From IMG/VR virus record IMGVR_UViG_3300036888_000014, positions 1 to 47,710 of that record: a stretch of 47,710 nt of DNA, one strand, 5' to 3'. Source of the stretch: a virus. The translations under genes were made by a program, and so were the position numbers. Below are positions 1 to 47,710 of this stretch, one piece after another (the stretch's first letter is position 1; each line of letters opens with the position of its first letter). The notes beneath the pieces are model-generated. The model was given only the letters and a program-made list of their open reading frames with translations, did no database searches and was not told where the DNA came from.

Positions 1-2
1 AT

Positions 3-443
3 CGCCTGTTCGTGTACGTCATCGCAACAGAATCTGAGATACACCTGAATCCCGACAAGGACGACATGGAAGTCGTAGACCCCGATCATCCGCATGCATC
101 ACAGCCCGAAGTTTCTGCATGGTACTACCCTGCGGACCTCGCCACGGCTAAGAAGATGGTGCGCAAGGAACTCCGCAAGTTCGATTGGAACGTACTCACT
201 GACGCTGTTGACGGTAAGGAGCGTCCGAAGATGGTGTATCTCGATCTGATGGTCAAGGGCTTTGGTGACCCTGGCTCGACGCAAGAGCGTGTAGAACACG
301 GCGAGTTTGGACCAGGCTCGGGCGCAACTGATAGTACAGCAGCGAGCGTCCTCGCAGTTATCGCGCAGATACAAGCGCGCAACCTAGCTACTAGTCCGAC
401 GCCTGCGGCGGGTACTGCTGACACACAGGACAGCAGGGGCTAA
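3..443 (+). CDS. C-terminal part of a gene entering the window (probable portal protein end)
   Basis: The reading frame is open to the left edge, reading R-L-F-V-Y-V before the first GTG at 12, so the gene most likely starts outside the window. About 146 residues are visible. They contain an acidic patch, a helical A-K-K-M-V-R-K-E-L-R segment and a Ser/Thr/Ala/Gly-rich tail. I recognise no domain. It lies directly before the capsid protease, and in HK97-type head modules that slot is usually the portal protein, so a portal C-terminus is an inference from gene order only. Its stop codon TAA (441-443) is also the first half of the -10 hexamer of the next gene. Confidence 0.55.
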   Translation, partial: RLFVYVIATESEIHLNPDKDDMEVVDPDHPHASQPEVSAWYYPADLATAKKMVRKELRKFDWNVLTDAVDGKERPKMVYLDLMVKGFGDPGSTQERVEHGEFGPGSGATDSTAASVLAVIAQIQARNLATSPTPAAGTADTQDSRG

Positions 444-446
444 GAT
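441..446 (+). promoter_or_regulatory. -10 box TAAGAT of a leaderless promoter for the capsid protease
   Basis: TAAGAT ends six bases before the ATG at 453, so transcription would start at the A of the start codon. The first three bases are the stop codon of the preceding gene. There is no Shine-Dalgarno site. Confidence 0.65.
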
Positions 447-452
447 TAGATC

Positions 453-2381
453 ATGGCAACCACTGCGCCCAAGCTAACTTACGTCGGCCTCGCAACTATC
501 AGCAAGGTCGAGACAACTCCTGACGGTAACCGCATTGTCTACGGCAAGGCGACTGATGAGACGCTAGACGGCGACAAGCAGATCGTCGATCTGAAGTGGG
601 CAAAGGGCGCACTAGCTGATTGGCTCAAGACTGGCGGCAACCTCCGCGTCCAGCATAATCCTATGCTGTATCCTGCGGGTGTTGGCGTTGAACTTGACGC
701 GACTGATCAGGGTCATTGGCTCAAGTCGAATGTAGGCGAGCCTACCGCGATCAAGCTACTCGACCTCGGGGCGCTCAGCGCTTACTCCGTTGGTATCGCT
801 AACCCCAAGGTGGTTCGCGATGCTTCGGCACCGAACGGCAGAATCGTCGGCGGTCAAATTGTGGAGGTCAGTTTGGTCGATAGACCAGCTAACCCGTCCT
901 GCGGTATCAAGATCGTCAAGTCCGCTGATGGCGGATTCGCTTATGACGTGATCACGAAGTCCGATGATGACGACGAAGGCGCTGACCTAGACGACCCCGA
1001 TTCCGATGACGCTGGGGATACTGGCGCGAGCGGACCTGATCCTAGCGGAGATGTATCCGTTAGTGACACCAAGGATGACGACAAAGAGGATGCTGAAGAC
1101 GATGTACGTCGTGGTAAGGCTGCCAAGGCTGACGCTACTGACGACGCTCCGAAGTGCAAGACCTGCGATGGCTCAGGCAAGATCAGGGAAGGTCACGTCA
1201 AGTGCCCTGACTGCAAGGGCTCAGGCGATGCGACGAAGACAGCGAAGCGCAACAAGTCGAAGGCAGCTTCTAAGACTTCTCACGGCGAGATTCCCGCTGG
1301 CGACAAGCCCGATGCTGGTGAGACAATAGTCGTAGGTGATGCTAATGCAACGAAGTCTAGCGACAGCAGCGAAGAAGCTGGGAGTGAAAGTGAAGCAGGA
1401 ACGGGGGAAAAAAGCGCAACGAGTAGTGAACGTCCCGCGTCGGATGGCAGCGAAGAGAGTAGAACGTCACAGGATGTCTCGATAAAGGTTGCGCTCGACG
1501 ACACCTACGAGACTATCGCACAGAAGATCGCTGACGCGCTGAAGCAAGAGCGCTCTACTGGTGGCACATTCACTACGCGCAGCAACGCTGTCTCGCATGA
1601 CCCAGCGCACCACGACGACCCGCGTGCCGAAACTAACACAGTAGTACCAGAGCAGCCCGACACTACCGCGATTGACGTAGCAATGGGCCGCGCAGCGCGC
1701 GTCAAGGCTATGTCTCCTGAGCGTGTCGCTTGGATGCTCGGCGATACTGCAGTCACTAAGGTACTCGGCGTTACCACGAAGTCCGACGTATCCACGAAGG
1801 ACAAGCGCGAATCTGCGAAGTTCACTCTGCATGGCTCCGATGGTGAGGTAAAGTTCCCCATCAACGATTGCTCAGATGTCACAGACGCGTGGGGCTTGCG
1901 CGGACATGGCGACATTCCCAAGGCCACGGTCGCAGCGTACATTGTGCGCGCAGCGAAGTCCTTGAGTTGTCCGATCCCAAGCGCAGATAAGCAACTCCGC
2001 AAGGCAGAGAAGCAGCTACGCAAGCAAGCGACACCAATCACTCAGACTGCCTCGGTTCCATCTGTACTCGATCGCTATAACACGATCGCTGAAGAGAATG
2101 CAGCATTGCTCGTCAAGACTGCCAAGCTAGAGAAGAAACTAGAGCAAGTCCAGGGCACGCCGACACTCGGTGATGGCGCGATTCGCATGGCTAAGTCTGT
2201 ACAACCGCCTACGGTTACCAAGGTCGCGGTTCCATCGACACGTAAGGCCGAACGCAAGGCTGATCGTATAGCGAAGCGCAATTTCCTAGCGAATATCGTA
2301 GAGACTGGCACCGTCGCTGAATCCACGTCTGCGCGCGATATGATCGTCAAACTCGACAAGAGTATTGCGAAGCGCGGATAA
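453..2381 (+). CDS. Capsid maturation protease with long scaffold-like extension
   Basis: This is the head maturation protease. The first 160 residues match the XkdF/S78-like prohead protease pattern: a GDKQIVD segment, N-L-R-V-Q-H-N-P with the likely catalytic His, G-A-L-S-A-Y-S-V-G-I with the likely Ser, and E-V-S-L-V-D-R-P-A-N-P. After that the protein is unusually long at 642 residues, where the bare protease is about 200. An Asp/Ser/Glu-rich linker holds a DnaJ-like zinc motif near residue 230 (CKTCDGSG and CPDCKGSG). Around residues 455-510 there is a domain with F-P-I-N-D-C and D-A-W-G-L-R-G that recurs in actinophage proteins (DUF6582-like, from memory). A helical segment near 540-565 (N-T-I-A-E-E-N-A-A-L-L) looks like a coiled coil. 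The extension may act as a fused scaffold that is removed on maturation; that is inference. It precedes the major capsid gene by 18 bases. Confidence 0.85.
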   Translation: MATTAPKLTYVGLATISKVETTPDGNRIVYGKATDETLDGDKQIVDLKWAKGALADWLKTGGNLRVQHNPMLYPAGVGVELDATDQGHWLKSNVGEPTAIKLLDLGALSAYSVGIANPKVVRDASAPNGRIVGGQIVEVSLVDRPANPSCGIKIVKSADGGFAYDVITKSDDDDEGADLDDPDSDDAGDTGASGPDPSGDVSVSDTKDDDKEDAEDDVRRGKAAKADATDDAPKCKTCDGSGKIREGHVKCPDCKGSGDATKTAKRNKSKAASKTSHGEIPAGDKPDAGETIVVGDANATKSSDSSEEAGSESEAGTGEKSATSSERPASDGSEESRTSQDVSIKVALDDTYETIAQKIADALKQERSTGGTFTTRSNAVSHDPAHHDDPRAETNTVVPEQPDTTAIDVAMGRAARVKAMSPERVAWMLGDTAVTKVLGVTTKSDVSTKDKRESAKFTLHGSDGEVKFPINDCSDVTDAWGLRGHGDIPKATVAAYIVRAAKSLSCPIPSADKQLRKAEKQLRKQATPITQTASVPSVLDRYNTIAEENAALLVKTAKLEKKLEQVQGTPTLGDGAIRMAKSVQPPTVTKVAVPSTRKAERKADRIAKRNFLANIVETGTVAESTSARDMIVKLDKSIAKRG

Positions 2382-2387
2382 GCACGA

Positions 2388-2393
2388 GATAAT
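2388..2393 (+). promoter_or_regulatory. -10 box GATAAT, leaderless promoter for the major capsid gene
   Basis: GATAAT ends six bases before the ATG at 2400, the same geometry as the TANNNT boxes elsewhere, with G in place of the first T. No Shine-Dalgarno site is present. Confidence 0.5.
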
Positions 2394-2399
2394 CAATAC

Positions 2400-4277
2400 A
2401 TGGCTACTGTAGTAACTGACGAAATCGCTGATGTCGCCGCGCAGGCAGCGGGCGCATCCCCCAAGCAAGCAACCAAGCTAGCACGTAGCGCAATCAGCGC
2501 ATCGATGCTGCAGGCTGTAAAGGGATTTGGTTGGCAGAAGCCAGTCACTGGCACTCAGGCCATTCCAGGCACATCTGCATTCACTGGCGGATCGCGTGAG
2601 ATCAGTGCCAAGGAAACCACGAAGCGTGCATTCCGCGCAGAGCAGGCTCTCCGCGAGACTATCCGCAAGTCGATCAACGATCCCGAGAGTGTTCGCAAGA
2701 ATCTCTCTCCGTCGTTTACCGCTGAGTATCCGTTGTTCGGCACGAACTTCATGCCGCAGGATCAGGCACTCACGCAGCTACAGTCTCAGATGGAAGGTCT
2801 GTACAAGGAACTTGGCAAGTCGTTCACGCTAGGAAATGGCACCACCACGGGCACTCCCGTTGGCTCAGGTCTTGTGCCCTTCGACCTCGAAGCGCCATCT
2901 CATCTCCTGTATTGGTTCGACACTCCGCTACGCGCGAAGTTGCCGAGACTACCAGGACGCGGTTCCTCGCACCGTACCAAGGTCATCACCGCAATCAGTG
3001 GCTCGCAGACCAGTGCGTCTGCTCCGATCACTGACCCGACCTTGTCCGAAGTCACGAACTTCTCGTCTTGGCCAAACAGTAACCTCGGCGTATCGGGCGT
3101 TCAGGTCGGCGTTGACGTCAGCGTTCCGTATTCGTTCCTCGGTAGAAACGAAAACCTCTCTTGGCTCGCGCAGTTTGCAGGCGTAGGCTTCGAGGACATC
3201 ACGTCCCTCGCGAACTTGATCCTCATGCACGAAGCTTACTTCGACGAGGAATACCTCAACATCGCTGGTAGCTCACACACTATCAGCAAGCCTGCAGCCG
3301 TTAGTTGCACAGTTCGTGCAGCCGTCTCTGGGGAGACTGCGATCTCTAACGGTGGTGCCGCGCACAACTACGTTGCAGTTACTGCATGCAACTACTACGG
3401 CGAAACTGCAGAGGCATATACCGCTGACCTTACAGGCGTTTCAACTGCTGATGTCATCGATGTCGTGATCACTCCTGGCGCGAACTCCGCTGGCCAGCAG
3501 TTCAAGATTTACGTCGATCGCAGTAACGGCGCATCGATTACTCTTGCGTCCGCGTTCTACGTCGCACAGTGCGGTGGAACCAAGTTCACCCTTCAGGGAA
3601 CCCTTCCAACATCTGGTGCCGCAGTGCCTACGGCTGACACTGGTACTGGCGCATCGACCCGCTGGGACGGTCTATTGTCCGTCGTGTCGGGAAATGCGGC
3701 AGCCGCAGGCGTTTACCCTGCAGGATTCAAGGGCTCTTACGTCAACGCGAACGTCCAGGCTCAGCTAGGGCTCAACGTACTCAATACCGCTCTCAAGGCG
3801 ATGTACGATTCATCCAGCGCATTCGGTGCTGGTGCTGGTGCATTCCGTGCGAGCCCCGAGGAACTGATCTGCGAAGGCTTCGATAGCGCGAACCTTTCGA
3901 GTGACGTTGCCCAGAACTCCAGTGGTACTAACTACCAGCTATTGATCCAGCAAGGTGAGATGGCAGGCGTTCTTCACGGCACCGCCGTATCGCAGGTAGT
4001 CAACCCCGTCACCCGTCGCATCGTGAACATCACCGTTCACCCTGGATGGCTACAGGGAACCGCACTGCTCACTCAGTGGACAACTCCACAGGCTGCTCGT
4101 AACGCTAACGTATTCGAGATGCGTATGTGCCAGGACTTGCTCTCTGTAGCATGGCCCGTCATCGACCCGACCTATCGCTACTCGATCTTCGAGTACGGCA
4201 CGTTCTTCGCTCAGGCACCGCAGTACAGCGGCCTGCTTTCTGGGCTCCAGGTTTCCGACGCCGATCCGTGGTCCTAA
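2400..4277 (+). CDS. Major capsid protein, HK97 fold with an Ig-like insertion
   Basis: This is the shell subunit of the head. It is 625 residues and follows the protease, the standard order. The N-terminal 120 residues are helical and charged, like a delta domain. The core follows (P-F-D-L-E-A-P, then R-L-P-G-R-G) and ends in an aromatic, beta-rich C-terminus (Y-R-Y-S-I-F-E-Y-G-T-F-F). Residues about 295-425 are rich in Thr/Ser/Gly/Ala, with motifs such as Y-V-A-V-T-A-C-N-Y-Y-G-E-T and F-K-I-Y-V-D-R. They look like an FN3/Ig-type beta-sandwich inserted in the shell domain, which would be displayed on the capsid surface. The length is about twice that of a minimal HK97 capsid protein and the insertion explains part of it. 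The call rests on position and overall character. Confidence 0.8.
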   Translation: MATVVTDEIADVAAQAAGASPKQATKLARSAISASMLQAVKGFGWQKPVTGTQAIPGTSAFTGGSREISAKETTKRAFRAEQALRETIRKSINDPESVRKNLSPSFTAEYPLFGTNFMPQDQALTQLQSQMEGLYKELGKSFTLGNGTTTGTPVGSGLVPFDLEAPSHLLYWFDTPLRAKLPRLPGRGSSHRTKVITAISGSQTSASAPITDPTLSEVTNFSSWPNSNLGVSGVQVGVDVSVPYSFLGRNENLSWLAQFAGVGFEDITSLANLILMHEAYFDEEYLNIAGSSHTISKPAAVSCTVRAAVSGETAISNGGAAHNYVAVTACNYYGETAEAYTADLTGVSTADVIDVVITPGANSAGQQFKIYVDRSNGASITLASAFYVAQCGGTKFTLQGTLPTSGAAVPTADTGTGASTRWDGLLSVVSGNAAAAGVYPAGFKGSYVNANVQAQLGLNVLNTALKAMYDSSSAFGAGAGAFRASPEELICEGFDSANLSSDVAQNSSGTNYQLLIQQGEMAGVLHGTAVSQVVNPVTRRIVNITVHPGWLQGTALLTQWTTPQAARNANVFEMRMCQDLLSVAWPVIDPTYRYSIFEYGTFFAQAPQYSGLLSGLQVSDADPWS

Positions 4278-4295
4278 GGTAGTACCTAAAACCCC

Positions 4296-4350
4296 ACGAC
4301 TACTCGCACAAAGCAGGATGCAAATGCCAGCGCTGTCTAGCGGTAGTCGT
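4296..4350 (+). terminator. Inverted repeat behind the major capsid gene
   Basis: ACGACTAC (4296-4303) and GTAGTCGT (4343-4350) are perfect 8-base complements, with a smaller CGCT/AGCG hairpin inside. There is no T-tract, so it may protect the 3' end of the capsid mRNA or attenuate transcription instead of terminating it. The 150 bases from 4278 to 4430 hold no other feature I can see. Confidence 0.4.
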
Positions 4351-4418
4351 AGCTCCCATGCTTACTGATCCCACGGCGAATCCACTAGCTGGCCTGATAG
4401 CAGCTTGCCTGCTTGATG

Positions 4419-4424
4419 TAGAAT
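4419..4424 (+). promoter_or_regulatory. -10 box TAGAAT, leaderless promoter
   Basis: TAGAAT ends six bases before the ATG at 4431. The same string with the same GAGA follow-up occurs before the holin-like gene at 18560. Confidence 0.6.
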
Positions 4425-4430
4425 GAGAGT

Positions 4431-4580
4431 ATGAACCTTCTAGTACGAGCAGCTATCGCTGTTCTCTGCGGTGTCGGAACCTTTCTACTGCGCAGCTACT
4501 TCGTTGTACTGACACAGACCCTCGCAATCATCGGCGCCCTCGTTGGGCTCGTGGTGTTCTTCGGCTCTCCTCGGCTCTAA
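4431..4580 (+). CDS. Small membrane protein, 49 residues
   Basis: A 49-residue frame behind a perfect TANNNT box. It begins M-N-L-L-V-R-A-A-I-A-V-L and is almost entirely hydrophobic. Two likely membrane spans cover residues 3-22 and 24-44, followed by a short G-S-P-R-L tail. The stop TAA overlaps the next ATG as TAATG, so the two genes are probably coupled. Function unknown. It lies far from the lysis genes, so I do not call it a holin. Confidence 0.6.
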   Translation: MNLLVRAAIAVLCGVGTFLLRSYFVVLTQTLAIIGALVGLVVFFGSPRL

Positions 4581-4858
4581 TGACGAGATTCGCTGTAGAC
4601 CCGAACGCCACAGAGGGAGTAAAGATGGCGTCTGATAGCCATGTATACCCGATAAGCCGTACGGGTAGCATCGACGTCGATAACCCAAAGCACATTGCGG
4701 AACTTCGCGGATCATCGATGGCTCGGGCTCTCGACCTTGTGATCGAAGTAGGCGGCGGGCCACAGCGTACTCAGACGCAGTCGAAGGAATGCCCGCAGTG
4801 CTTGTTCCAAGCGTGGTCATTCACCCGCGAGTGCCCAAGGTGCGGAGTTATACTGTAG
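4580..4858 (+). CDS. Small zinc-ribbon protein
   Basis: 92 residues, starting in a TAATG overlap with the small membrane protein. The C-terminus carries a four-cysteine zinc ribbon, C-P-Q-C followed after 12 residues by C-P-R-C. The N-terminal part is polar and unrecognised. Position between capsid and connector genes suggests an accessory head role, but no function can be assigned. Confidence 0.65.
   Translation: MTRFAVDPNATEGVKMASDSHVYPISRTGSIDVDNPKHIAELRGSSMARALDLVIEVGGGPQRTQTQSKECPQCLFQAWSFTRECPRCGVIL
4849..4854 (+). promoter_or_regulatory. -10 box TATACT, leaderless promoter
   Basis: TATACT ends six bases before the ATG at 4861 and lies within the last codons of the preceding gene. It selects 4861 over an upstream in-frame ATG at 4789. 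Confidence 0.65.
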
Positions 4859-4860
4859 GT

Positions 4861-5229
4861 ATGCCTAAGAACAAGTCAGTCGAAGCGCCCGTACAAGGCG
4901 CTGCTAAAGTCTATGGACCGAGCCACGTCAAGTCGTTCGTCAATGGCGATCATCGCCACACGTTTACTGACCCAGCGAATCGCTTGTCGAAGCCTGGATA
5001 CGATGACGACGAGCGTTCGCTCCCGATCCTGCAGTGCCCACTATGCAACGACTTCGCTATGCGGAACTTCGGGTTCGCTCGCGATCCCGCAAAAGTTACT
5101 CTCACGGCTGATGAGACAGATTTCGTTGAGCGCTCTAAGGAAGAGGGCGTGATGCAGACCAATCAGTTGATGCGAGAGTTTGCGCGTACCGTCAAGGACG
5201 CTACTGTCGCTAAAGCTGGCATCGTATAG
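4861..5229 (+). CDS. Hypothetical protein of the head module
   Basis: 122 residues beginning M-P-K-N-K-S-V. I chose this start because of the TATACT box six bases before it; an upstream ATG at 4789 would overlap the zinc-ribbon gene by 70 bases. The protein has one C-P-L-C pair near residue 60 and a helical C-terminus (S-K-E-E-G-V-M-Q-T-N-Q-L-M-R-E-F-A). No family recognised. Confidence 0.65.
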   Translation: MPKNKSVEAPVQGAAKVYGPSHVKSFVNGDHRHTFTDPANRLSKPGYDDDERSLPILQCPLCNDFAMRNFGFARDPAKVTLTADETDFVERSKEEGVMQTNQLMREFARTVKDATVAKAGIV

Positions 5230-5254
5230 CCTTTCCGTTAGGGCGCGAACACGA

Positions 5255-5260
5255 TACGAT
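5255..5260 (+). promoter_or_regulatory. -10 box TACGAT, leaderless promoter
   Basis: TACGAT ends six bases before the ATG at 5267 and favours this ATG over the in-frame ATG at 5261. Confidence 0.55.
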
Positions 5261-5266
5261 ATGAGT

Positions 5267-5458
5267 ATGGATGTTGGAGCCCGTGTGCTGAAGATGCAAG
5301 AGATGCGTGTTACCGTTACTCGCTGCACATGCGGCGATCCTACAGCGCACGCTAATGTCCCGTGTCCGCTCGGAGTAGCTGATCCGTCTGCGACGCGCGT
5401 CCTACGTTCATATAGCAATCCCGTTCGTCAGTTCGTTTGGGATCACACGGGGAGATAA
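5267..5458 (+). CDS. Small hypothetical protein, 63 residues
   Basis: 63 residues beginning M-D-V-G-A-R-V-L-K-M. The start is set by the TACGAT box. It contains C-T-C-G-D-P-T-A-H-A-N-V-P-C-P-L-G, a Cys/His cluster that could bind zinc. The downstream gene starts four bases after its stop, behind a GGGGAG Shine-Dalgarno site that lies in this gene's last codons. Function unknown. Confidence 0.55.
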   Translation: MDVGARVLKMQEMRVTVTRCTCGDPTAHANVPCPLGVADPSATRVLRSYSNPVRQFVWDHTGR

Positions 5459-5461
5459 CCA

Positions 5462-5854
5462 ATGGCAACTGTTCTTACGACCGTAGGCAAGGGGCTAGTC
5501 ACTAGCTTTCTAACGGGCCTAGGCAGCCCTGTCGTGCCGCAGTATGTCGCTATTGGTTCGGGTTCGACAGGCGCAGTAGTCGCCGACACCACGCTGACCA
5601 CCGAATACACTACTGGCACATGGACTGGATACGCTCGCATCGCAGGCACTGCGACCCAGACAACCGTTACCGTAACCAATGACACTGCTCAATGGGTGGC
5701 TACGTGGACAGCGGGTGCTGCGCAGACTGTCGCTGAAGCTGGAAACTTTACGCTCTCCACGGTGGGCTTGCTCTTCGTGCATGGGAACTTCACAGGGATT
5801 GCGCTGTCTTCAGGGGATAGCTTGCAAGTCACGATCACCTGTCAGTTCACCTAA
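5462..5854 (+). CDS. Small beta-rich structural protein (fibre or decoration type)
   Basis: 130 residues with many Thr, Val and Gly and almost no charge. The pattern is Y-V-A-I-G-S-G-S-T-G near residue 30, then alternating Thr/Val strands, and G-D-S-L-Q-V-T-I-T near the end. A similar arrangement (A-I-G-T-G-T-G-T-P and a strand-rich end) occurs in the tail-region protein at 17984, so the two may share a fold. Such proteins are found as small fibres or decoration subunits. It is read from a GGGGAG Shine-Dalgarno site seven bases before the ATG, so it is not leaderless. Confidence 0.55.
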   Translation: MATVLTTVGKGLVTSFLTGLGSPVVPQYVAIGSGSTGAVVADTTLTTEYTTGTWTGYARIAGTATQTTVTVTNDTAQWVATWTAGAAQTVAEAGNFTLSTVGLLFVHGNFTGIALSSGDSLQVTITCQFT

Positions 5855-5897
5855 ACTGAGTGTGGCTGATGGCCACTAAAGCGTTTGTGGCCTTCTG

Positions 5898-8462
5898 ATG
5901 CCCACCTTCCCTTACGCCTACGTCGTGAACAGCGGCGCCTCCACGGTCACGAAGATCAACCTGAGCACGTTCGCGACAGTGGGGAGCGCCATTGCGGTGG
6001 GCAGCAACCCCTACCCCATCGCCGTTGATCCAGCGGGTGCCTATGCTTACGTCGTGAACCAGGGCGCCTACACGGTCACGAAGATCAACCTGAGCACGTT
6101 CGCGACAGTGGGCAGCGCACTGGCGGCGGTGACCAACCCCGTCAGCATCGCCGTTGATCCAGCGGGTGCTTTCGCCTACGTGACGAACTACAGCGGTAAC
6201 AAGGTCACGAAGATCAACCTGAGCACGTTCAATAACGTGGACGTCACTAACATCGCAGTGGGGACCTACCCCTACGGCATCGCCGTTGATCCAGCGGGTG
6301 CCTATGCTTACGTCGTGAACAACGGCGCCTCCACGGTCACGAAGATCAACCTGAGCACGTTCGCGACAGTGGGGAGCGCCATTGCGGTGGGCAGCAACCC
6401 CTACTCCATCGCCGTTGATCCAGCGGGTGCCTATGCTTACGTCGTGAACTACGGCGCCTCCACGGTCACGAAGATCAACCTGAGCACGTTCGCGACAGTG
6501 GGGAGCGCCATTGCGGTGGGCAGCAACCCCTACGGCATCGCCGTTGATCCAGCGGGTACCTATGCTTACGTGACGAACAGCGGCGCCTCCACGGTCACGA
6601 AGATCAACCTGAGCACGTTCCTGACAGTGGGCTCTGCTCTCGCAGTGGGGACCTACCCCTACGGCATCGCCGTTGATCCAGCGGGTACCTATGCTTACGT
6701 GACGAACTACGGCGATAACACGGTCACGAAGATCAACCTGAGCACGTTCCTGACAGTGGGCAGCGCACTGGCAGTGGGGGCCAACCCCTACGGCATCGCC
6801 ATCGGGCCGATTCCATATGGTCCTGCTGGCACCGTCTACTACGCGGTCCTAGCCGTTATAAGCGCCTCGGTGTCCGCGATTAGAGCGGTTCGCTCCCGAA
6901 AAGCGAAGCTCGTCGCTAGCACTGCATCCGTAGTTGCGCTGCAGATCAAGCGCGCTCGTAAGGCTGCGCTCTCGGTTGTATCCGCATCGAGCGCAAACCT
7001 AAAGCGAACCATCGGCAAAAGAGTACGCGCAAGTTCTGCGAGCAGCGTCTCGCTAGTCGTCAAGCGCGCTCGTAAGGCTGCGCTCTCGGTTGTATCCGCA
7101 TCGGTGGCAGCGATCGCAAGTCGTCGCTCACGGTTTATGAAGCTCATTGCATCCTCAGCGTCCTCGGCTGTTTTCCACTATCGACGAGCAAGGGTCGCGG
7201 TTCTGGGGGCAACGTCGGCCACGGTTTCAGCGATCACTAATGTCCGCTCGCGGGTAGTACGCATCATGGTTTCTTCAACTTCGGTAGCATCGATACGACG
7301 CGCCATCGGCAAGTACATCTCGATTGCCTCAGCGTCTGTATCTACGCTATCCAAGGCCATCCGTAAGGTTGTCGCAGCAAGCTCGACCAGCGTTACCGCT
7401 CTCAAGGTGAAGCGCGCTCGTCTGATCGCCATAGCGGCCTCCAGCGCCTCCGTAGCGGCTGCGATGCTCCACCGTGCACGACATGTCACCCTTGCCGCTG
7501 CGAGCGCCTCCGTGGCCGCTGTACGGTCACTACGAGCACGCTATATCTCTCTGCTTGCTAGCAGCGCTAGCTGGACGATCGTAGCTTGGAAACGTGCACG
7601 ACGGATCGCATTAGGCGCGGTCAGCGCGAGCGTGCCTACTGTCCTTCGCCGACGAGCCCGCCATATCGCTTTAGCGGTGACCTCCGCTACCGCCTCAACA
7701 ATCTCGAAGGTTATATCAAGGCTCCACTACATCACACTCGCTGTCACATCGGCTAGCGTATCTGCCGTAAGAATGCTCCGTAGTCGTCTCGTTGCCCTGG
7801 CAACCAACAGCGCAACGGTCGCAATGATTGCATATCAGCGAGCGCGAGTGGTCGCTCTAGCCGCATCATCGGCTATCGTCTCGACGATCTCCGCAGTCTC
7901 GTCAAGGATCAAGACTATCACCCTAGCAGTGACATCTGCGTCCATCGCCACGATTGCCAACCTTCGGGCTCGGCTGATCTCGGTCGCAGCAACTACGGTA
8001 TCCTCTCCACGCGTGAGGTTGATCCGCGCGCGGTTCGTGAAGATCGCCACCATCTCAGCATCCTTGGCACGGATTAGCATCTCCCGCCTATGGCGCATCA
8101 CTCTCACGGCTGGCAGTACCACCGTTGGGAGCGTCGCTATCCTGCGCGTATACATCGTTACTCTAGCAGTGCATTCGACTACGGCAGTCACCATCAGCAT
8201 CCAGCGAGCCCGAGTGATCGTTCTCGCTGTGACTTCGAGAATACTCACTGCGATCCCTAAGACCATTCGTAAGCTCGTCAACGCCATCTCAGTATCCAGA
8301 GCGAGGATCACTACGTTCATCCCCGTGCCTTTTGTACCTGGAGTGGTTACCACGGTCATCTCTATCGCAAAGTGGGTGACGAGCCTATTCTCAACCCCGA
8401 GTGCTCCCTCGACCACGATCTCCGAAACAGAGACAATAGAGACAGAGATCACCCCACCATGA
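5898..8462 (+). CDS. YVTN beta-propeller protein with long arginine-patterned 20-residue repeats
   Basis: An 854-residue two-part protein. Residues 6-303 are seven near-identical 43-44-residue units (A-Y-V-V-N-x-G-A-S-T-V-T-K-I-N-L-S-T-F), the YVTN/NHL-type propeller repeat; seven copies would close one complete propeller. Residues about 314-808 are about 25 degenerate 20-residue units of the form R-A-R-x-I-x-L-A-V-x-S-A-S-V-x-x-I. From about residue 273 to 841 there is not one Asp or Glu. The protein ends in an acidic tail (S-E-T-E-T-I-E-T-E). Propellers of this kind often bind surfaces or ligands, so an adsorption or virion-surface role is plausible, but it lies among head and connector genes. 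No promoter box or Shine-Dalgarno site is evident at the ATG. Its stop overlaps the next ATG (ATGA). Confidence 0.75.
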   Translation: MPTFPYAYVVNSGASTVTKINLSTFATVGSAIAVGSNPYPIAVDPAGAYAYVVNQGAYTVTKINLSTFATVGSALAAVTNPVSIAVDPAGAFAYVTNYSGNKVTKINLSTFNNVDVTNIAVGTYPYGIAVDPAGAYAYVVNNGASTVTKINLSTFATVGSAIAVGSNPYSIAVDPAGAYAYVVNYGASTVTKINLSTFATVGSAIAVGSNPYGIAVDPAGTYAYVTNSGASTVTKINLSTFLTVGSALAVGTYPYGIAVDPAGTYAYVTNYGDNTVTKINLSTFLTVGSALAVGANPYGIAIGPIPYGPAGTVYYAVLAVISASVSAIRAVRSRKAKLVASTASVVALQIKRARKAALSVVSASSANLKRTIGKRVRASSASSVSLVVKRARKAALSVVSASVAAIASRRSRFMKLIASSASSAVFHYRRARVAVLGATSATVSAITNVRSRVVRIMVSSTSVASIRRAIGKYISIASASVSTLSKAIRKVVAASSTSVTALKVKRARLIAIAASSASVAAAMLHRARHVTLAAASASVAAVRSLRARYISLLASSASWTIVAWKRARRIALGAVSASVPTVLRRRARHIALAVTSATASTISKVISRLHYITLAVTSASVSAVRMLRSRLVALATNSATVAMIAYQRARVVALAASSAIVSTISAVSSRIKTITLAVTSASIATIANLRARLISVAATTVSSPRVRLIRARFVKIATISASLARISISRLWRITLTAGSTTVGSVAILRVYIVTLAVHSTTAVTISIQRARVIVLAVTSRILTAIPKTIRKLVNAISVSRARITTFIPVPFVPGVVTTVISIAKWVTSLFSTPSAPSTTISETETIETEITPP
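5913..6806 (+). repeat. Seven tandem ~129-bp repeats encoding propeller blades
   Basis: The unit is 129 bp, with one copy of 132 bp. Stretches such as GCCGTTGATCCAGCGGG and AAGATCAACCTGAGCACGTT recur base for base, including third codon positions. That means recent duplication or gene conversion, not old divergence. Blade 3 is the most divergent. Confidence 0.9.
6837..8320 (+). repeat. About 25 degenerate ~60-bp repeats encoding a 20-residue unit
   Basis: The encoded period is mostly 20 residues (occasionally 18 or 22), each unit starting with R-A-R, R-S-R or a variant. The DNA copies are much more diverged than the propeller repeats. One near-exact DNA duplication is visible: the segment encoding K-R-A-R-K-A-A-L-S-V-V-S-A-S appears near 6949 and again near 7060. 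Confidence 0.8.
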
Positions 8463-8794
8463 CAGATTATGCTACCCCCGTTCCTGTAGGCCAACCACTT
8501 CACTTCGCGTGGCAGTTCTCCGAAGCGCCGAATTCTGTTGAGTTCAAGTGGAGCGAACCCAAGGCGTCACCCGTAGTTCCCGAGACTACGAGTACATGGA
8601 CTTCGCCCTCGACACAAACGGGTGGACCGCCTACGGTGTACATGGATACTGCGGTGACGTTCCACGTTGACTGCGTACCGACGTCAACTCCTGGTCCCGC
8701 TTACTGGAGAGTACAAGCCTTTGATGTTGATGATAACTCGATCGCTGTAGACGAAGGCGTCTTCCCTGTAAGGCCATCGCCGCTTAGAAACTAG
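8459..8794 (+). CDS. Hypothetical Ig-like structural protein
   Basis: 111 residues, starting M-T-D-Y-A-T-P-V in an ATGA overlap with the propeller gene, which suggests translational coupling. The sequence alternates strand-like segments (H-F-A-W-Q-F, V-E-F-K-W, T-F-H-V-D-C, Y-W-R-V-Q-A-F-D-V) with Pro/Thr-rich loops, as in a small beta-sandwich. It may be a cofactor or cap of the propeller protein. Function not recognised. Confidence 0.6.
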   Translation: MTDYATPVPVGQPLHFAWQFSEAPNSVEFKWSEPKASPVVPETTSTWTSPSTQTGGPPTVYMDTAVTFHVDCVPTSTPGPAYWRVQAFDVDDNSIAVDEGVFPVRPSPLRN

Positions 8795-8806
8795 GCTGAA
8801 GCGCGA

Positions 8807-8812
8807 TACACT
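8807..8812 (+). promoter_or_regulatory. -10 box TACACT, leaderless promoter
   Basis: TACACT ends six bases before the ATG at 8819. No Shine-Dalgarno site is present. Confidence 0.65.
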
Positions 8813-8818
8813 GATAGT

Positions 8819-9751
8819 ATGATCTCGCCGTATGTGCTCCCGTCTGATCTGATCAACTCGCCTGTCGGCATGGACTGGACCTCGTTCCCTGTACCTGGCG
8901 CGACGAACGAGCAGCAACTCGCGGGTCAATGGGATATGTGCTTTCGCGCAACCTCCGCTGCAGATGCGTTCGTCGATCAGACTTTACGCGCGACGATCTA
9001 TACGCAAAATGAATCAGCGCCTAACCGTCGCGTTTCGACTGACCCTAACGGTGTAGCGCGATTCGTCTGCGATGAGTGGCCTGTGCGCACAGTGGTTAGT
9101 GGACAGTGGACTAACACTGCATCGTTCCCGCGTCAGTGGCAAACGATACAGCTATGGAAGTTCGATATCGATGGTTATACAGTGATGAATGGCTCATACG
9201 ATGACGCCGCTAATGGACCGAACACTATTCTGATTGCTCCAGGGATCGTAACAGGGATGTACGGTCGCCGCGGCCTCCTCCTGCAGCTACAGTACATCTC
9301 GGGATGGGCGAATGCGGGGATCACTACAATGGTCGATGTCGCTGATACAGAGATCGCCGTTGACGACGTAACAGGTTATACGCTAGCCACGGTCGATGTC
9401 CCGATCATAGGAAGAATTCCTGACGGCGCGAGCACCGAAGTAGTAGCTGTTACAGGAACAACGCCAAGCGGCCTATCCGCATCGGGCGCAGGTACACTAA
9501 CGCTTGCAACGGGCGCAGCGTTCGCACATGCTGCGCCAACGGACGCTGTCCCTGCTTGTCTCATCACTACGATGCCCGCGAACGTCACACGAGCGATCGT
9601 ATGGCTAGCGCTCGCTGATGCGATGGTACGAGGCGCAATGGCGGTAACCGTTCCCGACCTCCCAGGATCAGAGCAGCATGGCGCGAGTAAAGATGACTTG
9701 GAGATGATGGGCTTCGAGGCCCTACTACCGTATAAACGCGTAACTTCCTAG
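8819..9751 (+). CDS. Probable head-tail connector (adaptor) protein
   Basis: 310 residues. The N-terminus Y-V-L-P-S-D-L-I-N-S-P-V-G-M-D-W and the C-terminal helical segment (A-I-V-W-L-A-L-A-D-A-M-V-R-G-A) resemble connector proteins. Around residues 175-205 there is D-T-E-I-A-V-D-D-V-T-G-Y followed by I-P-D-G-A-S-T-E-V-V, a beta insertion common in phage structural proteins. Position between capsid and tail tube supports an adaptor role. The family assignment is weak. Confidence 0.5.
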   Translation: MISPYVLPSDLINSPVGMDWTSFPVPGATNEQQLAGQWDMCFRATSAADAFVDQTLRATIYTQNESAPNRRVSTDPNGVARFVCDEWPVRTVVSGQWTNTASFPRQWQTIQLWKFDIDGYTVMNGSYDDAANGPNTILIAPGIVTGMYGRRGLLLQLQYISGWANAGITTMVDVADTEIAVDDVTGYTLATVDVPIIGRIPDGASTEVVAVTGTTPSGLSASGAGTLTLATGAAFAHAAPTDAVPACLITTMPANVTRAIVWLALADAMVRGAMAVTVPDLPGSEQHGASKDDLEMMGFEALLPYKRVTS

Positions 9752-9773
9752 AGGCCAGCACGCAGTAGGCAGA

Positions 9774-9787
9774 CTGGCGTCAGCCAG
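9774..9787 (+). other. Small hairpin between connector genes
   Basis: CTGGC, loop GTCA, GCCAG: a perfect 5-bp stem in the 50-base gap, just upstream of the next -10 box. Its role is unknown; it could stop or slow upstream transcription. Confidence 0.35.
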
Positions 9788-9789
9788 GG

Positions 9790-9795
9790 TAAGAT
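9790..9795 (+). promoter_or_regulatory. -10 box TAAGAT, leaderless promoter
   Basis: TAAGAT ends six bases before the ATG at 9802. Confidence 0.65.
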
Positions 9796-9801
9796 TACAG
9801 T

Positions 9802-10317
9802 ATGCCTCTGCCATTGATTTCGAAGCTTCGCAACGGCGCCCTAAGCGCAGCACAGGACAACATCATTGCGTTGTACGAGTTGCTAACGGGTGGACTGACG
9901 GATCAGACTGTCACTATTGCTCACCTGACAGCCCAAGCGCTCTCAGTACCTAGCCTCTCAACCACGGGCGCTGTCACTGCTGGGAGCGTAGTCACTACGG
10001 GTACCGTCTCAGAAAAAGGCTTGGTCACTACAGCGATCACTAGCGGAGCACTGCCGACACACGCCGTTACTTCAGGGACAGGAGCAAAGGTTCTTACTAC
10101 GCGCGATACGGTCGTTGCGCTGCCATACAACATCGTTGTGGCTACTGACACGGTCGAGATCGAGCTATCTCCTGATGGAACGACCTATACCACTTTGGTA
10201 ACCTTGGCTCCTGGCATCATCTCTACACTGCTAGCGTCTATCCCCGTACCCGCCAATTGGTATATCAGGGTCACACTAACGGGCTCTGCTACTCTCGGCG
10301 CGGTCGTCTACTACTAG
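9802..10317 (+). CDS. Hypothetical virion structural protein
   Basis: 171 residues. A short helical N-terminus (A-A-Q-D-N-I-I-A-L-Y-E-L-L) is followed by a Thr/Ser/Val/Ala-rich region and a beta-rich end with E-I-E-L-S-P-D-G-T-T-Y and W-Y-I-R-V-T-L-T-G. This is the layout of short fibre-like structural proteins: a helix for trimerisation, then beta strands. No family recognised. Confidence 0.55.
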   Translation: MPLPLISKLRNGALSAAQDNIIALYELLTGGLTDQTVTIAHLTAQALSVPSLSTTGAVTAGSVVTTGTVSEKGLVTTAITSGALPTHAVTSGTGAKVLTTRDTVVALPYNIVVATDTVEIELSPDGTTYTTLVTLAPGIISTLLASIPVPANWYIRVTLTGSATLGAVVYY

Positions 10318-10327
10318 GAGGCGCACC

Positions 10328-10858
10328 ATGCCACTCAATAGCGTCATGCAGCACGTCAAGTCCGTACTGAACGATCTCACGTTGCCTAGCGGGCTCACCT
10401 TCGATGGAGAGCATCAAGTACCGAATCTCAAAGCGCTTATCGCGATCGAGTATGGTCTGACATTCTCTGCGCAACCACTCGCCTTCATATGGGGAGGCGT
10501 CCTAGACATCAAGCGTCGCACTATGGGTGGCCCACGGTCAGCGGAGATCAATACGTCGAGCCCATTCCGCAACATCACGTACAAGATGCAAATCACTCTT
10601 AGGTATTCAGTACCACGCGTCCTCAGCAACATCGATTCGATCTTCCCTCTGATCATTGATAGCGTCGTCATGCAACTCTCAGGCACGCAGATGCCTATAA
10701 CTATCACTGATTCTATGACAGGCTGGAAGAGCACCATTACCGAGATCGGAGAGCAATTCGACATCTCTGTACCTAACGTCTTTCAGCATGAGGACCAACG
10801 ATGGTGGGCATATGGTGCTCGCGTCGTTACCACGGTCAAAGAGGACTATCAGCAGTGA
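10328..10858 (+). CDS. Probable tail terminator protein
   Basis: 176 residues, read from AGGAGG eight bases before the ATG, so it is Shine-Dalgarno led. The pattern M-Q-I-T-L-R-Y-S-V-P, I-F-P-L-I-I-D-S-V-V-M-Q-L, P-I-T-I-T-D-S-M-T-G-W-K-S and a final Y-G-A-R-V-V-T-T-V resembles tail-terminator or tail-completion proteins. It lies before the gp10-like and tail-tube genes. Another neck protein is the main alternative. Confidence 0.5.
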   Translation: MPLNSVMQHVKSVLNDLTLPSGLTFDGEHQVPNLKALIAIEYGLTFSAQPLAFIWGGVLDIKRRTMGGPRSAEINTSSPFRNITYKMQITLRYSVPRVLSNIDSIFPLIIDSVVMQLSGTQMPITITDSMTGWKSTITEIGEQFDISVPNVFQHEDQRWWAYGARVVTTVKEDYQQ

Positions 10859-10885
10859 AAACTATTTCGCGCTAGAGGAATATGT

Positions 10886-10891
10886 TACGAT
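10886..10891 (+). promoter_or_regulatory. -10 box TACGAT, leaderless promoter for an HNH gene
   Basis: TACGAT ends six bases before the ATG at 10898, so this homing-type gene appears to carry its own promoter. Confidence 0.65.
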
Positions 10892-10897
10892 AGACAC

Positions 10898-11362
10898 ATG
10901 GCTATCACAGACGACGAACGTAAACGACGCGACCGCGAAAAGCATAACAAACTATGGCGAGAAGACCCAGGATATCGAGATCGCTCGTTGCAGTACAAAG
11001 CGAAGAGATACGCAGCTAACCCTGAGCCAGCGAAAGCATACGCTGCCGAATGGCGTGCAGCACACCCTGGCTACAATCTCCGTAAGGCTCGTTCCTCACG
11101 CTATACTCGTACATATGGCGTCAGCCCTAAAGACTATAACGATATGTTCGCGGCTCAGGATGGAGCATGTGCGATCTGCGGCAGAGAACAGTTTGATAGC
11201 TCGAAACGCAGGCTCGAAATAGATCACGACCACGCAACTAATAAGGCAAGAGGTTTTCTTACGTGCGGCGCATGCAATCGTGGCATGGGGCAATTCGGAG
11301 ACGACCCACGGCTTCTTCGCCAAGCTGCACTATACCTAGAGTTAGCCGACGCGCAGAATTAG
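10898..11362 (+). CDS. HNH endonuclease, endonuclease VII-like
   Basis: 154 residues. The first 60 are very basic (K-R-R-D-R-E-K-H). The nuclease core follows: C-A-I-C-G-R, then L-E-I-D-H-D-H with the catalytic His, K-A-R-G-F-L-T-C-G-A-C-N, and the closing D-P-R-L-L-R-Q-A-A-L-Y-L. Four Cys form the zinc site as in T4 endonuclease VII-type recombination nucleases. It interrupts the tail module between the terminator-like gene and the gp10-like gene, as a free-standing mobile endonuclease would. Confidence 0.85.
   Translation: MAITDDERKRRDREKHNKLWREDPGYRDRSLQYKAKRYAANPEPAKAYAAEWRAAHPGYNLRKARSSRYTRTYGVSPKDYNDMFAAQDGACAICGREQFDSSKRRLEIDHDHATNKARGFLTCGACNRGMGQFGDDPRLLRQAALYLELADAQN
11354..11359 (+). 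promoter_or_regulatory. -10-like box CAGAAT before the gp10-like gene
   Basis: CAGAAT sits six bases before the ATG at 11366, one base from the TAGAAT form. It is a weaker match than the others. Confidence 0.35.
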
Positions 11363-11365
11363 ATC

Positions 11366-11824
11366 ATGGCTGCAGCTAAACCTAACCTCATCGCCGCAGT
11401 CGCAGTTGGGCTGAAGAACGCCGCAATGCTTCTCGAACAGATGACGCTGTCGCTCGCCCATGAAGCTGCGCCACATGGTGGTCCTTTTTCTACAGGCGCA
11501 TTCGCGGCAGGACTTGTGTCAGATGTTGCGATATCAGATGCAGAGGTCGTCATCACTATCGCATCCACGGTCGATAAGCCTAAACCTGAATGGGTCGAAG
11601 AGGGCACGAAGCCACACATGATCCCTGCTGAAGATACGTACTTTCTAGACAACCCATCGGCAAGTTCACATTCGCCCGACCCTGGAGGCTTCTCTGCTAT
11701 GGGTCCAGTGATGCATCCTGGTACGCAGCCGAACGAGTGGGCAGATACAGTTTTGGGGGAAGTTGCCGCTGTAGCCGAAGACACCATCACCGCCGCAATC
11801 CAAGAAGCATTGGCTGCACAGTAA
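11366..11824 (+). CDS. HK97 gp10-like tail-head connection protein
   Basis: 152 residues. The core has the motif set of the HK97 gp10 family: E-W-V-E-E-G-T-K-P-H-M-I-P, a Gly/Ser loop, and V-M-H-P-G-T-Q-P-N-E-W, with a helical C-terminus. Members join the tail to the head near the tail terminator. It is placed directly before the tail tube gene, as expected. Confidence 0.75.
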   Translation: MAAAKPNLIAAVAVGLKNAAMLLEQMTLSLAHEAAPHGGPFSTGAFAAGLVSDVAISDAEVVITIASTVDKPKPEWVEEGTKPHMIPAEDTYFLDNPSASSHSPDPGGFSAMGPVMHPGTQPNEWADTVLGEVAAVAEDTITAAIQEALAAQ

Positions 11825-11832
11825 AATCACGA

Positions 11833-11838
11833 TAAGAT
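11833..11838 (+). promoter_or_regulatory. -10 box TAAGAT, leaderless promoter for the tail tube gene
   Basis: TAAGAT ends six bases before the ATG at 11845. Confidence 0.65.
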
Positions 11839-11844
11839 AAGTAC

Positions 11845-13122
11845 ATGTCCACCTTTGGTCCGAGTTACGAGCTTCCTGGAAATCTATCAGCCGCAGGCTT
11901 AGCTCATGAACTCGTCTTCGGCACCCCCGTCGCGCCAACACAACTAGCTCCGTTCGATGACTTTACGCTCGAACCACCAGACACTGGTCTGTTCTTTCCC
12001 GAAACCGCAATGGGTGTTCGCGAAACTGAAGTGTTCCCGCTGTATGGTCAGGTGAAGCTCACGGGCTCGCTCGGCTCGCCCCTCTTCCCTGTAAACGGCA
12101 TCCTAGCTTGGATCGCTGCAGTAGGATGTGATGGCTCACAGTCTGGTACTGCGGCTGGTACTGCCAAGAATGGTACTATCACGGCTGCAGCCGCAGGAGT
12201 AACGTCGCTGACGTATACCGTTACAGGCGGAACGCCTGCCCCTGTAAACGGCGACTACCTGCAGATCGGCCCTGGGAGCATCACGAAGTTCGGCGTCCTA
12301 GGATTCGGAACACTCGCTACCCCATCGTTCGTAGTCAAGGTCACTGGCGTTGCCCTCACTGGTCCCTACACTCTGACTGTCGCTGCGACACCGTTCGCTG
12401 TGACCTCAAGCAACAACGTCGCGCAAGCGTGTGTCGCTCCGTTCTATCACTCCGTCATCCCAACGAACCGCCCTATCTCGCTAACTGCAGAGCGCAACCT
12501 AGGCGGGTATCAATCGCAGCAATACGCTGGCTGTATGGTTGATTCGTTCGACTTGACGCTGCCGACCACGAATGCTGCCGCGTCATTCAAGTCTAACCTC
12601 TCTGCATCAACCGTAGCGGTACTCAATACTCCCACAGCAGTAGAATCGCTGACTGATCCTGCAGTACCGTTCGTGTTCGCAGAGGGTGCGCTATCTGTCT
12701 TTGGTCAGGCCCTCAACAACGTCACTAACGTCAAGTTCACTCTCAATAACGGCGTAAAAGAGAATTGGACTGTCGCGGCTTCACATCTGCCCACGTTCAT
12801 CACGCCAACCTCGCGCATCCTAAGCGGCGAGTTGACGACCGTCTTCTACTCCCTCAACGATGCGAACTACGGATTTTTCGAGAACTGGCACCCCAACCTT
12901 TCTACTCCCGTTCCTGGCGCGCTATCGCTCACCCTTGCTCACCCTGGCACGGGCGGGTCATTCTACATTACGTTGCCCGCCGTCTCCGTCGAAAAGATCG
13001 GAACCGCGTCGAAGATAGGCGATCTCATCATGCAGACGCTCTCATTCAAGGCGGCGTACAGCTTGACTGATAACTACAGTCTGCAATCTTACTTCACGAA
13101 CACGGCTTACGCTCCGTTCTAG
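11845..13122 (+). CDS. Major tail (tube) protein
   Basis: 425 residues. The N-terminal half has Y-G-Q-V-K-L-T-G-S-L-G-S-P followed by V-N-G-I-L-A-W. The middle has I-S-L-T-A-E-R-N-L-G-G-Y and a segment ending in D-S-F-D-L-T-L. The C-terminus is strand-rich. This order is typical of actinophage tail tube proteins. Residues about 95-190 (Gly/Thr/Ala-rich, with V-N-G-D-Y-L-Q-I-G) look like an inserted Ig-like domain that would decorate the tube. The gene is followed by the tail assembly chaperones, which supports the call. Confidence 0.75.
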   Translation: MSTFGPSYELPGNLSAAGLAHELVFGTPVAPTQLAPFDDFTLEPPDTGLFFPETAMGVRETEVFPLYGQVKLTGSLGSPLFPVNGILAWIAAVGCDGSQSGTAAGTAKNGTITAAAAGVTSLTYTVTGGTPAPVNGDYLQIGPGSITKFGVLGFGTLATPSFVVKVTGVALTGPYTLTVAATPFAVTSSNNVAQACVAPFYHSVIPTNRPISLTAERNLGGYQSQQYAGCMVDSFDLTLPTTNAAASFKSNLSASTVAVLNTPTAVESLTDPAVPFVFAEGALSVFGQALNNVTNVKFTLNNGVKENWTVAASHLPTFITPTSRILSGELTTVFYSLNDANYGFFENWHPNLSTPVPGALSLTLAHPGTGGSFYITLPAVSVEKIGTASKIGDLIMQTLSFKAAYSLTDNYSLQSYFTNTAYAPF

Positions 13123-13131
13123 ACAGTCCTG

Positions 13132-13137
13132 TATACT
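13132..13137 (+). promoter_or_regulatory. -10 box TATACT, leaderless promoter
   Basis: TATACT ends six bases before the ATG at 13144. Confidence 0.65.
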
Positions 13138-13143
13138 GTTCTT

Positions 13144-13554
13144 ATGGGCTTCCTATCGCTGTTCGATGAGACTGAGAGTATTGAGGTAGCTCCTGGATAC
13201 TCTGTCGTTCTCAAAAAGTACCTCTCCAATGATGACTACACGGCGGCACAGAACGCATTGCTGACCTCGCGACAACTCGTGAGTGGTGGAGGCGCAGCCG
13301 ACAAGATCAGCGCTAAGATCGACACGGCTGGATACCAGCAAACCCTCCTATTTCACGCGATTGAATCATGGAACCTGACGGATAAGCAAGATGCGGCTCT
13401 CCCGTTGAGCATCGACAGCGTCAAGCGTCTACCACAGCCGACTTTCCTCAAGCTATACGCTCGCGTCACAGCCAACAGCAACGAAAAGGAAACCGCCGCA
13501 GAGCAGACGTCCTTTCGTGACGGCGACAATAGCGTGGGCGTCGGGCAACCTTAG
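13144..13554 (+). CDS. Tail assembly chaperone, short form (G-like)
   Basis: 136 residues between tail tube and tape measure, the usual slot of the lambda G/GT pair. It begins with a beta-rich, acidic part (D-E-T-E-S-I-E-V-A-P-G-Y) and continues helical (N-D-D-Y-T-A-A-Q-N-A-L-L). It ends V-G-V-G-Q-P followed by TAG. A second frame (+1/-2 relative) is open from about 13409 to 13753 and overlaps its end, so a fused long form is expected by ribosomal frameshifting. Confidence 0.75.
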   Translation: MGFLSLFDETESIEVAPGYSVVLKKYLSNDDYTAAQNALLTSRQLVSGGGAADKISAKIDTAGYQQTLLFHAIESWNLTDKQDAALPLSIDSVKRLPQPTFLKLYARVTANSNEKETAAEQTSFRDGDNSVGVGQP

Positions 13555-13753
13555 TCCACGCGACCATCTCCCCGCAGCTACAGCGCAATACTCAATCCTC
13601 AAAGCCTTTTGGAATAGGCTCGGCTGGACCTACCGCGACCTGCAGTCGCGCCCTCTTCGAGAAGTCCGTAAGTATATCGAGATCATGCGCATCGAGGATC
13701 ACGAAGCAGAACTACAGCATGCACGACAAGCTGCAGCCATGAAGCGCTCTTAG
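13517..13753 (+). CDS. Tail assembly chaperone, frameshifted extension (T-like)
   Basis: This frame (open from about 13409; first GTG at 13517) is offset +1, equivalently -2, from the preceding chaperone. Its end reads R-P-L-R-E-V-R-K-Y-I-E-I-M-R-I-E-D-H-E-A, the typical end of the second tail chaperone. It probably has no start of its own and is made as a fusion. Candidate slip sites are CCT-TAG at the end of the short form (13549-13554), where a +1 slip reads CTT-AGT, and TCC-TTT-C near 13510. Both forms bind the tape measure during tail assembly. Confidence 0.7.
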   Translation: MTATIAWASGNLSPRDHLPAATAQYSILKAFWNRLGWTYRDLQSRPLREVRKYIEIMRIEDHEAELQHARQAAAMKRS

Positions 13754-13767
13754 CGCCACCGTCGCTA

Positions 13768-13786
13768 GCCGTACCACAGGTACGGC
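13768..13786 (+). terminator. Strong hairpin before the tape measure gene
   Basis: GCCGTACC, loop ACA, GGTACGGC: a perfect 8-bp stem with a 3-base loop in the 54-base gap. No T-tract follows, so it may be a pause, an RNA-stability element or a factor-dependent terminator. Confidence 0.5.
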
Positions 13787-13795
13787 ATTCCATGA

Positions 13796-13801
13796 AACAA
13801 T
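13796..13801 (+). promoter_or_regulatory. -10-like box AACAAT before the tape measure gene
   Basis: AACAAT lies six bases before the ATG at 13808. The following GAGAGT is the same as at 4425, but the first T is missing. Confidence 0.35.
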
Positions 13802-13807
13802 GAGAGT

Positions 13808-16264
13808 ATGGATTCTCTTGCGCTAACACTGACCATAATCAACGCTGGTCAAGCGGTGCTCGATGAAGCGCAAGCTCAGATAGACGCTCTGCCTGCCGCT
13901 AAGACCATCACGATCAATCTCGTGAGCGATGCGCCAGAAGTCGCAGCGGAAAGTACCGCAGCAATAGACGAGAGCGCTGCCTCTATCGCGGAGACGTCTG
14001 CTGCAGAATCAGGGAGTATTGAGGAGACAATCGCGGCATTGATGGCAGGCAACGAGGAATTCGAAACGCAGTTCCTCTTGACGATGTCAGCGGCTCAGTT
14101 AGCTATCGGCAAGACTGATCTAGCTCTCGATAGTCTGGGAGCGTCTGAAACCGAAGCGGGAGCAGGCTTGGCCCCACTAGCTGTGGGGGAAGATGAGGTA
14201 GCTGCAGGAGGAGACGCCATCATGGGATCGATGAAGTCAATGCTCGCGACCCTAGCTCCTATCGCTGCGCTATTCGGCATCGGGCTAGGCGTCAAAGCAA
14301 CCCTCGACATCATGGGGCAGCAGACCCAAGCTACGGCAGCATTGAATAACGCATTCAAGGACGTCAAGACATCCATACCGACATCAGAACTCGACACCCT
14401 GAGTACCAAGATGTCCAACATGGGGTTCAATAATGTGGAGGTCACTCAATCGCTAACCAATCTTACGCTCGCTACGAAGAGCGGCAGCAAGGCTGTTACT
14501 GATGAAGCTGCTGCAGCCGACCTCGCTGCGTATTCGCACATATCGCTAGCCGCTGCGACCAATCAGTTGATCAAGGGATCGCAAGGACAAGCGCGTGCTC
14601 TCAAAACCTTAGCCTTGGATGGACTGATCCCCGTCATCAACAACGCAAAGGTTATGGCCGCAGCACAAGCTGCTGTTGGCACGGCACAAGATGCAGTCAC
14701 TACGAGCACGAATAGTCTGTCCAATGCACAGATAGCCTATAACACTGCAGTTGCGGAATATGGACCTAATTCGTCACAGGCTGAGACAGCCGATAACTCT
14801 TTGCAGAATGCTCAGATTAGCCACCAGAAGGCTGTAGACGGCCTGAGTACAGCAAACACCAACCTAGCGAATAAACAAAAGGACCTCGCTAATCCTACCT
14901 GGCAAATGTCGCAACTAACAGATGAGTTGAAAAGCAAGATCGGTGGATTAGCGCAAGCACAATCTCAAACACTCGGTGGCGCGTTCGATATCGTCAAGGC
15001 TAAGGCTGAGAACTTTCTTGGAGGAGCAGGGGATAAACTTCAAAAGTGGTTTTCACAGCACGAAAAACAGATTATGCAAGTAGCGGGCGTCATCGTAGGT
15101 GACTTGATCACGGCATGGGGCGACGTTACGACCGTCATTAGTGATGTCATTGGAGGGATCGAAGACTTCTATACTAGTCATAAGAAAATCCTCGACGATA
15201 TCGCGGGTCTGATTGTGCATGATCTCATCCAGTATTGGACGGACGTTATCAAGGTCATCGGACTAGTTGTCAACGCATTCGAGCAATTCTACGACAAGAA
15301 CAAAGCCGTCATCGATAATGTCGTGAACGTCGTCCTAGCAGCCCTAAAGATCGCGCTAGAGGTGATCGGCTGGACGCTATCGAACGTCGTCGTACCCGCT
15401 TTCAAGATCGGTCTTGATATCATCTCGACGGCGCTGCAGATCGTCATCAGCATCATCGAGTTCGTCGTGGACTGCATCCAGAACATCGTTGGAGCCGTGC
15501 AGAACGTCGTGAACTTCACTAAGACAGCATTCAGCGATATTTCTGGCTTCATCGCCGCCGTTGGCGATACCATCGAAAGCATCATCCAAGTCTTCGTCAA
15601 GCTGCCAGGTAATATCTGGAATGCGATTCTCAGCATTGGCGGATTCTTCCTCAAACTCGGCTTACAAATGGATACCGACGTTGTGAATTTTCTTGCCACC
15701 GTCCTCGGCTTCTTCACGGGGCTCCCTGGCAACATCTGGAACGCTATCGCTACAGGAACGGGCGACGTCGCAGGCTTCTTCGAGAAGATAGGTGTCACAG
15801 CAATCAGCAATGTCAGCACGTTTATTGGTAGCATCCTCGACTTTTTCAAGAAACTCCCTGGCGAAATTTGGGACTTCATCAAGAGCGTACCTGGGCTAAT
15901 AGCGAAGATGGTTAGCAACATCCCTGTACTCGGCGGCATCATCAAAGGCGCGAGCAGCGTTGTCGGAGATATCGCAAAGGCTTTCGCAGGCGGTGGGGTC
16001 ATCAATGAGCCCATCGTAGGATACGGGGTCAACTCGGGGCAATCGTACTCATTCGGTGAGAATGGTTCAGAAGCCGTAGTACCGTTGACTGGCGCAGCGA
16101 ACGGGCTCGGGGCGGGCGGTGCGGGCGGTGGCAATGTGCAACTCATCTTCTCGGGTAACTACTTGCTCTCGAATAACGCGCTGACGCAGTTCGCGCAGCA
16201 AGTCGAACAGATCGTCGTGACTAAGCTACTGCCAGCGGGTGGTCGTATGGTCACTCTAGGATAA
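13808..16264 (+). CDS. Tape measure protein
   Basis: 818 residues, the longest gene of the tail module after the propeller gene, directly downstream of the tail chaperones. It is helical and Ala/Gln-rich at the N-terminus (residues 1-370), with a coiled-coil stretch around 290-355. The middle and C-terminal parts contain repeated long hydrophobic and amphipathic segments (residues 415-730), including two P-G-N-I-W-N-A-I copies and one P-G-E-I-W-D-F-I. The end carries A-G-G-G-V-I-N-E-P-I-V-G and N-G-S-E-A-V-V-P-L, a common tape-measure C-terminal motif. The protein sets tail length and may take part in DNA delivery. Confidence 0.9.
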   Translation: MDSLALTLTIINAGQAVLDEAQAQIDALPAAKTITINLVSDAPEVAAESTAAIDESAASIAETSAAESGSIEETIAALMAGNEEFETQFLLTMSAAQLAIGKTDLALDSLGASETEAGAGLAPLAVGEDEVAAGGDAIMGSMKSMLATLAPIAALFGIGLGVKATLDIMGQQTQATAALNNAFKDVKTSIPTSELDTLSTKMSNMGFNNVEVTQSLTNLTLATKSGSKAVTDEAAAADLAAYSHISLAAATNQLIKGSQGQARALKTLALDGLIPVINNAKVMAAAQAAVGTAQDAVTTSTNSLSNAQIAYNTAVAEYGPNSSQAETADNSLQNAQISHQKAVDGLSTANTNLANKQKDLANPTWQMSQLTDELKSKIGGLAQAQSQTLGGAFDIVKAKAENFLGGAGDKLQKWFSQHEKQIMQVAGVIVGDLITAWGDVTTVISDVIGGIEDFYTSHKKILDDIAGLIVHDLIQYWTDVIKVIGLVVNAFEQFYDKNKAVIDNVVNVVLAALKIALEVIGWTLSNVVVPAFKIGLDIISTALQIVISIIEFVVDCIQNIVGAVQNVVNFTKTAFSDISGFIAAVGDTIESIIQVFVKLPGNIWNAILSIGGFFLKLGLQMDTDVVNFLATVLGFFTGLPGNIWNAIATGTGDVAGFFEKIGVTAISNVSTFIGSILDFFKKLPGEIWDFIKSVPGLIAKMVSNIPVLGGIIKGASSVVGDIAKAFAGGGVINEPIVGYGVNSGQSYSFGENGSEAVVPLTGAANGLGAGGAGGGNVQLIFSGNYLLSNNALTQFAQQVEQIVVTKLLPAGGRMVTLG
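16257..16262 (+). promoter_or_regulatory. -10 box TAGGAT overlapping the tape measure stop
   Basis: TAGGAT ends six bases before the ATG at 16269 and runs into the tape measure stop codon TAA (16262-16264). Confidence 0.6.
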
Positions 16265-16268
16265 GGTC

Positions 16269-17720
16269 ATGACTGTAGCAGCCCCGACGTACTCTCTCCT
16301 GATAGATGGCGTTCAATACGCTCCGTATCTCGAACAAGATACCTGGACGGTGTCTATGAACTACGGTCGTCAAGGCACGACAGCCTCCTTCCAACTGCTC
16401 GACGACTTCACGGCGTCATACGACAAAGGCGAGCCAGAGTACAACGTCCTTGTACTACCACTGAGCGAAGTGAGCTTCGAGGATACCTCTACGGGTGCGA
16501 TGATCTTCGGTGGGTACAACACTGCACCGAACATGACGTGGTATTCACCAGGACTTGCAGAATGGCAACTGCCCTGCGTAGACTACACGCTTCGCAGCGA
16601 TAACATCATCGTGATCGCCGATCTATTCGGACTTACGGCTGATGCTATGGTTATGCAGTTGCTCACAGCCGCCGCTGCTTCGACAATCACAGGTGATCTC
16701 ATAGCTAATGGCGGTTACATCGCTCCAGGACCAGCGCTAGGACGCTTGCAATTCGACTACACTACGTTATCGCAGGCTATCACTAAGGTCGCACGGTTAG
16801 CGTCACAAGAGACAGATTTCAACTGGTACATCGACAACGACCGTCATCTGCATTTCATCTCGCTAGCGCAGATTCCGAATCCCCTGTGTACTTTTACGGA
16901 CTATCAGTCGGAGTTTGGTGTTGGAGGCTCTAACCTCGGTGCCAGTCTAGGTACCTTCCAAGGTGGCTATAACGACTTCTCGTATGTCTATGACGGCAAG
17001 ATCATTCGCAACTCGGCTATAGTGCAAGGATCGTATGTTGCTACACCGCGCACCGACAACTTCGTCGGCAATGGGATAACTTCACAATGGCCCCTCTCTT
17101 ACGTCGTCGGCACCATCATCAGCGGTGCCACGACTACAAGTAGTACGGGTACGCAAACGTCCGCGGTTCTGCTCTATGTCAACGGTGCCTTGACGAATGT
17201 CTCCTCTGTATCACAAGGCGATATCGCCGTTGGCGCGGGATGGTACTACACCCAAAACGCAGTCGGAACGTGGGTACTTTGTGCTCCTTCGCCTCCATTT
17301 ACAGGAACACAGATTTCGTTTCAGTACATGGCTAACCAACCGATCATCACTCAACAAGATAACAACGCGTCGCAAGAGTTGTATGGCGATAGCCTCGGTA
17401 AGTTGATGATGCAAACGTTCATCTCTGATACATCGCTGACCACATTGAGTGCAGCGATACAGCGTGGCCAAGGCGAGCTACAGGAATACCAATGGGCACA
17501 GGAACGCGTGACGTTTACTACAAACGAATCATGGCCTGGACACATCTCCGCTGGCGATACCTTCTACGGCCACTTCTCACGCGTCCTCGATTCGCAGAAC
17601 TCATACTCAGTCGGCCTCACTCCTGACACCCAAGCGGTCTTCCTCGTCGTACAATGCAGCATCCAAGGCATGCAGGGCAATTTTCGCACATACACGATCA
17701 CCGCTTGCAGGGTACAGTAA
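16269..17720 (+). CDS. Minor tail protein, probable tail hub
   Basis: 483 residues following the tape measure. The N-terminal 110 residues are strand-rich (Y-S-L-L-I-D-G-V-Q-Y, then T-A-S-F-Q-L-L-D-D-F). Residues 110-220 include D-F-N-W-Y-I-D-N-D-R-H-L-H-F, a pattern seen in gp27/hub-like baseplate proteins. The C-terminal part has E-R-V-T-F-T-T-N-E-S-W-P-G-H-I-S-A-G-D-T-F. Hub proteins anchor the central tail fibre and the tip. The assignment is from position and pattern. Confidence 0.6.
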   Translation: MTVAAPTYSLLIDGVQYAPYLEQDTWTVSMNYGRQGTTASFQLLDDFTASYDKGEPEYNVLVLPLSEVSFEDTSTGAMIFGGYNTAPNMTWYSPGLAEWQLPCVDYTLRSDNIIVIADLFGLTADAMVMQLLTAAAASTITGDLIANGGYIAPGPALGRLQFDYTTLSQAITKVARLASQETDFNWYIDNDRHLHFISLAQIPNPLCTFTDYQSEFGVGGSNLGASLGTFQGGYNDFSYVYDGKIIRNSAIVQGSYVATPRTDNFVGNGITSQWPLSYVVGTIISGATTTSSTGTQTSAVLLYVNGALTNVSSVSQGDIAVGAGWYYTQNAVGTWVLCAPSPPFTGTQISFQYMANQPIITQQDNNASQELYGDSLGKLMMQTFISDTSLTTLSAAIQRGQGELQEYQWAQERVTFTTNESWPGHISAGDTFYGHFSRVLDSQNSYSVGLTPDTQAVFLVVQCSIQGMQGNFRTYTITACRVQ

Positions 17721-17723
17721 ACT
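17718..17723 (+). promoter_or_regulatory. -10 box TAAACT that doubles as the upstream stop codon
   Basis: TAAACT ends six bases before the ATG at 17730. Its first three bases are the stop codon of the hub gene. Confidence 0.6.
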
Positions 17724-17729
17724 ATAGAT

Positions 17730-17969
17730 ATGAGTGCTACACCACCGTTGTCTTCGGGCGGTATGCGACCGTTTACGTTCGTTGATATCATCCACGGTCT
17801 ACAGCAAGACCTAGAGAATCAGACCACCAATTCCCTAGATGCGAACTTCACGCTCATCGGTGCAGTAACAGAAAATGGCAGCGGGGCCGAAGAATCGATC
17901 ACGGGCGCAACGGCGTCGAGTGCTCAAGCGTATGATGTCGCAGCATGGGGGTGCTTCTGTTGGCAATAG
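17730..17969 (+). CDS. Small tail-tip protein, hypothetical
   Basis: 79 residues with a perfect -10 box. M-R-P-F-T-F-V-D-I-I-H-G-L-Q-Q-D-L near the N-terminus is helical; the rest is Thr/Ala/Glu-rich. It sits between the hub and a fibre-like protein, so it is probably a virion tip component. Its end holds the GAGGAGG site of the next gene. Confidence 0.6.
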   Translation: MSATPPLSSGGMRPFTFVDIIHGLQQDLENQTTNSLDANFTLIGAVTENGSGAEESITGATASSAQAYDVAAWGCFCWQ

Positions 17970-17983
17970 AGGAGGGGCTCGGC

Positions 17984-18517
17984 TTGCGCGGTCGCGTCTT
18001 CGCTGCGACCTATCAATGGCGCGGCGACTATGAACGATCGCTAGCATGCGAACCTGACGAAACGCGTGTATCGCATAACATCCTCTGCGACAACGGACTG
18101 ACGTTGCTCACTAGCGCAATCGCGTGGTCGTGCGGCGAAGATCAAAACGCGAACATGGGAGCGCCAATGCCATCCGCAGGCATCTATGCTGCACCCATCT
18201 ATGGTGCGATCGGCACTGGTACTGGCACGCCTGCTGGACATGACGCTACGCTATTCACAGAGAACTCACGCGGTGTCGTAACGGGAACGGGCTATGCCAC
18301 TGCATACTACCCAAGCCCTGCACTCTTCTCTTGGTTGTTCCTCTTTCCTATTCCAGCAACCGCTCTTACGATCTCTGAATGCGGCGTGTTCTTTCAAGCA
18401 ACCGCTACGCCAGCTAGCGGGCAGCTATTCAACCACTCGTTGATCTCTCCGACCATCACGCAGTCAACGACACAAATCTTGACGCTCAACATCAGTATCT
18501 CGATCGGCAACTCCTAG
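17984..18517 (+). CDS. Fibre-like minor tail protein
   Basis: 177 residues if read from the TTG at 17984, seven bases after a GAGGAGGGG Shine-Dalgarno site at 17969-17977. An ATG at 17945 would overlap the previous gene and is less likely. Motifs: I-L-C-D-N-G-L-T-L-L, then Y-G-A-I-G-T-G-T-G-T-P, I-S-E-C-G-V-F-F and a strand-rich end. It resembles the small protein at 5462, which suggests a shared beta fold used for receptor-binding or decoration proteins. Confidence 0.55.
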   Translation: MRGRVFAATYQWRGDYERSLACEPDETRVSHNILCDNGLTLLTSAIAWSCGEDQNANMGAPMPSAGIYAAPIYGAIGTGTGTPAGHDATLFTENSRGVVTGTGYATAYYPSPALFSWLFLFPIPATALTISECGVFFQATATPASGQLFNHSLISPTITQSTTQILTLNISISIGNS

Positions 18518-18547
18518 ATCACACTAGGTCATCGCTCTACTCCACGG

Positions 18548-18553
18548 TAGAAT
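18548..18553 (+). promoter_or_regulatory. -10 box TAGAAT, leaderless promoter for the holin-like gene
   Basis: TAGAAT ends six bases before the ATG at 18560. Confidence 0.65.
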
Positions 18554-18559
18554 GAGAAC

Positions 18560-19054
18560 ATGACTACTGCACAAAACGACTTCAACGAGAACGCTGGCAG
18601 CAATGCGCCTTCTACAAGTGTTGGAAACGGTGGCACGACCATACGTCGCTTGGACAGGATTGAGACTTCCCTTCGTGCAGTCCAGGATAAGGCATCCGAC
18701 GCAGTTACAGAAGCACAAGAAGCGGTCGCACAGGCGAAGGAAGCAGCGACAGTCACTCGGGAGACCTCAAAGGAGCTAACAGCACTGCATAAGGGTGGCA
18801 CGCTAGTAGCGATCCAAACAGCCGCAGAACTAAAACTACTCAAAGTAGCTTTGGTGGGTGGTCCCGATAGCGTCATCCCGAACGACGTCGGCGCTGTAGG
18901 TCGCTTGACAGAGAAAATCGATACGTACATATCTACGGCATCAAATAACGTAATCAGCAAGCGCAATCTCATCCTGAGCGCCCTTGGCATCTCCGTGATG
19001 TTGCTGGGGGTTATATCTGGCGTGATCTGGAACTTCATCTCCCTCCACGGCTAG
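18560..19054 (+). CDS. Holin-like membrane protein with one C-terminal span
   Basis: 164 residues. Residues 1-30 are polar and Asn/Gly-rich. Residues 30-75 form a likely coiled coil (D-A-V-T-E-A-Q-E-A-V-A-Q-A-K-E-A-A). One strong transmembrane segment lies at about 139-160 (I-L-S-A-L-G-I-S-V-M-L-L-G-V-I-S-G-V-I-W), ending a few residues from the C-terminus. Together with its place directly before the endolysin, this fits an XhlA-type holin or holin partner. Single-span topology makes it less certain than a two- or three-span holin. Confidence 0.6.
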   Translation: MTTAQNDFNENAGSNAPSTSVGNGGTTIRRLDRIETSLRAVQDKASDAVTEAQEAVAQAKEAATVTRETSKELTALHKGGTLVAIQTAAELKLLKVALVGGPDSVIPNDVGAVGRLTEKIDTYISTASNNVISKRNLILSALGISVMLLGVISGVIWNFISLHG

Positions 19055-19057
19055 CGG

Positions 19058-19063
19058 TACACT
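19058..19063 (+). promoter_or_regulatory. -10 box TACACT, leaderless promoter for the endolysin
   Basis: TACACT ends six bases before the ATG at 19070. Confidence 0.65.
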
Positions 19064-19069
19064 AGAGAT

Positions 19070-20236
19070 ATGCAACCCGTAGAATGGATAGACGTATCGA
19101 CTTGGCAAGGATATCCGAACTACCTCCAGATCAAGGCTGACGGCATTAGCGGTGTCATCACCCGTGTCAACGAGGGAACTATCCGCGATGGCTCGCTTGC
19201 ATGGAATTGGCCACGCATAAGCGCTGCAGGCTTATCTCGTGGCGGCTATGACTTCGCCTATACTGCGAACCCCGCGACCTCAGAAGCGAACGACTTCTTG
19301 GGTGATCTCAGGACAGTCGGCGGCTGGGCCTCGACAGATATTCTCGTGCTCGACATCGAAGCGAACAGCGGAAACCTCAGTGCGAAAGCGTTGCAACAGT
19401 GGGTACTTGTATGGTGTGAGACGGTTATGACTGCAACGGGGATACGTCCTTGGGTGTATAGCAACCTCTCTTTCATCTCGACGTACTTGCAGAATGGCAG
19501 TCTCGCAGCGTATCCGCTATGGCTCGCCGAACCTAGCGCTACATCGTGGCCCGCTGCTCCTAAGCCGTGGACTTCGATCATCGCATGGCAACGCAGCTTC
19601 GTGGGCAGCGTCCCTGGTATCAATGGCAGCGTTGATATCGATGCAGTAGTTGCGCCAGCACCAGCGCCCGTGCCGAAACCTGTGCCGCCTGCTATCATAG
19701 ATGATGACATGAGCACAATCTGCACGACACTTCCAGACGGTACCAAGATTGTCGCCGACTGGACTATCGATGGCGCGGGCACTGTTTGGTACCGCTATTC
19801 AGCGAATGATGGACCCTGGGAGCCTGCTACTTTGCCTCCGTGTCCTGTCGCCGCTGTCTCTGGAACCTTATCGGCTCTGATCGACACGAACTACGCACTA
19901 TGGCATGTGTTCGCGACAGGAACAGATGGCACTAGGCTACATTGGTATCAGCCCGTTGCTGGTGGAGAGTGGGTTCCTCAGCCGCTCCCAGGAGCTTCTG
20001 CGCCAATGCCCGCTAAAGCTACCGCGACTGAGGTTGCTCAAGTGGACGCAGACGTAAAAGCAGCGGAAGCTCAGGAGCAGGGTGACGTTGCGGTGGTCGA
20101 GGGGGACATCAAGGCCCTTCCTGAGCCCGCTACTCCTGGCGAGGTTCTAGCTCTGGATAGCCGTGTAGCAAGCGTCGAGGCGGATGTCCTAGAGGGCGAT
20201 GGTGCCATCGAGAACGTCATCAAGGCCAAGCCCTAA
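19070..20236 (+). CDS. Endolysin, glycoside hydrolase family 25 muramidase
   Basis: 388 residues. The N-terminal 200 residues form a GH25 domain that cuts the N-acetylmuramic acid to N-acetylglucosamine bond of peptidoglycan. W-I-D-V-S-T-W-Q-G holds the first conserved Asp. I-L-V-L-D-I-E-A-N holds the D-x-E catalytic pair. W-V-Y-S-N, I-I-A-W-Q and S-V-D-I-D-A-V follow. After a Pro/Ala linker (residues 200-215) comes a region of about 100 residues with repeated W/Y motifs, a possible cell-wall binding domain, and a Glu/Ala-rich helical end. It has no signal peptide, so it relies on the holin. Confidence 0.9.
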   Translation: MQPVEWIDVSTWQGYPNYLQIKADGISGVITRVNEGTIRDGSLAWNWPRISAAGLSRGGYDFAYTANPATSEANDFLGDLRTVGGWASTDILVLDIEANSGNLSAKALQQWVLVWCETVMTATGIRPWVYSNLSFISTYLQNGSLAAYPLWLAEPSATSWPAAPKPWTSIIAWQRSFVGSVPGINGSVDIDAVVAPAPAPVPKPVPPAIIDDDMSTICTTLPDGTKIVADWTIDGAGTVWYRYSANDGPWEPATLPPCPVAAVSGTLSALIDTNYALWHVFATGTDGTRLHWYQPVAGGEWVPQPLPGASAPMPAKATATEVAQVDADVKAAEAQEQGDVAVVEGDIKALPEPATPGEVLALDSRVASVEADVLEGDGAIENVIKAKP

Positions 20237-20243
20237 CGAAACA

Positions 20244-20266
20244 CCCCTCAGATGACGCTGCAGGGG
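20244..20266 (+). terminator. Hairpin between convergent endolysin and polymerase genes
   Basis: CCCCTCAG (20244-20251), loop ATGACG, CTG-C-AGGGG (20258-20266). The stem has one bulged C. It lies in the 44-base gap where the plus and minus gene blocks converge, the expected place for a bidirectional terminator. No T-tract is seen. Confidence 0.45.
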
Positions 20267-20280
20267 GCCTAGGACGCTCG

Positions 20281-20937
20281 CTAGCCAGCGACCCCTACCT
20301 GGGGTGCCTCGGAAGCCTGCAAAGCCCGCCAGGGCCGTTTCCTAGGCTGCCCAGCTAGGGTCAGATTATGCCCCCTGACGTACTCTAGGCGGGCGTCGTG
20401 CTGCGCCTCGATCTTCGCCTCGATGGCTAAGGGTAGCTCCCTCTTGAGGGTAGCTCGATCGCCGAGATAACCTAGGGCGCCCGCATTGATCAGCGCAGTC
20501 ATCGACTTCGTGTTGAGCTTCGCTCGGTTCGCACGGCGAACGAACTCATCGAGCGATCGAGGCGCTCCCTCATGCATTACCCTCTGCAACTCATCGTAAG
20601 CGACCTGTCCGAAGTCCACGAGGCCCGTGAGCCCAATGCGTATCCCATTGTCTTCTGCGCTGTACTCTGCACCGCTATACCGCACGTCAGCGCCCAAGAA
20701 CGGGATGCCCATGCGGCGAACCTCAGCGCACGTCTCGCGGAGCTTCTCTTGTACGTCCTTTTTCTCGTTGAGAAGGGCACACATGAAAGCAACGGGATAG
20801 TGGCACTTCAGCCAAGCGCACTGATAGCTGACGACAGCGTAAGCCACCGCGTGCGATCTGTTGAAACTATAGCCTGCATGCGTCTCGATCTCCGACCATA
20901 GCTCCTCTGCGATGCGCCGCGCCTCAATCTCTTGCAA
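20281..20937 (-). CDS. dnaE: DNA polymerase III alpha-like (DnaE), C-terminal piece
   Basis: This frame continues the polymerase gene on the far side of an HNH gene. It reads E-I-E-A-R-R-I-A-E-E-L-W-S-E-I-E, then the invariant G-Y-S-F-N-R-S-H-A-V-A-Y-A and W-L-K-C-H-Y-P-V-A-F-M. A helix-hairpin-helix-like part follows (L-N-T-K-S-M-T-A-L-I-N-A-G-A-L). A possible start is the TTG at 20937, nine bases after a GGGTGG sequence; a longer frame from 21054 would only read HNH coding sequence out of phase. With the N-terminal piece the polymerase totals about 900 residues, against 1160 in E. coli. The C-terminal OB-fold and clamp-binding parts seem absent. It may work as a split two-chain enzyme or be joined by splicing. 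Confidence 0.8.
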   Translation of the reverse strand: MQEIEARRIAEELWSEIETHAGYSFNRSHAVAYAVVSYQCAWLKCHYPVAFMCALLNEKKDVQEKLRETCAEVRRMGIPFLGADVRYSGAEYSAEDNGIRIGLTGLVDFGQVAYDELQRVMHEGAPRSLDEFVRRANRAKLNTKSMTALINAGALGYLGDRATLKRELPLAIEAKIEAQHDARLEYVRGHNLTLAGQPRKRPWRALQASEAPQVGVAG

Positions 20938-21265
20938 GGTAATCAACCACCCTTTGCAACATCTCTGGATCGCCGTCTCCCAACGCCGTGATCGCTGCGT
21001 GGTGCCTATGACATAGTAGACCACGAACTCGATGGGTAACGTGGTCGTGGTCAAGAGCCAATGAACGATCAGAAGGATTGAAGCAGGCCCCTACGCCTTG
21101 TAAGAAACAATCCTCTCCAAGTGCTGCGTATTCTGCATATGTGATTGCGCATCCCGACTTCCATCGCCAATATGCTAGGCGCCGACCGATCGGATGGTTG
21201 TCTCGCCACTTCTTACTACGTCTAGCTTGACCAGCGGCGCGAGCAACTGGGTCTTTCAGAGGCAT
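20924..21265 (-). CDS. HNH endonuclease splitting the DNA polymerase gene
   Basis: 113 residues. Basic N-terminus, then G-E-D-C-F-L-Q-G-V-G-A-C-F-N, L-A-L-D-H-D-H (the HNH catalytic core), R-V-R-G-L-L-C-H-R-H-H-A and the family ending D-P-E-M-L-Q-R-V-V-D-Y-L-A-R-D, as in endonuclease VII-like mobile nucleases. The usual second CxxC is replaced by C-H-R-H-H. The gene fills the whole gap between the two polymerase pieces. Its ATG overlaps the end of the N-terminal piece by 10 bases and its stop lies inside the C-terminal piece. That leaves almost no room for a separate intron core. Confidence 0.85.
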   Translation of the reverse strand: MPLKDPVARAAGQARRSKKWRDNHPIGRRLAYWRWKSGCAITYAEYAALGEDCFLQGVGACFNPSDRSLALDHDHVTHRVRGLLCHRHHAAITALGDGDPEMLQRVVDYLARD

Positions 21266-23298
21266 AGTTTACTCACTACTCCGTCGATAAATCGATGTTT
21301 CAGCGCAGCCATTTGGGCGGGGTCTTTCTTGCCAATTGCATGGCGCATTTCGTCTGCCTCTCCTGGCGTAAACCCAGCAACTCTTTGCGCTAGAGCCATA
21401 GCTTGCTCCTGGTATAGCAAGACTTCATGAGTGTCTTTGAGAATCTCCTCCACCTCTGGTATGACATGCGAAGTATACGCAGTGCCACGGCGGCGCGCGA
21501 TGTACTGATCCTGCGCCCCGCTCTCATACGGCCCAGGACGGTCGAGCGCAATAGCAGCTACGATGTCCTCGAACACTAGCGGGCGTACTGCTTTGATGGT
21601 CTTAGTGCCCGCCCAACTGTCGAGTTGGAATATGCCTGCAGTCTCTCCACGGCGCAGTAGCGCGTATACATCTCCATCATCCAGCGAAGCGCATGCCTTG
21701 TCGATATCAACGCCCACGGCTAACGCGGCCTTTTGGATTGTTGCGAGGCGTTGGACCCCTAGGATGTCCACCTTCTCATACCCCGCAGCTTCGACTGCAT
21801 CATAGTCCCACGCAGTCTGAAGTGAGGCACCCTTCGATGCTCCTACTGGTCGCATCAGCGGAACGCGTCCTTCGAGCGGATGCGGAGAGATGATGATACC
21901 AGCAGCATGCCGAGAGATACCACGCACGCGGCCCTCTAGCGCGCTCGCTGTAGTGGCAACCTCCTGGCAATCTTCTGGCAACTCTAGTACACGAGCGACA
22001 TCGCGCAGCGCTGCTTTGGCGCCGAACTTCATGAACGTAGCGATCTGCACTACGTTGGCTGCGCCGTACGTCGCCTCGATGTACTGGATAACGGGCTCGC
22101 GCTCTGAAAAGTCTAGGTCTACGTCAGGAGGCGACACTCTTTCCATCGTCATGAAACGCTCGAACATCGTGTGATGCACGAGAGGATCAATCGCGTGGAT
22201 ACCCAAAACGTATGCTACCAATGAGCCGCCGACGCTCCCTCGACCTGGCCCAACAGCGATACCGTGTGACTTCGACCACCGCACAATGTCTGCGACCATC
22301 AGAAAGTAGGACGCGAATCCGTGATGCGAGATCACGTCAAGCTCACGTCCTGCACGTAACGTAGCTTGCGTGCTATTGTCGTACTTCTCCGCGAGCCCTT
22401 GCTGCACAGCCGCGATCAGGCGTCCCGAAGCATTAGGCAACTCTAGCATCTGCGGCTTATGCGTAAGGTCGAACGTTTCGATCTGCTCAGCGATCCGCAG
22501 TGTGTTCGCAACAGCATCAGCAGGAGCCCACGCCGCCATGTCTATCGCGCTCTGCAGGTAGTACCCACCGCCGCTGAAGCGAAAGCGCTTCTCGTCGCTC
22601 TTACGGCTTAGCGTTTGGATGCACAGCAAGGTATCGTGCGTATCCGCTTCGTCTTCATAGGTATAGTGCGAATCTGCAGTAGCCACGGTCGCGATGTTAC
22701 GCCCTTTCGCTACGGCGGTAGCAATGCGAAAATACAACTCATCATCCGTCTGTCCGTGCCACTGCAACTCGATGTAGTAGTTGCCCTCGAAGAGATTGTC
22801 GTACTTCTCCGCGACCGCGACGGCACACTCCACGCCGCTGATCAATGCAGTCTGCGCGAACTCTGAGCCAAGGCAGCCGCTCAGACATATCAGTCCTTCG
22901 CTGTACTCAGAGAGCAAGTCGAAGTCAATGCGTGGCTTCTTGTAGAATGCGTCACCGTAGTTCGCCATCGTAGTGAGCCGCACAAGGTTATCCCATCCTG
23001 TACGGTTCTTCGCGAGAAGCACAAGGTGGTACGCAGTAGACTTGCCGTCGAGGCAACGCATCTCTGTATCGCTGCGCGATCCTGGCGCGACATAGACTTC
23101 GCAACCTAGAATAGGCTTGATTCTAACGGCATCGCATGCGTTTTTGAAAGACATGCAGCCGCTTAGCGTACCGTGGTCGCTGATAGCTAAGGCCGACTGC
23201 CCCAAGTCTGCTGCACGCTGCGCCATCTCTTGCGGCGTGCCCATACCGTCAAGCACACTATACATCGAATGCGAATGCAAGTTACAGAAGTTATCCAC
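21256..23298 (-). CDS. dnaE: DNA polymerase III alpha-like (DnaE), N-terminal piece
   Basis: A C-family replicative polymerase. From the GTG at 23298 it has 680 residues. The PHP domain is at the N-terminus (L-H-S-H-S-M-Y-S-V, then I-S-D-H-G-T-L). The palm has G-P-G-R-G-S-V-G-G-S-L-V-A-Y-V-L-G and the catalytic P-D-V-D-L-D-F. The third acidic residue is probably the Asp in Y-E-K-V-D-I-L-G-V. The fingers contain F-Q-L-D-S and D-R-P-G-P-Y. The frame ends abruptly after H-R-F-I-D-G-V-V-S-K, just before the stretch that leads to the conserved G-F-N-K-S-H motif, where the HNH gene begins. GTG 23298 is preferred because it directly precedes the PHP histidines and follows an AGAAG site. Confidence 0.9.
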   Translation of the reverse strand: MDNFCNLHSHSMYSVLDGMGTPQEMAQRAADLGQSALAISDHGTLSGCMSFKNACDAVRIKPILGCEVYVAPGSRSDTEMRCLDGKSTAYHLVLLAKNRTGWDNLVRLTTMANYGDAFYKKPRIDFDLLSEYSEGLICLSGCLGSEFAQTALISGVECAVAVAEKYDNLFEGNYYIELQWHGQTDDELYFRIATAVAKGRNIATVATADSHYTYEDEADTHDTLLCIQTLSRKSDEKRFRFSGGGYYLQSAIDMAAWAPADAVANTLRIAEQIETFDLTHKPQMLELPNASGRLIAAVQQGLAEKYDNSTQATLRAGRELDVISHHGFASYFLMVADIVRWSKSHGIAVGPGRGSVGGSLVAYVLGIHAIDPLVHHTMFERFMTMERVSPPDVDLDFSEREPVIQYIEATYGAANVVQIATFMKFGAKAALRDVARVLELPEDCQEVATTASALEGRVRGISRHAAGIIISPHPLEGRVPLMRPVGASKGASLQTAWDYDAVEAAGYEKVDILGVQRLATIQKAALAVGVDIDKACASLDDGDVYALLRRGETAGIFQLDSWAGTKTIKAVRPLVFEDIVAAIALDRPGPYESGAQDQYIARRRGTAYTSHVIPEVEEILKDTHEVLLYQEQAMALAQRVAGFTPGEADEMRHAIGKKDPAQMAALKHRFIDGVVSKLCL

Positions 23299-23752
23299 GG
23301 TACTTCTCTCGATATGCCGCAACGAGGGCGCTGTATTTCTCTACCCAACCGATCGTTATATTGCATCTGTTATGCACAACGCCCCGCTCACACGTACCAC
23401 AACGACGTGCATACGGGAGGCTAGCAGAGCAACAAGAGTGGTCGTGATCGGCGCATGCCTCTGATAGCTCTAAAGGTAATTCACAAAACGCACACAGCCC
23501 AAGCTGAGCCTGCAACATTGCGGCCCGATACTCAGCGCCGTTGCGCAACGCGTGCCTCTGACGATTCTGTTCGCGATGCGCAGTATCCCATCGCAAAGAG
23601 GCGCGATTATGAGCATCGCTACCCTGACGATATCGTGCTCCGCGCGCTAGCTGGCACGCTACACAATCGTGATCACAATGGTCAAGGTAACGCAATGTGC
23701 CTCCACAATTGCGACAAGGTTTACCGTCAAAGGTTCTAGCGTCAGAACTCAT
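23291..23752 (-). CDS. HNH endonuclease next to the polymerase gene
   Basis: 153 residues. It has two zinc clusters: N-terminal C-R-N-C-G-G-T-L and a C-D-H-D-C-V-A-C motif, then the nuclease part C-A-F-C-E-L-P, E-A-C-A-D-H-D-H-S-C-C and R-R-C-G-T-C-E-R-G, ending W-V-E-K-Y-S-A-L-V. The insertion between the D-H-D-H and the second CxxC pair is longer than usual and adds a Cys pair; the HNH protein at 31727 shares this feature. It overlaps the start of the polymerase by 8 bases. Confidence 0.8.
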   Translation of the reverse strand: MSSDARTFDGKPCRNCGGTLRYLDHCDHDCVACQLARGARYRQGSDAHNRASLRWDTAHREQNRQRHALRNGAEYRAAMLQAQLGLCAFCELPLELSEACADHDHSCCSASLPYARRCGTCERGVVHNRCNITIGWVEKYSALVAAYREKYRG

Positions 23753-23770
23753 CGCATATCAGCAGGGGTT

Positions 23771-24124
23771 TCATCGGCTTAGGAATAGCTCTTGGAGTTG
23801 GACGCCATCGTGGAACACGCAGCGCTCGATCTTCGCGTCTACCATCGCATTCTGACAGCTAACACACGGCGCGCTGATCGGATTGTCATGCAGTCTCGCG
23901 CTGTACACAGTACCTTCAGGTCGTTCAGGATCGCGCCGACCCACAACGCGCTGCTCTGCATGCCGCGTAGCGTCAGCACCACGTGAGGACGCTGACGTAT
24001 TCTCGGCGACAGCGTACACTCGCGAGCCGATCGCGAACACGGCTCCGTGTTTGTCATCGCAATCGCTTAGCAAAGCAATGCGCAGCGCTAGCTGGTACAG
24101 ACGGCGATCCTTAGCGTGGATCAT
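23771..24124 (-). CDS. Cytidine/deoxycytidylate deaminase-like protein
   Basis: 117 residues starting M-I-H-A-K-D-R-R in an ATGA overlap with the upstream gene. It has the two zinc motifs of the deaminase superfamily: R-H-A-E-Q-R (His and proton-shuttling Glu) and P-C-V-S-C-Q-N-A-M (Cys pair). Members deaminate dCMP, dCTP or cytidine. The short length and the dNTP-enzyme neighbours favour a nucleotide-pool role. Substrate cannot be told from sequence. Confidence 0.7.
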   Translation of the reverse strand: MIHAKDRRLYQLALRIALLSDCDDKHGAVFAIGSRVYAVAENTSASSRGADATRHAEQRVVGRRDPERPEGTVYSARLHDNPISAPCVSCQNAMVDAKIERCVFHDGVQLQELFLSR

Positions 24125-24792
24125 GAGTTGCCACACAGGTGCCCGTGCTCAGGACAGCCCCAATCGTCACCTGAGCCTCGTGCCATCTCAACATGCCTCC
24201 CAGGAGGACAGGTACAGTGCGCAATCTGGACAATTGGCCATTCCTTCGGGTTGCCACTCTTCACCAGAATGGCACGCCGCGCACGATTGATAGTCCACTC
24301 CGCTCTGTTGACGAACTCCTCGATCTCATCGATGTCGTATTCGACGTCAGTATCCTGCGGGGCCGAAGCGTTTAGTAGGCGCTGATACTCAGCTATGGAT
24401 TCGGGAGTATCTGCGTCAGCAGGCAGCGCGACTATAACAGGTGGCGCCTTCAAGACCTCGTGCCAATACCCCATAGCGTTGAACAAGATGCCGCCTAACG
24501 TTTCGTCCAGCGGAGGCACTTGACCGTCCTCATTGCGTGACTGCGGACATCCACGGTGATCTGCCCACAAGTCCATGACATGGCGCAACAGCGACTTCAT
24601 GTACTGATCTCGCGGTATACCTTTCTGCCAGTTGTCACTAGCGCGCAGTGTACCATCTGACTGATGGCGGTTTTTGTGCATGTACTTCGAGTAGGCGAAC
24701 AGTACGCGCGGATCGATGAAACCCTCGGGGTCGAACTTCTCATCATCCGCGTCACGAGTTGCTCCCGTATCGAACGCACGAACCTTACCCAC
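24121..24792 (-). CDS. dATP/dGTP diphosphohydrolase-like protein with C-terminal Cys/His cluster
   Basis: 223 residues, GTG start at 24792 behind a GGAGG site. Residues 10-90 match the phage family called dATP/dGTP diphosphohydrolase N-terminal domain (DUF5664), from memory: G-A-T-R-D, K-F-D-P-E-G-F-I-D-P-R-V-L, Y-M-H-K-N-R, D-N-W-Q-K-G-I-P, and L-L-R-H-V-M-D-L-W-A-D-H-R-G. An acidic linker is followed by C-T-C-P-P-G-R-H and C-P-E-H-G-H-L-C, a likely zinc cluster. Such enzymes trim dNTP pools, sometimes to help base substitution in phage DNA; no other gene for that is visible here. Confidence 0.7.
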   Translation of the reverse strand: MGKVRAFDTGATRDADDEKFDPEGFIDPRVLFAYSKYMHKNRHQSDGTLRASDNWQKGIPRDQYMKSLLRHVMDLWADHRGCPQSRNEDGQVPPLDETLGGILFNAMGYWHEVLKAPPVIVALPADADTPESIAEYQRLLNASAPQDTDVEYDIDEIEEFVNRAEWTINRARRAILVKSGNPKEWPIVQIAHCTCPPGRHVEMARGSGDDWGCPEHGHLCGNS

Positions 24793-25210
24793 GGCGTAGC
24801 GCCTCCAACAAAGCTTCGCGATCGAAGAAGACTGCAGTGCAAAACTGCGTCATCATTTCGTATCTCTCAGGCACTTCGTCGAAGAGGATGTACCCAGGCT
24901 TACCTCTGCCAATGGTGTACCCCAACTCCAGGTGACCCGACTTTCCTGCAGGCATCAGCAGCACGGCTGCATCACAACGATCAAGGTGGAACTTGTCGAA
25001 CTCGAAGACGTGGGTCGCTGCATAACGCTGTAGAGCTTCGCCATAGCTAAGCCCGCGTTCCTTCGTGTAGTCGCGCCAATGGTCGTCAGTGTTAGGACCA
25101 GGCGCATACCAATCGCAGAAGCCCTCGATGCCGATAGCATCGATGGCGTTGGCTAGCTTCGGCACTTCGGGATTGCGCAGTGCTCCGATAATGTAAACCG
25201 ATGCGATCAC
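24785..25210 (-). CDS. Nucleoside 2-deoxyribosyltransferase-like protein
   Basis: 141 residues, GTG start in a GTGA overlap with the upstream gene. V-Y-I-I-G-A-L-R-N-P starts the Rossmann-like fold. L-D-R-C-D-A-A-V-L-L-M-P-A-G-K-S-G-H-L-E is the family signature, with the Glu of G-H-L-E-L-G-Y as the likely catalytic residue. The family transfers deoxyribose between bases or hydrolyses nucleotides. It lies in a cluster with the deaminase-like and diphosphohydrolase-like genes. Confidence 0.75.
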   Translation of the reverse strand: MIASVYIIGALRNPEVPKLANAIDAIGIEGFCDWYAPGPNTDDHWRDYTKERGLSYGEALQRYAATHVFEFDKFHLDRCDAAVLLMPAGKSGHLELGYTIGRGKPGYILFDEVPERYEMMTQFCTAVFFDREALLEALRRG

Positions 25211-25500
25211 TCAATCATTCCCTCTGGTCTTTGCCAATTCTCAGCGCCATCTGCCGACTGACGGTATCCCCAATCAGCACCCGCGTAGAACACGCGCCAC
25301 CACACATCAGGATCGTCGAGTTGTAGCTGCTTCGCTCGCTCGTCAGTAGAGACGGCTTCGTCTATCGGCGCCACACCACCGTCACGCTCGACGTAGTACT
25401 CGCTATCCATGAGGAATGACACGCTCTGTGCCTCTGCCTCGTTTCGATCCAGCAGCGACAGGGCTATACCAAAAGTGTCGAGGGTCGGGTGGTACTTCAT
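25207..25500 (-). CDS. Hypothetical protein, 97 residues
   Basis: Acidic protein with W/Y-rich middle (D-V-W-W-R-V-F-Y-A-G-A-D-W-G-Y). Starts with ATG at 25500 behind TAGAGC, an imperfect -10-like box at the usual six-base spacing. It overlaps the end of the HNH-DUF4406 gene by 98 bases, which is unusual here and hints that the upstream frame is extended past its ancestral end. No family recognised. Confidence 0.6.
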   Translation of the reverse strand: MKYHPTLDTFGIALSLLDRNEAEAQSVSFLMDSEYYVERDGGVAPIDEAVSTDERAKQLQLDDPDVWWRVFYAGADWGYRQSADGAENWQRPEGMIE

Positions 25501-26266
25501 ACTCTCGCTCTAACCCAAGTGATACAGCGATCGCGTGTTCAGTCACGGCTCCTTTACTCTGCTCATATCCTTCGAGAAAATAAGCACCACGGCAAGTAAG
25601 CAAAACTCCTATATCCCACGCCATCGCATCCTCGTACCAATTAGGCAGTACACTATCGACAGTAGGATCAAAGCCTAGTGATAGGTCATGCTCGTGCGGA
25701 GATATCACCACGCGACCAAGAGCGCGTAGCTCAGTCGTCTTACGAGCGAAGTTATCGAAGTTCCAATTCGGTTGCGAGGTCATAGGGCCGCTGATGTACC
25801 AGCGATCATCCTGAATTGTTCTACGTAGGTAGAGAATAGCGTTGAGACACAATTGAAGATCATCCTTGAACTGCCCAAGCCCCGAATTGCATTGGAAGCA
25901 CAAGAGCCCACGCGGTTTACCGCTAAGATGATCGTGATCGACCGACAAGAGGGACCTCGCAGTATGACAGATAGCACATAGCCCTCGTTGAGCGTCGTAC
26001 ATTGCCTGCCAATCCGCAGGGGTCATTCCATACTTAGCGCGCAGATTGCGCTCACGGCGTCCAGCATTTCCCGCGATCTGTTCGACCCGTGCGCGACACT
26101 CAGGGCACCGCTTCTTGTACCCCTTACCAATAGCACCACAGTCGATGCACTGATTGTGTCGCAGTGGATGTCGAGCGCGATCACATGCCGCGCAACGAGT
26201 GCTTCCTCGCTTACCATTCAAGTTGCGCTCTGTGCTACCGCACTTACGACAGAAAGTCATGCTCAC
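25403..26266 (-). CDS. HNH endonuclease fused in frame to a DUF4406-like domain
   Basis: 287 residues, GTG start in a GTGA overlap (an ATG lies two codons later). Residues 1-70 hold zinc ribbons (C-R-K-C, C-A-A-C, C-I-D-C, C-P-E-C). Residues 70-155 are a full endonuclease VII-like HNH core: C-A-I-C-H, L-S-V-D-H-D-H, R-G-L-L-C-F-Q-C-N, and the usual D-L-Q-L-C-L-N-A-I-L-Y-L-R-R end. Without any break the frame goes on as W-Y-I-S-G-P-M-T, R-V-V-I-S-P-H-E-H-D, W-Y-E-D-A-M-A-W-D-I and G-A-V-T-E-H-A-I-A, which matches DUF4406, a nucleoside-deoxyribosyltransferase-like phage family. So a mobile nuclease appears joined to the start of a metabolic gene. A frameshift in the ancestral 3' end may explain the long overlap with the next gene. 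Confidence 0.75.
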   Translation of the reverse strand: MSMTFCRKCGSTERNLNGKRGSTRCAACDRARHPLRHNQCIDCGAIGKGYKKRCPECRARVEQIAGNAGRRERNLRAKYGMTPADWQAMYDAQRGLCAICHTARSLLSVDHDHLSGKPRGLLCFQCNSGLGQFKDDLQLCLNAILYLRRTIQDDRWYISGPMTSQPNWNFDNFARKTTELRALGRVVISPHEHDLSLGFDPTVDSVLPNWYEDAMAWDIGVLLTCRGAYFLEGYEQSKGAVTEHAIAVSLGLEREYEVPPDPRHFWYSPVAAGSKRGRGTERVIPHG

Positions 26267-26646
26267 ACGGTATCAGGAGGAGAGGGTGGTACACAGCCTG
26301 CAGCCGCAGGCTGCTGGATGACAGTGCCGACGCCACGCAGGACAGCGTCCATCCCACCGAAGGTAGTAGGCGTGCTCGCGTAGACATCTCCGTTAGCCTG
26401 CAGTTTCTTGTCCTCGTACGGCGCAGCGACGCGACGGTATAGCTCTAGCTTCGCGCACTCTAGCACGCCGATCACTTCGTTGAGTAGCGTATACGACGCG
26501 CCACCACGCGCGCAGATGTATGCGTCACATAGCCGTGTGATCGTGTAGTTTAGATCGCTTGGGCCTCCTGTGACAGGCTTAGGCTCATGTCGCTCACCTG
26601 GGACGATGTACGACACGTCAGAGCGGTCCTTTAGAACCGTGTACAT
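26263..26646 (-). CDS. DUF6899-like phage protein
   Basis: 127 residues from the ATG at 26646. It has the conserved phage pattern Y-I-V-P-G-E-R, S-D-L-N-Y-T-I-T-R-L-C-D, and L-L-N-E-V-I-G-V-L-E-C-A-K-L-E-L-Y-R-R-V followed by A-P-Y-E-D-K-K-L-Q-A-N-G-D-V-Y, which I know as DUF6899 (name from memory). The function is unknown; it is widespread in replication regions. The C-terminus adds a Pro/Gly-rich tail. It overlaps the upstream gene by 29 bases. Confidence 0.75.
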   Translation of the reverse strand: MYTVLKDRSDVSYIVPGERHEPKPVTGGPSDLNYTITRLCDAYICARGGASYTLLNEVIGVLECAKLELYRRVAAPYEDKKLQANGDVYASTPTTFGGMDAVLRGVGTVIQQPAAAGCVPPSPPDTV

Positions 26647-26830
26647 CGACCTCGCGGATACCACCGCAATCGAGTGGGCCTGCGTACCCGCAGACGCCAA
26701 AGGGCGCCTCGATGCCGTAGGGGAAACTGCTTTTCGCATTCTTCTCAGCCTCCGCATCGTTTTCCGCGTAGACCTCGACGTCGAGCTCGTAGTCTATGCG
26801 CTGCATCAGATTGACGATGTACTTACGCAT
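26618..26830 (-). CDS. Small hypothetical protein (DpnD-like pattern)
   Basis: 70 residues from the ATG at 26830. K-Y-I-V-N-L-M, then Y-E-L-D-V-E-V-Y-A-E-N-D-A-E-A-E-K-N-A is the short beta strand-helix layout seen in DpnD/PcfM-like small proteins. A similar pattern occurs in the plus-strand gene at 37926. Function unknown. Confidence 0.55.
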   Translation of the reverse strand: MRKYIVNLMQRIDYELDVEVYAENDAEAEKNAKSSFPYGIEAPFGVCGYAGPLDCGGIREVDVHGSKGPL

Positions 26831-27062
26831 CTTCGTCGTCGTCATCAAAGTAGTCTTCGTCCTCATCGACGAAGTAGTCCTCCTCAGCATGAGCCTCATA
26901 CACACGATCGACCCAAGTCTGCATAGGTGTGGGCAAACCACGCATCCCGTCCCACACGTCGCCAATGTTATCGGCGAGCATGACGCTCTCCACTAGGCCC
27001 ACGAACCACTCGGGAACCTCGGACGGTGGCGCATACTGCGGCTTACCGTGGAACTCAGACAT
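26823..27062 (-). CDS. Acidic hypothetical protein, 79 residues
   Basis: The N-terminal part is W/P-rich (V-P-E-W-F-V-G-L-V) and the last 25 residues are almost all Asp/Glu/Tyr/Phe (E-D-E-D-Y-F-D-D-D-D-E-D-A), like a DNA-mimic tail. The ATG at 27062 follows a GGAGG site. It overlaps both neighbours by 8 bases. No function recognised. Confidence 0.55.
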   Translation of the reverse strand: MSEFHGKPQYAPPSEVPEWFVGLVESVMLADNIGDVWDGMRGLPTPMQTWVDRVYEAHAEEDYFVDEDEDYFDDDDEDA

Positions 27063-28020
27063 CAGACCACCCTCCTAAAGCTAGTTGCTGCTTGAACCAC
27101 TCAGGCAGTCCGCTCGTGGACGAACGCAGGATGTCCCCACGGTACAACTTCCACAGCGCGTCCTTGAGTGCTTCCGTCTCTTCGAGTTCGAGATCGCTTG
27201 CGACTTCGCGCATCAGCGGGCCGATCATACGCACGCTGCCGTCGAACTCACCGCGCTCGCGCAAGTGCTGCACGGCTTTCATCCAGCGTGCTTCAGTGCG
27301 CACATCAGCACACAGCTTCTCAACGCCACCCTTAGCAGTGTTGTCCTTCGTCCAAGAATCCTTGTGAACTTCCTTGAACCTCTCAGTGACGTACTTCGCT
27401 GCGAGCACGTACTGCGGCACACCGAAGATCAGTCGGCCCTCAGGGATGTACCTCTTGATCACGACGCCCTCAACGGTTTGCCCGCCTAGGTACGATCGCG
27501 TTTCGAGAAGTTCGAGCGCAGCATGCACGTTCGCATTCACGCCTACATACAACTGCGGTACAGCGTCCATGTGTAGCTGTATCGACCACCCAAAGATCGT
27601 CGGCCACTCTAACCACGTACCGTCCGCAATCTGCACGCCGAACAGCGCGATATTGCCACGCGGTACACTATCGTAAACGAGTGTGGAGTGGTGCGGCTTG
27701 CAGAGAGTTTCACCGTAGAACATCCATCCTGGACGAAGCTCACTACGTATGGCTTCGATGCTTGCAACAGCAGGAGCGAACATCTTGTCCTCGTTGCCAA
27801 GCCAGCCGTCGCGATAGAACTCACGGTGATGCGAGCGGATCACTAAGACGTAGTTCTGGCGCACACCTTCGCAAGCACAACGCCCCTCAGGACAACAATG
27901 CTCCATGCCGAATCCGATCTGCGAGCCGTCGATTTTCTCCGTCACTTCGACGATTCCTTCAAAGATATCAGCGACGTTTCTGTCGCCAAGCTGCAGCACC
28001 TTCGGGTAAGCGCTAGTCAT
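27055..28020 (-). CDS. RNA ligase (Rnl2-like nucleotidyltransferase)
   Basis: 321 residues from the ATG at 28020, in an ATGA overlap. It carries the nucleotidyltransferase motifs in order: motif I V-T-E-K-I-D-G-S with the Lys that takes AMP, F-Y-G-E-T-L, V-E-G-V-V-I-K-R (motif IV) and A-A-K-Y-V (motif V). A Cys/His group (H-C-C-P-E-G-R-C-A-C) sits between motif I and the next. The C-terminal 100 residues are helical. Phage ligases of this type repair nicked tRNA or mRNA after host attack. The substrate cannot be read from sequence. Confidence 0.85.
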   Translation of the reverse strand: MTSAYPKVLQLGDRNVADIFEGIVEVTEKIDGSQIGFGMEHCCPEGRCACEGVRQNYVLVIRSHHREFYRDGWLGNEDKMFAPAVASIEAIRSELRPGWMFYGETLCKPHHSTLVYDSVPRGNIALFGVQIADGTWLEWPTIFGWSIQLHMDAVPQLYVGVNANVHAALELLETRSYLGGQTVEGVVIKRYIPEGRLIFGVPQYVLAAKYVTERFKEVHKDSWTKDNTAKGGVEKLCADVRTEARWMKAVQHLRERGEFDGSVRMIGPLMREVASDLELEETEALKDALWKLYRGDILRSSTSGLPEWFKQQLALGGWSDV

Positions 28021-28199
28021 GTGCGCGCCTGGAACCACTTGATCGATTCGCGCTGAGATTCGTACCGACCGACGACAAAGCGTTCAGGCGAGGATCGCGT
28101 ACGCTTATACACAACTGTACACAGCTTCTCGAAGTCTAGGAGCGCTATAGGCTTGTCGCCAAAGTAACCATCGATCGCAGCAAATCCTCGCTCCATCAT
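28017..28199 (-). CDS. Small hypothetical protein, 60 residues
   Basis: Starts M-M-E-R-G-F-A-A-I-D-G-Y at 28199, overlapping the upstream stop. Basic with V-V-Y-K-R-T-R-S-S-P-E-R-F-V-V-G-R-Y near the centre. It is held in the operon by ATGA-type overlaps on both sides. Not recognised. Confidence 0.55.
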   Translation of the reverse strand: MMERGFAAIDGYFGDKPIALLDFEKLCTVVYKRTRSSPERFVVGRYESQRESIKWFQART

Positions 28200-28384
28200 G
28201 GCCGCTCCTCGTCCCACTCTGACCATACCTTTACTGTGGCACGCTTACCGTTACGTCCGTCATCCCAACCGTCAGTATAAGCGTGCAGTTTTCCTGGAAG
28301 CGTCTCTATGTATCGAACCATCGCGACCACCCCCTCGCGATCTATCCAGAACTCGCGCGTCGGAGACGAGCACTCAACCCTCAT
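28196..28384 (-). CDS. Small hypothetical protein, 62 residues
   Basis: ATG at 28384 overlaps the upstream stop as ATGA. The sequence is mixed alpha/beta in character (R-E-F-W-I-D-R-E-G-V-V-A-M-V-R-Y-I-E). Not recognised. Confidence 0.55.
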   Translation of the reverse strand: MRVECSSPTREFWIDREGVVAMVRYIETLPGKLHAYTDGWDDGRNGKRATVKVWSEWDEERP

Positions 28385-28677
28385 CGCATTGCTCCCTGCG
28401 AATGCGCTAATGCCGATCTGTACTTCTCTACGATCACGCGCATCTTCTCTACGTCACCCTCTCCATCGATGCGCTCAGCTTCCATCGCTTGCACCGTCTT
28501 GTGATCCACGCGTCCGATGAACGCATCAGCGATACGTTCGTAGTCTACGTAGAGACGTTCGAGTTCGGGGTCGCGAGCTTTCTGCCAGCGCTTAGGATTG
28601 ATGGCACCACGATCTGTAGGCTCATCCGCTGCAGCGTCGGCATCGCGAGGTAGTTGGCTGCGCGTCTTAGGAGCCAT
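28381..28677 (-). CDS. Hypothetical helical protein, 98 residues
   Basis: N-terminus polar with Arg/Asp/Pro. From residue 30 on it is helical (P-E-L-E-R-L-Y-V-D-Y-E-R-I-A-D-A-F). Its first 133 bases overlap the 3' end of the upstream HNH gene, which suggests that the HNH gene was inserted directly upstream and reads on into this gene out of phase. Not recognised. Confidence 0.55.
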   Translation of the reverse strand: MAPKTRSQLPRDADAAADEPTDRGAINPKRWQKARDPELERLYVDYERIADAFIGRVDHKTVQAMEAERIDGEGDVEKMRVIVEKYRSALAHSQGAMR

Positions 28678-28934
28678 TCTTGGTCGAATGCCGCCCTAAG
28701 CAAGCGCTGGTTACAGTTGCCACATAGCAGCCCGCGTATTTCACCCGTCCTGTGATTGTGGTCAACGCTGAGTACACGGGAGCGAGGACGTCGGCGGCAA
28801 CATGCACACTTCCCGCCTTGAAACGCGAGAATCTGCTCGTAGAGATCAATTGAGATTCCGTAGGTACGCTTGAGATATGCGTCACGAGCTTTCCGCTTTG
28901 CAACGATCTGCTGCGCTGTAGCACGTACGGCCAA
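28545..28934 (-). CDS. HNH endonuclease, endonuclease VII-like
   Basis: 129 residues from a TTG at 28934; no ATG is available. The core is C-A-C-C-R-R-R-P, L-S-V-D-H-N-H, R-G-L-L-C-G-N-C-N-Q-R-L and W-L-L-R-R-A-A-N-Y-L-A. The family normally ends at that Y-L-A, so the last 35 residues, which overlap the next gene, are probably chance extension after insertion. Start uncertain. Confidence 0.75.
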   Translation of the reverse strand: MAVRATAQQIVAKRKARDAYLKRTYGISIDLYEQILAFQGGKCACCRRRPRSRVLSVDHNHRTGEIRGLLCGNCNQRLLRAAFDQEWLLRRAANYLAMPTLQRMSLQIVVPSILSAGRKLATPNSNVST

Positions 28935-28958
28935 AGATCAACGACCTGTACCTTAGAC

Positions 28959-29321
28959 CTAGAACGTGTCATTGACGCCGTCGCCAACATCGGGATCAAA
29001 GTCCCACGGCGGTACGTGGAAGAAGCGATCATCGTCGGGGATGCCGTCGCCAGCGAGGTAGGCTTCCTCGTCATCCCACGATACGCCATCATCGGGATCG
29101 TCGTCGCGGGGGCGAGCCCACGAATAGTCCTCGTCGGGATGCGCCGCCTGCACGATATCGAGCGCCGTCTCGTAGTTGTCGTTAGCGTCGTCGTACTCAT
29201 CATCTCGACGGTCTTGTAGCTCCGTCAGCGCGAGAATGACGGCAGCGAAATCACGCTGGTCCGCTTGCCTCTCGATGAAAGCGTCTACTAAATCATCCAG
29301 CCGATCATCTGTGATCCTCAT
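28959..29321 (-). CDS. Acidic hypothetical protein, 120 residues
   Basis: A helical N-terminus (D-D-R-L-D-D-L-V-D-A-F-I-E-R-Q-A) and an Asp/Glu-rich second half (D-D-D-P-D-D-G-V-S-W-D-D-E-E). It has its own perfect -10 box, so it may head the operon that continues through the RNA ligase. Extreme acidity could mean DNA mimicry, but nothing specific is recognised. Confidence 0.6.
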   Translation of the reverse strand: MRITDDRLDDLVDAFIERQADQRDFAAVILALTELQDRRDDEYDDANDNYETALDIVQAAHPDEDYSWARPRDDDPDDGVSWDDEEAYLAGDGIPDDDRFFHVPPWDFDPDVGDGVNDTF

Positions 29322-29324
29322 GGT

Positions 29325-29888
29325 CTAAGGATACGCTGTAAGAGGGGTGCTACTCGCCGCGAGAGCTTCAGCGATCTCAGGGTACGCTTCGATCGGATAG
29401 AGAAGCTCAGGAGCCAAAAGCCACACATCTCTGGTGTTATACATGCGTTTCGCGTCTTGATGAGCGATCCCCTCTCCTAAACGCATCCACCCGAGTATTT
29501 CTCCCTGCCAATCGCATGTTGCGTGATCTTCACTTGATGCTTGCAGGTAGATACCAATATAAGGGGTGCTCTCCTCAATTCCCTGGCGCAAATCGGCCTC
29601 TCGCAGTATGAGATCACGCGACTGTCGCATTGTGACCTGAACCTCAAAAGGCCCCACGTCCCGCCATGTTTTCGTACTATTGATTGCTCCCCAAACCCAA
29701 GCCTTGCCAATGACAGGATAAGACCATAAGACAAGCGCCTCTCCAATCGATCCAGCAATTGACCAACGACCAGAGGGGTCGCCCGAGTGTGAGCGCGTCT
29801 TGCGATGCTGTAGGGCAGAAATCTGATTTCTGAATCTCCCTACCGCTACTCCAACTGCGACCACTTCCTCAGGAATATCAACGACCAA
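29325..29888 (-). CDS. Hypothetical protein, possible PD-(D/E)XK-type nuclease fold
   Basis: 187 residues from a TTG at 29888. The central pattern S-I-A-G-S-I-G-E-A-L-V-L, D-V-G-P-F-E-V-Q-V-T and R-D-L-I-L-R-E-A-D is like PD-(D/E)XK-related phage proteins (a Glu in the first helix, then D...E-x-V). The usual Lys of the motif is replaced by Gln. Treat the nuclease idea as a hypothesis. It overlaps the upstream HNH-like gene by 11 bases. Confidence 0.55.
   Translation of the reverse strand: MVVDIPEEVVAVGVAVGRFRNQISALQHRKTRSHSGDPSGRWSIAGSIGEALVLWSYPVIGKAWVWGAINSTKTWRDVGPFEVQVTMRQSRDLILREADLRQGIEESTPYIGIYLQASSEDHATCDWQGEILGWMRLGEGIAHQDAKRMYNTRDVWLLAPELLYPIEAYPEIAEALAASSTPLTAYP
29328..29333 (-). 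promoter_or_regulatory. -10 box TATCCT, leaderless promoter (minus strand)
   Basis: On the minus strand TATCCT ends six bases before the ATG at 29321. Confidence 0.6.
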
Positions 29889-30318
29889 AGTAACTACCGT
29901 CCAGTATACCCAACTCGTCTAGTGTATCGATGAAGTCGCTCATCGCATTAGTTGCTATACGGTTCCCCTTACCGCGAGCGGCCTCTCGCCTGTTATCGCC
30001 TCCTAGTTGCCATGCAAGATTACCTGCTGTGAACCCACGGTCCCATTCAATGACAGCGCATTGATGTAACGGCGATGGTTTATCCCCTATACCATCGGGA
30101 GAGAGCGCCCAATCCGCAAACTCAGAACCAGTAGACCACCCAAGAGGCATGCCAATGTAGTTGACGTGAGAACCCTCGTGGTCGAATAATACGCCTAAAC
30201 TAGCACGTCGATGGAAGCTAAAGGTATTCGTTAGTTGAGCACACGTTTTACACCCGCGATGCTGGTCTTTGGGCCTCATACTGCGATGCCTGCTACAGTA
30301 TCGCATCCGCTCGCTCAT
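29878..30318 (-). CDS. Degenerate HNH-like protein
   Basis: 146 residues from the ATG at 30318, in an ATGA overlap with the Cas4-like gene. The N-terminus has C-S-R-H and C-K-T-C, then W-D-R-G-F-T-A-G-N-L-A-W-Q and G-G-D-N-R-R-E-A-A-R-G-K. That arrangement resembles the N-x-W and N-R-E part of HNH homing nucleases with a D-R-x-x-G-Y-T-x-x-N-x-x-W motif. The usual D-H or D-R-I-D is partly lost, so it may be inactive. Confidence 0.5.
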   Translation of the reverse strand: MSERMRYCSRHRSMRPKDQHRGCKTCAQLTNTFSFHRRASLGVLFDHEGSHVNYIGMPLGWSTGSEFADWALSPDGIGDKPSPLHQCAVIEWDRGFTAGNLAWQLGGDNRREAARGKGNRIATNAMSDFIDTLDELGILDGSYFGR

Positions 30319-31148
30319 AGCTCTACGCCTCCCATGTGCGCAGCACACGCAGTTCTGAACTCGCAGAACTTTCCCCGCCTGTCGATCGCACTACGAGGAT
30401 TGCACATCCACGGTACTGCAAGCTTGCCGTACTGAAAGACTTTGGCCAAAGCTGGCGGCAACTCGTTAGTGTCGCGATATTTGTTCCAAGCCTCTACACG
30501 GTTCGTGACACAGTCGACCACTTCTGCCCTGAGTGCCTCCGTGATCTCGAAGGGGATCGATTCAAAGTCCCACACGTTCTTGCCAAGCTGACGAGAGACA
30601 TAGCAGATCATCCCCGTCTCGATACGATCGGACACAAGCTCCGCGTCCTCCGCGAGCAACGCGCCAGCAGTACACTGTAGCTTATGCTCAGGACGAACAC
30701 GGTCAGCGTATTGCTTCTCGCGCATCGTCTTAGATGTCGCGGCTTCTGACTTCCAATCGCAGAGCACGTACTCACTAGACGGTGAGATGAGGATGGCGTC
30801 TGCGCGTCCCTTCAACGCCATCTTGGAGTGCGTTAGTCCTTGCTCTACGGTGAGGACACTCCACCCCTCCCGTTGAGGCAGAACCTTCAGCGTGTTCTCG
30901 AACAGCGTGTGTATGGTATTCCCCAGGGCAAAATTCATGACGCTAGCTACGGGATTACCTTCACTGATCGCACCCGATGCTTGCAAGACGAACTTGCGAG
31001 GGCAGCCTGAGACTGACGACGCGTGAACATAAGGCACGCCGTCCTTGTCGAACTCGACGCCGTGCCAGCCTTCAGTATCCGCAGCGTCAAGCGCTGCAGC
31101 ACCCTCTTCGAGCCATGCCGAGAAGTCAGGGAGGATCGGAGCGGTCAT
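30315..31148 (-). CDS. Cas4/RecB-like exonuclease with iron-sulphur cysteines
   Basis: 277 residues from the ATG at 31148, in an ATGA overlap. Motifs: V-S-G-C-P-R-K-F (first Cys), G-R-A-D-A-I-L, Y-V-L-C-D-W-K-S-E (the PD-(D/E)XK core D-x-K), Q-C-T-A-G-A-L-L (the Gln motif), and C-terminal W-M-C-N-P and F-C-E-F-R-T-A-C. One N-terminal and three C-terminal Cys are the 4Fe-4S layout of Cas4/AddB-type nucleases. In phages these act in recombination and end processing. No CRISPR array or cas1/cas2 is nearby, so the CRISPR role does not apply. Confidence 0.8.
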   Translation of the reverse strand: MTAPILPDFSAWLEEGAAALDAADTEGWHGVEFDKDGVPYVHASSVSGCPRKFVLQASGAISEGNPVASVMNFALGNTIHTLFENTLKVLPQREGWSVLTVEQGLTHSKMALKGRADAILISPSSEYVLCDWKSEAATSKTMREKQYADRVRPEHKLQCTAGALLAEDAELVSDRIETGMICYVSRQLGKNVWDFESIPFEITEALRAEVVDCVTNRVEAWNKYRDTNELPPALAKVFQYGKLAVPWMCNPRSAIDRRGKFCEFRTACAAHMGGVEL

Positions 31149-31321
31149 CGGAACATCACCATCCATCGATGACACTTATGTGGCTCATCGGCTGCGTTGC
31201 GCAGGAGCTTGCGACAGCGTTCGCACAACCATCCCGTACCTGATTGCCCAGGCCAAAGGCCGACCGAGATGTACACATGCGGCACGAGAGGCTTAGGGAG
31301 CTTCGGTGGTGCGTTCATCAT
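31145..31321 (-). CDS. Small zinc-finger protein, 58 residues
   Basis: ATG at 31321 overlaps the upstream stop. It has W-L-C-E-R-C-R-K-L-L-R and a later C-H in D-E-P-H-K-C-H-R, possibly one zinc site. Not recognised. Confidence 0.5.
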   Translation of the reverse strand: MMNAPPKLPKPLVPHVYISVGLWPGQSGTGWLCERCRKLLRNAADEPHKCHRWMVMFR

Positions 31322-31452
31322 CCCCACCTAGCCTTGTTCCGTACTTCGATGCAATGATCGTCGTCGCACGGAGTGTAGTCGCCGTCGTGCGTAGTGAGCC
31401 ACCACGCGATACGCACGAGCAACGGGCGAAACGCCCAAAGGATGAGTGTCAT
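31318..31452 (-). CDS. Small hypothetical protein, 44 residues
   Basis: A short frame fixed by ATGA overlaps at both ends, which is the main evidence that it is real. It begins M-T-L-I-L-W-A-F-R-P-L-L-V-R-I-A-W-W-L, an amphipathic or membrane-associated helix, and then has P-C-D-D-D-H-C-I-E. Function unknown. Confidence 0.5.
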   Translation of the reverse strand: MTLILWAFRPLLVRIAWWLTTHDGDYTPCDDDHCIEVRNKARWG

Positions 31453-31730
31453 TCGAAGATACCTGCCGTTCTTGTTGGAACGGCCCCCATTCGCTTGTGA
31501 TACGCATGCTGCATAGCAGAGACACGCGCGTGCTTACGAAACTCACGTAGCACGCCGCGCTCGTCGCAACGCATGCAATGCCACACTCCGTCCACACGCA
31601 CGGTCAAGCAACGATGCGCGTTATCGTGAGCCTTGTCCTCGCCGCAGAAACAACAGAGATACCTAGAGACTTCACCACTTTGGTAGGGCTCAGGATCATA
31701 GGCGTGCAGTTGCTCTAAGCTGAGATTCAC
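31449..31730 (-). CDS. Stand-alone primase-type zinc-binding domain protein
   Basis: 93 residues from the GTG at 31730, which overlaps the upstream stop as GTGA behind a GAGG site. The core R-Y-L-C-C-F-C-G-E-D, then V-D-G-V-W-H-C-M-R-C-D-E-R-G-V resembles the CHC2-like zinc finger of bacterial and phage primases. The TOPRIM-helicase encoded upstream lacks such a domain, so this protein probably supplies template recognition in trans, completing a split primase-helicase. An HNH gene directly precedes it. Confidence 0.65.
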   Translation of the reverse strand: MNLSLEQLHAYDPEPYQSGEVSRYLCCFCGEDKAHDNAHRCLTVRVDGVWHCMRCDERGVLREFRKHARVSAMQHAYHKRMGAVPTRTAGIFE

Positions 31731-32107
31731 GCCCGATCCTCTAGATATTGAATCTTGCTTTCCATCAGATAGATGTCGTCTCCGAATATACCTTTGTTGC
31801 ATCGCTGACATAGCGTGCCGCGCACACACTTGCCGCAGCTTCTACGCCCTGGGCAACAAGCGTGATCGTGGTCTACGCATAGGTTTTCTGTAGAGCCACA
31901 ACTCTCACAATACGTATTCATCACGTAACCGCCATACCGATGACGACGTGTGCTCGCGGCCCCACGGCCATCAGCACGATATGCTACGGCGTATGTACGG
32001 ATAGCAGCTAGGACCAGAGGATCAAGTCTGCATTGGCTCGCAAAGTGAGAACCTGTACACTTAGGGCATATTGGATGCTCACGCGTCGATCTCATATAGT
32101 CAGTCAT
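31727..32107 (-). CDS. HNH endonuclease with extra cysteines
   Basis: 126 residues from the ATG at 32107, overlapping the upstream gene by 8 bases. Motifs: C-P-K-C, Y-C-E-S-C-G-S-T, L-C-V-D-H-D-H-A-C-C, R-S-C-G-K-C-V-R-G and L-C-Q-R-C-N-K-G-I-F. The Cys pair inserted after D-H-D-H is shared with the HNH protein at 23291, so these two form a subgroup. Confidence 0.8.
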   Translation of the reverse strand: MTDYMRSTREHPICPKCTGSHFASQCRLDPLVLAAIRTYAVAYRADGRGAASTRRHRYGGYVMNTYCESCGSTENLCVDHDHACCPGRRSCGKCVRGTLCQRCNKGIFGDDIYLMESKIQYLEDRA

Positions 32108-32303
32108 CCTCACTCCAATGGCACACGCTACACACCGCGTGATTCGGCTTGCGTGACAACTGAAAGTCATACGAGGTTTGGATTGCCCGAATAGACTTTC
32201 CGCACTGTGTACTGTGGAAGCCCCACTGGTAGCCGCAGACTTTATGCCACGTTCCACGAGTAGACCTAGCATAAGGAGCAAACTCGCGCTCTAGGTCACT
32301 CAT
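32100..32303 (-). CDS. Small Cys-rich protein, 67 residues
   Basis: ATGA overlap with the upstream gene. Pattern H-K-V-C-G-Y-Q-W-G-F-H-S-T-Q-C-G-K-S and a final C-S-V-C-H-W suggest a zinc-binding fold. Function unknown. Confidence 0.55.
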   Translation of the reverse strand: MSDLEREFAPYARSTRGTWHKVCGYQWGFHSTQCGKSIRAIQTSYDFQLSRKPNHAVCSVCHWSEDD

Positions 32304-32542
32304 TGTCCACGATAGCCTCCACCTACGCGAATCGTCTTCACGTTCTCCATCAGACCCATGATGCGATACGCATCCACAGCACCGCCAGGTTGCTCAGCAT
32401 CGTCAGCATCCCAACACGCGAAGCACCACAGCCAACGCTCGCTTTTGTAGTCAATGCGTGCAGCGGCTTCGCTGATCTTGAGTGAGCGCTTGCACGTGAA
32501 GCACACAGGACCGCGAGGAGCAGCACGACGGTGCGTAGTCAT
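32300..32542 (-). CDS. Small Cys-rich protein, 80 residues
   Basis: ATGA overlap with the upstream gene. C-F-T-C-K-R-S-L near residue 15 and W-L-W-C-F-A-C-W-D near residue 40 make a two-pair zinc ribbon. Function unknown. Confidence 0.55.
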   Translation of the reverse strand: MTTHRRAAPRGPVCFTCKRSLKISEAAARIDYKSERWLWCFACWDADDAEQPGGAVDAYRIMGLMENVKTIRVGGGYRGQ

Positions 32543-32733
32543 AGCTTGATACTCTCTCTTTCAGCGCACACTTTGCAGTAGTCCCACGTCCAGCCGTCTG
32601 CGCCGACGTAAAGATCGGCTAACGCGAAGCGCTTGTAGCACAAGCAGCATTGCGTCAAGCCGTCAGCACACGTCATGCCAGCGTGCGGCGTATCGCAGCA
32701 CTTTGGTGGGATGGTTTCGCTAGTCAGTATCAT
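32539..32733 (-). CDS. Small Cys-rich protein, 64 residues
   Basis: ATG at 32733 overlaps the helicase stop as TAATG. The Cys pattern is K-C-C-D-T-P-H, Q-C-C-L-C-Y-K-R and Y-C-K-V-C-A-E-R. It is the first of three consecutive small zinc proteins behind the helicase, all of unknown function. Confidence 0.55.
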   Translation of the reverse strand: MILTSETIPPKCCDTPHAGMTCADGLTQCCLCYKRFALADLYVGADGWTWDYCKVCAERESIKL

Positions 32734-34124
32734 TAGTTTTCCGCCCACTGCATCAGACTGCCCACGAAGTTGTAGGTTAGCGAACTCGTATAGCCGTTGC
32801 GGTTCTTGAGTATCCTGAGGTCGATAGCCTTTGAGACGCCATGCGGATCGCTTGCGTCAGCATTGACGTCAAGCGCAATGACTAGATCGCTGCCATATTC
32901 CACACGCCTGCTTCCAGCGACGCTACTCAATCCGCCGTCTTTCATGCTGGCGCGATTTCGTTCTGCGATCAAGATGACGGAAATCTGTAGTTCGTTCGCC
33001 AGGTCACGCAGTTTCGTAACGCCTTCAGAGATCGCGTTGTATTCCGAAACCTCCGTGTCCATCCTCATACCGTCTACCCAAGTCGAAAGGCTGTCGAGCA
33101 CGAGCAGTGCATGACGCGACGCTGCAGCAGTGCGCAGCGAGCGCATCTGATCCTCAAGAAACGGCACTCCAACGTGCTGCACGGACGCGTCAACGAAGTT
33201 GACCATGCCACAGCGCTCTACAGTGCGTACGTTCAGCTTCGCCTCTTCGTCTTCAGTCAGTGTCGCGCGCAAGAGTTCACGCATTGGCGTCGAAGTCGTC
33301 TGCGCAACGAGACGCCGCCACAACTCCAGCGGTGTCATCTCTGTCGTTAGGTACAGTGCGGGAGCGTGACACTGCGCAGCTACTGTCAGAGCGAACGATG
33401 TCTTGCCCACACCAGGCGATCCGTGGATCGTGACGATACCTTGCGGTATGCCTTCAGTGATCTCGTCGAGACGCTCGAAGCCCCACGACATGCGTAGTGC
33501 GCGGCCTGCAGTGACAGTCTCCCACTGATCGGCTGCACGACGCTCGTATTGCTTCTGCATGTCAGAGACAGTCCATACATGCGGGCGATCTGTCGTCGCA
33601 GTCACATTCTGCTCGTAGTCTTCTGCGCCTTTGATGTAGGATTCCAGCGCAGCGGCTTCGACATCTGCCGCATCAGCTTTATCAGGCAGATCATCAACGC
33701 GTACGATAGCTACAGAGATGCCAAGCTGGTGCAAGCGATCAGCAAGACGCTGCATGTGCTTCGCGCCTACTGCATCAGCATCGGGCCACAGCACACACTG
33801 CTTACCACGTAGGAACGTCAGAGCTTCGATACTCGGCGTCGAGCCGCTGCCTGCTGTGCCGAGTGCAGGGTAGTTGCGATCAGCAAGAGCTTGCGCAGCC
33901 TTCTCTCCCTCCGCGATCACAACCCAATCCTCTACAGCGACTTGTTCGCTGCGGTACATGGGCAGATTCGCAGGAGCGGTGGAGTTCAAGCCTAGCTCCC
34001 CTGTGCTACGCGTGTAGAAGAATGACTTAGTGTGGTCCGCGAAGTCTCGACGATGCTTCGTCGCGACGAGCACGCCGTCAGGAGTTCGCAACTCGTACGC
34101 GGTCTCTGCGACTACTTCAGCCAT
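32733..34124 (-). CDS. TOPRIM-DnaB-like primase/helicase
   Basis: 463 residues. Residues 60-150 form a TOPRIM-like domain (V-V-I-A-E-G-E-K-A-A-Q, then C-V-L-W-P-D-A-D-A-V-G-A-K). Residues 210-463 are a RecA/DnaB-type ATPase: Walker A G-S-P-G-V-G-K-T-S, L-T-T-E-M-T at the H1a-like position, Walker B A-L-L-V-L-D-S-L-S, and a final R-I-L-K-N-R-N-G. It probably unwinds the replication fork and, with the separate zinc-finger protein, primes it. It heads the minus-strand block and has its own -10 box. Confidence 0.85.
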   Translation of the reverse strand: MAEVVAETAYELRTPDGVLVATKHRRDFADHTKSFFYTRSTGELGLNSTAPANLPMYRSEQVAVEDWVVIAEGEKAAQALADRNYPALGTAGSGSTPSIEALTFLRGKQCVLWPDADAVGAKHMQRLADRLHQLGISVAIVRVDDLPDKADAADVEAAALESYIKGAEDYEQNVTATTDRPHVWTVSDMQKQYERRAADQWETVTAGRALRMSWGFERLDEITEGIPQGIVTIHGSPGVGKTSFALTVAAQCHAPALYLTTEMTPLELWRRLVAQTTSTPMRELLRATLTEDEEAKLNVRTVERCGMVNFVDASVQHVGVPFLEDQMRSLRTAAASRHALLVLDSLSTWVDGMRMDTEVSEYNAISEGVTKLRDLANELQISVILIAERNRASMKDGGLSSVAGSRRVEYGSDLVIALDVNADASDPHGVSKAIDLRILKNRNGYTSSLTYNFVGSLMQWAEN

Positions 34125-34130
34125 GTCAGC

Positions 34131-34136
34131 ATCGTA
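34131..34136 (-). promoter_or_regulatory. -10 box TACGAT, leaderless promoter for the helicase
   Basis: On the minus strand TACGAT ends six bases before the ATG at 34124. Confidence 0.65.
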
Positions 34137-34202
34137 TCAGGAGCAACGGTGCTACATGCCTGCAGCATGCTGGCATACGAGACAGATACATAGGAAACGT
34201 AC

Positions 34203-34276
34203 CTATAGAGGCTCTTTAGAGCGCAAAGCGCGCTATAGTATTATTCATACGCAGCGTCTCTTGAGCGACGCTATAG
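34203..34276. promoter_or_regulatory. CTATAG motif cluster in the divergent helicase control region
   Basis: The 249-base gap 34125-34373 separates the minus replication block from plus-strand genes. CTATAG occurs at 34203, 34233 and 34271. The copy at 34203 is the start of a 17-base near match (14 of 17) to the repeat found twice at 42025 and 42061. These may be operators or sites for a phage-specific transcription factor. No ORF is seen in the gap. Confidence 0.45.
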
Positions 34277-34361
34277 TACTCTCCACGTTTTCTTAGCTTC
34301 TCTCATACGCTAAGCTTAGCAGACTGCAGGGGTGCCACATCGGTAGCACCCTAAGCGGTGA

Positions 34362-34367
34362 TATGCT
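34362..34367 (+). promoter_or_regulatory. -10 box TATGCT, leaderless promoter
   Basis: TATGCT ends six bases before the ATG at 34374. Confidence 0.6.
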
Positions 34368-34373
34368 CTCGTC

Positions 34374-34844
34374 ATGGCAATCTGGCTAGAGCGAATCGAT
34401 CTCTTAGACGTCTTCCATAACGAAGACCTGACGTTCGAACAGAAGCGCGATGCGATCGTTGCGAGGATCAAGGTGTCAGCGTGGTATCGCCACTCATCAT
34501 TCGAGTTTCACTTGGTCATCTCAAGTCTTAGCAACACCACTACTCCTGAGGACTTCGACGTCGTGTGGGATGCGGTCTACGATTATGCTGATGTGGACCG
34601 AGTGTGGATCGCGATATTCGCCAGCGCACCCGCCACCGCTCAGAAGTGGGCCGAGGCCCTGCGCCAGCGCGACGAAGCTGTCGCGTTGCTCGTAGACGTT
34701 GAGAAGTATAACCACGACTTCATCTCGCCTGGATGGATGGCTCGACGTAACGTGTTCTTGGCGACCCTTGAACGTCGAGCGCCCTATGGTGTGGCAACAG
34801 ATGCCGCTGTAGCTCAAGCTGTAGCTGAAGGTCGCATGATATGA
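34374..34844 (+). CDS. Hypothetical protein, 156 residues
   Basis: A mostly helical, mildly acidic protein (W-L-E-R-I-D-L-L-D-V-F-H, F-E-Q-K-R-D-A-I-V-A-R-I, F-D-V-V-W-D-A-V-Y-D-Y-A-D-V-D-R-V-W). It is the first plus-strand gene after the divergent control region. No family recognised. Confidence 0.65.
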   Translation: MAIWLERIDLLDVFHNEDLTFEQKRDAIVARIKVSAWYRHSSFEFHLVISSLSNTTTPEDFDVVWDAVYDYADVDRVWIAIFASAPATAQKWAEALRQRDEAVALLVDVEKYNHDFISPGWMARRNVFLATLERRAPYGVATDAAVAQAVAEGRMI

Positions 34845-35053
34845 AGCTGAACCGTAAGCAACGCCGCGCGTTCGTCAAGGCATGGACGCACGAGATCAGC
34901 AAGGCGCTGCAGAAACAAGAAGCCGTACGGCAGAAGCGTATCGCACGCAAGCATCGCGAACCCCGACAGAAAGTCGGCGTAATTGCCAACGCAGTATGGT
35001 TCCGCGAGCACCCTGAGTATCGCGATCCTGCGGAATCGCACATAGGAGATTAG
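34841..35053 (+). CDS. Small very basic protein, 70 residues
   Basis: ATGA overlap with the previous gene. Lys/Arg-rich helical start (L-N-R-K-Q-R-R-A-F-V-K-A-W) and K-Q-E-A-V-R-Q-K-R-I-A-R-K-H-R. Could bind nucleic acid. Function unknown. Confidence 0.55.
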   Translation: MKLNRKQRRAFVKAWTHEISKALQKQEAVRQKRIARKHREPRQKVGVIANAVWFREHPEYRDPAESHIGD

Positions 35054-35062
35054 CTTTCATAT

Positions 35063-35118
35063 CGGGGCGGGCGATGAGGTAGAAGTGGAAGCTACCCCTA
35101 ACAAACGTCCGTCCCGCC
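35063..35118 (+). other. Structured segment in the gap before the papain-like gene
   Basis: GGCGGG at the left and CCCGCC at the right can pair, enclosing an inner hairpin GGTAG/CTACC. The 153-base gap 35054-35206 shows no ORF. It may be the terminator of the upstream pair of genes or a small structured RNA. Confidence 0.35.
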
Positions 35119-35194
35119 ACATTTCACGTGATCGCGTTCGTGAGCAAAGCGCTCGATAACCCTCGCGCAGACGCTTATGCTCGCGTACGTGAGC

Positions 35195-35200
35195 TAAGAT
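35195..35200 (+). promoter_or_regulatory. -10 box TAAGAT, leaderless promoter
   Basis: TAAGAT ends six bases before the ATG at 35207. Confidence 0.65.
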
Positions 35201-35206
35201 AGTAGT

Positions 35207-36037
35207 ATGAGCTATCTCTCCACCAGCAGCACGAAATTCGGACGTGTCGCAGTAGCAGAGACGCTGCGCTTCGACCTCTTGCATCTATGGCGCGGCGAGC
35301 CGATGCAGCCCGTCAACCATGAATCTCCTGTACCAGTTCTCGACCAAGAGGATTTGACTACTCAAGGGATCGATACGTCTAAGATCGTTGTTGGCGCAGC
35401 GAGCGTTGACGCGCTCGGGTCATGCACAGCGAACGCTAGCGCATGCTCACTCGGTGAACGTCTCGCGGCTAAGGCTGGCAGAGGGTCGCCGTGGATTCTT
35501 ACGGCTTCGACGTTCGGTTCACTCAACGCGATCTCTGCGATCACTGATGAGGAGTTCGCGATTCGGCTGTATCACATCGCAACGGATGCAACAGGTGATA
35601 CCTCGACTGAGTGGCCGCCCGTGGATTGTGGTTCGAGCGGTCTCGCAATGTGTCAGACGCTACAGCAGGCTCATCTTATCAAGTCATATGCATCTGCAGC
35701 GAACGTCCAATCAGCGTTACATCTCCTGCAAGATGGCACAGTCATCATGGGGTCGCCGTGGTTCAATATGTGGATGAAGCCTAACGCGCAGGGTTATGTC
35801 GATGGTGATGGCTCGCAAGCTGCTCTCGATGATGCGCTCGATTCGGGTGTAGCGGGAGGCCACGAGACTACCTTTGTCGCTATGGAAACAGCGTATGACG
35901 CTAATTTGCAAAAGGTCGTGATTCGCGTGCGAAACTCATGGTCCCCGCAGTGGGGAATCAACGGAGAGTATCGCATTCATGCCTCGACACTCTCTTGGCT
36001 TGGTAACCAGTGTGACTGGAAACAGTTTATTCTTTAG
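35207..36037 (+). CDS. Papain-like cysteine protease (peptidase C1 type)
   Basis: 276 residues with the ordered catalytic motifs of the papain fold: A-L-G-S-C-T-A-N-A-S-A with the nucleophile Cys near residue 72, A-G-G-H-E-T-T-F-V-A-M with the His near 223, and V-R-N-S-W-S-P-Q-W-G-I-N-G-E-Y with the Asn near 245. There is no signal peptide and little room for a propeptide. Peptidase C1 enzymes are rare in phages. Its own promoter and the lack of structural neighbours suggest an early or host-directed role. Confidence 0.8.
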   Translation: MSYLSTSSTKFGRVAVAETLRFDLLHLWRGEPMQPVNHESPVPVLDQEDLTTQGIDTSKIVVGAASVDALGSCTANASACSLGERLAAKAGRGSPWILTASTFGSLNAISAITDEEFAIRLYHIATDATGDTSTEWPPVDCGSSGLAMCQTLQQAHLIKSYASAANVQSALHLLQDGTVIMGSPWFNMWMKPNAQGYVDGDGSQAALDDALDSGVAGGHETTFVAMETAYDANLQKVVIRVRNSWSPQWGINGEYRIHASTLSWLGNQCDWKQFIL

Positions 36038-36198
36038 TAGCACCCCCTGTTCTTGCTATGGTGAGCCGCATGGGACACAAGTCTTGGTCAACGCGATTCT
36101 ATACCTACGCGGAGAGTAAAATCTCTGTAGCACCCTTATCGTTTGATAACGTATAGGTATAGGCTCCTGAATTCACAGGAGGCATGGAGATACACAGC
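36038..36198 (+). promoter_or_regulatory. Gap with small inverted repeat before the OB-fold gene
   Basis: The gap holds TTATC-GTTT-GATAA (36136-36149), a small palindrome of operator type, followed by AT-rich sequence. A 32-codon ATG frame at 36058-36156 is possible, but it has neither a -10 box nor a Shine-Dalgarno site, so I do not call it a gene. Confidence 0.3.
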
Positions 36199-36594
36199 AT
36201 GGCAGTTACACCAGGTACGACAACTAGGCCGAACCCGCGCGGCGGGGTCACGCAAGAGCAGAGGCCACCCGTCGATAGAGACGAGCTTCGCAGGAACTCA
36301 GTGTTCGTAGGCGACGTTGGCAGCGAGGTCGAGCTTGATGTTCGCGTGAACCACATCACGGGACCGTTTGAATCGCAATACGGCGGTGAGCGGTACAAGT
36401 ACCTGCTCGGAGACGAAGGACGTAACGCCATCAATACTTGGGGTGGCAGGACGTTCAAGGGTCCAGGTGGGCTCTCGATCACTCCGACCAAGGGCGATCG
36501 GTTCCGCGTTCGTGCAACGGTTGCCAAGCATGAAGTTTACAACGAGGAAAAGCAGTCTGTTCTGAAAGACCTCGTCATCCTCGCTGGCTTGTAA
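36199..36594 (+). CDS. OB-fold, single-stranded-DNA-binding-like protein
   Basis: 131 residues from the ATG at 36199, behind GGAG; a second ATG 15 bases upstream is in frame but too close to AGGAGG. The pattern F-V-G-D-V-G-S-E-V-E-L-D-V-R-V, K-Y-L-L-G-D-E-G-R-N, K-G-D-R-F-R-V-R-A-T-V-A-K-H and a final L-K-D-L-V-I-L is that of phage OB-fold proteins. It could be the phage's ssDNA-binding protein. The N-terminal 20 residues are disordered. Confidence 0.55.
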   Translation: MAVTPGTTTRPNPRGGVTQEQRPPVDRDELRRNSVFVGDVGSEVELDVRVNHITGPFESQYGGERYKYLLGDEGRNAINTWGGRTFKGPGGLSITPTKGDRFRVRATVAKHEVYNEEKQSVLKDLVILAGL

Positions 36595-36603
36595 GGAGGA
36601 GCG

Positions 36604-36780
36604 ATGCGTAGCGCACCAGGAAAGGCTGCAGTAGGCAGTGTCTCGGGAGGATGTTGCCTACTGTGGCTTGTGGTGATCGCAGTGCGCATCCTCTCGTTGA
36701 TCTGGGCGATCGAAGGACTAGCGGCTACGCCTGCGCAGCATGTTGTCCTTAGCGTCCTGGCGATCGTGTTCCTATGGTAA
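36604..36780 (+). CDS. Small membrane protein, 58 residues
   Basis: A frame beginning at ATG 36604 behind a strong AAGGAGG site. After a polar start (M-R-S-A-P-G-K-A-A) it has two hydrophobic spans, about residues 16-36 and 41-58, and ends at the membrane (V-F-L-W). Function unknown. Confidence 0.6.
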   Translation: MRSAPGKAAVGSVSGGCCLLWLVVIAVRILSLIWAIEGLAATPAQHVVLSVLAIVFLW

Positions 36781-36784
36781 TGAA

Positions 36785-37021
36785 ATGGCTTCTGTAATCG
36801 TTCGTCCCGTTGTACCTGATCCGCCCCCTGAGTACGTCCTTACACTGTCTAGGGATGAGGCGCAAGCGTTGCTCGAGCTGACATACTGCATAGGTGGTCC
36901 CCCGAGCGGGCCTCGCGGATTCTTCACAGATAGCCCAGATTCTCTTTTCGAGGTTCTGACTTCTGTGGGTCTCAAGCGTTCGTCGTCTAAGGCTCCGTGT
37001 CATGGCGTGGTAACTTTCTGA
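36785..37021 (+). CDS. Small hypothetical protein, 78 residues
   Basis: Starts M-A-S-V-I-V-R-P-V four bases after the previous stop. Contains Y-V-L-T-L-S-R-D-E-A-Q-A-L-L-E-L and S-L-F-E-V-L-T-S-V-G-L. The strand, helix and Pro/Gly loop layout resembles small regulatory phage proteins. Not recognised. Confidence 0.55.
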   Translation: MASVIVRPVVPDPPPEYVLTLSRDEAQALLELTYCIGGPPSGPRGFFTDSPDSLFEVLTSVGLKRSSSKAPCHGVVTF

Positions 37022-37221
37022 TGTTCAACCATAACGCGCGTCGGCTTACGAAGCTAGTAACGGATATCCTGCCGCAGTTCGTGAACGTCCTGAATCAGCA
37101 AGTAGAGATCAACCTATTGCTATCGCATAGGCTCGAAGTGTTGGAGGCTCGCGCTGGGCAACTCCTTCCTCCTGATCCTGCTTGTGACTGCCAAGGCCAT
37201 ATGGAGGCTTGTGATCCCTAA
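37021..37221 (+). CDS. Small coiled-coil protein, 66 residues
   Basis: ATG at 37021 overlaps the previous stop as TGATG. It is helical with L-L-S-H-R-L-E-V-L-E-A-R-A, and a C-terminal C-D-C-Q-G-H-M-E-A-C. The next two genes have the same small coiled-coil character, which suggests related genes. Confidence 0.55.
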   Translation: MFNHNARRLTKLVTDILPQFVNVLNQQVEINLLLSHRLEVLEARAGQLLPPDPACDCQGHMEACDP

Positions 37222-37457
37222 TGAGTGCTGCAGAACAACGCGAACTCGAACGTGAGCGTAGGAAGCGAATCGACAAGGAGATCGAGGATGCTGAGCAAGC
37301 TGAGAAGCGTGCGCAAGTCAATCCAGCCGAGGTTCGCGTTGCTAAGGAATTCTTCGGCTCATTCGACAACGCGCTCGTTGTATTGCAAAAGCTCATCAGT
37401 CGCGTAGAAGCTCTCGAAGCGAAAGCAGTAAAGCGCAAGCCAACGTTTGTACCATGA
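37221..37457 (+). CDS. Small coiled-coil protein, 78 residues
   Basis: TAATG overlap with the previous gene. Highly charged helix (R-E-L-E-R-E-R-R-K-R-I-D-K-E-I-E) followed by L-I-S-R-V-E-A-L-E-A-K-A. Function unknown. Confidence 0.6.
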   Translation: MSAAEQRELERERRKRIDKEIEDAEQAEKRAQVNPAEVRVAKEFFGSFDNALVVLQKLISRVEALEAKAVKRKPTFVP

Positions 37458-37690
37458 AATTCGACGAACTAACCCGCGCGATGGACGATGCTGCTGATGC
37501 TCAACGTCGCACACGACATGTTGCTGAGGAGCTTCGTCTACAGAAGACGGAGATCGAATTGCTGCGCGATTCTCTGACGCGAGTAACCCATCTCTTCGAT
37601 GAAGTCACGCGTAAGATCGGAGAGCGCATGACTGAGCTAGAGACAGCGTTTACCTACATGCAAGATAGCGCCGAAGGAGGCCCGTGGTGA
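37454..37690 (+). CDS. Small coiled-coil protein, 78 residues
   Basis: ATGA overlap with the previous gene. Continuous heptad-like pattern (T-E-I-E-L-L-R-D-S-L-T-R-V-T-H-L-F) over most of its length. Function unknown. Confidence 0.6.
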   Translation: MKFDELTRAMDDAADAQRRTRHVAEELRLQKTEIELLRDSLTRVTHLFDEVTRKIGERMTELETAFTYMQDSAEGGPW

Positions 37691-37878
37691 GTAAGACGTA
37701 TATCGAGATCGAGCGTGACTGTGAAACTCTCGACGAACTACGAGCGTTTCTAGATCAGGTCAGCTTCATACAGAGTAGCTACGCCATCGACGATCTTGCA
37801 GTCACTGTCGCTGGGAACACGATGACGAAGAAGTCACCCGTAGCACTTCGTGCTTACTGGTCTGAGAAGCTCTACTGA
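37687..37878 (+). CDS. Small hypothetical protein, 63 residues
   Basis: GTG at 37687 overlaps the previous stop as GTGA and lies six bases after GAAGGAGG, so it is preferred over the GTG at 37684. Sequence: S-K-T-Y-I-E-I-E-R-D-C-E-T-L-D-E-L-R-A-F, a strand-helix layout. Not recognised. Confidence 0.55.
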   Translation: MSKTYIEIERDCETLDELRAFLDQVSFIQSSYAIDDLAVTVAGNTMTKKSPVALRAYWSEKLY

Positions 37879-37925
37879 TGGCCGCCCAGGAACCCGCGCC
37901 CGCACCTTGCATGTAGCTGATACTG

Positions 37926-38102
37926 ATGCCTAAGTATCGCGTCAAGTTTGCACGTCATCAGGAGGCTTTTATTGAGATCGAAGCCGAGGATGAGTGTGCA
38001 GCATGGGATACTCGCGTACGCCCGCAAGAGCGCGATTGGGATTCGTTCGGTTACGAGATCGATGATGTTGTACTGTTAGAGGATGATGATGCCGAAGCGT
38101 AG
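37926..38102 (+). CDS. Small acidic protein, 58 residues (DpnD-like pattern)
   Basis: Y-R-V-K-F-A-R-H-Q-E-A-F-I-E-I-E-A-E-D-E-C-A-A-W is the strand-strand-helix layout of DpnD/PcfM-like small proteins, also seen at 26618 on the other strand. Acidic end (L-L-E-D-D-D-A-E-A). It overlaps the next gene by 20 bases. Confidence 0.5.
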   Translation: MPKYRVKFARHQEAFIEIEAEDECAAWDTRVRPQERDWDSFGYEIDDVVLLEDDDAEA

Positions 38103-38397
38103 AGCCGAAGGAAACGTTCCTGAGCCCTCGTGGGATGAGCAGCCTGTGCCTGCAGAGCCACAGCCGCAGCCTAACGCGATCCAGCCGCAGCCTGCTCCTG
38201 AGAACTGGAACTTGGCGCCCCTCGGTGGTGGCGGGGTGCTCGTTCAAATCAGAATGATCAACGGGGTCCACTTTAGCTTTCTTCCTCAAGAGCTAGCATT
38301 GCAGGTCGCTGACGGACTGAAGACGCTCGCTGGTGGTACATCGATTCTAAGCGTGCCTGCTGCAGCGCTCAGTCAGCTTCCGCCGCTGCCTCAGTAG
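38083..38397 (+). CDS. Hypothetical protein with Pro/Gln-rich N-terminus
   Basis: 104 residues; three consecutive in-frame ATGs (38083, 38086, 38089) make the start uncertain. Residues 15-45 are Pro/Gln/Glu-rich (E-P-Q-P-Q-P-N-A-I-Q-P-Q). The rest is V-L-V-Q-I-R-M-I-N-G-V-H-F-S-F and L-A-L-Q-V-A-D-G-L-K, a small strand-helix domain. Confidence 0.55.
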   Translation: MMMPKRRAEGNVPEPSWDEQPVPAEPQPQPNAIQPQPAPENWNLAPLGGGGVLVQIRMINGVHFSFLPQELALQVADGLKTLAGGTSILSVPAAALSQLPPLPQ

Positions 38398-38399
38398 CG

Positions 38400-38765
38400 A
38401 TGGAACACGACTGTCACAATACAGTCTACACTCTCAACGAGTACCAAGATGATGCGATGCGTACGGCTGGACAAAGTGACCTCGTGTGCGCTGCGCTAGG
38501 GCTCGCTGGTGAGAGCGGGGAGTTCGCGGATGCAATCAAAAAGTTTAGGTACCACGGCCATCAACTCGACTACGCGCATCTGATCGAGGAGGTCGGGGAT
38601 GTCCTTTGGTATTGTGCGCTAGCTGCGCGTGAACTCGGTGTGACGCTCGAAGATGTAGCGCGTGAGAATAACCTCAAGTTACAGCGCAGATATCCCGAGG
38701 GCTGGGACGCTCAACGGAGTATCCATCGCGATGGCTTCGAAGTCGATAGAAGCGTGAATCGTTAG
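38400..38765 (+). CDS. MazG-like nucleotide pyrophosphohydrolase
   Basis: 121 residues. L-N-E-Y-Q-D-D-A, L-G-L-A-G-E-S-G-E-F-A-D-A-I-K-K and I-E-E-V-G-D-V-L-W-Y form the ExxE...ExxD metal-binding pattern of MazG-like all-alpha NTP pyrophosphohydrolases, which hydrolyse NTPs to NMP and PPi. In phages they tune nucleotide pools or alarmone levels. Its 3' end overlaps by four bases the end of the convergent fibre gene. Confidence 0.85.
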   Translation: MEHDCHNTVYTLNEYQDDAMRTAGQSDLVCAALGLAGESGEFADAIKKFRYHGHQLDYAHLIEEVGDVLWYCALAARELGVTLEDVARENNLKLQRRYPEGWDAQRSIHRDGFEVDRSVNR

Positions 38766-39232
38766 ACGGGCCGCATCCACATCCATTCGAGGAAGGTGTA
38801 GGCGCTCCCAGGAAACAATACTGCGCCGCCTGCAAAAGAGCTATTCGTAAAGCCTTGGATCAGATCGCCAGCGGTACACTTGATCATCCCGCTAGTTTGA
38901 GTGACGGGGTACGTTGCAACACCATCCGTAGTCTGTCCAACGCCAGCGACACGCACTATATTGGCATTCTGTTCGATGATGGCTTGGTACCATTCGACTG
39001 CAGAGCTTATATCCCATCCGACACTTATGGTCACCCAATACATGCCATTTGTGGGGGTGGTTACGCCTGCGGCTGCCCCCGTAGTACATGAACTACTTGG
39101 GTCGTAGTCCACTTCGTCGAAGGGCAGTATGTTGGTCCCCATCGCTGCATCCATAGCGCCATTCAGATACATTCTGCCATACCAAGGATTGTGGAGCATA
39201 GCCATATTGAAAAGCGTCAACGCGTCAGCCAT
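38762..39232 (-). CDS. Small fibre-type protein, possible C1q-like head
   Basis: 156 residues. N-terminal half has short helices (A-L-T-L-F-N-M-A-M-L-H-N-P-W-Y-G). The second half is beta-rich, with V-T-I-S-V-G-W-D-I, Y-P-V-T-Q-T-S-G-M-I-K-C-T-A-G-D-L-I-Q, and the end Y-T-F-L-E-W-M-W-M-R-P-V. The G-D-x-I plus aromatic end is similar to C1q/TNF-like trimeric fibre heads. It has its own promoter. Confidence 0.55.
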   Translation of the reverse strand: MADALTLFNMAMLHNPWYGRMYLNGAMDAAMGTNILPFDEVDYDPSSSCTTGAAAGVTTPTNGMYWVTISVGWDISSAVEWYQAIIEQNANIVRVAGVGQTTDGVATYPVTQTSGMIKCTAGDLIQGFTNSSFAGGAVLFPGSAYTFLEWMWMRPV

Positions 39233-39238
39233 AGTTCT

Positions 39239-39244
39239 ATGATA
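39239..39244 (-). promoter_or_regulatory. -10 box TATCAT, leaderless promoter (minus strand)
   Basis: On the minus strand TATCAT ends six bases before the ATG at 39232. Confidence 0.6.
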
Positions 39245-39252
39245 CCAGCTAG

Positions 39253-39519
39253 TTAGGTGAGAGAAGTCAGGACGCCAGATGCATAGTTGAACGTGCGTGT
39301 CGTGCCTGTGAAGGAGCCAGTGGCGTCAGCTATGGTGCTCGGCGTGCCATCCGAGTTGTATGTGAATGTCGTGGTACGGGCGCCTGCATCCTCTGAGATC
39401 AGAGTGAGCATTCCAGACGTATAGGTGAACGCGACAGCGTGCGTTCCTAAGAACTGCGTGATATGCCCAGCAACGGCTCCAGAGCCCGTTCCTGGCGCGT
39501 CCCATGTTGGAGTAGCCAT
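39253..39519 (-). CDS. Small fibre protein with YD-type repeats
   Basis: 88 residues. The N-terminal 25 residues match the start of the next, larger fibre protein (M-A-T-P, A-P, then H-I-T-Q-F-L-G-T-H-A). The rest is repeats such as F-T-Y-T-S-G-M-L-T, F-T-Y-N-S-D-G-T-P and F-N-Y-A-S-G-V-L-T, the RHS/YD strand pattern. The shared start is probably a virion-attachment or trimerisation segment. A TAACGT box lies seven bases before the ATG. Confidence 0.6.
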   Translation of the reverse strand: MATPTWDAPGTGSGAVAGHITQFLGTHAVAFTYTSGMLTLISEDAGARTTTFTYNSDGTPSTIADATGSFTGTTRTFNYASGVLTSLT

Positions 39520-39524
39520 ATACC

Positions 39525-41396
39525 TTACGTTACCTTATCGAGCGTGAGGTCGGGGTTATACTGCAAAACGCGCTGTTGAGCCATGAGGCGCACTGTGCCC
39601 TGAGTGACTTCGAGTATCTGTGTGAGTTGACCGTTGCCGAGGTAGTCGATGAGCGTATACCGTAGTGCTTCATTAGCTTCTGAGACGTCTTCGAGGATCG
39701 CGCGTACACGACCTTGTGGAGGGGTGCCGTTTGTATACGCTTGGATGTCGATGGTGCAAGGTGGCGAGGATTGTGGCTGAAACCAGGGACCAGTAATAGT
39801 TTCACCAAATGCTGCAGCGAGCCCGTCTGCAGTAGCTCCAAAGAGGAACAACGGCACTGAGATCAGCATTGGTAATAGGGAGGGAACTGGAGCAGTGATA
39901 ACTACGTGATACGTATCGCCACTCGTGAGGCCCGAAACGCTCAACGGCACAGAGAGTAGTGGTTCATTGATGATCTGTGTGTACGTGGTCAGGTTGAGGG
40001 GCGTTGCGACTGTGGCAGTCATGACGGCGTTGGCGCTAAAGGTAAACAGTCCGTTTGCTGTAGCACAACAAGTTGCACTAGCTAGATATGGAGGCATTGT
40101 AGAGGTAACGAATGGCGCGTAATCTTGCGGTGAATCGATCAGCATGACGTTCGGCTCAGTGAGGACATTCTGAATAGCGATAGTGTTCCCAGCGACACAT
40201 TGACCGAAGATGACGACTGGCGTTGATGTTGTCCCGATTGGCAGCCATTCATCGATAGCTCCTGTAGCGGCGTTGATTCGCGGGGTGTACCACATTGATT
40301 CAGTAACTGTCTCGTTATTCACGCCTGCAACGATATCTCCTGTCGAGGTCACTCCACCTACTGTGATACCGTCGTCGTTCGTTGGCAGTGAATCAGTTTG
40401 TGTCCATGCTCCAATTGTTCCGTTCGTGAATGTCGCATAGTATACGTTTGCGGTTGCTACTTCTAAGAGTGAACATGTGTCAGTGGTTGCCGTGTATCCG
40501 CCAATGTAATATAGGTAGCCATTCCTGTAAACCAGTAATCCTAGATATGCTGGTTGTGGTAATGATGGTTGTGCGATCCATGAAGTTAGACCTGTAGGTG
40601 ATACCACCGCGCTAAAGACGTTATCGTAGTAGTCGGGACCGTAAACATCCTTAGCGCCTCCAGCCATGACGACGTAGGTACCACTAGAATCCGTTACGGC
40701 ACATGACGACGGGAAGATGGTTGCTTGAGTGAGATCGGAAGTTTGTGTAAAAACAGATACTCCGCTTGGATTGCTATCGTTCAATACGCCAACGAAACAA
40801 CTGGTTTGTGCCATGTTGGCCTGGCTGATGCCTCCCATTAGAAGTACGAAACTCAAACCGTCTGTTGCCATCCCAGGAGAACGGATATTAGGTAATGTCG
40901 TTCCGATTGATGTCGATCCTAGGAGGACGGGAATAGCTCGACACGCTGGCGATCCTGCGGCGGCTGGTAGTGCGCTTGGTTGACGAAACGTATCGGGAGG
41001 CATGACGATCGTGCCGAGTGATGATCCTGTCGGTTGTCCTGCTGAATCTGCGTAGAGATCGAATTGTAGGTAAGGCGCTTGACCAATGAATCCATCGTAT
41101 GCAACATCGAGGCGATCTAGCTCGGTGCCGTTGAGTACGATCGGTATGTCCAAGAATGGATACGTTCCTGCGGCGTCTCCACTCGTTATCGTTAGTGGCA
41201 AAGGAATAACTTGCGAAATGCCTGTGGTGAGCAGTGAGGCTTGCGTTCCATACGTCAGAGGTCGCGTTCCTCCGATTAGGGCTCCATCGTAAATCATCGG
41301 CGCGGCATGCTCGCCTAAGAATTGGTTGATGTCGTCTGGGGATGCTGGAGTTGGCGTCAGTGTGTCTTGCGGTGCGTGGTAGATCGGCGTCGCCAT
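39525..41396 (-). CDS. Large tail fibre-like protein with kelch-type propeller
   Basis: 623 residues. It starts with the same short motif as the neighbouring fibre (M-A-T-P-I-Y-H-A-P, D-I-N-Q-F-L-G-E-H-A). Residues 50-150 are a beta region (G-D-A-A-G-T-Y-P-F-L-D-I-P-I-V-L-N-G). Residues about 155-430 have kelch-like blades: G-L-S-F-V-L-L-M-G-G, G-T-Y-V-V-M-A-G-G-A, G-Y-L-Y-Y-I-G-G-Y, each followed by a V-Y/V-F-x-A and a W-x-x-x-x-x-L-P step. A C-terminal region of beta and helical character follows. It is probably a receptor-binding fibre or spike. It lies outside the main tail module and in the opposite direction. Confidence 0.7.
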   Translation of the reverse strand: MATPIYHAPQDTLTPTPASPDDINQFLGEHAAPMIYDGALIGGTRPLTYGTQASLLTTGISQVIPLPLTITSGDAAGTYPFLDIPIVLNGTELDRLDVAYDGFIGQAPYLQFDLYADSAGQPTGSSLGTIVMPPDTFRQPSALPAAAGSPACRAIPVLLGSTSIGTTLPNIRSPGMATDGLSFVLLMGGISQANMAQTSCFVGVLNDSNPSGVSVFTQTSDLTQATIFPSSCAVTDSSGTYVVMAGGAKDVYGPDYYDNVFSAVVSPTGLTSWIAQPSLPQPAYLGLLVYRNGYLYYIGGYTATTDTCSLLEVATANVYYATFTNGTIGAWTQTDSLPTNDDGITVGGVTSTGDIVAGVNNETVTESMWYTPRINAATGAIDEWLPIGTTSTPVVIFGQCVAGNTIAIQNVLTEPNVMLIDSPQDYAPFVTSTMPPYLASATCCATANGLFTFSANAVMTATVATPLNLTTYTQIINEPLLSVPLSVSGLTSGDTYHVVITAPVPSLLPMLISVPLFLFGATADGLAAAFGETITGPWFQPQSSPPCTIDIQAYTNGTPPQGRVRAILEDVSEANEALRYTLIDYLGNGQLTQILEVTQGTVRLMAQQRVLQYNPDLTLDKVT

Positions 41397-41402
41397 AAAG
41401 CC

Positions 41403-41408
41403 ATTATC
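41403..41408 (-). promoter_or_regulatory. -10 box GATAAT for the fibre gene, in a divergent promoter pair
   Basis: On the minus strand GATAAT ends six bases before the ATG at 41396. The gap to the divergent HTH gene is only 37 bases, so both promoters lie within it. Confidence 0.5.
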
Positions 41409-41420
41409 TCATGAGTTCCT

Positions 41421-41426
41421 TATACT
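41421..41426 (+). promoter_or_regulatory. -10 box TATACT for the HTH gene
   Basis: TATACT ends seven bases before the ATG at 41434. It faces the GATAAT box of the fibre gene 12 bases away. Confidence 0.5.
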
Positions 41427-41433
41427 AAGAGGT

Positions 41434-41886
41434 ATGGTTGACGAGGTCGTTGTCGATATGTGGGGCGTTTCGCACGTCCAGGATATCGATCGTGCTGCGT
41501 GGTCGGCTGAGTTCATCAAGGTCACTACAGCTTACGAAAAGTCAGTCGAGCGCGAAACTAAGGTATGGCTGCAGGACGGTAAAGTCTCAGAGGCGTATAT
41601 CGAAGCAGCGCAAAATCGGTTGCAAGCGTTTTGGTTGTGGCGAGCTTGGCTGGACGTATACAACGGATTCATGGATTGGATCGCTCAAGGTCGGCAAACA
41701 AAGGATTGGCCGCCACATGCGGTGCAAATGATGCAAGTATCGTGTGCAGCGAAGTATTCTGTTGGCGCGAGTATCGCAGAACTAGCTCTGTTGTACGCCA
41801 GGAGCAGGAACACGATGCGTCGCTGGATCGTTGCTAGCGGCTATCAACTTCGAGATGGCGACGAAGTTTTCGAGCCGTATCCGTAG
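41434..41886 (+). CDS. Helix-turn-helix DNA-binding protein
   Basis: 150 residues. The N-terminal 100 are helical with Trp-rich stretches (F-W-L-W-R-A-W-L-D-V-Y). The C-terminal part, A-K-Y-S-V-G-A-S-I-A-E-L-A-L-L-Y and S-R-N-T-M-R-R-W-I-V, is a resolvase/Hin-type helix-turn-helix. It is divergent from the fibre cassette with a 37-base shared promoter region and borders the repeat-rich control region, so it is a good candidate regulator of either. Confidence 0.65.
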   Translation: MVDEVVVDMWGVSHVQDIDRAAWSAEFIKVTTAYEKSVERETKVWLQDGKVSEAYIEAAQNRLQAFWLWRAWLDVYNGFMDWIAQGRQTKDWPPHAVQMMQVSCAAKYSVGASIAELALLYARSRNTMRRWIVASGYQLRDGDEVFEPYP

Positions 41887-42014
41887 ATTGCGATGCGCTT
41901 GCGAGAAAACGGCCCCGAAAAGATGAAGTCGGCAAAACTCGTTTCCAGGAAAAGCTGGAAATGGATCGCATAACGATAGGCGCCTAGACAAGTCGGGGCA
42001 CTATGGAGTATCCT

Positions 42015-42077
42015 CTATAGCGCTCTATAGAGACGCTATAGCGACGTACAGGTCACACACCTATAGAGACGCTATAG
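42015..42077. repeat. CTATAG cluster with an exact 17-bp repeat
   Basis: CTATAG occurs at 42015, 42025, 42036, 42061, 42072 and again at 42489. CTATAGAGACGCTATAG is present exactly at 42025-42041 and 42061-42077, 36 bp apart. A 14-of-17 match lies at 34203 before the helicase. They look like binding sites for one protein. Confidence 0.6.
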
Positions 42078-42231
42078 GGAGGGCCTAGACGGGGTTCTAG
42101 GATACGCCAAGTATACTTGGAGGGCATAGTATCCTGCAGCAGTAGTGTATGTAGTACGTACAGAAAGATTTATGTGTCGCTCACTTCGTTCGCTCGGCGG
42201 CGAAAATCGCAGGCGCACGCGCGTGTAACAG

Positions 42232-42284
42232 CCTTGCTACAACATTGTTACAACCTTGCTACAACAGGCATAACATTGCGACAA
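42232..42284. repeat. 11-bp iterons, candidate replication origin
   Basis: Directly consecutive 11-base units: CCTTGCTACAA (42232), CATTGTTACAA (42243), CCTTGCTACAA (42254), then a 9-base variant (42265) and CATTGCGACAA (42274). Related words recur nearby (GTTACAG, TTGTAACG near 42552). Phased short repeats in AT-rich DNA inside the only large non-coding gap fit an iteron-type origin or a regulator array. Confidence 0.55.
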
Positions 42285-42315
42285 ACGTTACAGAGAAGAC
42301 ATATACAAGTGTCTT

Positions 42316-42348
42316 GATACACATAGTAGTATAGATACACATAGTAGT
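42316..42348. repeat. 15-bp direct repeat, period 18 bp
   Basis: GATACACATAGTAGT occurs at 42316-42330 and 42334-42348. GTAGTATA and TAGTATG words are frequent around it. Purpose unknown; part of the putative control region. Confidence 0.6.
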
Positions 42349-42750
42349 GTTATGCGACAACAGTGAGATACAGTATGTAGTATATGTAACGATCTGCTAG
42401 ACGTTGTGGCAACTATTGTGTAACAGGGGGGGGGCACTACAGATGGGGTTGTATCGAGAGTGTCAAGCTGTCGCTAGACTGCTACAATCTATAGGGCCGA
42501 GTTAGCACATAGTATGTTTTATGTGATAAATGCATGTGTAAATGTCTTTGTTGTAACGAATGTCACAGTATTGCACCAAAGTTGTAACGGTTTGGTCGCG
42601 AGAACCCCACTTTGGCGTCGCGAGAGGGGGGCAGCAAACGAGGCAGTCATACGCGCGCGCGGGCGTGGAAATTTTGCGCTACGCGCGCTCGGGCGTGGGG
42701 GTCACACCTGTAGCGCCCCCCTGTGAGTGAACAACCTCCCACAATGAACG

Positions 42751-42785
42751 AAGCTTGAATAGCCCTCCGAGTTATTCAAGTTTTT
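42751..42785 (+). terminator. Rho-independent terminator
   Basis: AAGCTTGAATAGC and GTTATTCAAGTTTTT form a stem of about 10 bp with a 7-base loop (CCTCCGA), followed by TTTTT. This is the clearest intrinsic terminator in the window. It would end a transcript from the control region, perhaps a non-coding RNA, before the 21-bp repeats. Confidence 0.8.
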
Positions 42786-42845
42786 CCCCTAATCTTGCAT
42801 ACGATACCCTCAGCGCGCGTATTCAGCGCCCCGTTTTATCGTCGC

Positions 42846-42929
42846 AACGGCTAAAGGCCATAAATCGACGGCTAGAGGCCCTTTTGGGACGGTAAAGGGC
42901 CTTTTCTTGACGGTTCGAGGGCCTCGGGG
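42846..42929. repeat. Four tandem 21-bp repeats
   Basis: Units start at 42846, 42867, 42888 and 42909, exactly 21 bp apart. Each reads (G/A)ACGG, a variable triplet, AGGGCC or AAGGCC, then a T-rich end in the middle two. A 21-bp period is two helical turns, so a protein would meet all copies on one face of the DNA. Confidence 0.65.
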
Positions 42930-42944
42930 CACCATCCGCCTCGC

Positions 42945-42962
42945 TGCCTGCGGCAGCAGGCA
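42945..42962 (+). other. Strong hairpin upstream of the HNH gene
   Basis: TGCCTGC, loop GGCA, GCAGGCA: a perfect 7-bp stem, extendable outward with CCGCC/GGCGG (42937-42968). No T-tract follows. It may be a terminator or a processing site. Confidence 0.5.
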
Positions 42963-43039
42963 TGGCGGGACTTTAGGGGGTGTATCGCCGTTTTGGTGGC
43001 AAGTTGGCTGCCACACTGCTGTACCACCCTTTTGCGGTG

Positions 43040-43045
43040 TAAACT
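43040..43045 (+). promoter_or_regulatory. -10 box TAAACT before an HNH gene
   Basis: TAAACT ends seven bases before the ATG at 43053. Confidence 0.5.
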
Positions 43046-43052
43046 GTCTTTT

Positions 43053-43355
43053 ATGGCGCGTTTTAGACATCCTATCGTTTATCCTGGATGCGATCCTACG
43101 TCTACAATCGAAGGTGACGCCTATCGCGCTAAATTGCTGCGCATTCAAGGCGGTAAGTGTGCGATATGCGAGAGTATCGACGTTTGCGGCGTTGACCACG
43201 ATCACGTAACGGGTACGGCGCGCGGATGGCTCTGCTCAGCTTGCAATACGCGGCTCGGATGGGCAGAACGCCGCAATAACCTCTCTCCTGAGCAGATCGA
43301 GTACCTGCGGTTTCCGCCCTCCTCTTGGACTACGGGCCGCATTAGGCTCCGCTAG
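43053..43355 (+). CDS. HNH endonuclease, endonuclease VII-like
   Basis: 100 residues from the ATG at 43053, chosen for the TAAACT box; an upstream in-frame ATG at 42993 is not supported. Core: C-A-I-C-E-S, V-D-H-D-H, A-R-G-W-L-C-S-A-C-N. It lacks the usual basic N-terminal extension. It stands alone between the control region and the structured RNA region. Confidence 0.85.
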   Translation: MARFRHPIVYPGCDPTSTIEGDAYRAKLLRIQGGKCAICESIDVCGVDHDHVTGTARGWLCSACNTRLGWAERRNNLSPEQIEYLRFPPSSWTTGRIRLR

Positions 43356-43526
43356 GCCGTTTGCGGTGCCGAAGGCCCTCCTGGTAGGGGTCGAGCGATT
43401 CGCGTCTCCTGGACCCCCTGGGACGTCACGCTGGCCACGTCGCAGAGGACCGCTCATCCCAATCTCGACGGTTGCCAGTGCGTTGCCAGCAGATTGCCAC
43501 CATAACGCAGGAACCGCCAAGGTTTC

Positions 43527-43557
43527 TTGCATCTCAAGCTGGAAGAGATCGTATAGT
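43527..43557 (+). promoter_or_regulatory. Possible promoter for the structured RNA region
   Basis: TTGCAT (43527) and TATAGT (43552-43557) with a 19-base spacer. Unlike the gene promoters here, it has no start codon six bases on; transcription would begin about 43565, just before the structured segment. Confidence 0.35.
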
Positions 43558-43879
43558 TTCGTTACAAAGTTTCCACAACTTCGTGCGGCACGCGGCTCCT
43601 AGGGGGGGGTATCCTTCAGATGTCCCCCAGCGAGGGGGAGGCCCTTCGGGGGAGCGGAGTTCGGAGCCCGAGGAGCCCTCACCCAGGAATGATCACAGAG
43701 GACAGTCCCCTCCGCGCGACGCGGCTAACGCCGCTAGTACGACGGAGAGGGGTCTGAGCCCGACAAACCGCAGGCAACTGCGGATTTCGTTAGTAAGGCG
43801 GATGCGTACCGAGACGTCGCCCTCGCAAGAGAATGTCACGCTAAGTCCATCCGCCGAACATCTCGGGAAGCAACGACCT

Positions 43880-43975
43880 CTTCGACCTGGCAAGAGCGCG
43901 CCACGCTGGGATCGGCACCCCTCATCGCGAGGGTACTCCGAAGTATATTCGCTTCAGCAGCGCACTCCCGCCAGA
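43880..43975 (+). repeat. 96-bp exact direct repeat, copy 1 (structured module)
   Basis: Identical over 96 bases to 44010-44105. It folds as a closed unit: CTGGC (43887) with GCCAG (43970), GAG-C-GCGC (43894) with GCGC-A-CTC (43960), GCTG (43905) with CAGC (43955), and two inner hairpins ACCC-C-TC/GAGGGT and CGAA/TTCG. The repeat edges coincide closely with the closing helix. Confidence 0.85.
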
Positions 43976-44009
43976 TAGTAACGGAAACAGAGCCGCCCTC
44001 GTCGCTTCC

Positions 44010-44105
44010 CTTCGACCTGGCAAGAGCGCGCCACGCTGGGATCGGCACCCCTCATCGCGAGGGTACTCCGAAGTATATTCGCTTCAGCAGCGCACTCCCG
44101 CCAGA
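44010..44105 (+). repeat. 96-bp exact direct repeat, copy 2 (structured module)
   Basis: Second copy of the module, 130 bp downstream of copy 1, separated by a 34-base linker. There is not one base difference between the copies, so the duplication is recent or kept by conversion. Confidence 0.85.
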
Positions 44106-44368
44106 CAGGTGCATGGGTGCCCGCAGTAAGCCGCTGAACCTTCGGTCAGCGGGGCACGTTCAGCAGTCGCGCTGAGTGACCTCCACAGGGCTCCCAACGG
44201 TTAGCGCTCGGCCCATGCATCTCTCTGGCGGTATGTCTAGCTGGCGCTAGCCAGCGATATCAAAGGCTTGGTCAATCAACAGGTAAGAGCGCAGGATCAA
44301 GACGAAAGTCATGGACAGTTCCGAGTTAGCTGCGCCGCCAAGCTACCGCCTTATTAGGAGGCGCGACA

Positions 44369-44587
44369 ATGCGCGAGTACACCATCTTTGAGGCAGCGGA
44401 CCTTGCGAACGAGATCGCTGATCGGATCAGCGAAGAGGTCGTTCACGAGTTCGACTTGCTGAACAACCTCGACATCAGCGACGACACCGACTACCCGTCC
44501 GAAGTCGATCGCAACGCGTCTGACAACTTCAACCGCGTGCTTGACGCTCTGAGCTTGGCGAAGAAGGTCTTCGACATCCTCGTCTAG
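44369..44587 (+). CDS. Small acidic protein, 72 residues
   Basis: Read from TTATTAGGAGG eight bases before the ATG. All helical and acidic (F-E-A-A-D-L-A-N-E-I-A-D-R-I-S-E-E-V, then L-D-A-L-S-L-A-K-K-V-F-D-I-L-V). First gene of the right-arm block. Function unknown. Confidence 0.65.
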   Translation: MREYTIFEAADLANEIADRISEEVVHEFDLLNNLDISDDTDYPSEVDRNASDNFNRVLDALSLAKKVFDILV

Positions 44588-44594
44588 ACGAGGG

Positions 44595-44641
44595 CAGCGG
44601 CTTCAGCCGCTGTAAGTCACGGCTCAGTCCCAAGTCTGAGC
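44595..44641 (+). promoter_or_regulatory. Double-hairpin leader element, copy A (loop TCCCAAGT)
   Basis: Hairpin 1: CAGCGGC-TTCA-GCCGCTG (44595-44612). Then TAAGTCAC. Hairpin 2: GCTCAG-TCCCAAGT-CTGAGC (44622-44641). A Shine-Dalgarno site AGGAGA and the ATG at 44658 follow. The same plan recurs before 45863 and 46842. Confidence 0.65.
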
Positions 44642-44657
44642 ATCACAGGAGATCGAC

Positions 44658-44921
44658 ATGGCTAAGAACCTTTGTGGCAAGACGCGACCGATCACTGACC
44701 CGTACGAGACGTGGAGCGATGGTACAGGCTGGCATTGGCACGTACTCAAGAAGTACAGCGCGAATGACGATGCGCCCTACGTTCGGTGGTTCTGCTTCGT
44801 CACTTCGCCGTATTGCCCCGATGGCGAGTACGGCGACACATACGTCGAAGAGATCAAGCGTTACGCGCGGCGCGTCCTCTCTTCGCAGGAACGCGCTCAG
44901 TTGAACGGCGATCCTCTCTAG
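44658..44921 (+). CDS. Hypothetical protein, 87 residues
   Basis: Aromatic-rich (G-W-H-W-H-V-L-K-K-Y-S, V-R-W-F-C-F-V-T-S-P-Y-C) with a helical end (V-E-E-I-K-R-Y-A-R-R-V-L). Read behind leader element A and an AGGAGA site. Not recognised. Confidence 0.65.
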   Translation: MAKNLCGKTRPITDPYETWSDGTGWHWHVLKKYSANDDAPYVRWFCFVTSPYCPDGEYGDTYVEEIKRYARRVLSSQERAQLNGDPL

Positions 44922-44932
44922 CTCGCAGAGCA

Positions 44933-44952
44933 CAACGACCTTCGGGTCGTTG
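44933..44952 (+). terminator. UUCG-tetraloop hairpin after the gene at 44658
   Basis: CAACGACC-TTCG-GGTCGTTG, a perfect 8-bp stem with the extra-stable UUCG loop. No T-tract. It may end or protect the upstream mRNA. Confidence 0.5.
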
Positions 44953-45017
44953 GAATGCGGCATGCTGGTTGCAAGCCCAGCTACACGTCCTGCGGGACGG
45001 CGCTCGCAAGCACAACT

Positions 45018-45039
45018 CCCGCCCCCACTCGGGGGCGGG
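45018..45039 (+). terminator. Very GC-rich hairpin before the gene at 45057
   Basis: CCCGCCCCC-ACTC-GGGGGCGGG, a perfect 9-bp stem, followed by ATCGC and then a TAGACT promoter box. It probably isolates the downstream leaderless gene from upstream transcription. Confidence 0.55.
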
Positions 45040-45044
45040 ATCGC

Positions 45045-45050
45045 TAGACT
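45045..45050 (+). promoter_or_regulatory. -10 box TAGACT, leaderless promoter
   Basis: TAGACT ends six bases before the ATG at 45057. It is the only such box I see in the right-arm block. Confidence 0.6.
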
Positions 45051-45056
45051 ATAGGA

Positions 45057-45335
45057 ATGGAGTACATGATGTACAAGACTACTAAGGCGCTAGCCGCTGC
45101 GGCTGGCAAAGGCATCTACGTCAACGCGCTAGGTCAGACTTCGCTGGTCCCGCGCGACGGTTACACGCTCGCAACGTCGAGCGTTCCTGAGTGCGACGCG
45201 TCCCCTGACGCGTGGGCACTCAATCACTTTGTCAGCTACCCTGAGCGCGATGAAGACGGTAACCCTCTCTGCGCCGAGTGCGGCGCGGATCATGGTATCG
45301 CGGCATACCGTCGTCCCTGGTGTAGCCAGCGATGA
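45057..45335 (+). CDS. Hypothetical protein with C-terminal zinc pair
   Basis: 92 residues. N-terminus Ala/Lys-rich and helical. The C-terminal end has L-C-A-E-C-G-A-D-H-G and a final W-C-S-Q-R. An in-frame ATG also lies at 45066, but 45057 fits the promoter box. Function unknown. Confidence 0.6.
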   Translation: MEYMMYKTTKALAAAAGKGIYVNALGQTSLVPRDGYTLATSSVPECDASPDAWALNHFVSYPERDEDGNPLCAECGADHGIAAYRRPWCSQR

Positions 45336-45529
45336 CGTACCGCAAAACACGATGCTGGGTCTGCAAGGGCGTAGGCCACTCTCAACTCGGCTATCCTTGC
45401 GACTGGTGCCACGGTAGCGGATGGATCATCGAGCACTATCGGCACCGTACCTTCGGACGTTGGCTTGGCGACATCTGCGGTAACGCTTACGTCGCCATCA
45501 TCAACTGGTTGGATCACGAGGAGAACTAA
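45332..45529 (+). CDS. Small DnaJ-type zinc-finger protein, 65 residues
   Basis: ATGA overlap with the previous gene. C-W-V-C-K-G-V-G-H and C-D-W-C-H-G-S-G-W are the two halves of a DnaJ-like zinc centre (CxxCxGxG). A related motif sits in the capsid protease. An aromatic helical C-terminus follows. Function unknown. Confidence 0.65.
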   Translation: MTYRKTRCWVCKGVGHSQLGYPCDWCHGSGWIIEHYRHRTFGRWLGDICGNAYVAIINWLDHEEN

Positions 45530-45530
45530 C

Positions 45531-45764
45531 ATGGCAGTCACCACTCTGCAGCGCGAGGCGCTGCGCGCACGTCACGGCACGACGTTTTGGTTGCGTCGAT
45601 ACGGATTCGATCGTATCGGCAACTGTCGCAAGGCGCAGTGGACGGCCACTGACGAGTTCGGCTTCAAGGTCGCCAACAGCGGCTACACTCTCAACGAGTT
45701 GAAGTCGTACCTCCGTCTGCGGTTCGGTCGCGATATCTCGTTCAACGTCCACGTCATCTGGTAA
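45531..45764 (+). CDS. Hypothetical protein, 77 residues
   Basis: ATG at 45531 behind a GAGGAG site. Basic protein with W-L-R-R-Y-G-F-D-R-I-G-N-C-R-K and L-N-E-L-K-S-Y-L-R-L-R-F. Not recognised. Confidence 0.6.
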   Translation: MAVTTLQREALRARHGTTFWLRRYGFDRIGNCRKAQWTATDEFGFKVANSGYTLNELKSYLRLRFGRDISFNVHVIW

Positions 45765-45789
45765 AAACTTACACCGACCCTGACGAGGG

Positions 45790-45843
45790 CGCGTCGCTTA
45801 TATCAGCGACGCGTAAGTCACACGAGCGGTCCCAAGTCCGCTC
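45790..45843 (+). promoter_or_regulatory. Double-hairpin leader element, copy B (loop TCCCAAGT)
   Basis: Hairpin 1: CGCGTCGCT-TATATC-AGCGACGCG (45790-45813). Then TAAGTCAC. Hairpin 2: GAGCGG-TCCCAAGT-CCGCTC (45824-45843). TTATTAGGAGA and the ATG at 45863 follow. Loop and spacer match copy A while both stems differ in sequence but stay paired. Confidence 0.7.
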
Positions 45844-45862
45844 ACTTTATTAGGAGATACAC

Positions 45863-46459
45863 ATGGCTGACACTCTGATCGAGCGCTTCCGCACATGGCG
45901 GGCGCGCAATCCTCGCGGCATCTTCGCCAAGACCGTTGACATCCGTTGCGAACCAACGGCTGACGTCCCGTCGTTCACGCTGACCACGCGCTGCGATTCG
46001 CACATCATCGCTGCGCTCGATGGCAAGAGCGACCCACCCTGCGGAGCAATCCGCTTCCGCGCTAGCGCTGGCTACTGCAACGCGTGCGAAGACGACTTCG
46101 AAGCCGCGCTAGACAATATCCTCCTCGACGGCTGGGCTGACGGGCTCAGTGTTTCGCCATTCGGCAGAACTGTTCGCGAGGCGATCATCGAAGACGCCGC
46201 TACCGATCCTGCTTACAAGGCTGGGTACGTCGCAGCGCTGCAGGACGATCTCGACGCGGTGTTCGCCGATATCGCGTATCAGGCAGCGCATCGCTACTGC
46301 GACCCGTACTTCCACAGCGACGATGGGCGCTGGCAGGAGATTCTCGACTGCCCGAACTGCCACGGCAACCACGCGATCGACTTCTGCGATGCGCCCGATG
46401 CTGAGGAGCGCGCGTACTACGCTCGCGAAGACGACTACAACGAAGAGCGTGGCTACTAG
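45863..46459 (+). CDS. Hypothetical protein with Cys pairs, 198 residues
   Basis: Contains G-Y-C-N-A-C-E-D-D near residue 73 and I-L-D-C-P-N-C-H-G-N-H near residue 160, which may form zinc sites. The C-terminus is acidic and Tyr-rich (Y-A-R-E-D-D-Y-N-E-E). Read behind leader B. Not recognised. Confidence 0.65.
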   Translation: MADTLIERFRTWRARNPRGIFAKTVDIRCEPTADVPSFTLTTRCDSHIIAALDGKSDPPCGAIRFRASAGYCNACEDDFEAALDNILLDGWADGLSVSPFGRTVREAIIEDAATDPAYKAGYVAALQDDLDAVFADIAYQAAHRYCDPYFHSDDGRWQEILDCPNCHGNHAIDFCDAPDAEERAYYAREDDYNEERGY

Positions 46460-46732
46460 ATGGACCCGACTGAGATTCGCAACGAACTTCGCAACCACCT
46501 TCGCGAATGCGCACGGGCCGCGTACGAAGCGTCGCAACAGTCACCCGCTGGCGAGAAGCTCGCTGGCATCGAATATGTATGCGATGAACTCGCTGCATAT
46601 GCGTACGCGCTCGGGTACAACGCGGCTCGCGATGACACGCTGGAGCGTGAACTACAGCGCGAACCGCGCTGGAACGATCAATGCGACTGCGCTAACACAC
46701 AAGACCCCTACGGCATTACCAACGAAGAGTAA
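46460..46732 (+). CDS. Hypothetical helical protein, 90 residues
   Basis: ATG directly follows the previous stop. Helical (E-I-R-N-E-L-R-N-H-L-R-E-C-A-R-A-A-Y-E-A). C-D-C-A-N near the end. Not recognised. Confidence 0.6.
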   Translation: MDPTEIRNELRNHLRECARAAYEASQQSPAGEKLAGIEYVCDELAAYAYALGYNAARDDTLERELQREPRWNDQCDCANTQDPYGITNEE

Positions 46733-46733
46733 G

Positions 46734-46811
46734 CCTGATCCACGATCAGGCGAGTAGAGGGCGCGGCACAACGCGTGCCGCGTAATACACACACTCGGTC
46801 CCAAGTCCGAG
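46734..46811 (+). promoter_or_regulatory. Leader element, copy C (loop TCCCAAGT)
   Basis: A preceding hairpin CCTGATC-CAC-GATCAGG (46734-46750), then hairpin 1 CGCGGCA/TGCCGCG (46762-46782), TAATACAC, and hairpin 2 CTCGG-TCCCAAGT-CCGAG (46794-46811). A tandem ACATCTAAAG pair (46812-46831) and the GGAGG site of the ATG at 46842 follow. Confidence 0.65.
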
Positions 46812-46841
46812 ACATCTAAAGACATCTAAAGGAGGCACATC

Positions 46842-47264
46842 ATGTCCCAATACGACACTGCCCAGCGTCCACCAATCAGCCATGGTATCAAGTCGTGGTA
46901 CGTCGAGCTTCACGCTACTGGCTTCGCCGACTGCCACGATCGAAAATACATCGTCTATGTGCGGTGTGCCTGTGGAGAAAGTCTCTCTCAGGTTTGCGAC
47001 CGCATCGCTGACGATGGTTGGAACGAAGCATGCGCGATCATCTGGCAGCACGAACAAGGTGTGCTGCATGAGGCACAAGGCTTCGAGGCATTCGTTAGTG
47101 CGCCGAACCCGAACGTGCCGCAGCAAAAGATCGCCGATCTTCGCGAGGAGGTTGAGGTCACGGACTTCGCGTTGCGGAAGGTTTCGACAGAGATATGGGG
47201 ACCAACGATCCGCGAGGCCGCAGCGTACGCGCGGCTCGACGCGCAACTCAACGCACTACGATAG
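46842..47264 (+). CDS. Hypothetical protein, 140 residues
   Basis: N-terminal half has strands W-Y-V-E-L-H-A-T-G-F and Y-I-V-Y-V-R-C-A-C-G-E-S. The C-terminal half is helical (Q-K-I-A-D-L-R-E-E-V-E-V). A strong GGAGG site and leader C precede it. Not recognised. Confidence 0.65.
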   Translation: MSQYDTAQRPPISHGIKSWYVELHATGFADCHDRKYIVYVRCACGESLSQVCDRIADDGWNEACAIIWQHEQGVLHEAQGFEAFVSAPNPNVPQQKIADLREEVEVTDFALRKVSTEIWGPTIREAAAYARLDAQLNALR

Positions 47265-47275
47265 GCAATCGTGCG

Positions 47276-47314
47276 GCGGCGCTACGTCAGCGCCGCGTCC
47301 GCTCATCGAAGCGG
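47276..47314 (+). promoter_or_regulatory. Double-hairpin leader, copy F with a different loop
   Basis: Hairpin 1: GCGGCGCT-ACGTC-AGCGCCGC (47276-47296). Hairpin 2: CCGCT-CATCGA-AGCGG (47299-47314). The plan is the same as in copies A to C, but the second loop is CATCGA and not TCCCAAGT. A GTCG/CGAC stem directly before the GGAGG site may affect ribosome access. Confidence 0.5.
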
Positions 47315-47350
47315 TTAGGGCGTCGCCTACATTCGACGGAGGTAACACAT

Positions 47351-47710
47351 ATGCCTGCAATGTTCGAAAGCGGATGGGCACGGGAGCAGGCTTGGCACGG
47401 CGGAATGAACGTCGTGGATGAGCCCGCCAACGCTGAGCAAGCGTTGGAGTGGTCGGGACTTGGCGGATGGGAACTCGTCAAGCTGCCGCTGTTTACCATC
47501 GCTGCTGATGGTTCACGGCTCGAAGTTCCCGACAGGTTCGCGCATGTTCGTTCGCGCGACAATCGCGTTCTCGGCGTTGTCGGCAACGTCTACCGCAGCG
47601 TCACGAATGAGGATGCGTTCAAGTGGGCTGACGAACTCGTCGGCGGTTTCGGTGCGCACTACAAGGCGGCGGGCTCGCTGTATGGCGGCAAGGTCGTTTG
47701 GGTGCTGCTC
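47351..47710 (+). CDS. DUF932-like phage/plasmid protein, cut by the window end
   Basis: 120 codons are visible and the frame runs off the right edge. Motifs of the DUF932 family: G-W-A-R-E-Q-A-W-H-G near the start, V-R-S-R-D-N-R-V-L-G-V-V-G-N-V-Y, and Y-G-G-K-V-V-W-V-L-L. Members are common in phages and plasmids; function unknown. A GGAGG site lies eight bases upstream, with ATATG at the start. Confidence 0.75.
   Translation, partial: MPAMFESGWAREQAWHGGMNVVDEPANAEQALEWSGLGGWELVKLPLFTIAADGSRLEVPDRFAHVRSRDNRVLGVVGNVYRSVTNEDAFKWADELVGGFGAHYKAAGSLYGGKVVWVLL

Follow-up and report, generated by a model that had tools for sequence, protein, structure and literature searches.

Few self-cleaving RNAs have been studied structurally as well as twister ribozymes. 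Twister and hammerhead ribozymes cluster with one another and in the neighbourhood of Mu-like phage genes, for a reason stated to be unknown (PMC10085705). Tandem hammerheads lie between the genes of polycistronic RNAs, as in the ardA triplet of A. tumefaciens and HHphage of the haloviruses HF1/HF2, some of them only a few nucleotides before a start codon, and they have been shown to cut: those around ardA do so in vivo, and the halovirus hammerhead, 13 nt before the helicase start, has a mapped 5' end at its cut (PMC3088659). The Theta (HDV-like) ribozymes of gut phages adjoin tRNA genes, where they are proposed to process tRNA 3' trailers and to replace host RNases in RNA processing (PMC10879173). 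The synthetic insulator RiboJ, engineered from a hammerhead and placed after a promoter, leaves a hairpin before the ribosome binding site and increases mRNA levels about 2-fold and protein levels 2-10-fold (PMC6206723). Elements repeated directly before the starts of many unrelated phage genes are also known from the cluster K mycobacteriophages, whose SAS is a fixed sequence of 13 bases and whose ESAS are 17-bp repeats that follow a consensus (PMC3203893).

We analysed a viral DNA of 47,710 nt (the window), in which an initial annotation had described three double-hairpin leaders before the genes at 44658, 45863 and 46842. By family membership, as judged from sequence, these repeated double hairpins before phage genes are type-P5 twister self-cleaving ribozymes. 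The covariance model for this type (RF02684; Roth et al. 2014, reviewed in PMC5408937) matches four copies in the window over its full length (model 1-58) at 50.4-52.9 bits, and all four exceed the curated gathering cutoff of 37.6 bits by 13-15 bits; with E values of 1e-7 to 1e-8 the matches are far beyond chance. The copies have in common with the described family the sequence, the stems P1, P2 and P4, the pseudoknots T1 and T2, the permuted ends and, in copies A, C and D below, the predicted cleavage dinucleotide; the 5' and 3' ends lie at P5, P1 is closed by a loop, and the order L1, P1 hairpin, cut, P2, P4 recurs in all of them. The three leaders are indeed as first described, with their stems, GC-rich hairpins, TAAGTCAC-like spacer, SD sites and ATGs, and the second stems GCTCAG/CTGAGC, GAGCGG/CCGCTC and CTCGG/CCGAG show covariation inside one genome. 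In terms of the twister fold, the GC-rich hairpin corresponds to stem P1 and the invariant loop TCCCAAGT to loop L4, the spacer TAAGTCAC contains the predicted U|A cleavage site, and pseudoknot T1 pairs GAGGG, 5' of P1, with CCC of the L4 loop. The hairpins were correctly seen, but the element starts earlier and includes the GAC-GAGGG or GTA-GAGGG strand, so that copy A runs from 44587 and not from 44595, and a fourth copy (44924-44980) had been missed.

All copies and the ORFs around them lie on the + strand. Copy A (44587-44639; RF02684 52.9 bits, model 1-58; 52.6-56.1 bits with our own model) begins on the last base of the TAG stop of a 72-aa ORF (44369-44587), an overlap of 1 base, and comprises the P2 5' strand GAC (44587-44589), L1 GAGGG (44590-44594), the P1 hairpin (44595-44612), a predicted cut at U44613/A44614 and P4 (44622-44627/44636-44641). 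The 87-aa ORF that follows (44658-44921) has its ATG 18 nt past the Rfam-called end of copy A and its stop 2 nt before copy B (44924-44980; 52.4 bits), which is made up of P2 CGCA (44924-44927), L1 GAGCA (44928-44932), the P1 hairpin (44933-44952), a predicted cut at G44953/A44954, P4 (44964-44968/44977-44981) and L4 TTGCAAGC (44969-44976). Here GAGCA replaces GAGGG, and loop TTGCAAGC and partner strand are altered together, a compensatory change that defines a subtype with T1 = GCA:UGC; the subtype is also found in 16 further viral stretches, and its base before the cut is U, C, G or A. Copy B lies 76 nt before the ATG of a 92-aa ORF (45057-45335), with two extra hairpins in the gap, and given this distance and its G before the cut it may serve another purpose. 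Copy C (45782-45841; 50.4 bits) follows the stop of a 77-aa ORF (45531-45764) by 17 nt and precedes the ATG of a 198-aa ORF (45863-46459) by 21 nt; its parts are P2 GAC (45782-45784), L1 GAGGG (45785-45789), the P1 hairpin (45790-45813), a predicted cut at U45814/A45815 and P4 (45824-45829/45838-45843). Copy D (46753-46810; 50.7 bits, 63.5 bits with our own model) stands 20 nt after the stop of a 90-aa ORF (46460-46732) and 31 nt before the ATG of a 140-aa ORF (46842-47264), with P2 GTA (46754-46756), L1 GAGGG (46757-46761), the P1 hairpin (46762-46782), a predicted cut at U46783/A46784 and P4 (46794-46798/46807-46811). The loop TCCCAAGT occurs in the window only as L4 of copies A, C and D (44628-44635, 45830-45837 and 46799-46806), with 0.71 occurrences expected by chance. 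Distances were taken from the ORF list and the sequence, and a Pfam search gave no match for the ORFs at 44369, 44658, 45863 and 46842. The base 5' of the predicted cut is U in copies A, C and D and G in copy B; in twister this base is non-conserved and can be replaced in vitro (PMC5408937).

The catalytic core is conserved in the wider family of copies. The A after the cut is present in 147 of 147 distinct copies, which form our covariation set, and the first G of GAGGG in 149 of 150; in our own mapping the latter corresponds to the active-site G named G48 in env22 and G45 in rice twister (PMC5408937). Stems and pseudoknots covary: 17 of the 18 pairs tested in P1, P2, P4 and T1 vary on both sides, 97.1% of cells are paired, where shuffling gives 64.7% and sliding no more than 52.5%, and the covariation score was reached by none of 500 shuffles. 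T1, between L1 and L4, is Watson-Crick in 145 of 147 copies, and where it is other than GGG:CCC (31 copies) it is compensated in 29, with a shuffle mean of 9.5 and 0 of 10,000 shuffles reaching 29. T2, between L2 and L4, is paired in 138 of 147 (shuffled mean 67), and both pseudoknots show compensatory changes, window copy B included. P1 adjoins the cleavage nucleotide with 0 nt between them in 145 of 147 copies, and its median energy is -13 kcal/mol compared to -4 in shuffles. Since P1 is dispensable for twister cleavage itself (PMC5408937) and is nonetheless maintained, a further role for P1 is pointed to, although its upkeep could also serve co-transcriptional folding and not end protection.

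Further copies in relatives had been set beforehand as the test on which the first description would stand or fall, and the motif is present in dozens of viral records (54), where it forms arrays of as many as 20 copies, all on one strand. A loose pattern scan of viral DNA, permissive in its two variable gaps, returned 120 stretches, most of them probably by chance, and only those passing the structural filter or Rfam were used. The position of the ribozymes at gene junctions is strict. Over 162 copies at 23 loci, all copies of a locus lie on one strand and follow gene direction; the preceding stop codon falls -5 to +5 nt from the ribozyme 5' end in 76.5% of copies (random 5.9%), an SD and start lie 13-45 nt past P4 in 90.7% (random 12.6%), and a stop at -5 to +25 is found jointly with such an SD-start in 78% (random 2.3%). 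The trend recurs, though less sharply, in another 25 copies, with the stop so placed in 14, the start in 19 and both in 11, and an SD-start 15-68 nt away in 25 of 25. Of the 103 gaps of 60-160 nt within the arrays that separate genes on one strand, 89 contain a ribozyme; one ribozyme at most sizeable gene gaps suggests that the phage mRNA is chopped into small gene units without protein. These units are not strictly monocistronic, as 72 of 139 neighbouring ribozyme pairs enclose exactly one ORF and about half of neighbouring ribozymes flank more than one gene. Nor are the ribozymes tied to particular genes: the 158 downstream proteins fall into 130 clusters, and the genes that follow a ribozyme are mostly unrelated.

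We consider it likely that twister ribozymes at the junctions of this rightward phage operon cut the polycistronic mRNA into end-protected, insulated gene units. Each ribozyme would fold (P1, P2, P4, T1 and T2) during synthesis of the polycistronic RNA and would cut just after the base that follows P1 (usually U) and before the next A; in the type-P5 permutation this cut would part two complete hairpins. The upstream mRNA would then have the GC-rich P1 hairpin near its 3' end, followed only by a single nucleotide with a 2',3'-cyclic phosphate, probably a poor substrate for 3' exonucleases. The downstream mRNA would start as 5'-OH-AA and continue through the 3' strand of P2 and hairpin P4 to the SD and ATG, a leader of uniform build with a hairpin at its 5' end. 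In this way the array would split the operon into mutually insulated units of one or few genes, presumably to the benefit of the phage, and would in effect do naturally and without protein what is done by the synthetic RiboJ insulator and by RNase III processing sites. We are inclined to think that a class of tailed phages replaces ribonuclease-dependent operon processing by a twister array at most junctions, giving independent end-protected mRNAs with a standard leader; the stop codon-ribozyme-SD punctuation may also make genes exchangeable as cassettes.

The resemblance to RiboJ lies in a ribozyme followed by a hairpin that would stay on the mRNA 5' end before the ribosome site, since P4 lies 3' of the predicted cut and upstream of the SD. 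By analogy the phage array would work like RiboJ without being a RiboJ member: it is natural, of the twister class and located between genes, where the upstream mRNA would also gain a terminal hairpin. The tandem hammerheads share the location between genes, but they belong to another ribozyme class, come in one to three copies and are not used systematically at successive junctions, and the Theta ribozymes, likewise small and phage-borne, differ in having an HDV fold and in a proposed role away from mRNA junctions. Unlike here, the twister literature consulted (PMC10085705) reports no arrays of up to 20 copies filling gene junctions between stop codon and SD. The ribozyme family is thus already known, and the punctuation of junctions in the order stop, ribozyme, SD would be the new part; we found no description of it in the literature, in which the gene context of the original twister papers was represented by later papers.

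Cleavage might instead serve to destabilise or down-regulate the message, by removing the operon 5' end and letting decay proceed gene by gene for graded or timed expression. Engineered mRNAs are widely fitted with self-cleaving ribozymes that act as off-switches, and a short expression burst is often what early phage genes require. We regard this as unlikely all the same, for the predicted cut never touches the SD or the ORF and gives both new ends a hairpin, the SD remains accessible whether or not the RNA is cut, and expression is raised by RiboJ, whose layout is similar (PMC6206723). A translational switch by masking of the SD, considered separately, is unsupported (unpaired probability of the SD 0.54 before the cut and 0.50 after it; other starts 0.42). 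The copies could also be a selfish or recombinational element that spreads between genes or marks exchanged cassettes and cuts only as a by-product. Gene families common to arrays do have a different neighbour across the ribozyme in 44 of 45 comparisons, and the arrays sit among small unrelated genes, but copies within an array have diverged in P1 (identity 0.49 within arrays, 0.38 between arrays; 0.13-0.75 pairwise in the window) and keep their pairs, and are thus maintained by selection on structure; as all copies also follow gene direction and fit tightly between stop and SD, we find such an origin of the pattern quite improbable. In the related arrays L184 and L186, copies after an orthologous gene are 0.94-1.0 alike and copies before one 0.82-0.95, with one shared case at 0.98; over all arrays, the excess for the neighbour with which a ribozyme travels is small (0.033 versus 0.022).

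The initial annotation had suggested a leader to which a phage or host protein would bind to control early translation, in the manner of SAS/ESAS, and a repeated structured leader just 5' of the start codons of unrelated genes does recall those elements (PMC3203893). We now think this very improbable: the twister fold accounts for the conserved bases, and no protein-binding loop need be assumed, since pairing with L1 (T1) and L2 (T2) explains why the loop is conserved, L4 varying jointly with L1 in a way that a protein site does not need. The likeness to SAS/ESAS does not hold in detail either, as the 13-base SAS motif GGGATAGGAGCCC that precedes start codons has 0 matches in the window with up to 2 mismatches, and the window P1 stems differ in sequence, unlike the 17-bp imperfect inverted repeats of ESAS with their common sequence. 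A leader of the DUF932 gene (47264-47350), previously taken for a relative, was rejected as a fifth copy, with no Rfam match at E<=1, no match to our own covariance model with filters off and a fold z-score of -0.72. Finally, the copies could be inactive relics that serve only as hairpins, for example as transcription pause or termination signals, a reading to which the base before the cut in copy B and a terminator-like P4 hairpin (45824-45843, the only one of four so flagged on the + strand) would lend themselves. We give it almost no credence: T1 and T2 should be the first parts that a relic loses, and each of the four window copies has an intact core and intact pseudoknots, which are nearly invariant in the 147. 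An intrinsic terminator would moreover show a GC hairpin and a T-run, but P1 is followed by TAA/GAA and P2, with no T-run.

If mRNA punctuation by twisters is true, nature already uses a RiboJ-like design, and the array offers many natural parts for operon engineering. For the clustering of twisters near phage genes, an array fitted closely into one junction after another, between the stop codon and the ribosome site, gives a concrete and testable answer, namely mRNA punctuation together with insulation. No named phage closely matched the window or any of the arrays L183, L185 and L193, array L184 gave only a 79-base match, and the Streptomyces phages BarryBee, Lannister and Bogota contain no ribozyme copy. 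The window DNA polymerase has 37% identity to the DnaE-like polymerases of Likavirus. Bacterial copies are few, with 3 loci in one GTDB scan of bacterial genomes and a copy in 4 of 298 genomes in the family of an Oscillospiraceae MAG, so that the ribozyme is mainly a phage feature.

The three double-hairpin leaders that the initial annotation placed at the right end of the window are present there, with TCCCAAGT occurring three times in 47.7 kb against 0.71 expected, and Rfam identifies them as type-P5 twister self-cleaving ribozymes (RF02684, gathering score 37.6 bits), matching the full-length model untruncated. Copies A (44587-44639, 52.9 bits), C (45782-45841, 50.4 bits) and D (46753-46810, 50.7 bits) are accompanied by a fourth, copy B (44924-44980, 52.4 bits), and the ribozyme is a member of an already known family. 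The other genes of this IMG/VR virus record include tail, endolysin, DNA polymerase and helicase genes; as the array lies at the right end of the contig, additional copies may continue past it.

Read 5' to 3', each copy consists of P2 strand 1 (GAC or GTA; CGCA in copy B), the L1 strand (GAGGG; GAGCA in copy B), P1, the predicted cleavage site (UAA; GAA in copy B), P2 strand 2, a short L2 containing the T2 strand (AC or GC) and P4 with its loop L4 (U CCC AA GU; U UGC AA GC in copy B). The "GC-rich hairpin" of the initial annotation is P1 and its "second hairpin" is P4, whose invariant loop had been proposed to bind a protein; L4 is accounted for without one by two pseudoknots, T1 pairing its CCC with the GGG of L1 and T2 pairing its GU with the AC of L2. 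Copy B carries compensatory changes in both (T1 GCA:UGC, T2 GC:GC). It is also unusual in having a G before the predicted cut, a distant next ATG and an extra strong GC hairpin in the gap (45017-45040, ahead of the ATG at 45057), which is followed by no T-run on the + strand; a second short hairpin, ACGTCC-TGCG-GGACG, lies 5' of it. In addition to the window, 16 viral stretches carry a separate subtype with T1 as GCA:UGC, and there the base before the cut may be U, C, G or A.

The covariation of stems noticed within one genome extends to its relatives. Our own covariance model, built from 36 copies, gave 178 matches in 32 sources, and among 147 distinct aligned copies standard pairs fill 97.1% of pair cells, against 64.7% after shuffling and at most 52.5% after sliding; both partners vary in 17 of the 18 pairs, and the covariation score was not reached by any shuffle. 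Structural fitting of the alignment covered P1, P2 and P4 but neither T1 nor T2; T1 is Watson-Crick in 145/147 copies, as GGG:CCC, GGA:UCC, GAG:CUC, AGG:CCU, GCA:UGC or CGG:CCG, and T2 is paired in 138/147, compared with 67 when shuffled. The A 3' of the cut is invariant in this alignment and the first G of GAGGG is present in 149/150 copies; the base 5' of the cut is U in 144/147, a position reported to be non-conserved in twisters (PMC5408937).

A whole-record search with RF02684 matched 34 of 38 viral records and none of 14 control genomes, with arrays of 20 copies in G023, 15 in G011, 14 each in G018 and G035, 11 in G033 and 10 in G002. A second set matched in 22 of 29 records, 20 of them viral, bringing the viral records with a type-P5 twister to 54; the named phages tested in this set had no copy, and two bacterial MAG genomes had two each. 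In the family of the Oscillospiraceae MAG only 4 of 298 genomes carry a copy. On one 433-kb Oscillospiraceae contig the twisters lie on the minus strand at 7377-7428 and 7909-7959, one directly after a TAA stop and directly upstream of an HTH gene whose product looks like phage Cro; this is apparently an early region of a prophage, laid out like the arrays. Twisters and hammerheads have been described as neighbouring each other and Mu-like phage genes, for a reason stated as unknown (PMC10085705); in the literature searched, which did not include the two founding twister papers, we found no description of arrays this size or of the fit between stop, ribozyme and Shine-Dalgarno site (SD).

This fit is close. 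In 23 loci read in detail, where all copies of a locus share one strand, we measured the nearest ORF-ending stop and the next SD-preceded start for 162 copies. The stop falls -5 to +5 nt from the first base of the ribozyme in 76.5% (5.9% for random same-strand positions), often within P2 (28 copies have TAG at offset -2, reading TAGCAGAGGG); an SD and start lie 13-45 nt 3' of P4 in 90.7% (random 12.6%), and this spacing together with a stop at -5 to +25 holds in 78% (random 2.3%). The pattern used to find the records held no gene signal, so the junction positions are not built in, although the loci were chosen for carrying several copies. Of the 103 same-strand gaps of 60-160 nt within arrays, 89 hold a ribozyme, and exactly one ORF separates successive ribozymes in 72/139 cases (12/13 in G035). 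An extra set of 25 copies has the same layout, less sharply, and in the GCA:UGC subtype, chosen by motif alone, 13 of 18 distinct copies start within 3 nt of the stop codon end and 15 within -2 to +8. In the window, copy A overlaps its stop by 1 nt, and the stops of B, C and D lie 2, 17 and 20 nt upstream; the ATGs follow at 18, 76, 21 and 31 nt, respectively. Since 158 downstream proteins fall into 130 clusters, the ribozyme serves the junction and no particular gene.

Beyond the identity, covariation, array size and position of the ribozymes, which the analysis shows, we infer that the arrays cleave in the cell, protect the resulting ends and insulate neighbouring genes. The cut would fall between P1 and P2/P4, and because P1 adjoins the cleavage nucleotide (0 nt between them in 145/147 copies), the upstream product would terminate as a hairpin plus one nucleotide, a hairpin with a median energy of -13 kcal/mol against -4 when shuffled. 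Self-cleavage of this kind leaves a 2',3'-cyclic phosphate on the upstream product, whose 3' end would thus comprise P1, one extra nucleotide and that phosphate. The downstream product would begin with a 5'-OH, followed by P4, SD and ATG, and the two, joined only by P2 and the pseudoknot contacts, should separate. Twister P1 is dispensable for cleavage (PMC5408937); that it is nevertheless maintained as a covarying hairpin fits a role as 3' cap. A switch in which the ribozyme masks the SD seems unlikely, as SD accessibility is equal whether the 5' half is present (0.54) or absent (0.50), with 0.42 at other starts. The layout of the twister junctions is similar to that of the hammerhead-derived insulator RiboJ, which raises mRNA and protein (PMC6206723), and tandem hammerheads flanking ardA cleave in vivo, and the 5' end of a halovirus hammerhead RNA maps to the cut (PMC3088659).

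The leader of the DUF932 gene that closes the array (47256-47350), taken initially for a relative of the others, has two hairpins resembling P1 and P4 by eye, yet the twister core is absent and its folding energy is not unusual (z-score -0.72). The nearest relatives of the DUF932 protein (L237 and L238, 36% identity) showed no twister match in the stretch examined. A protein family of about 301 aa, encoded immediately 3' of a twister in five array loci (L181, L183, L187, L188 and L194), looks like DUF932 and recalls this gene. At the other flank, the gap immediately upstream of the array holds a 99-bp direct repeat (43880-43978 and 44010-44108, 99% identical, 130 start to start) that is possibly regulatory.
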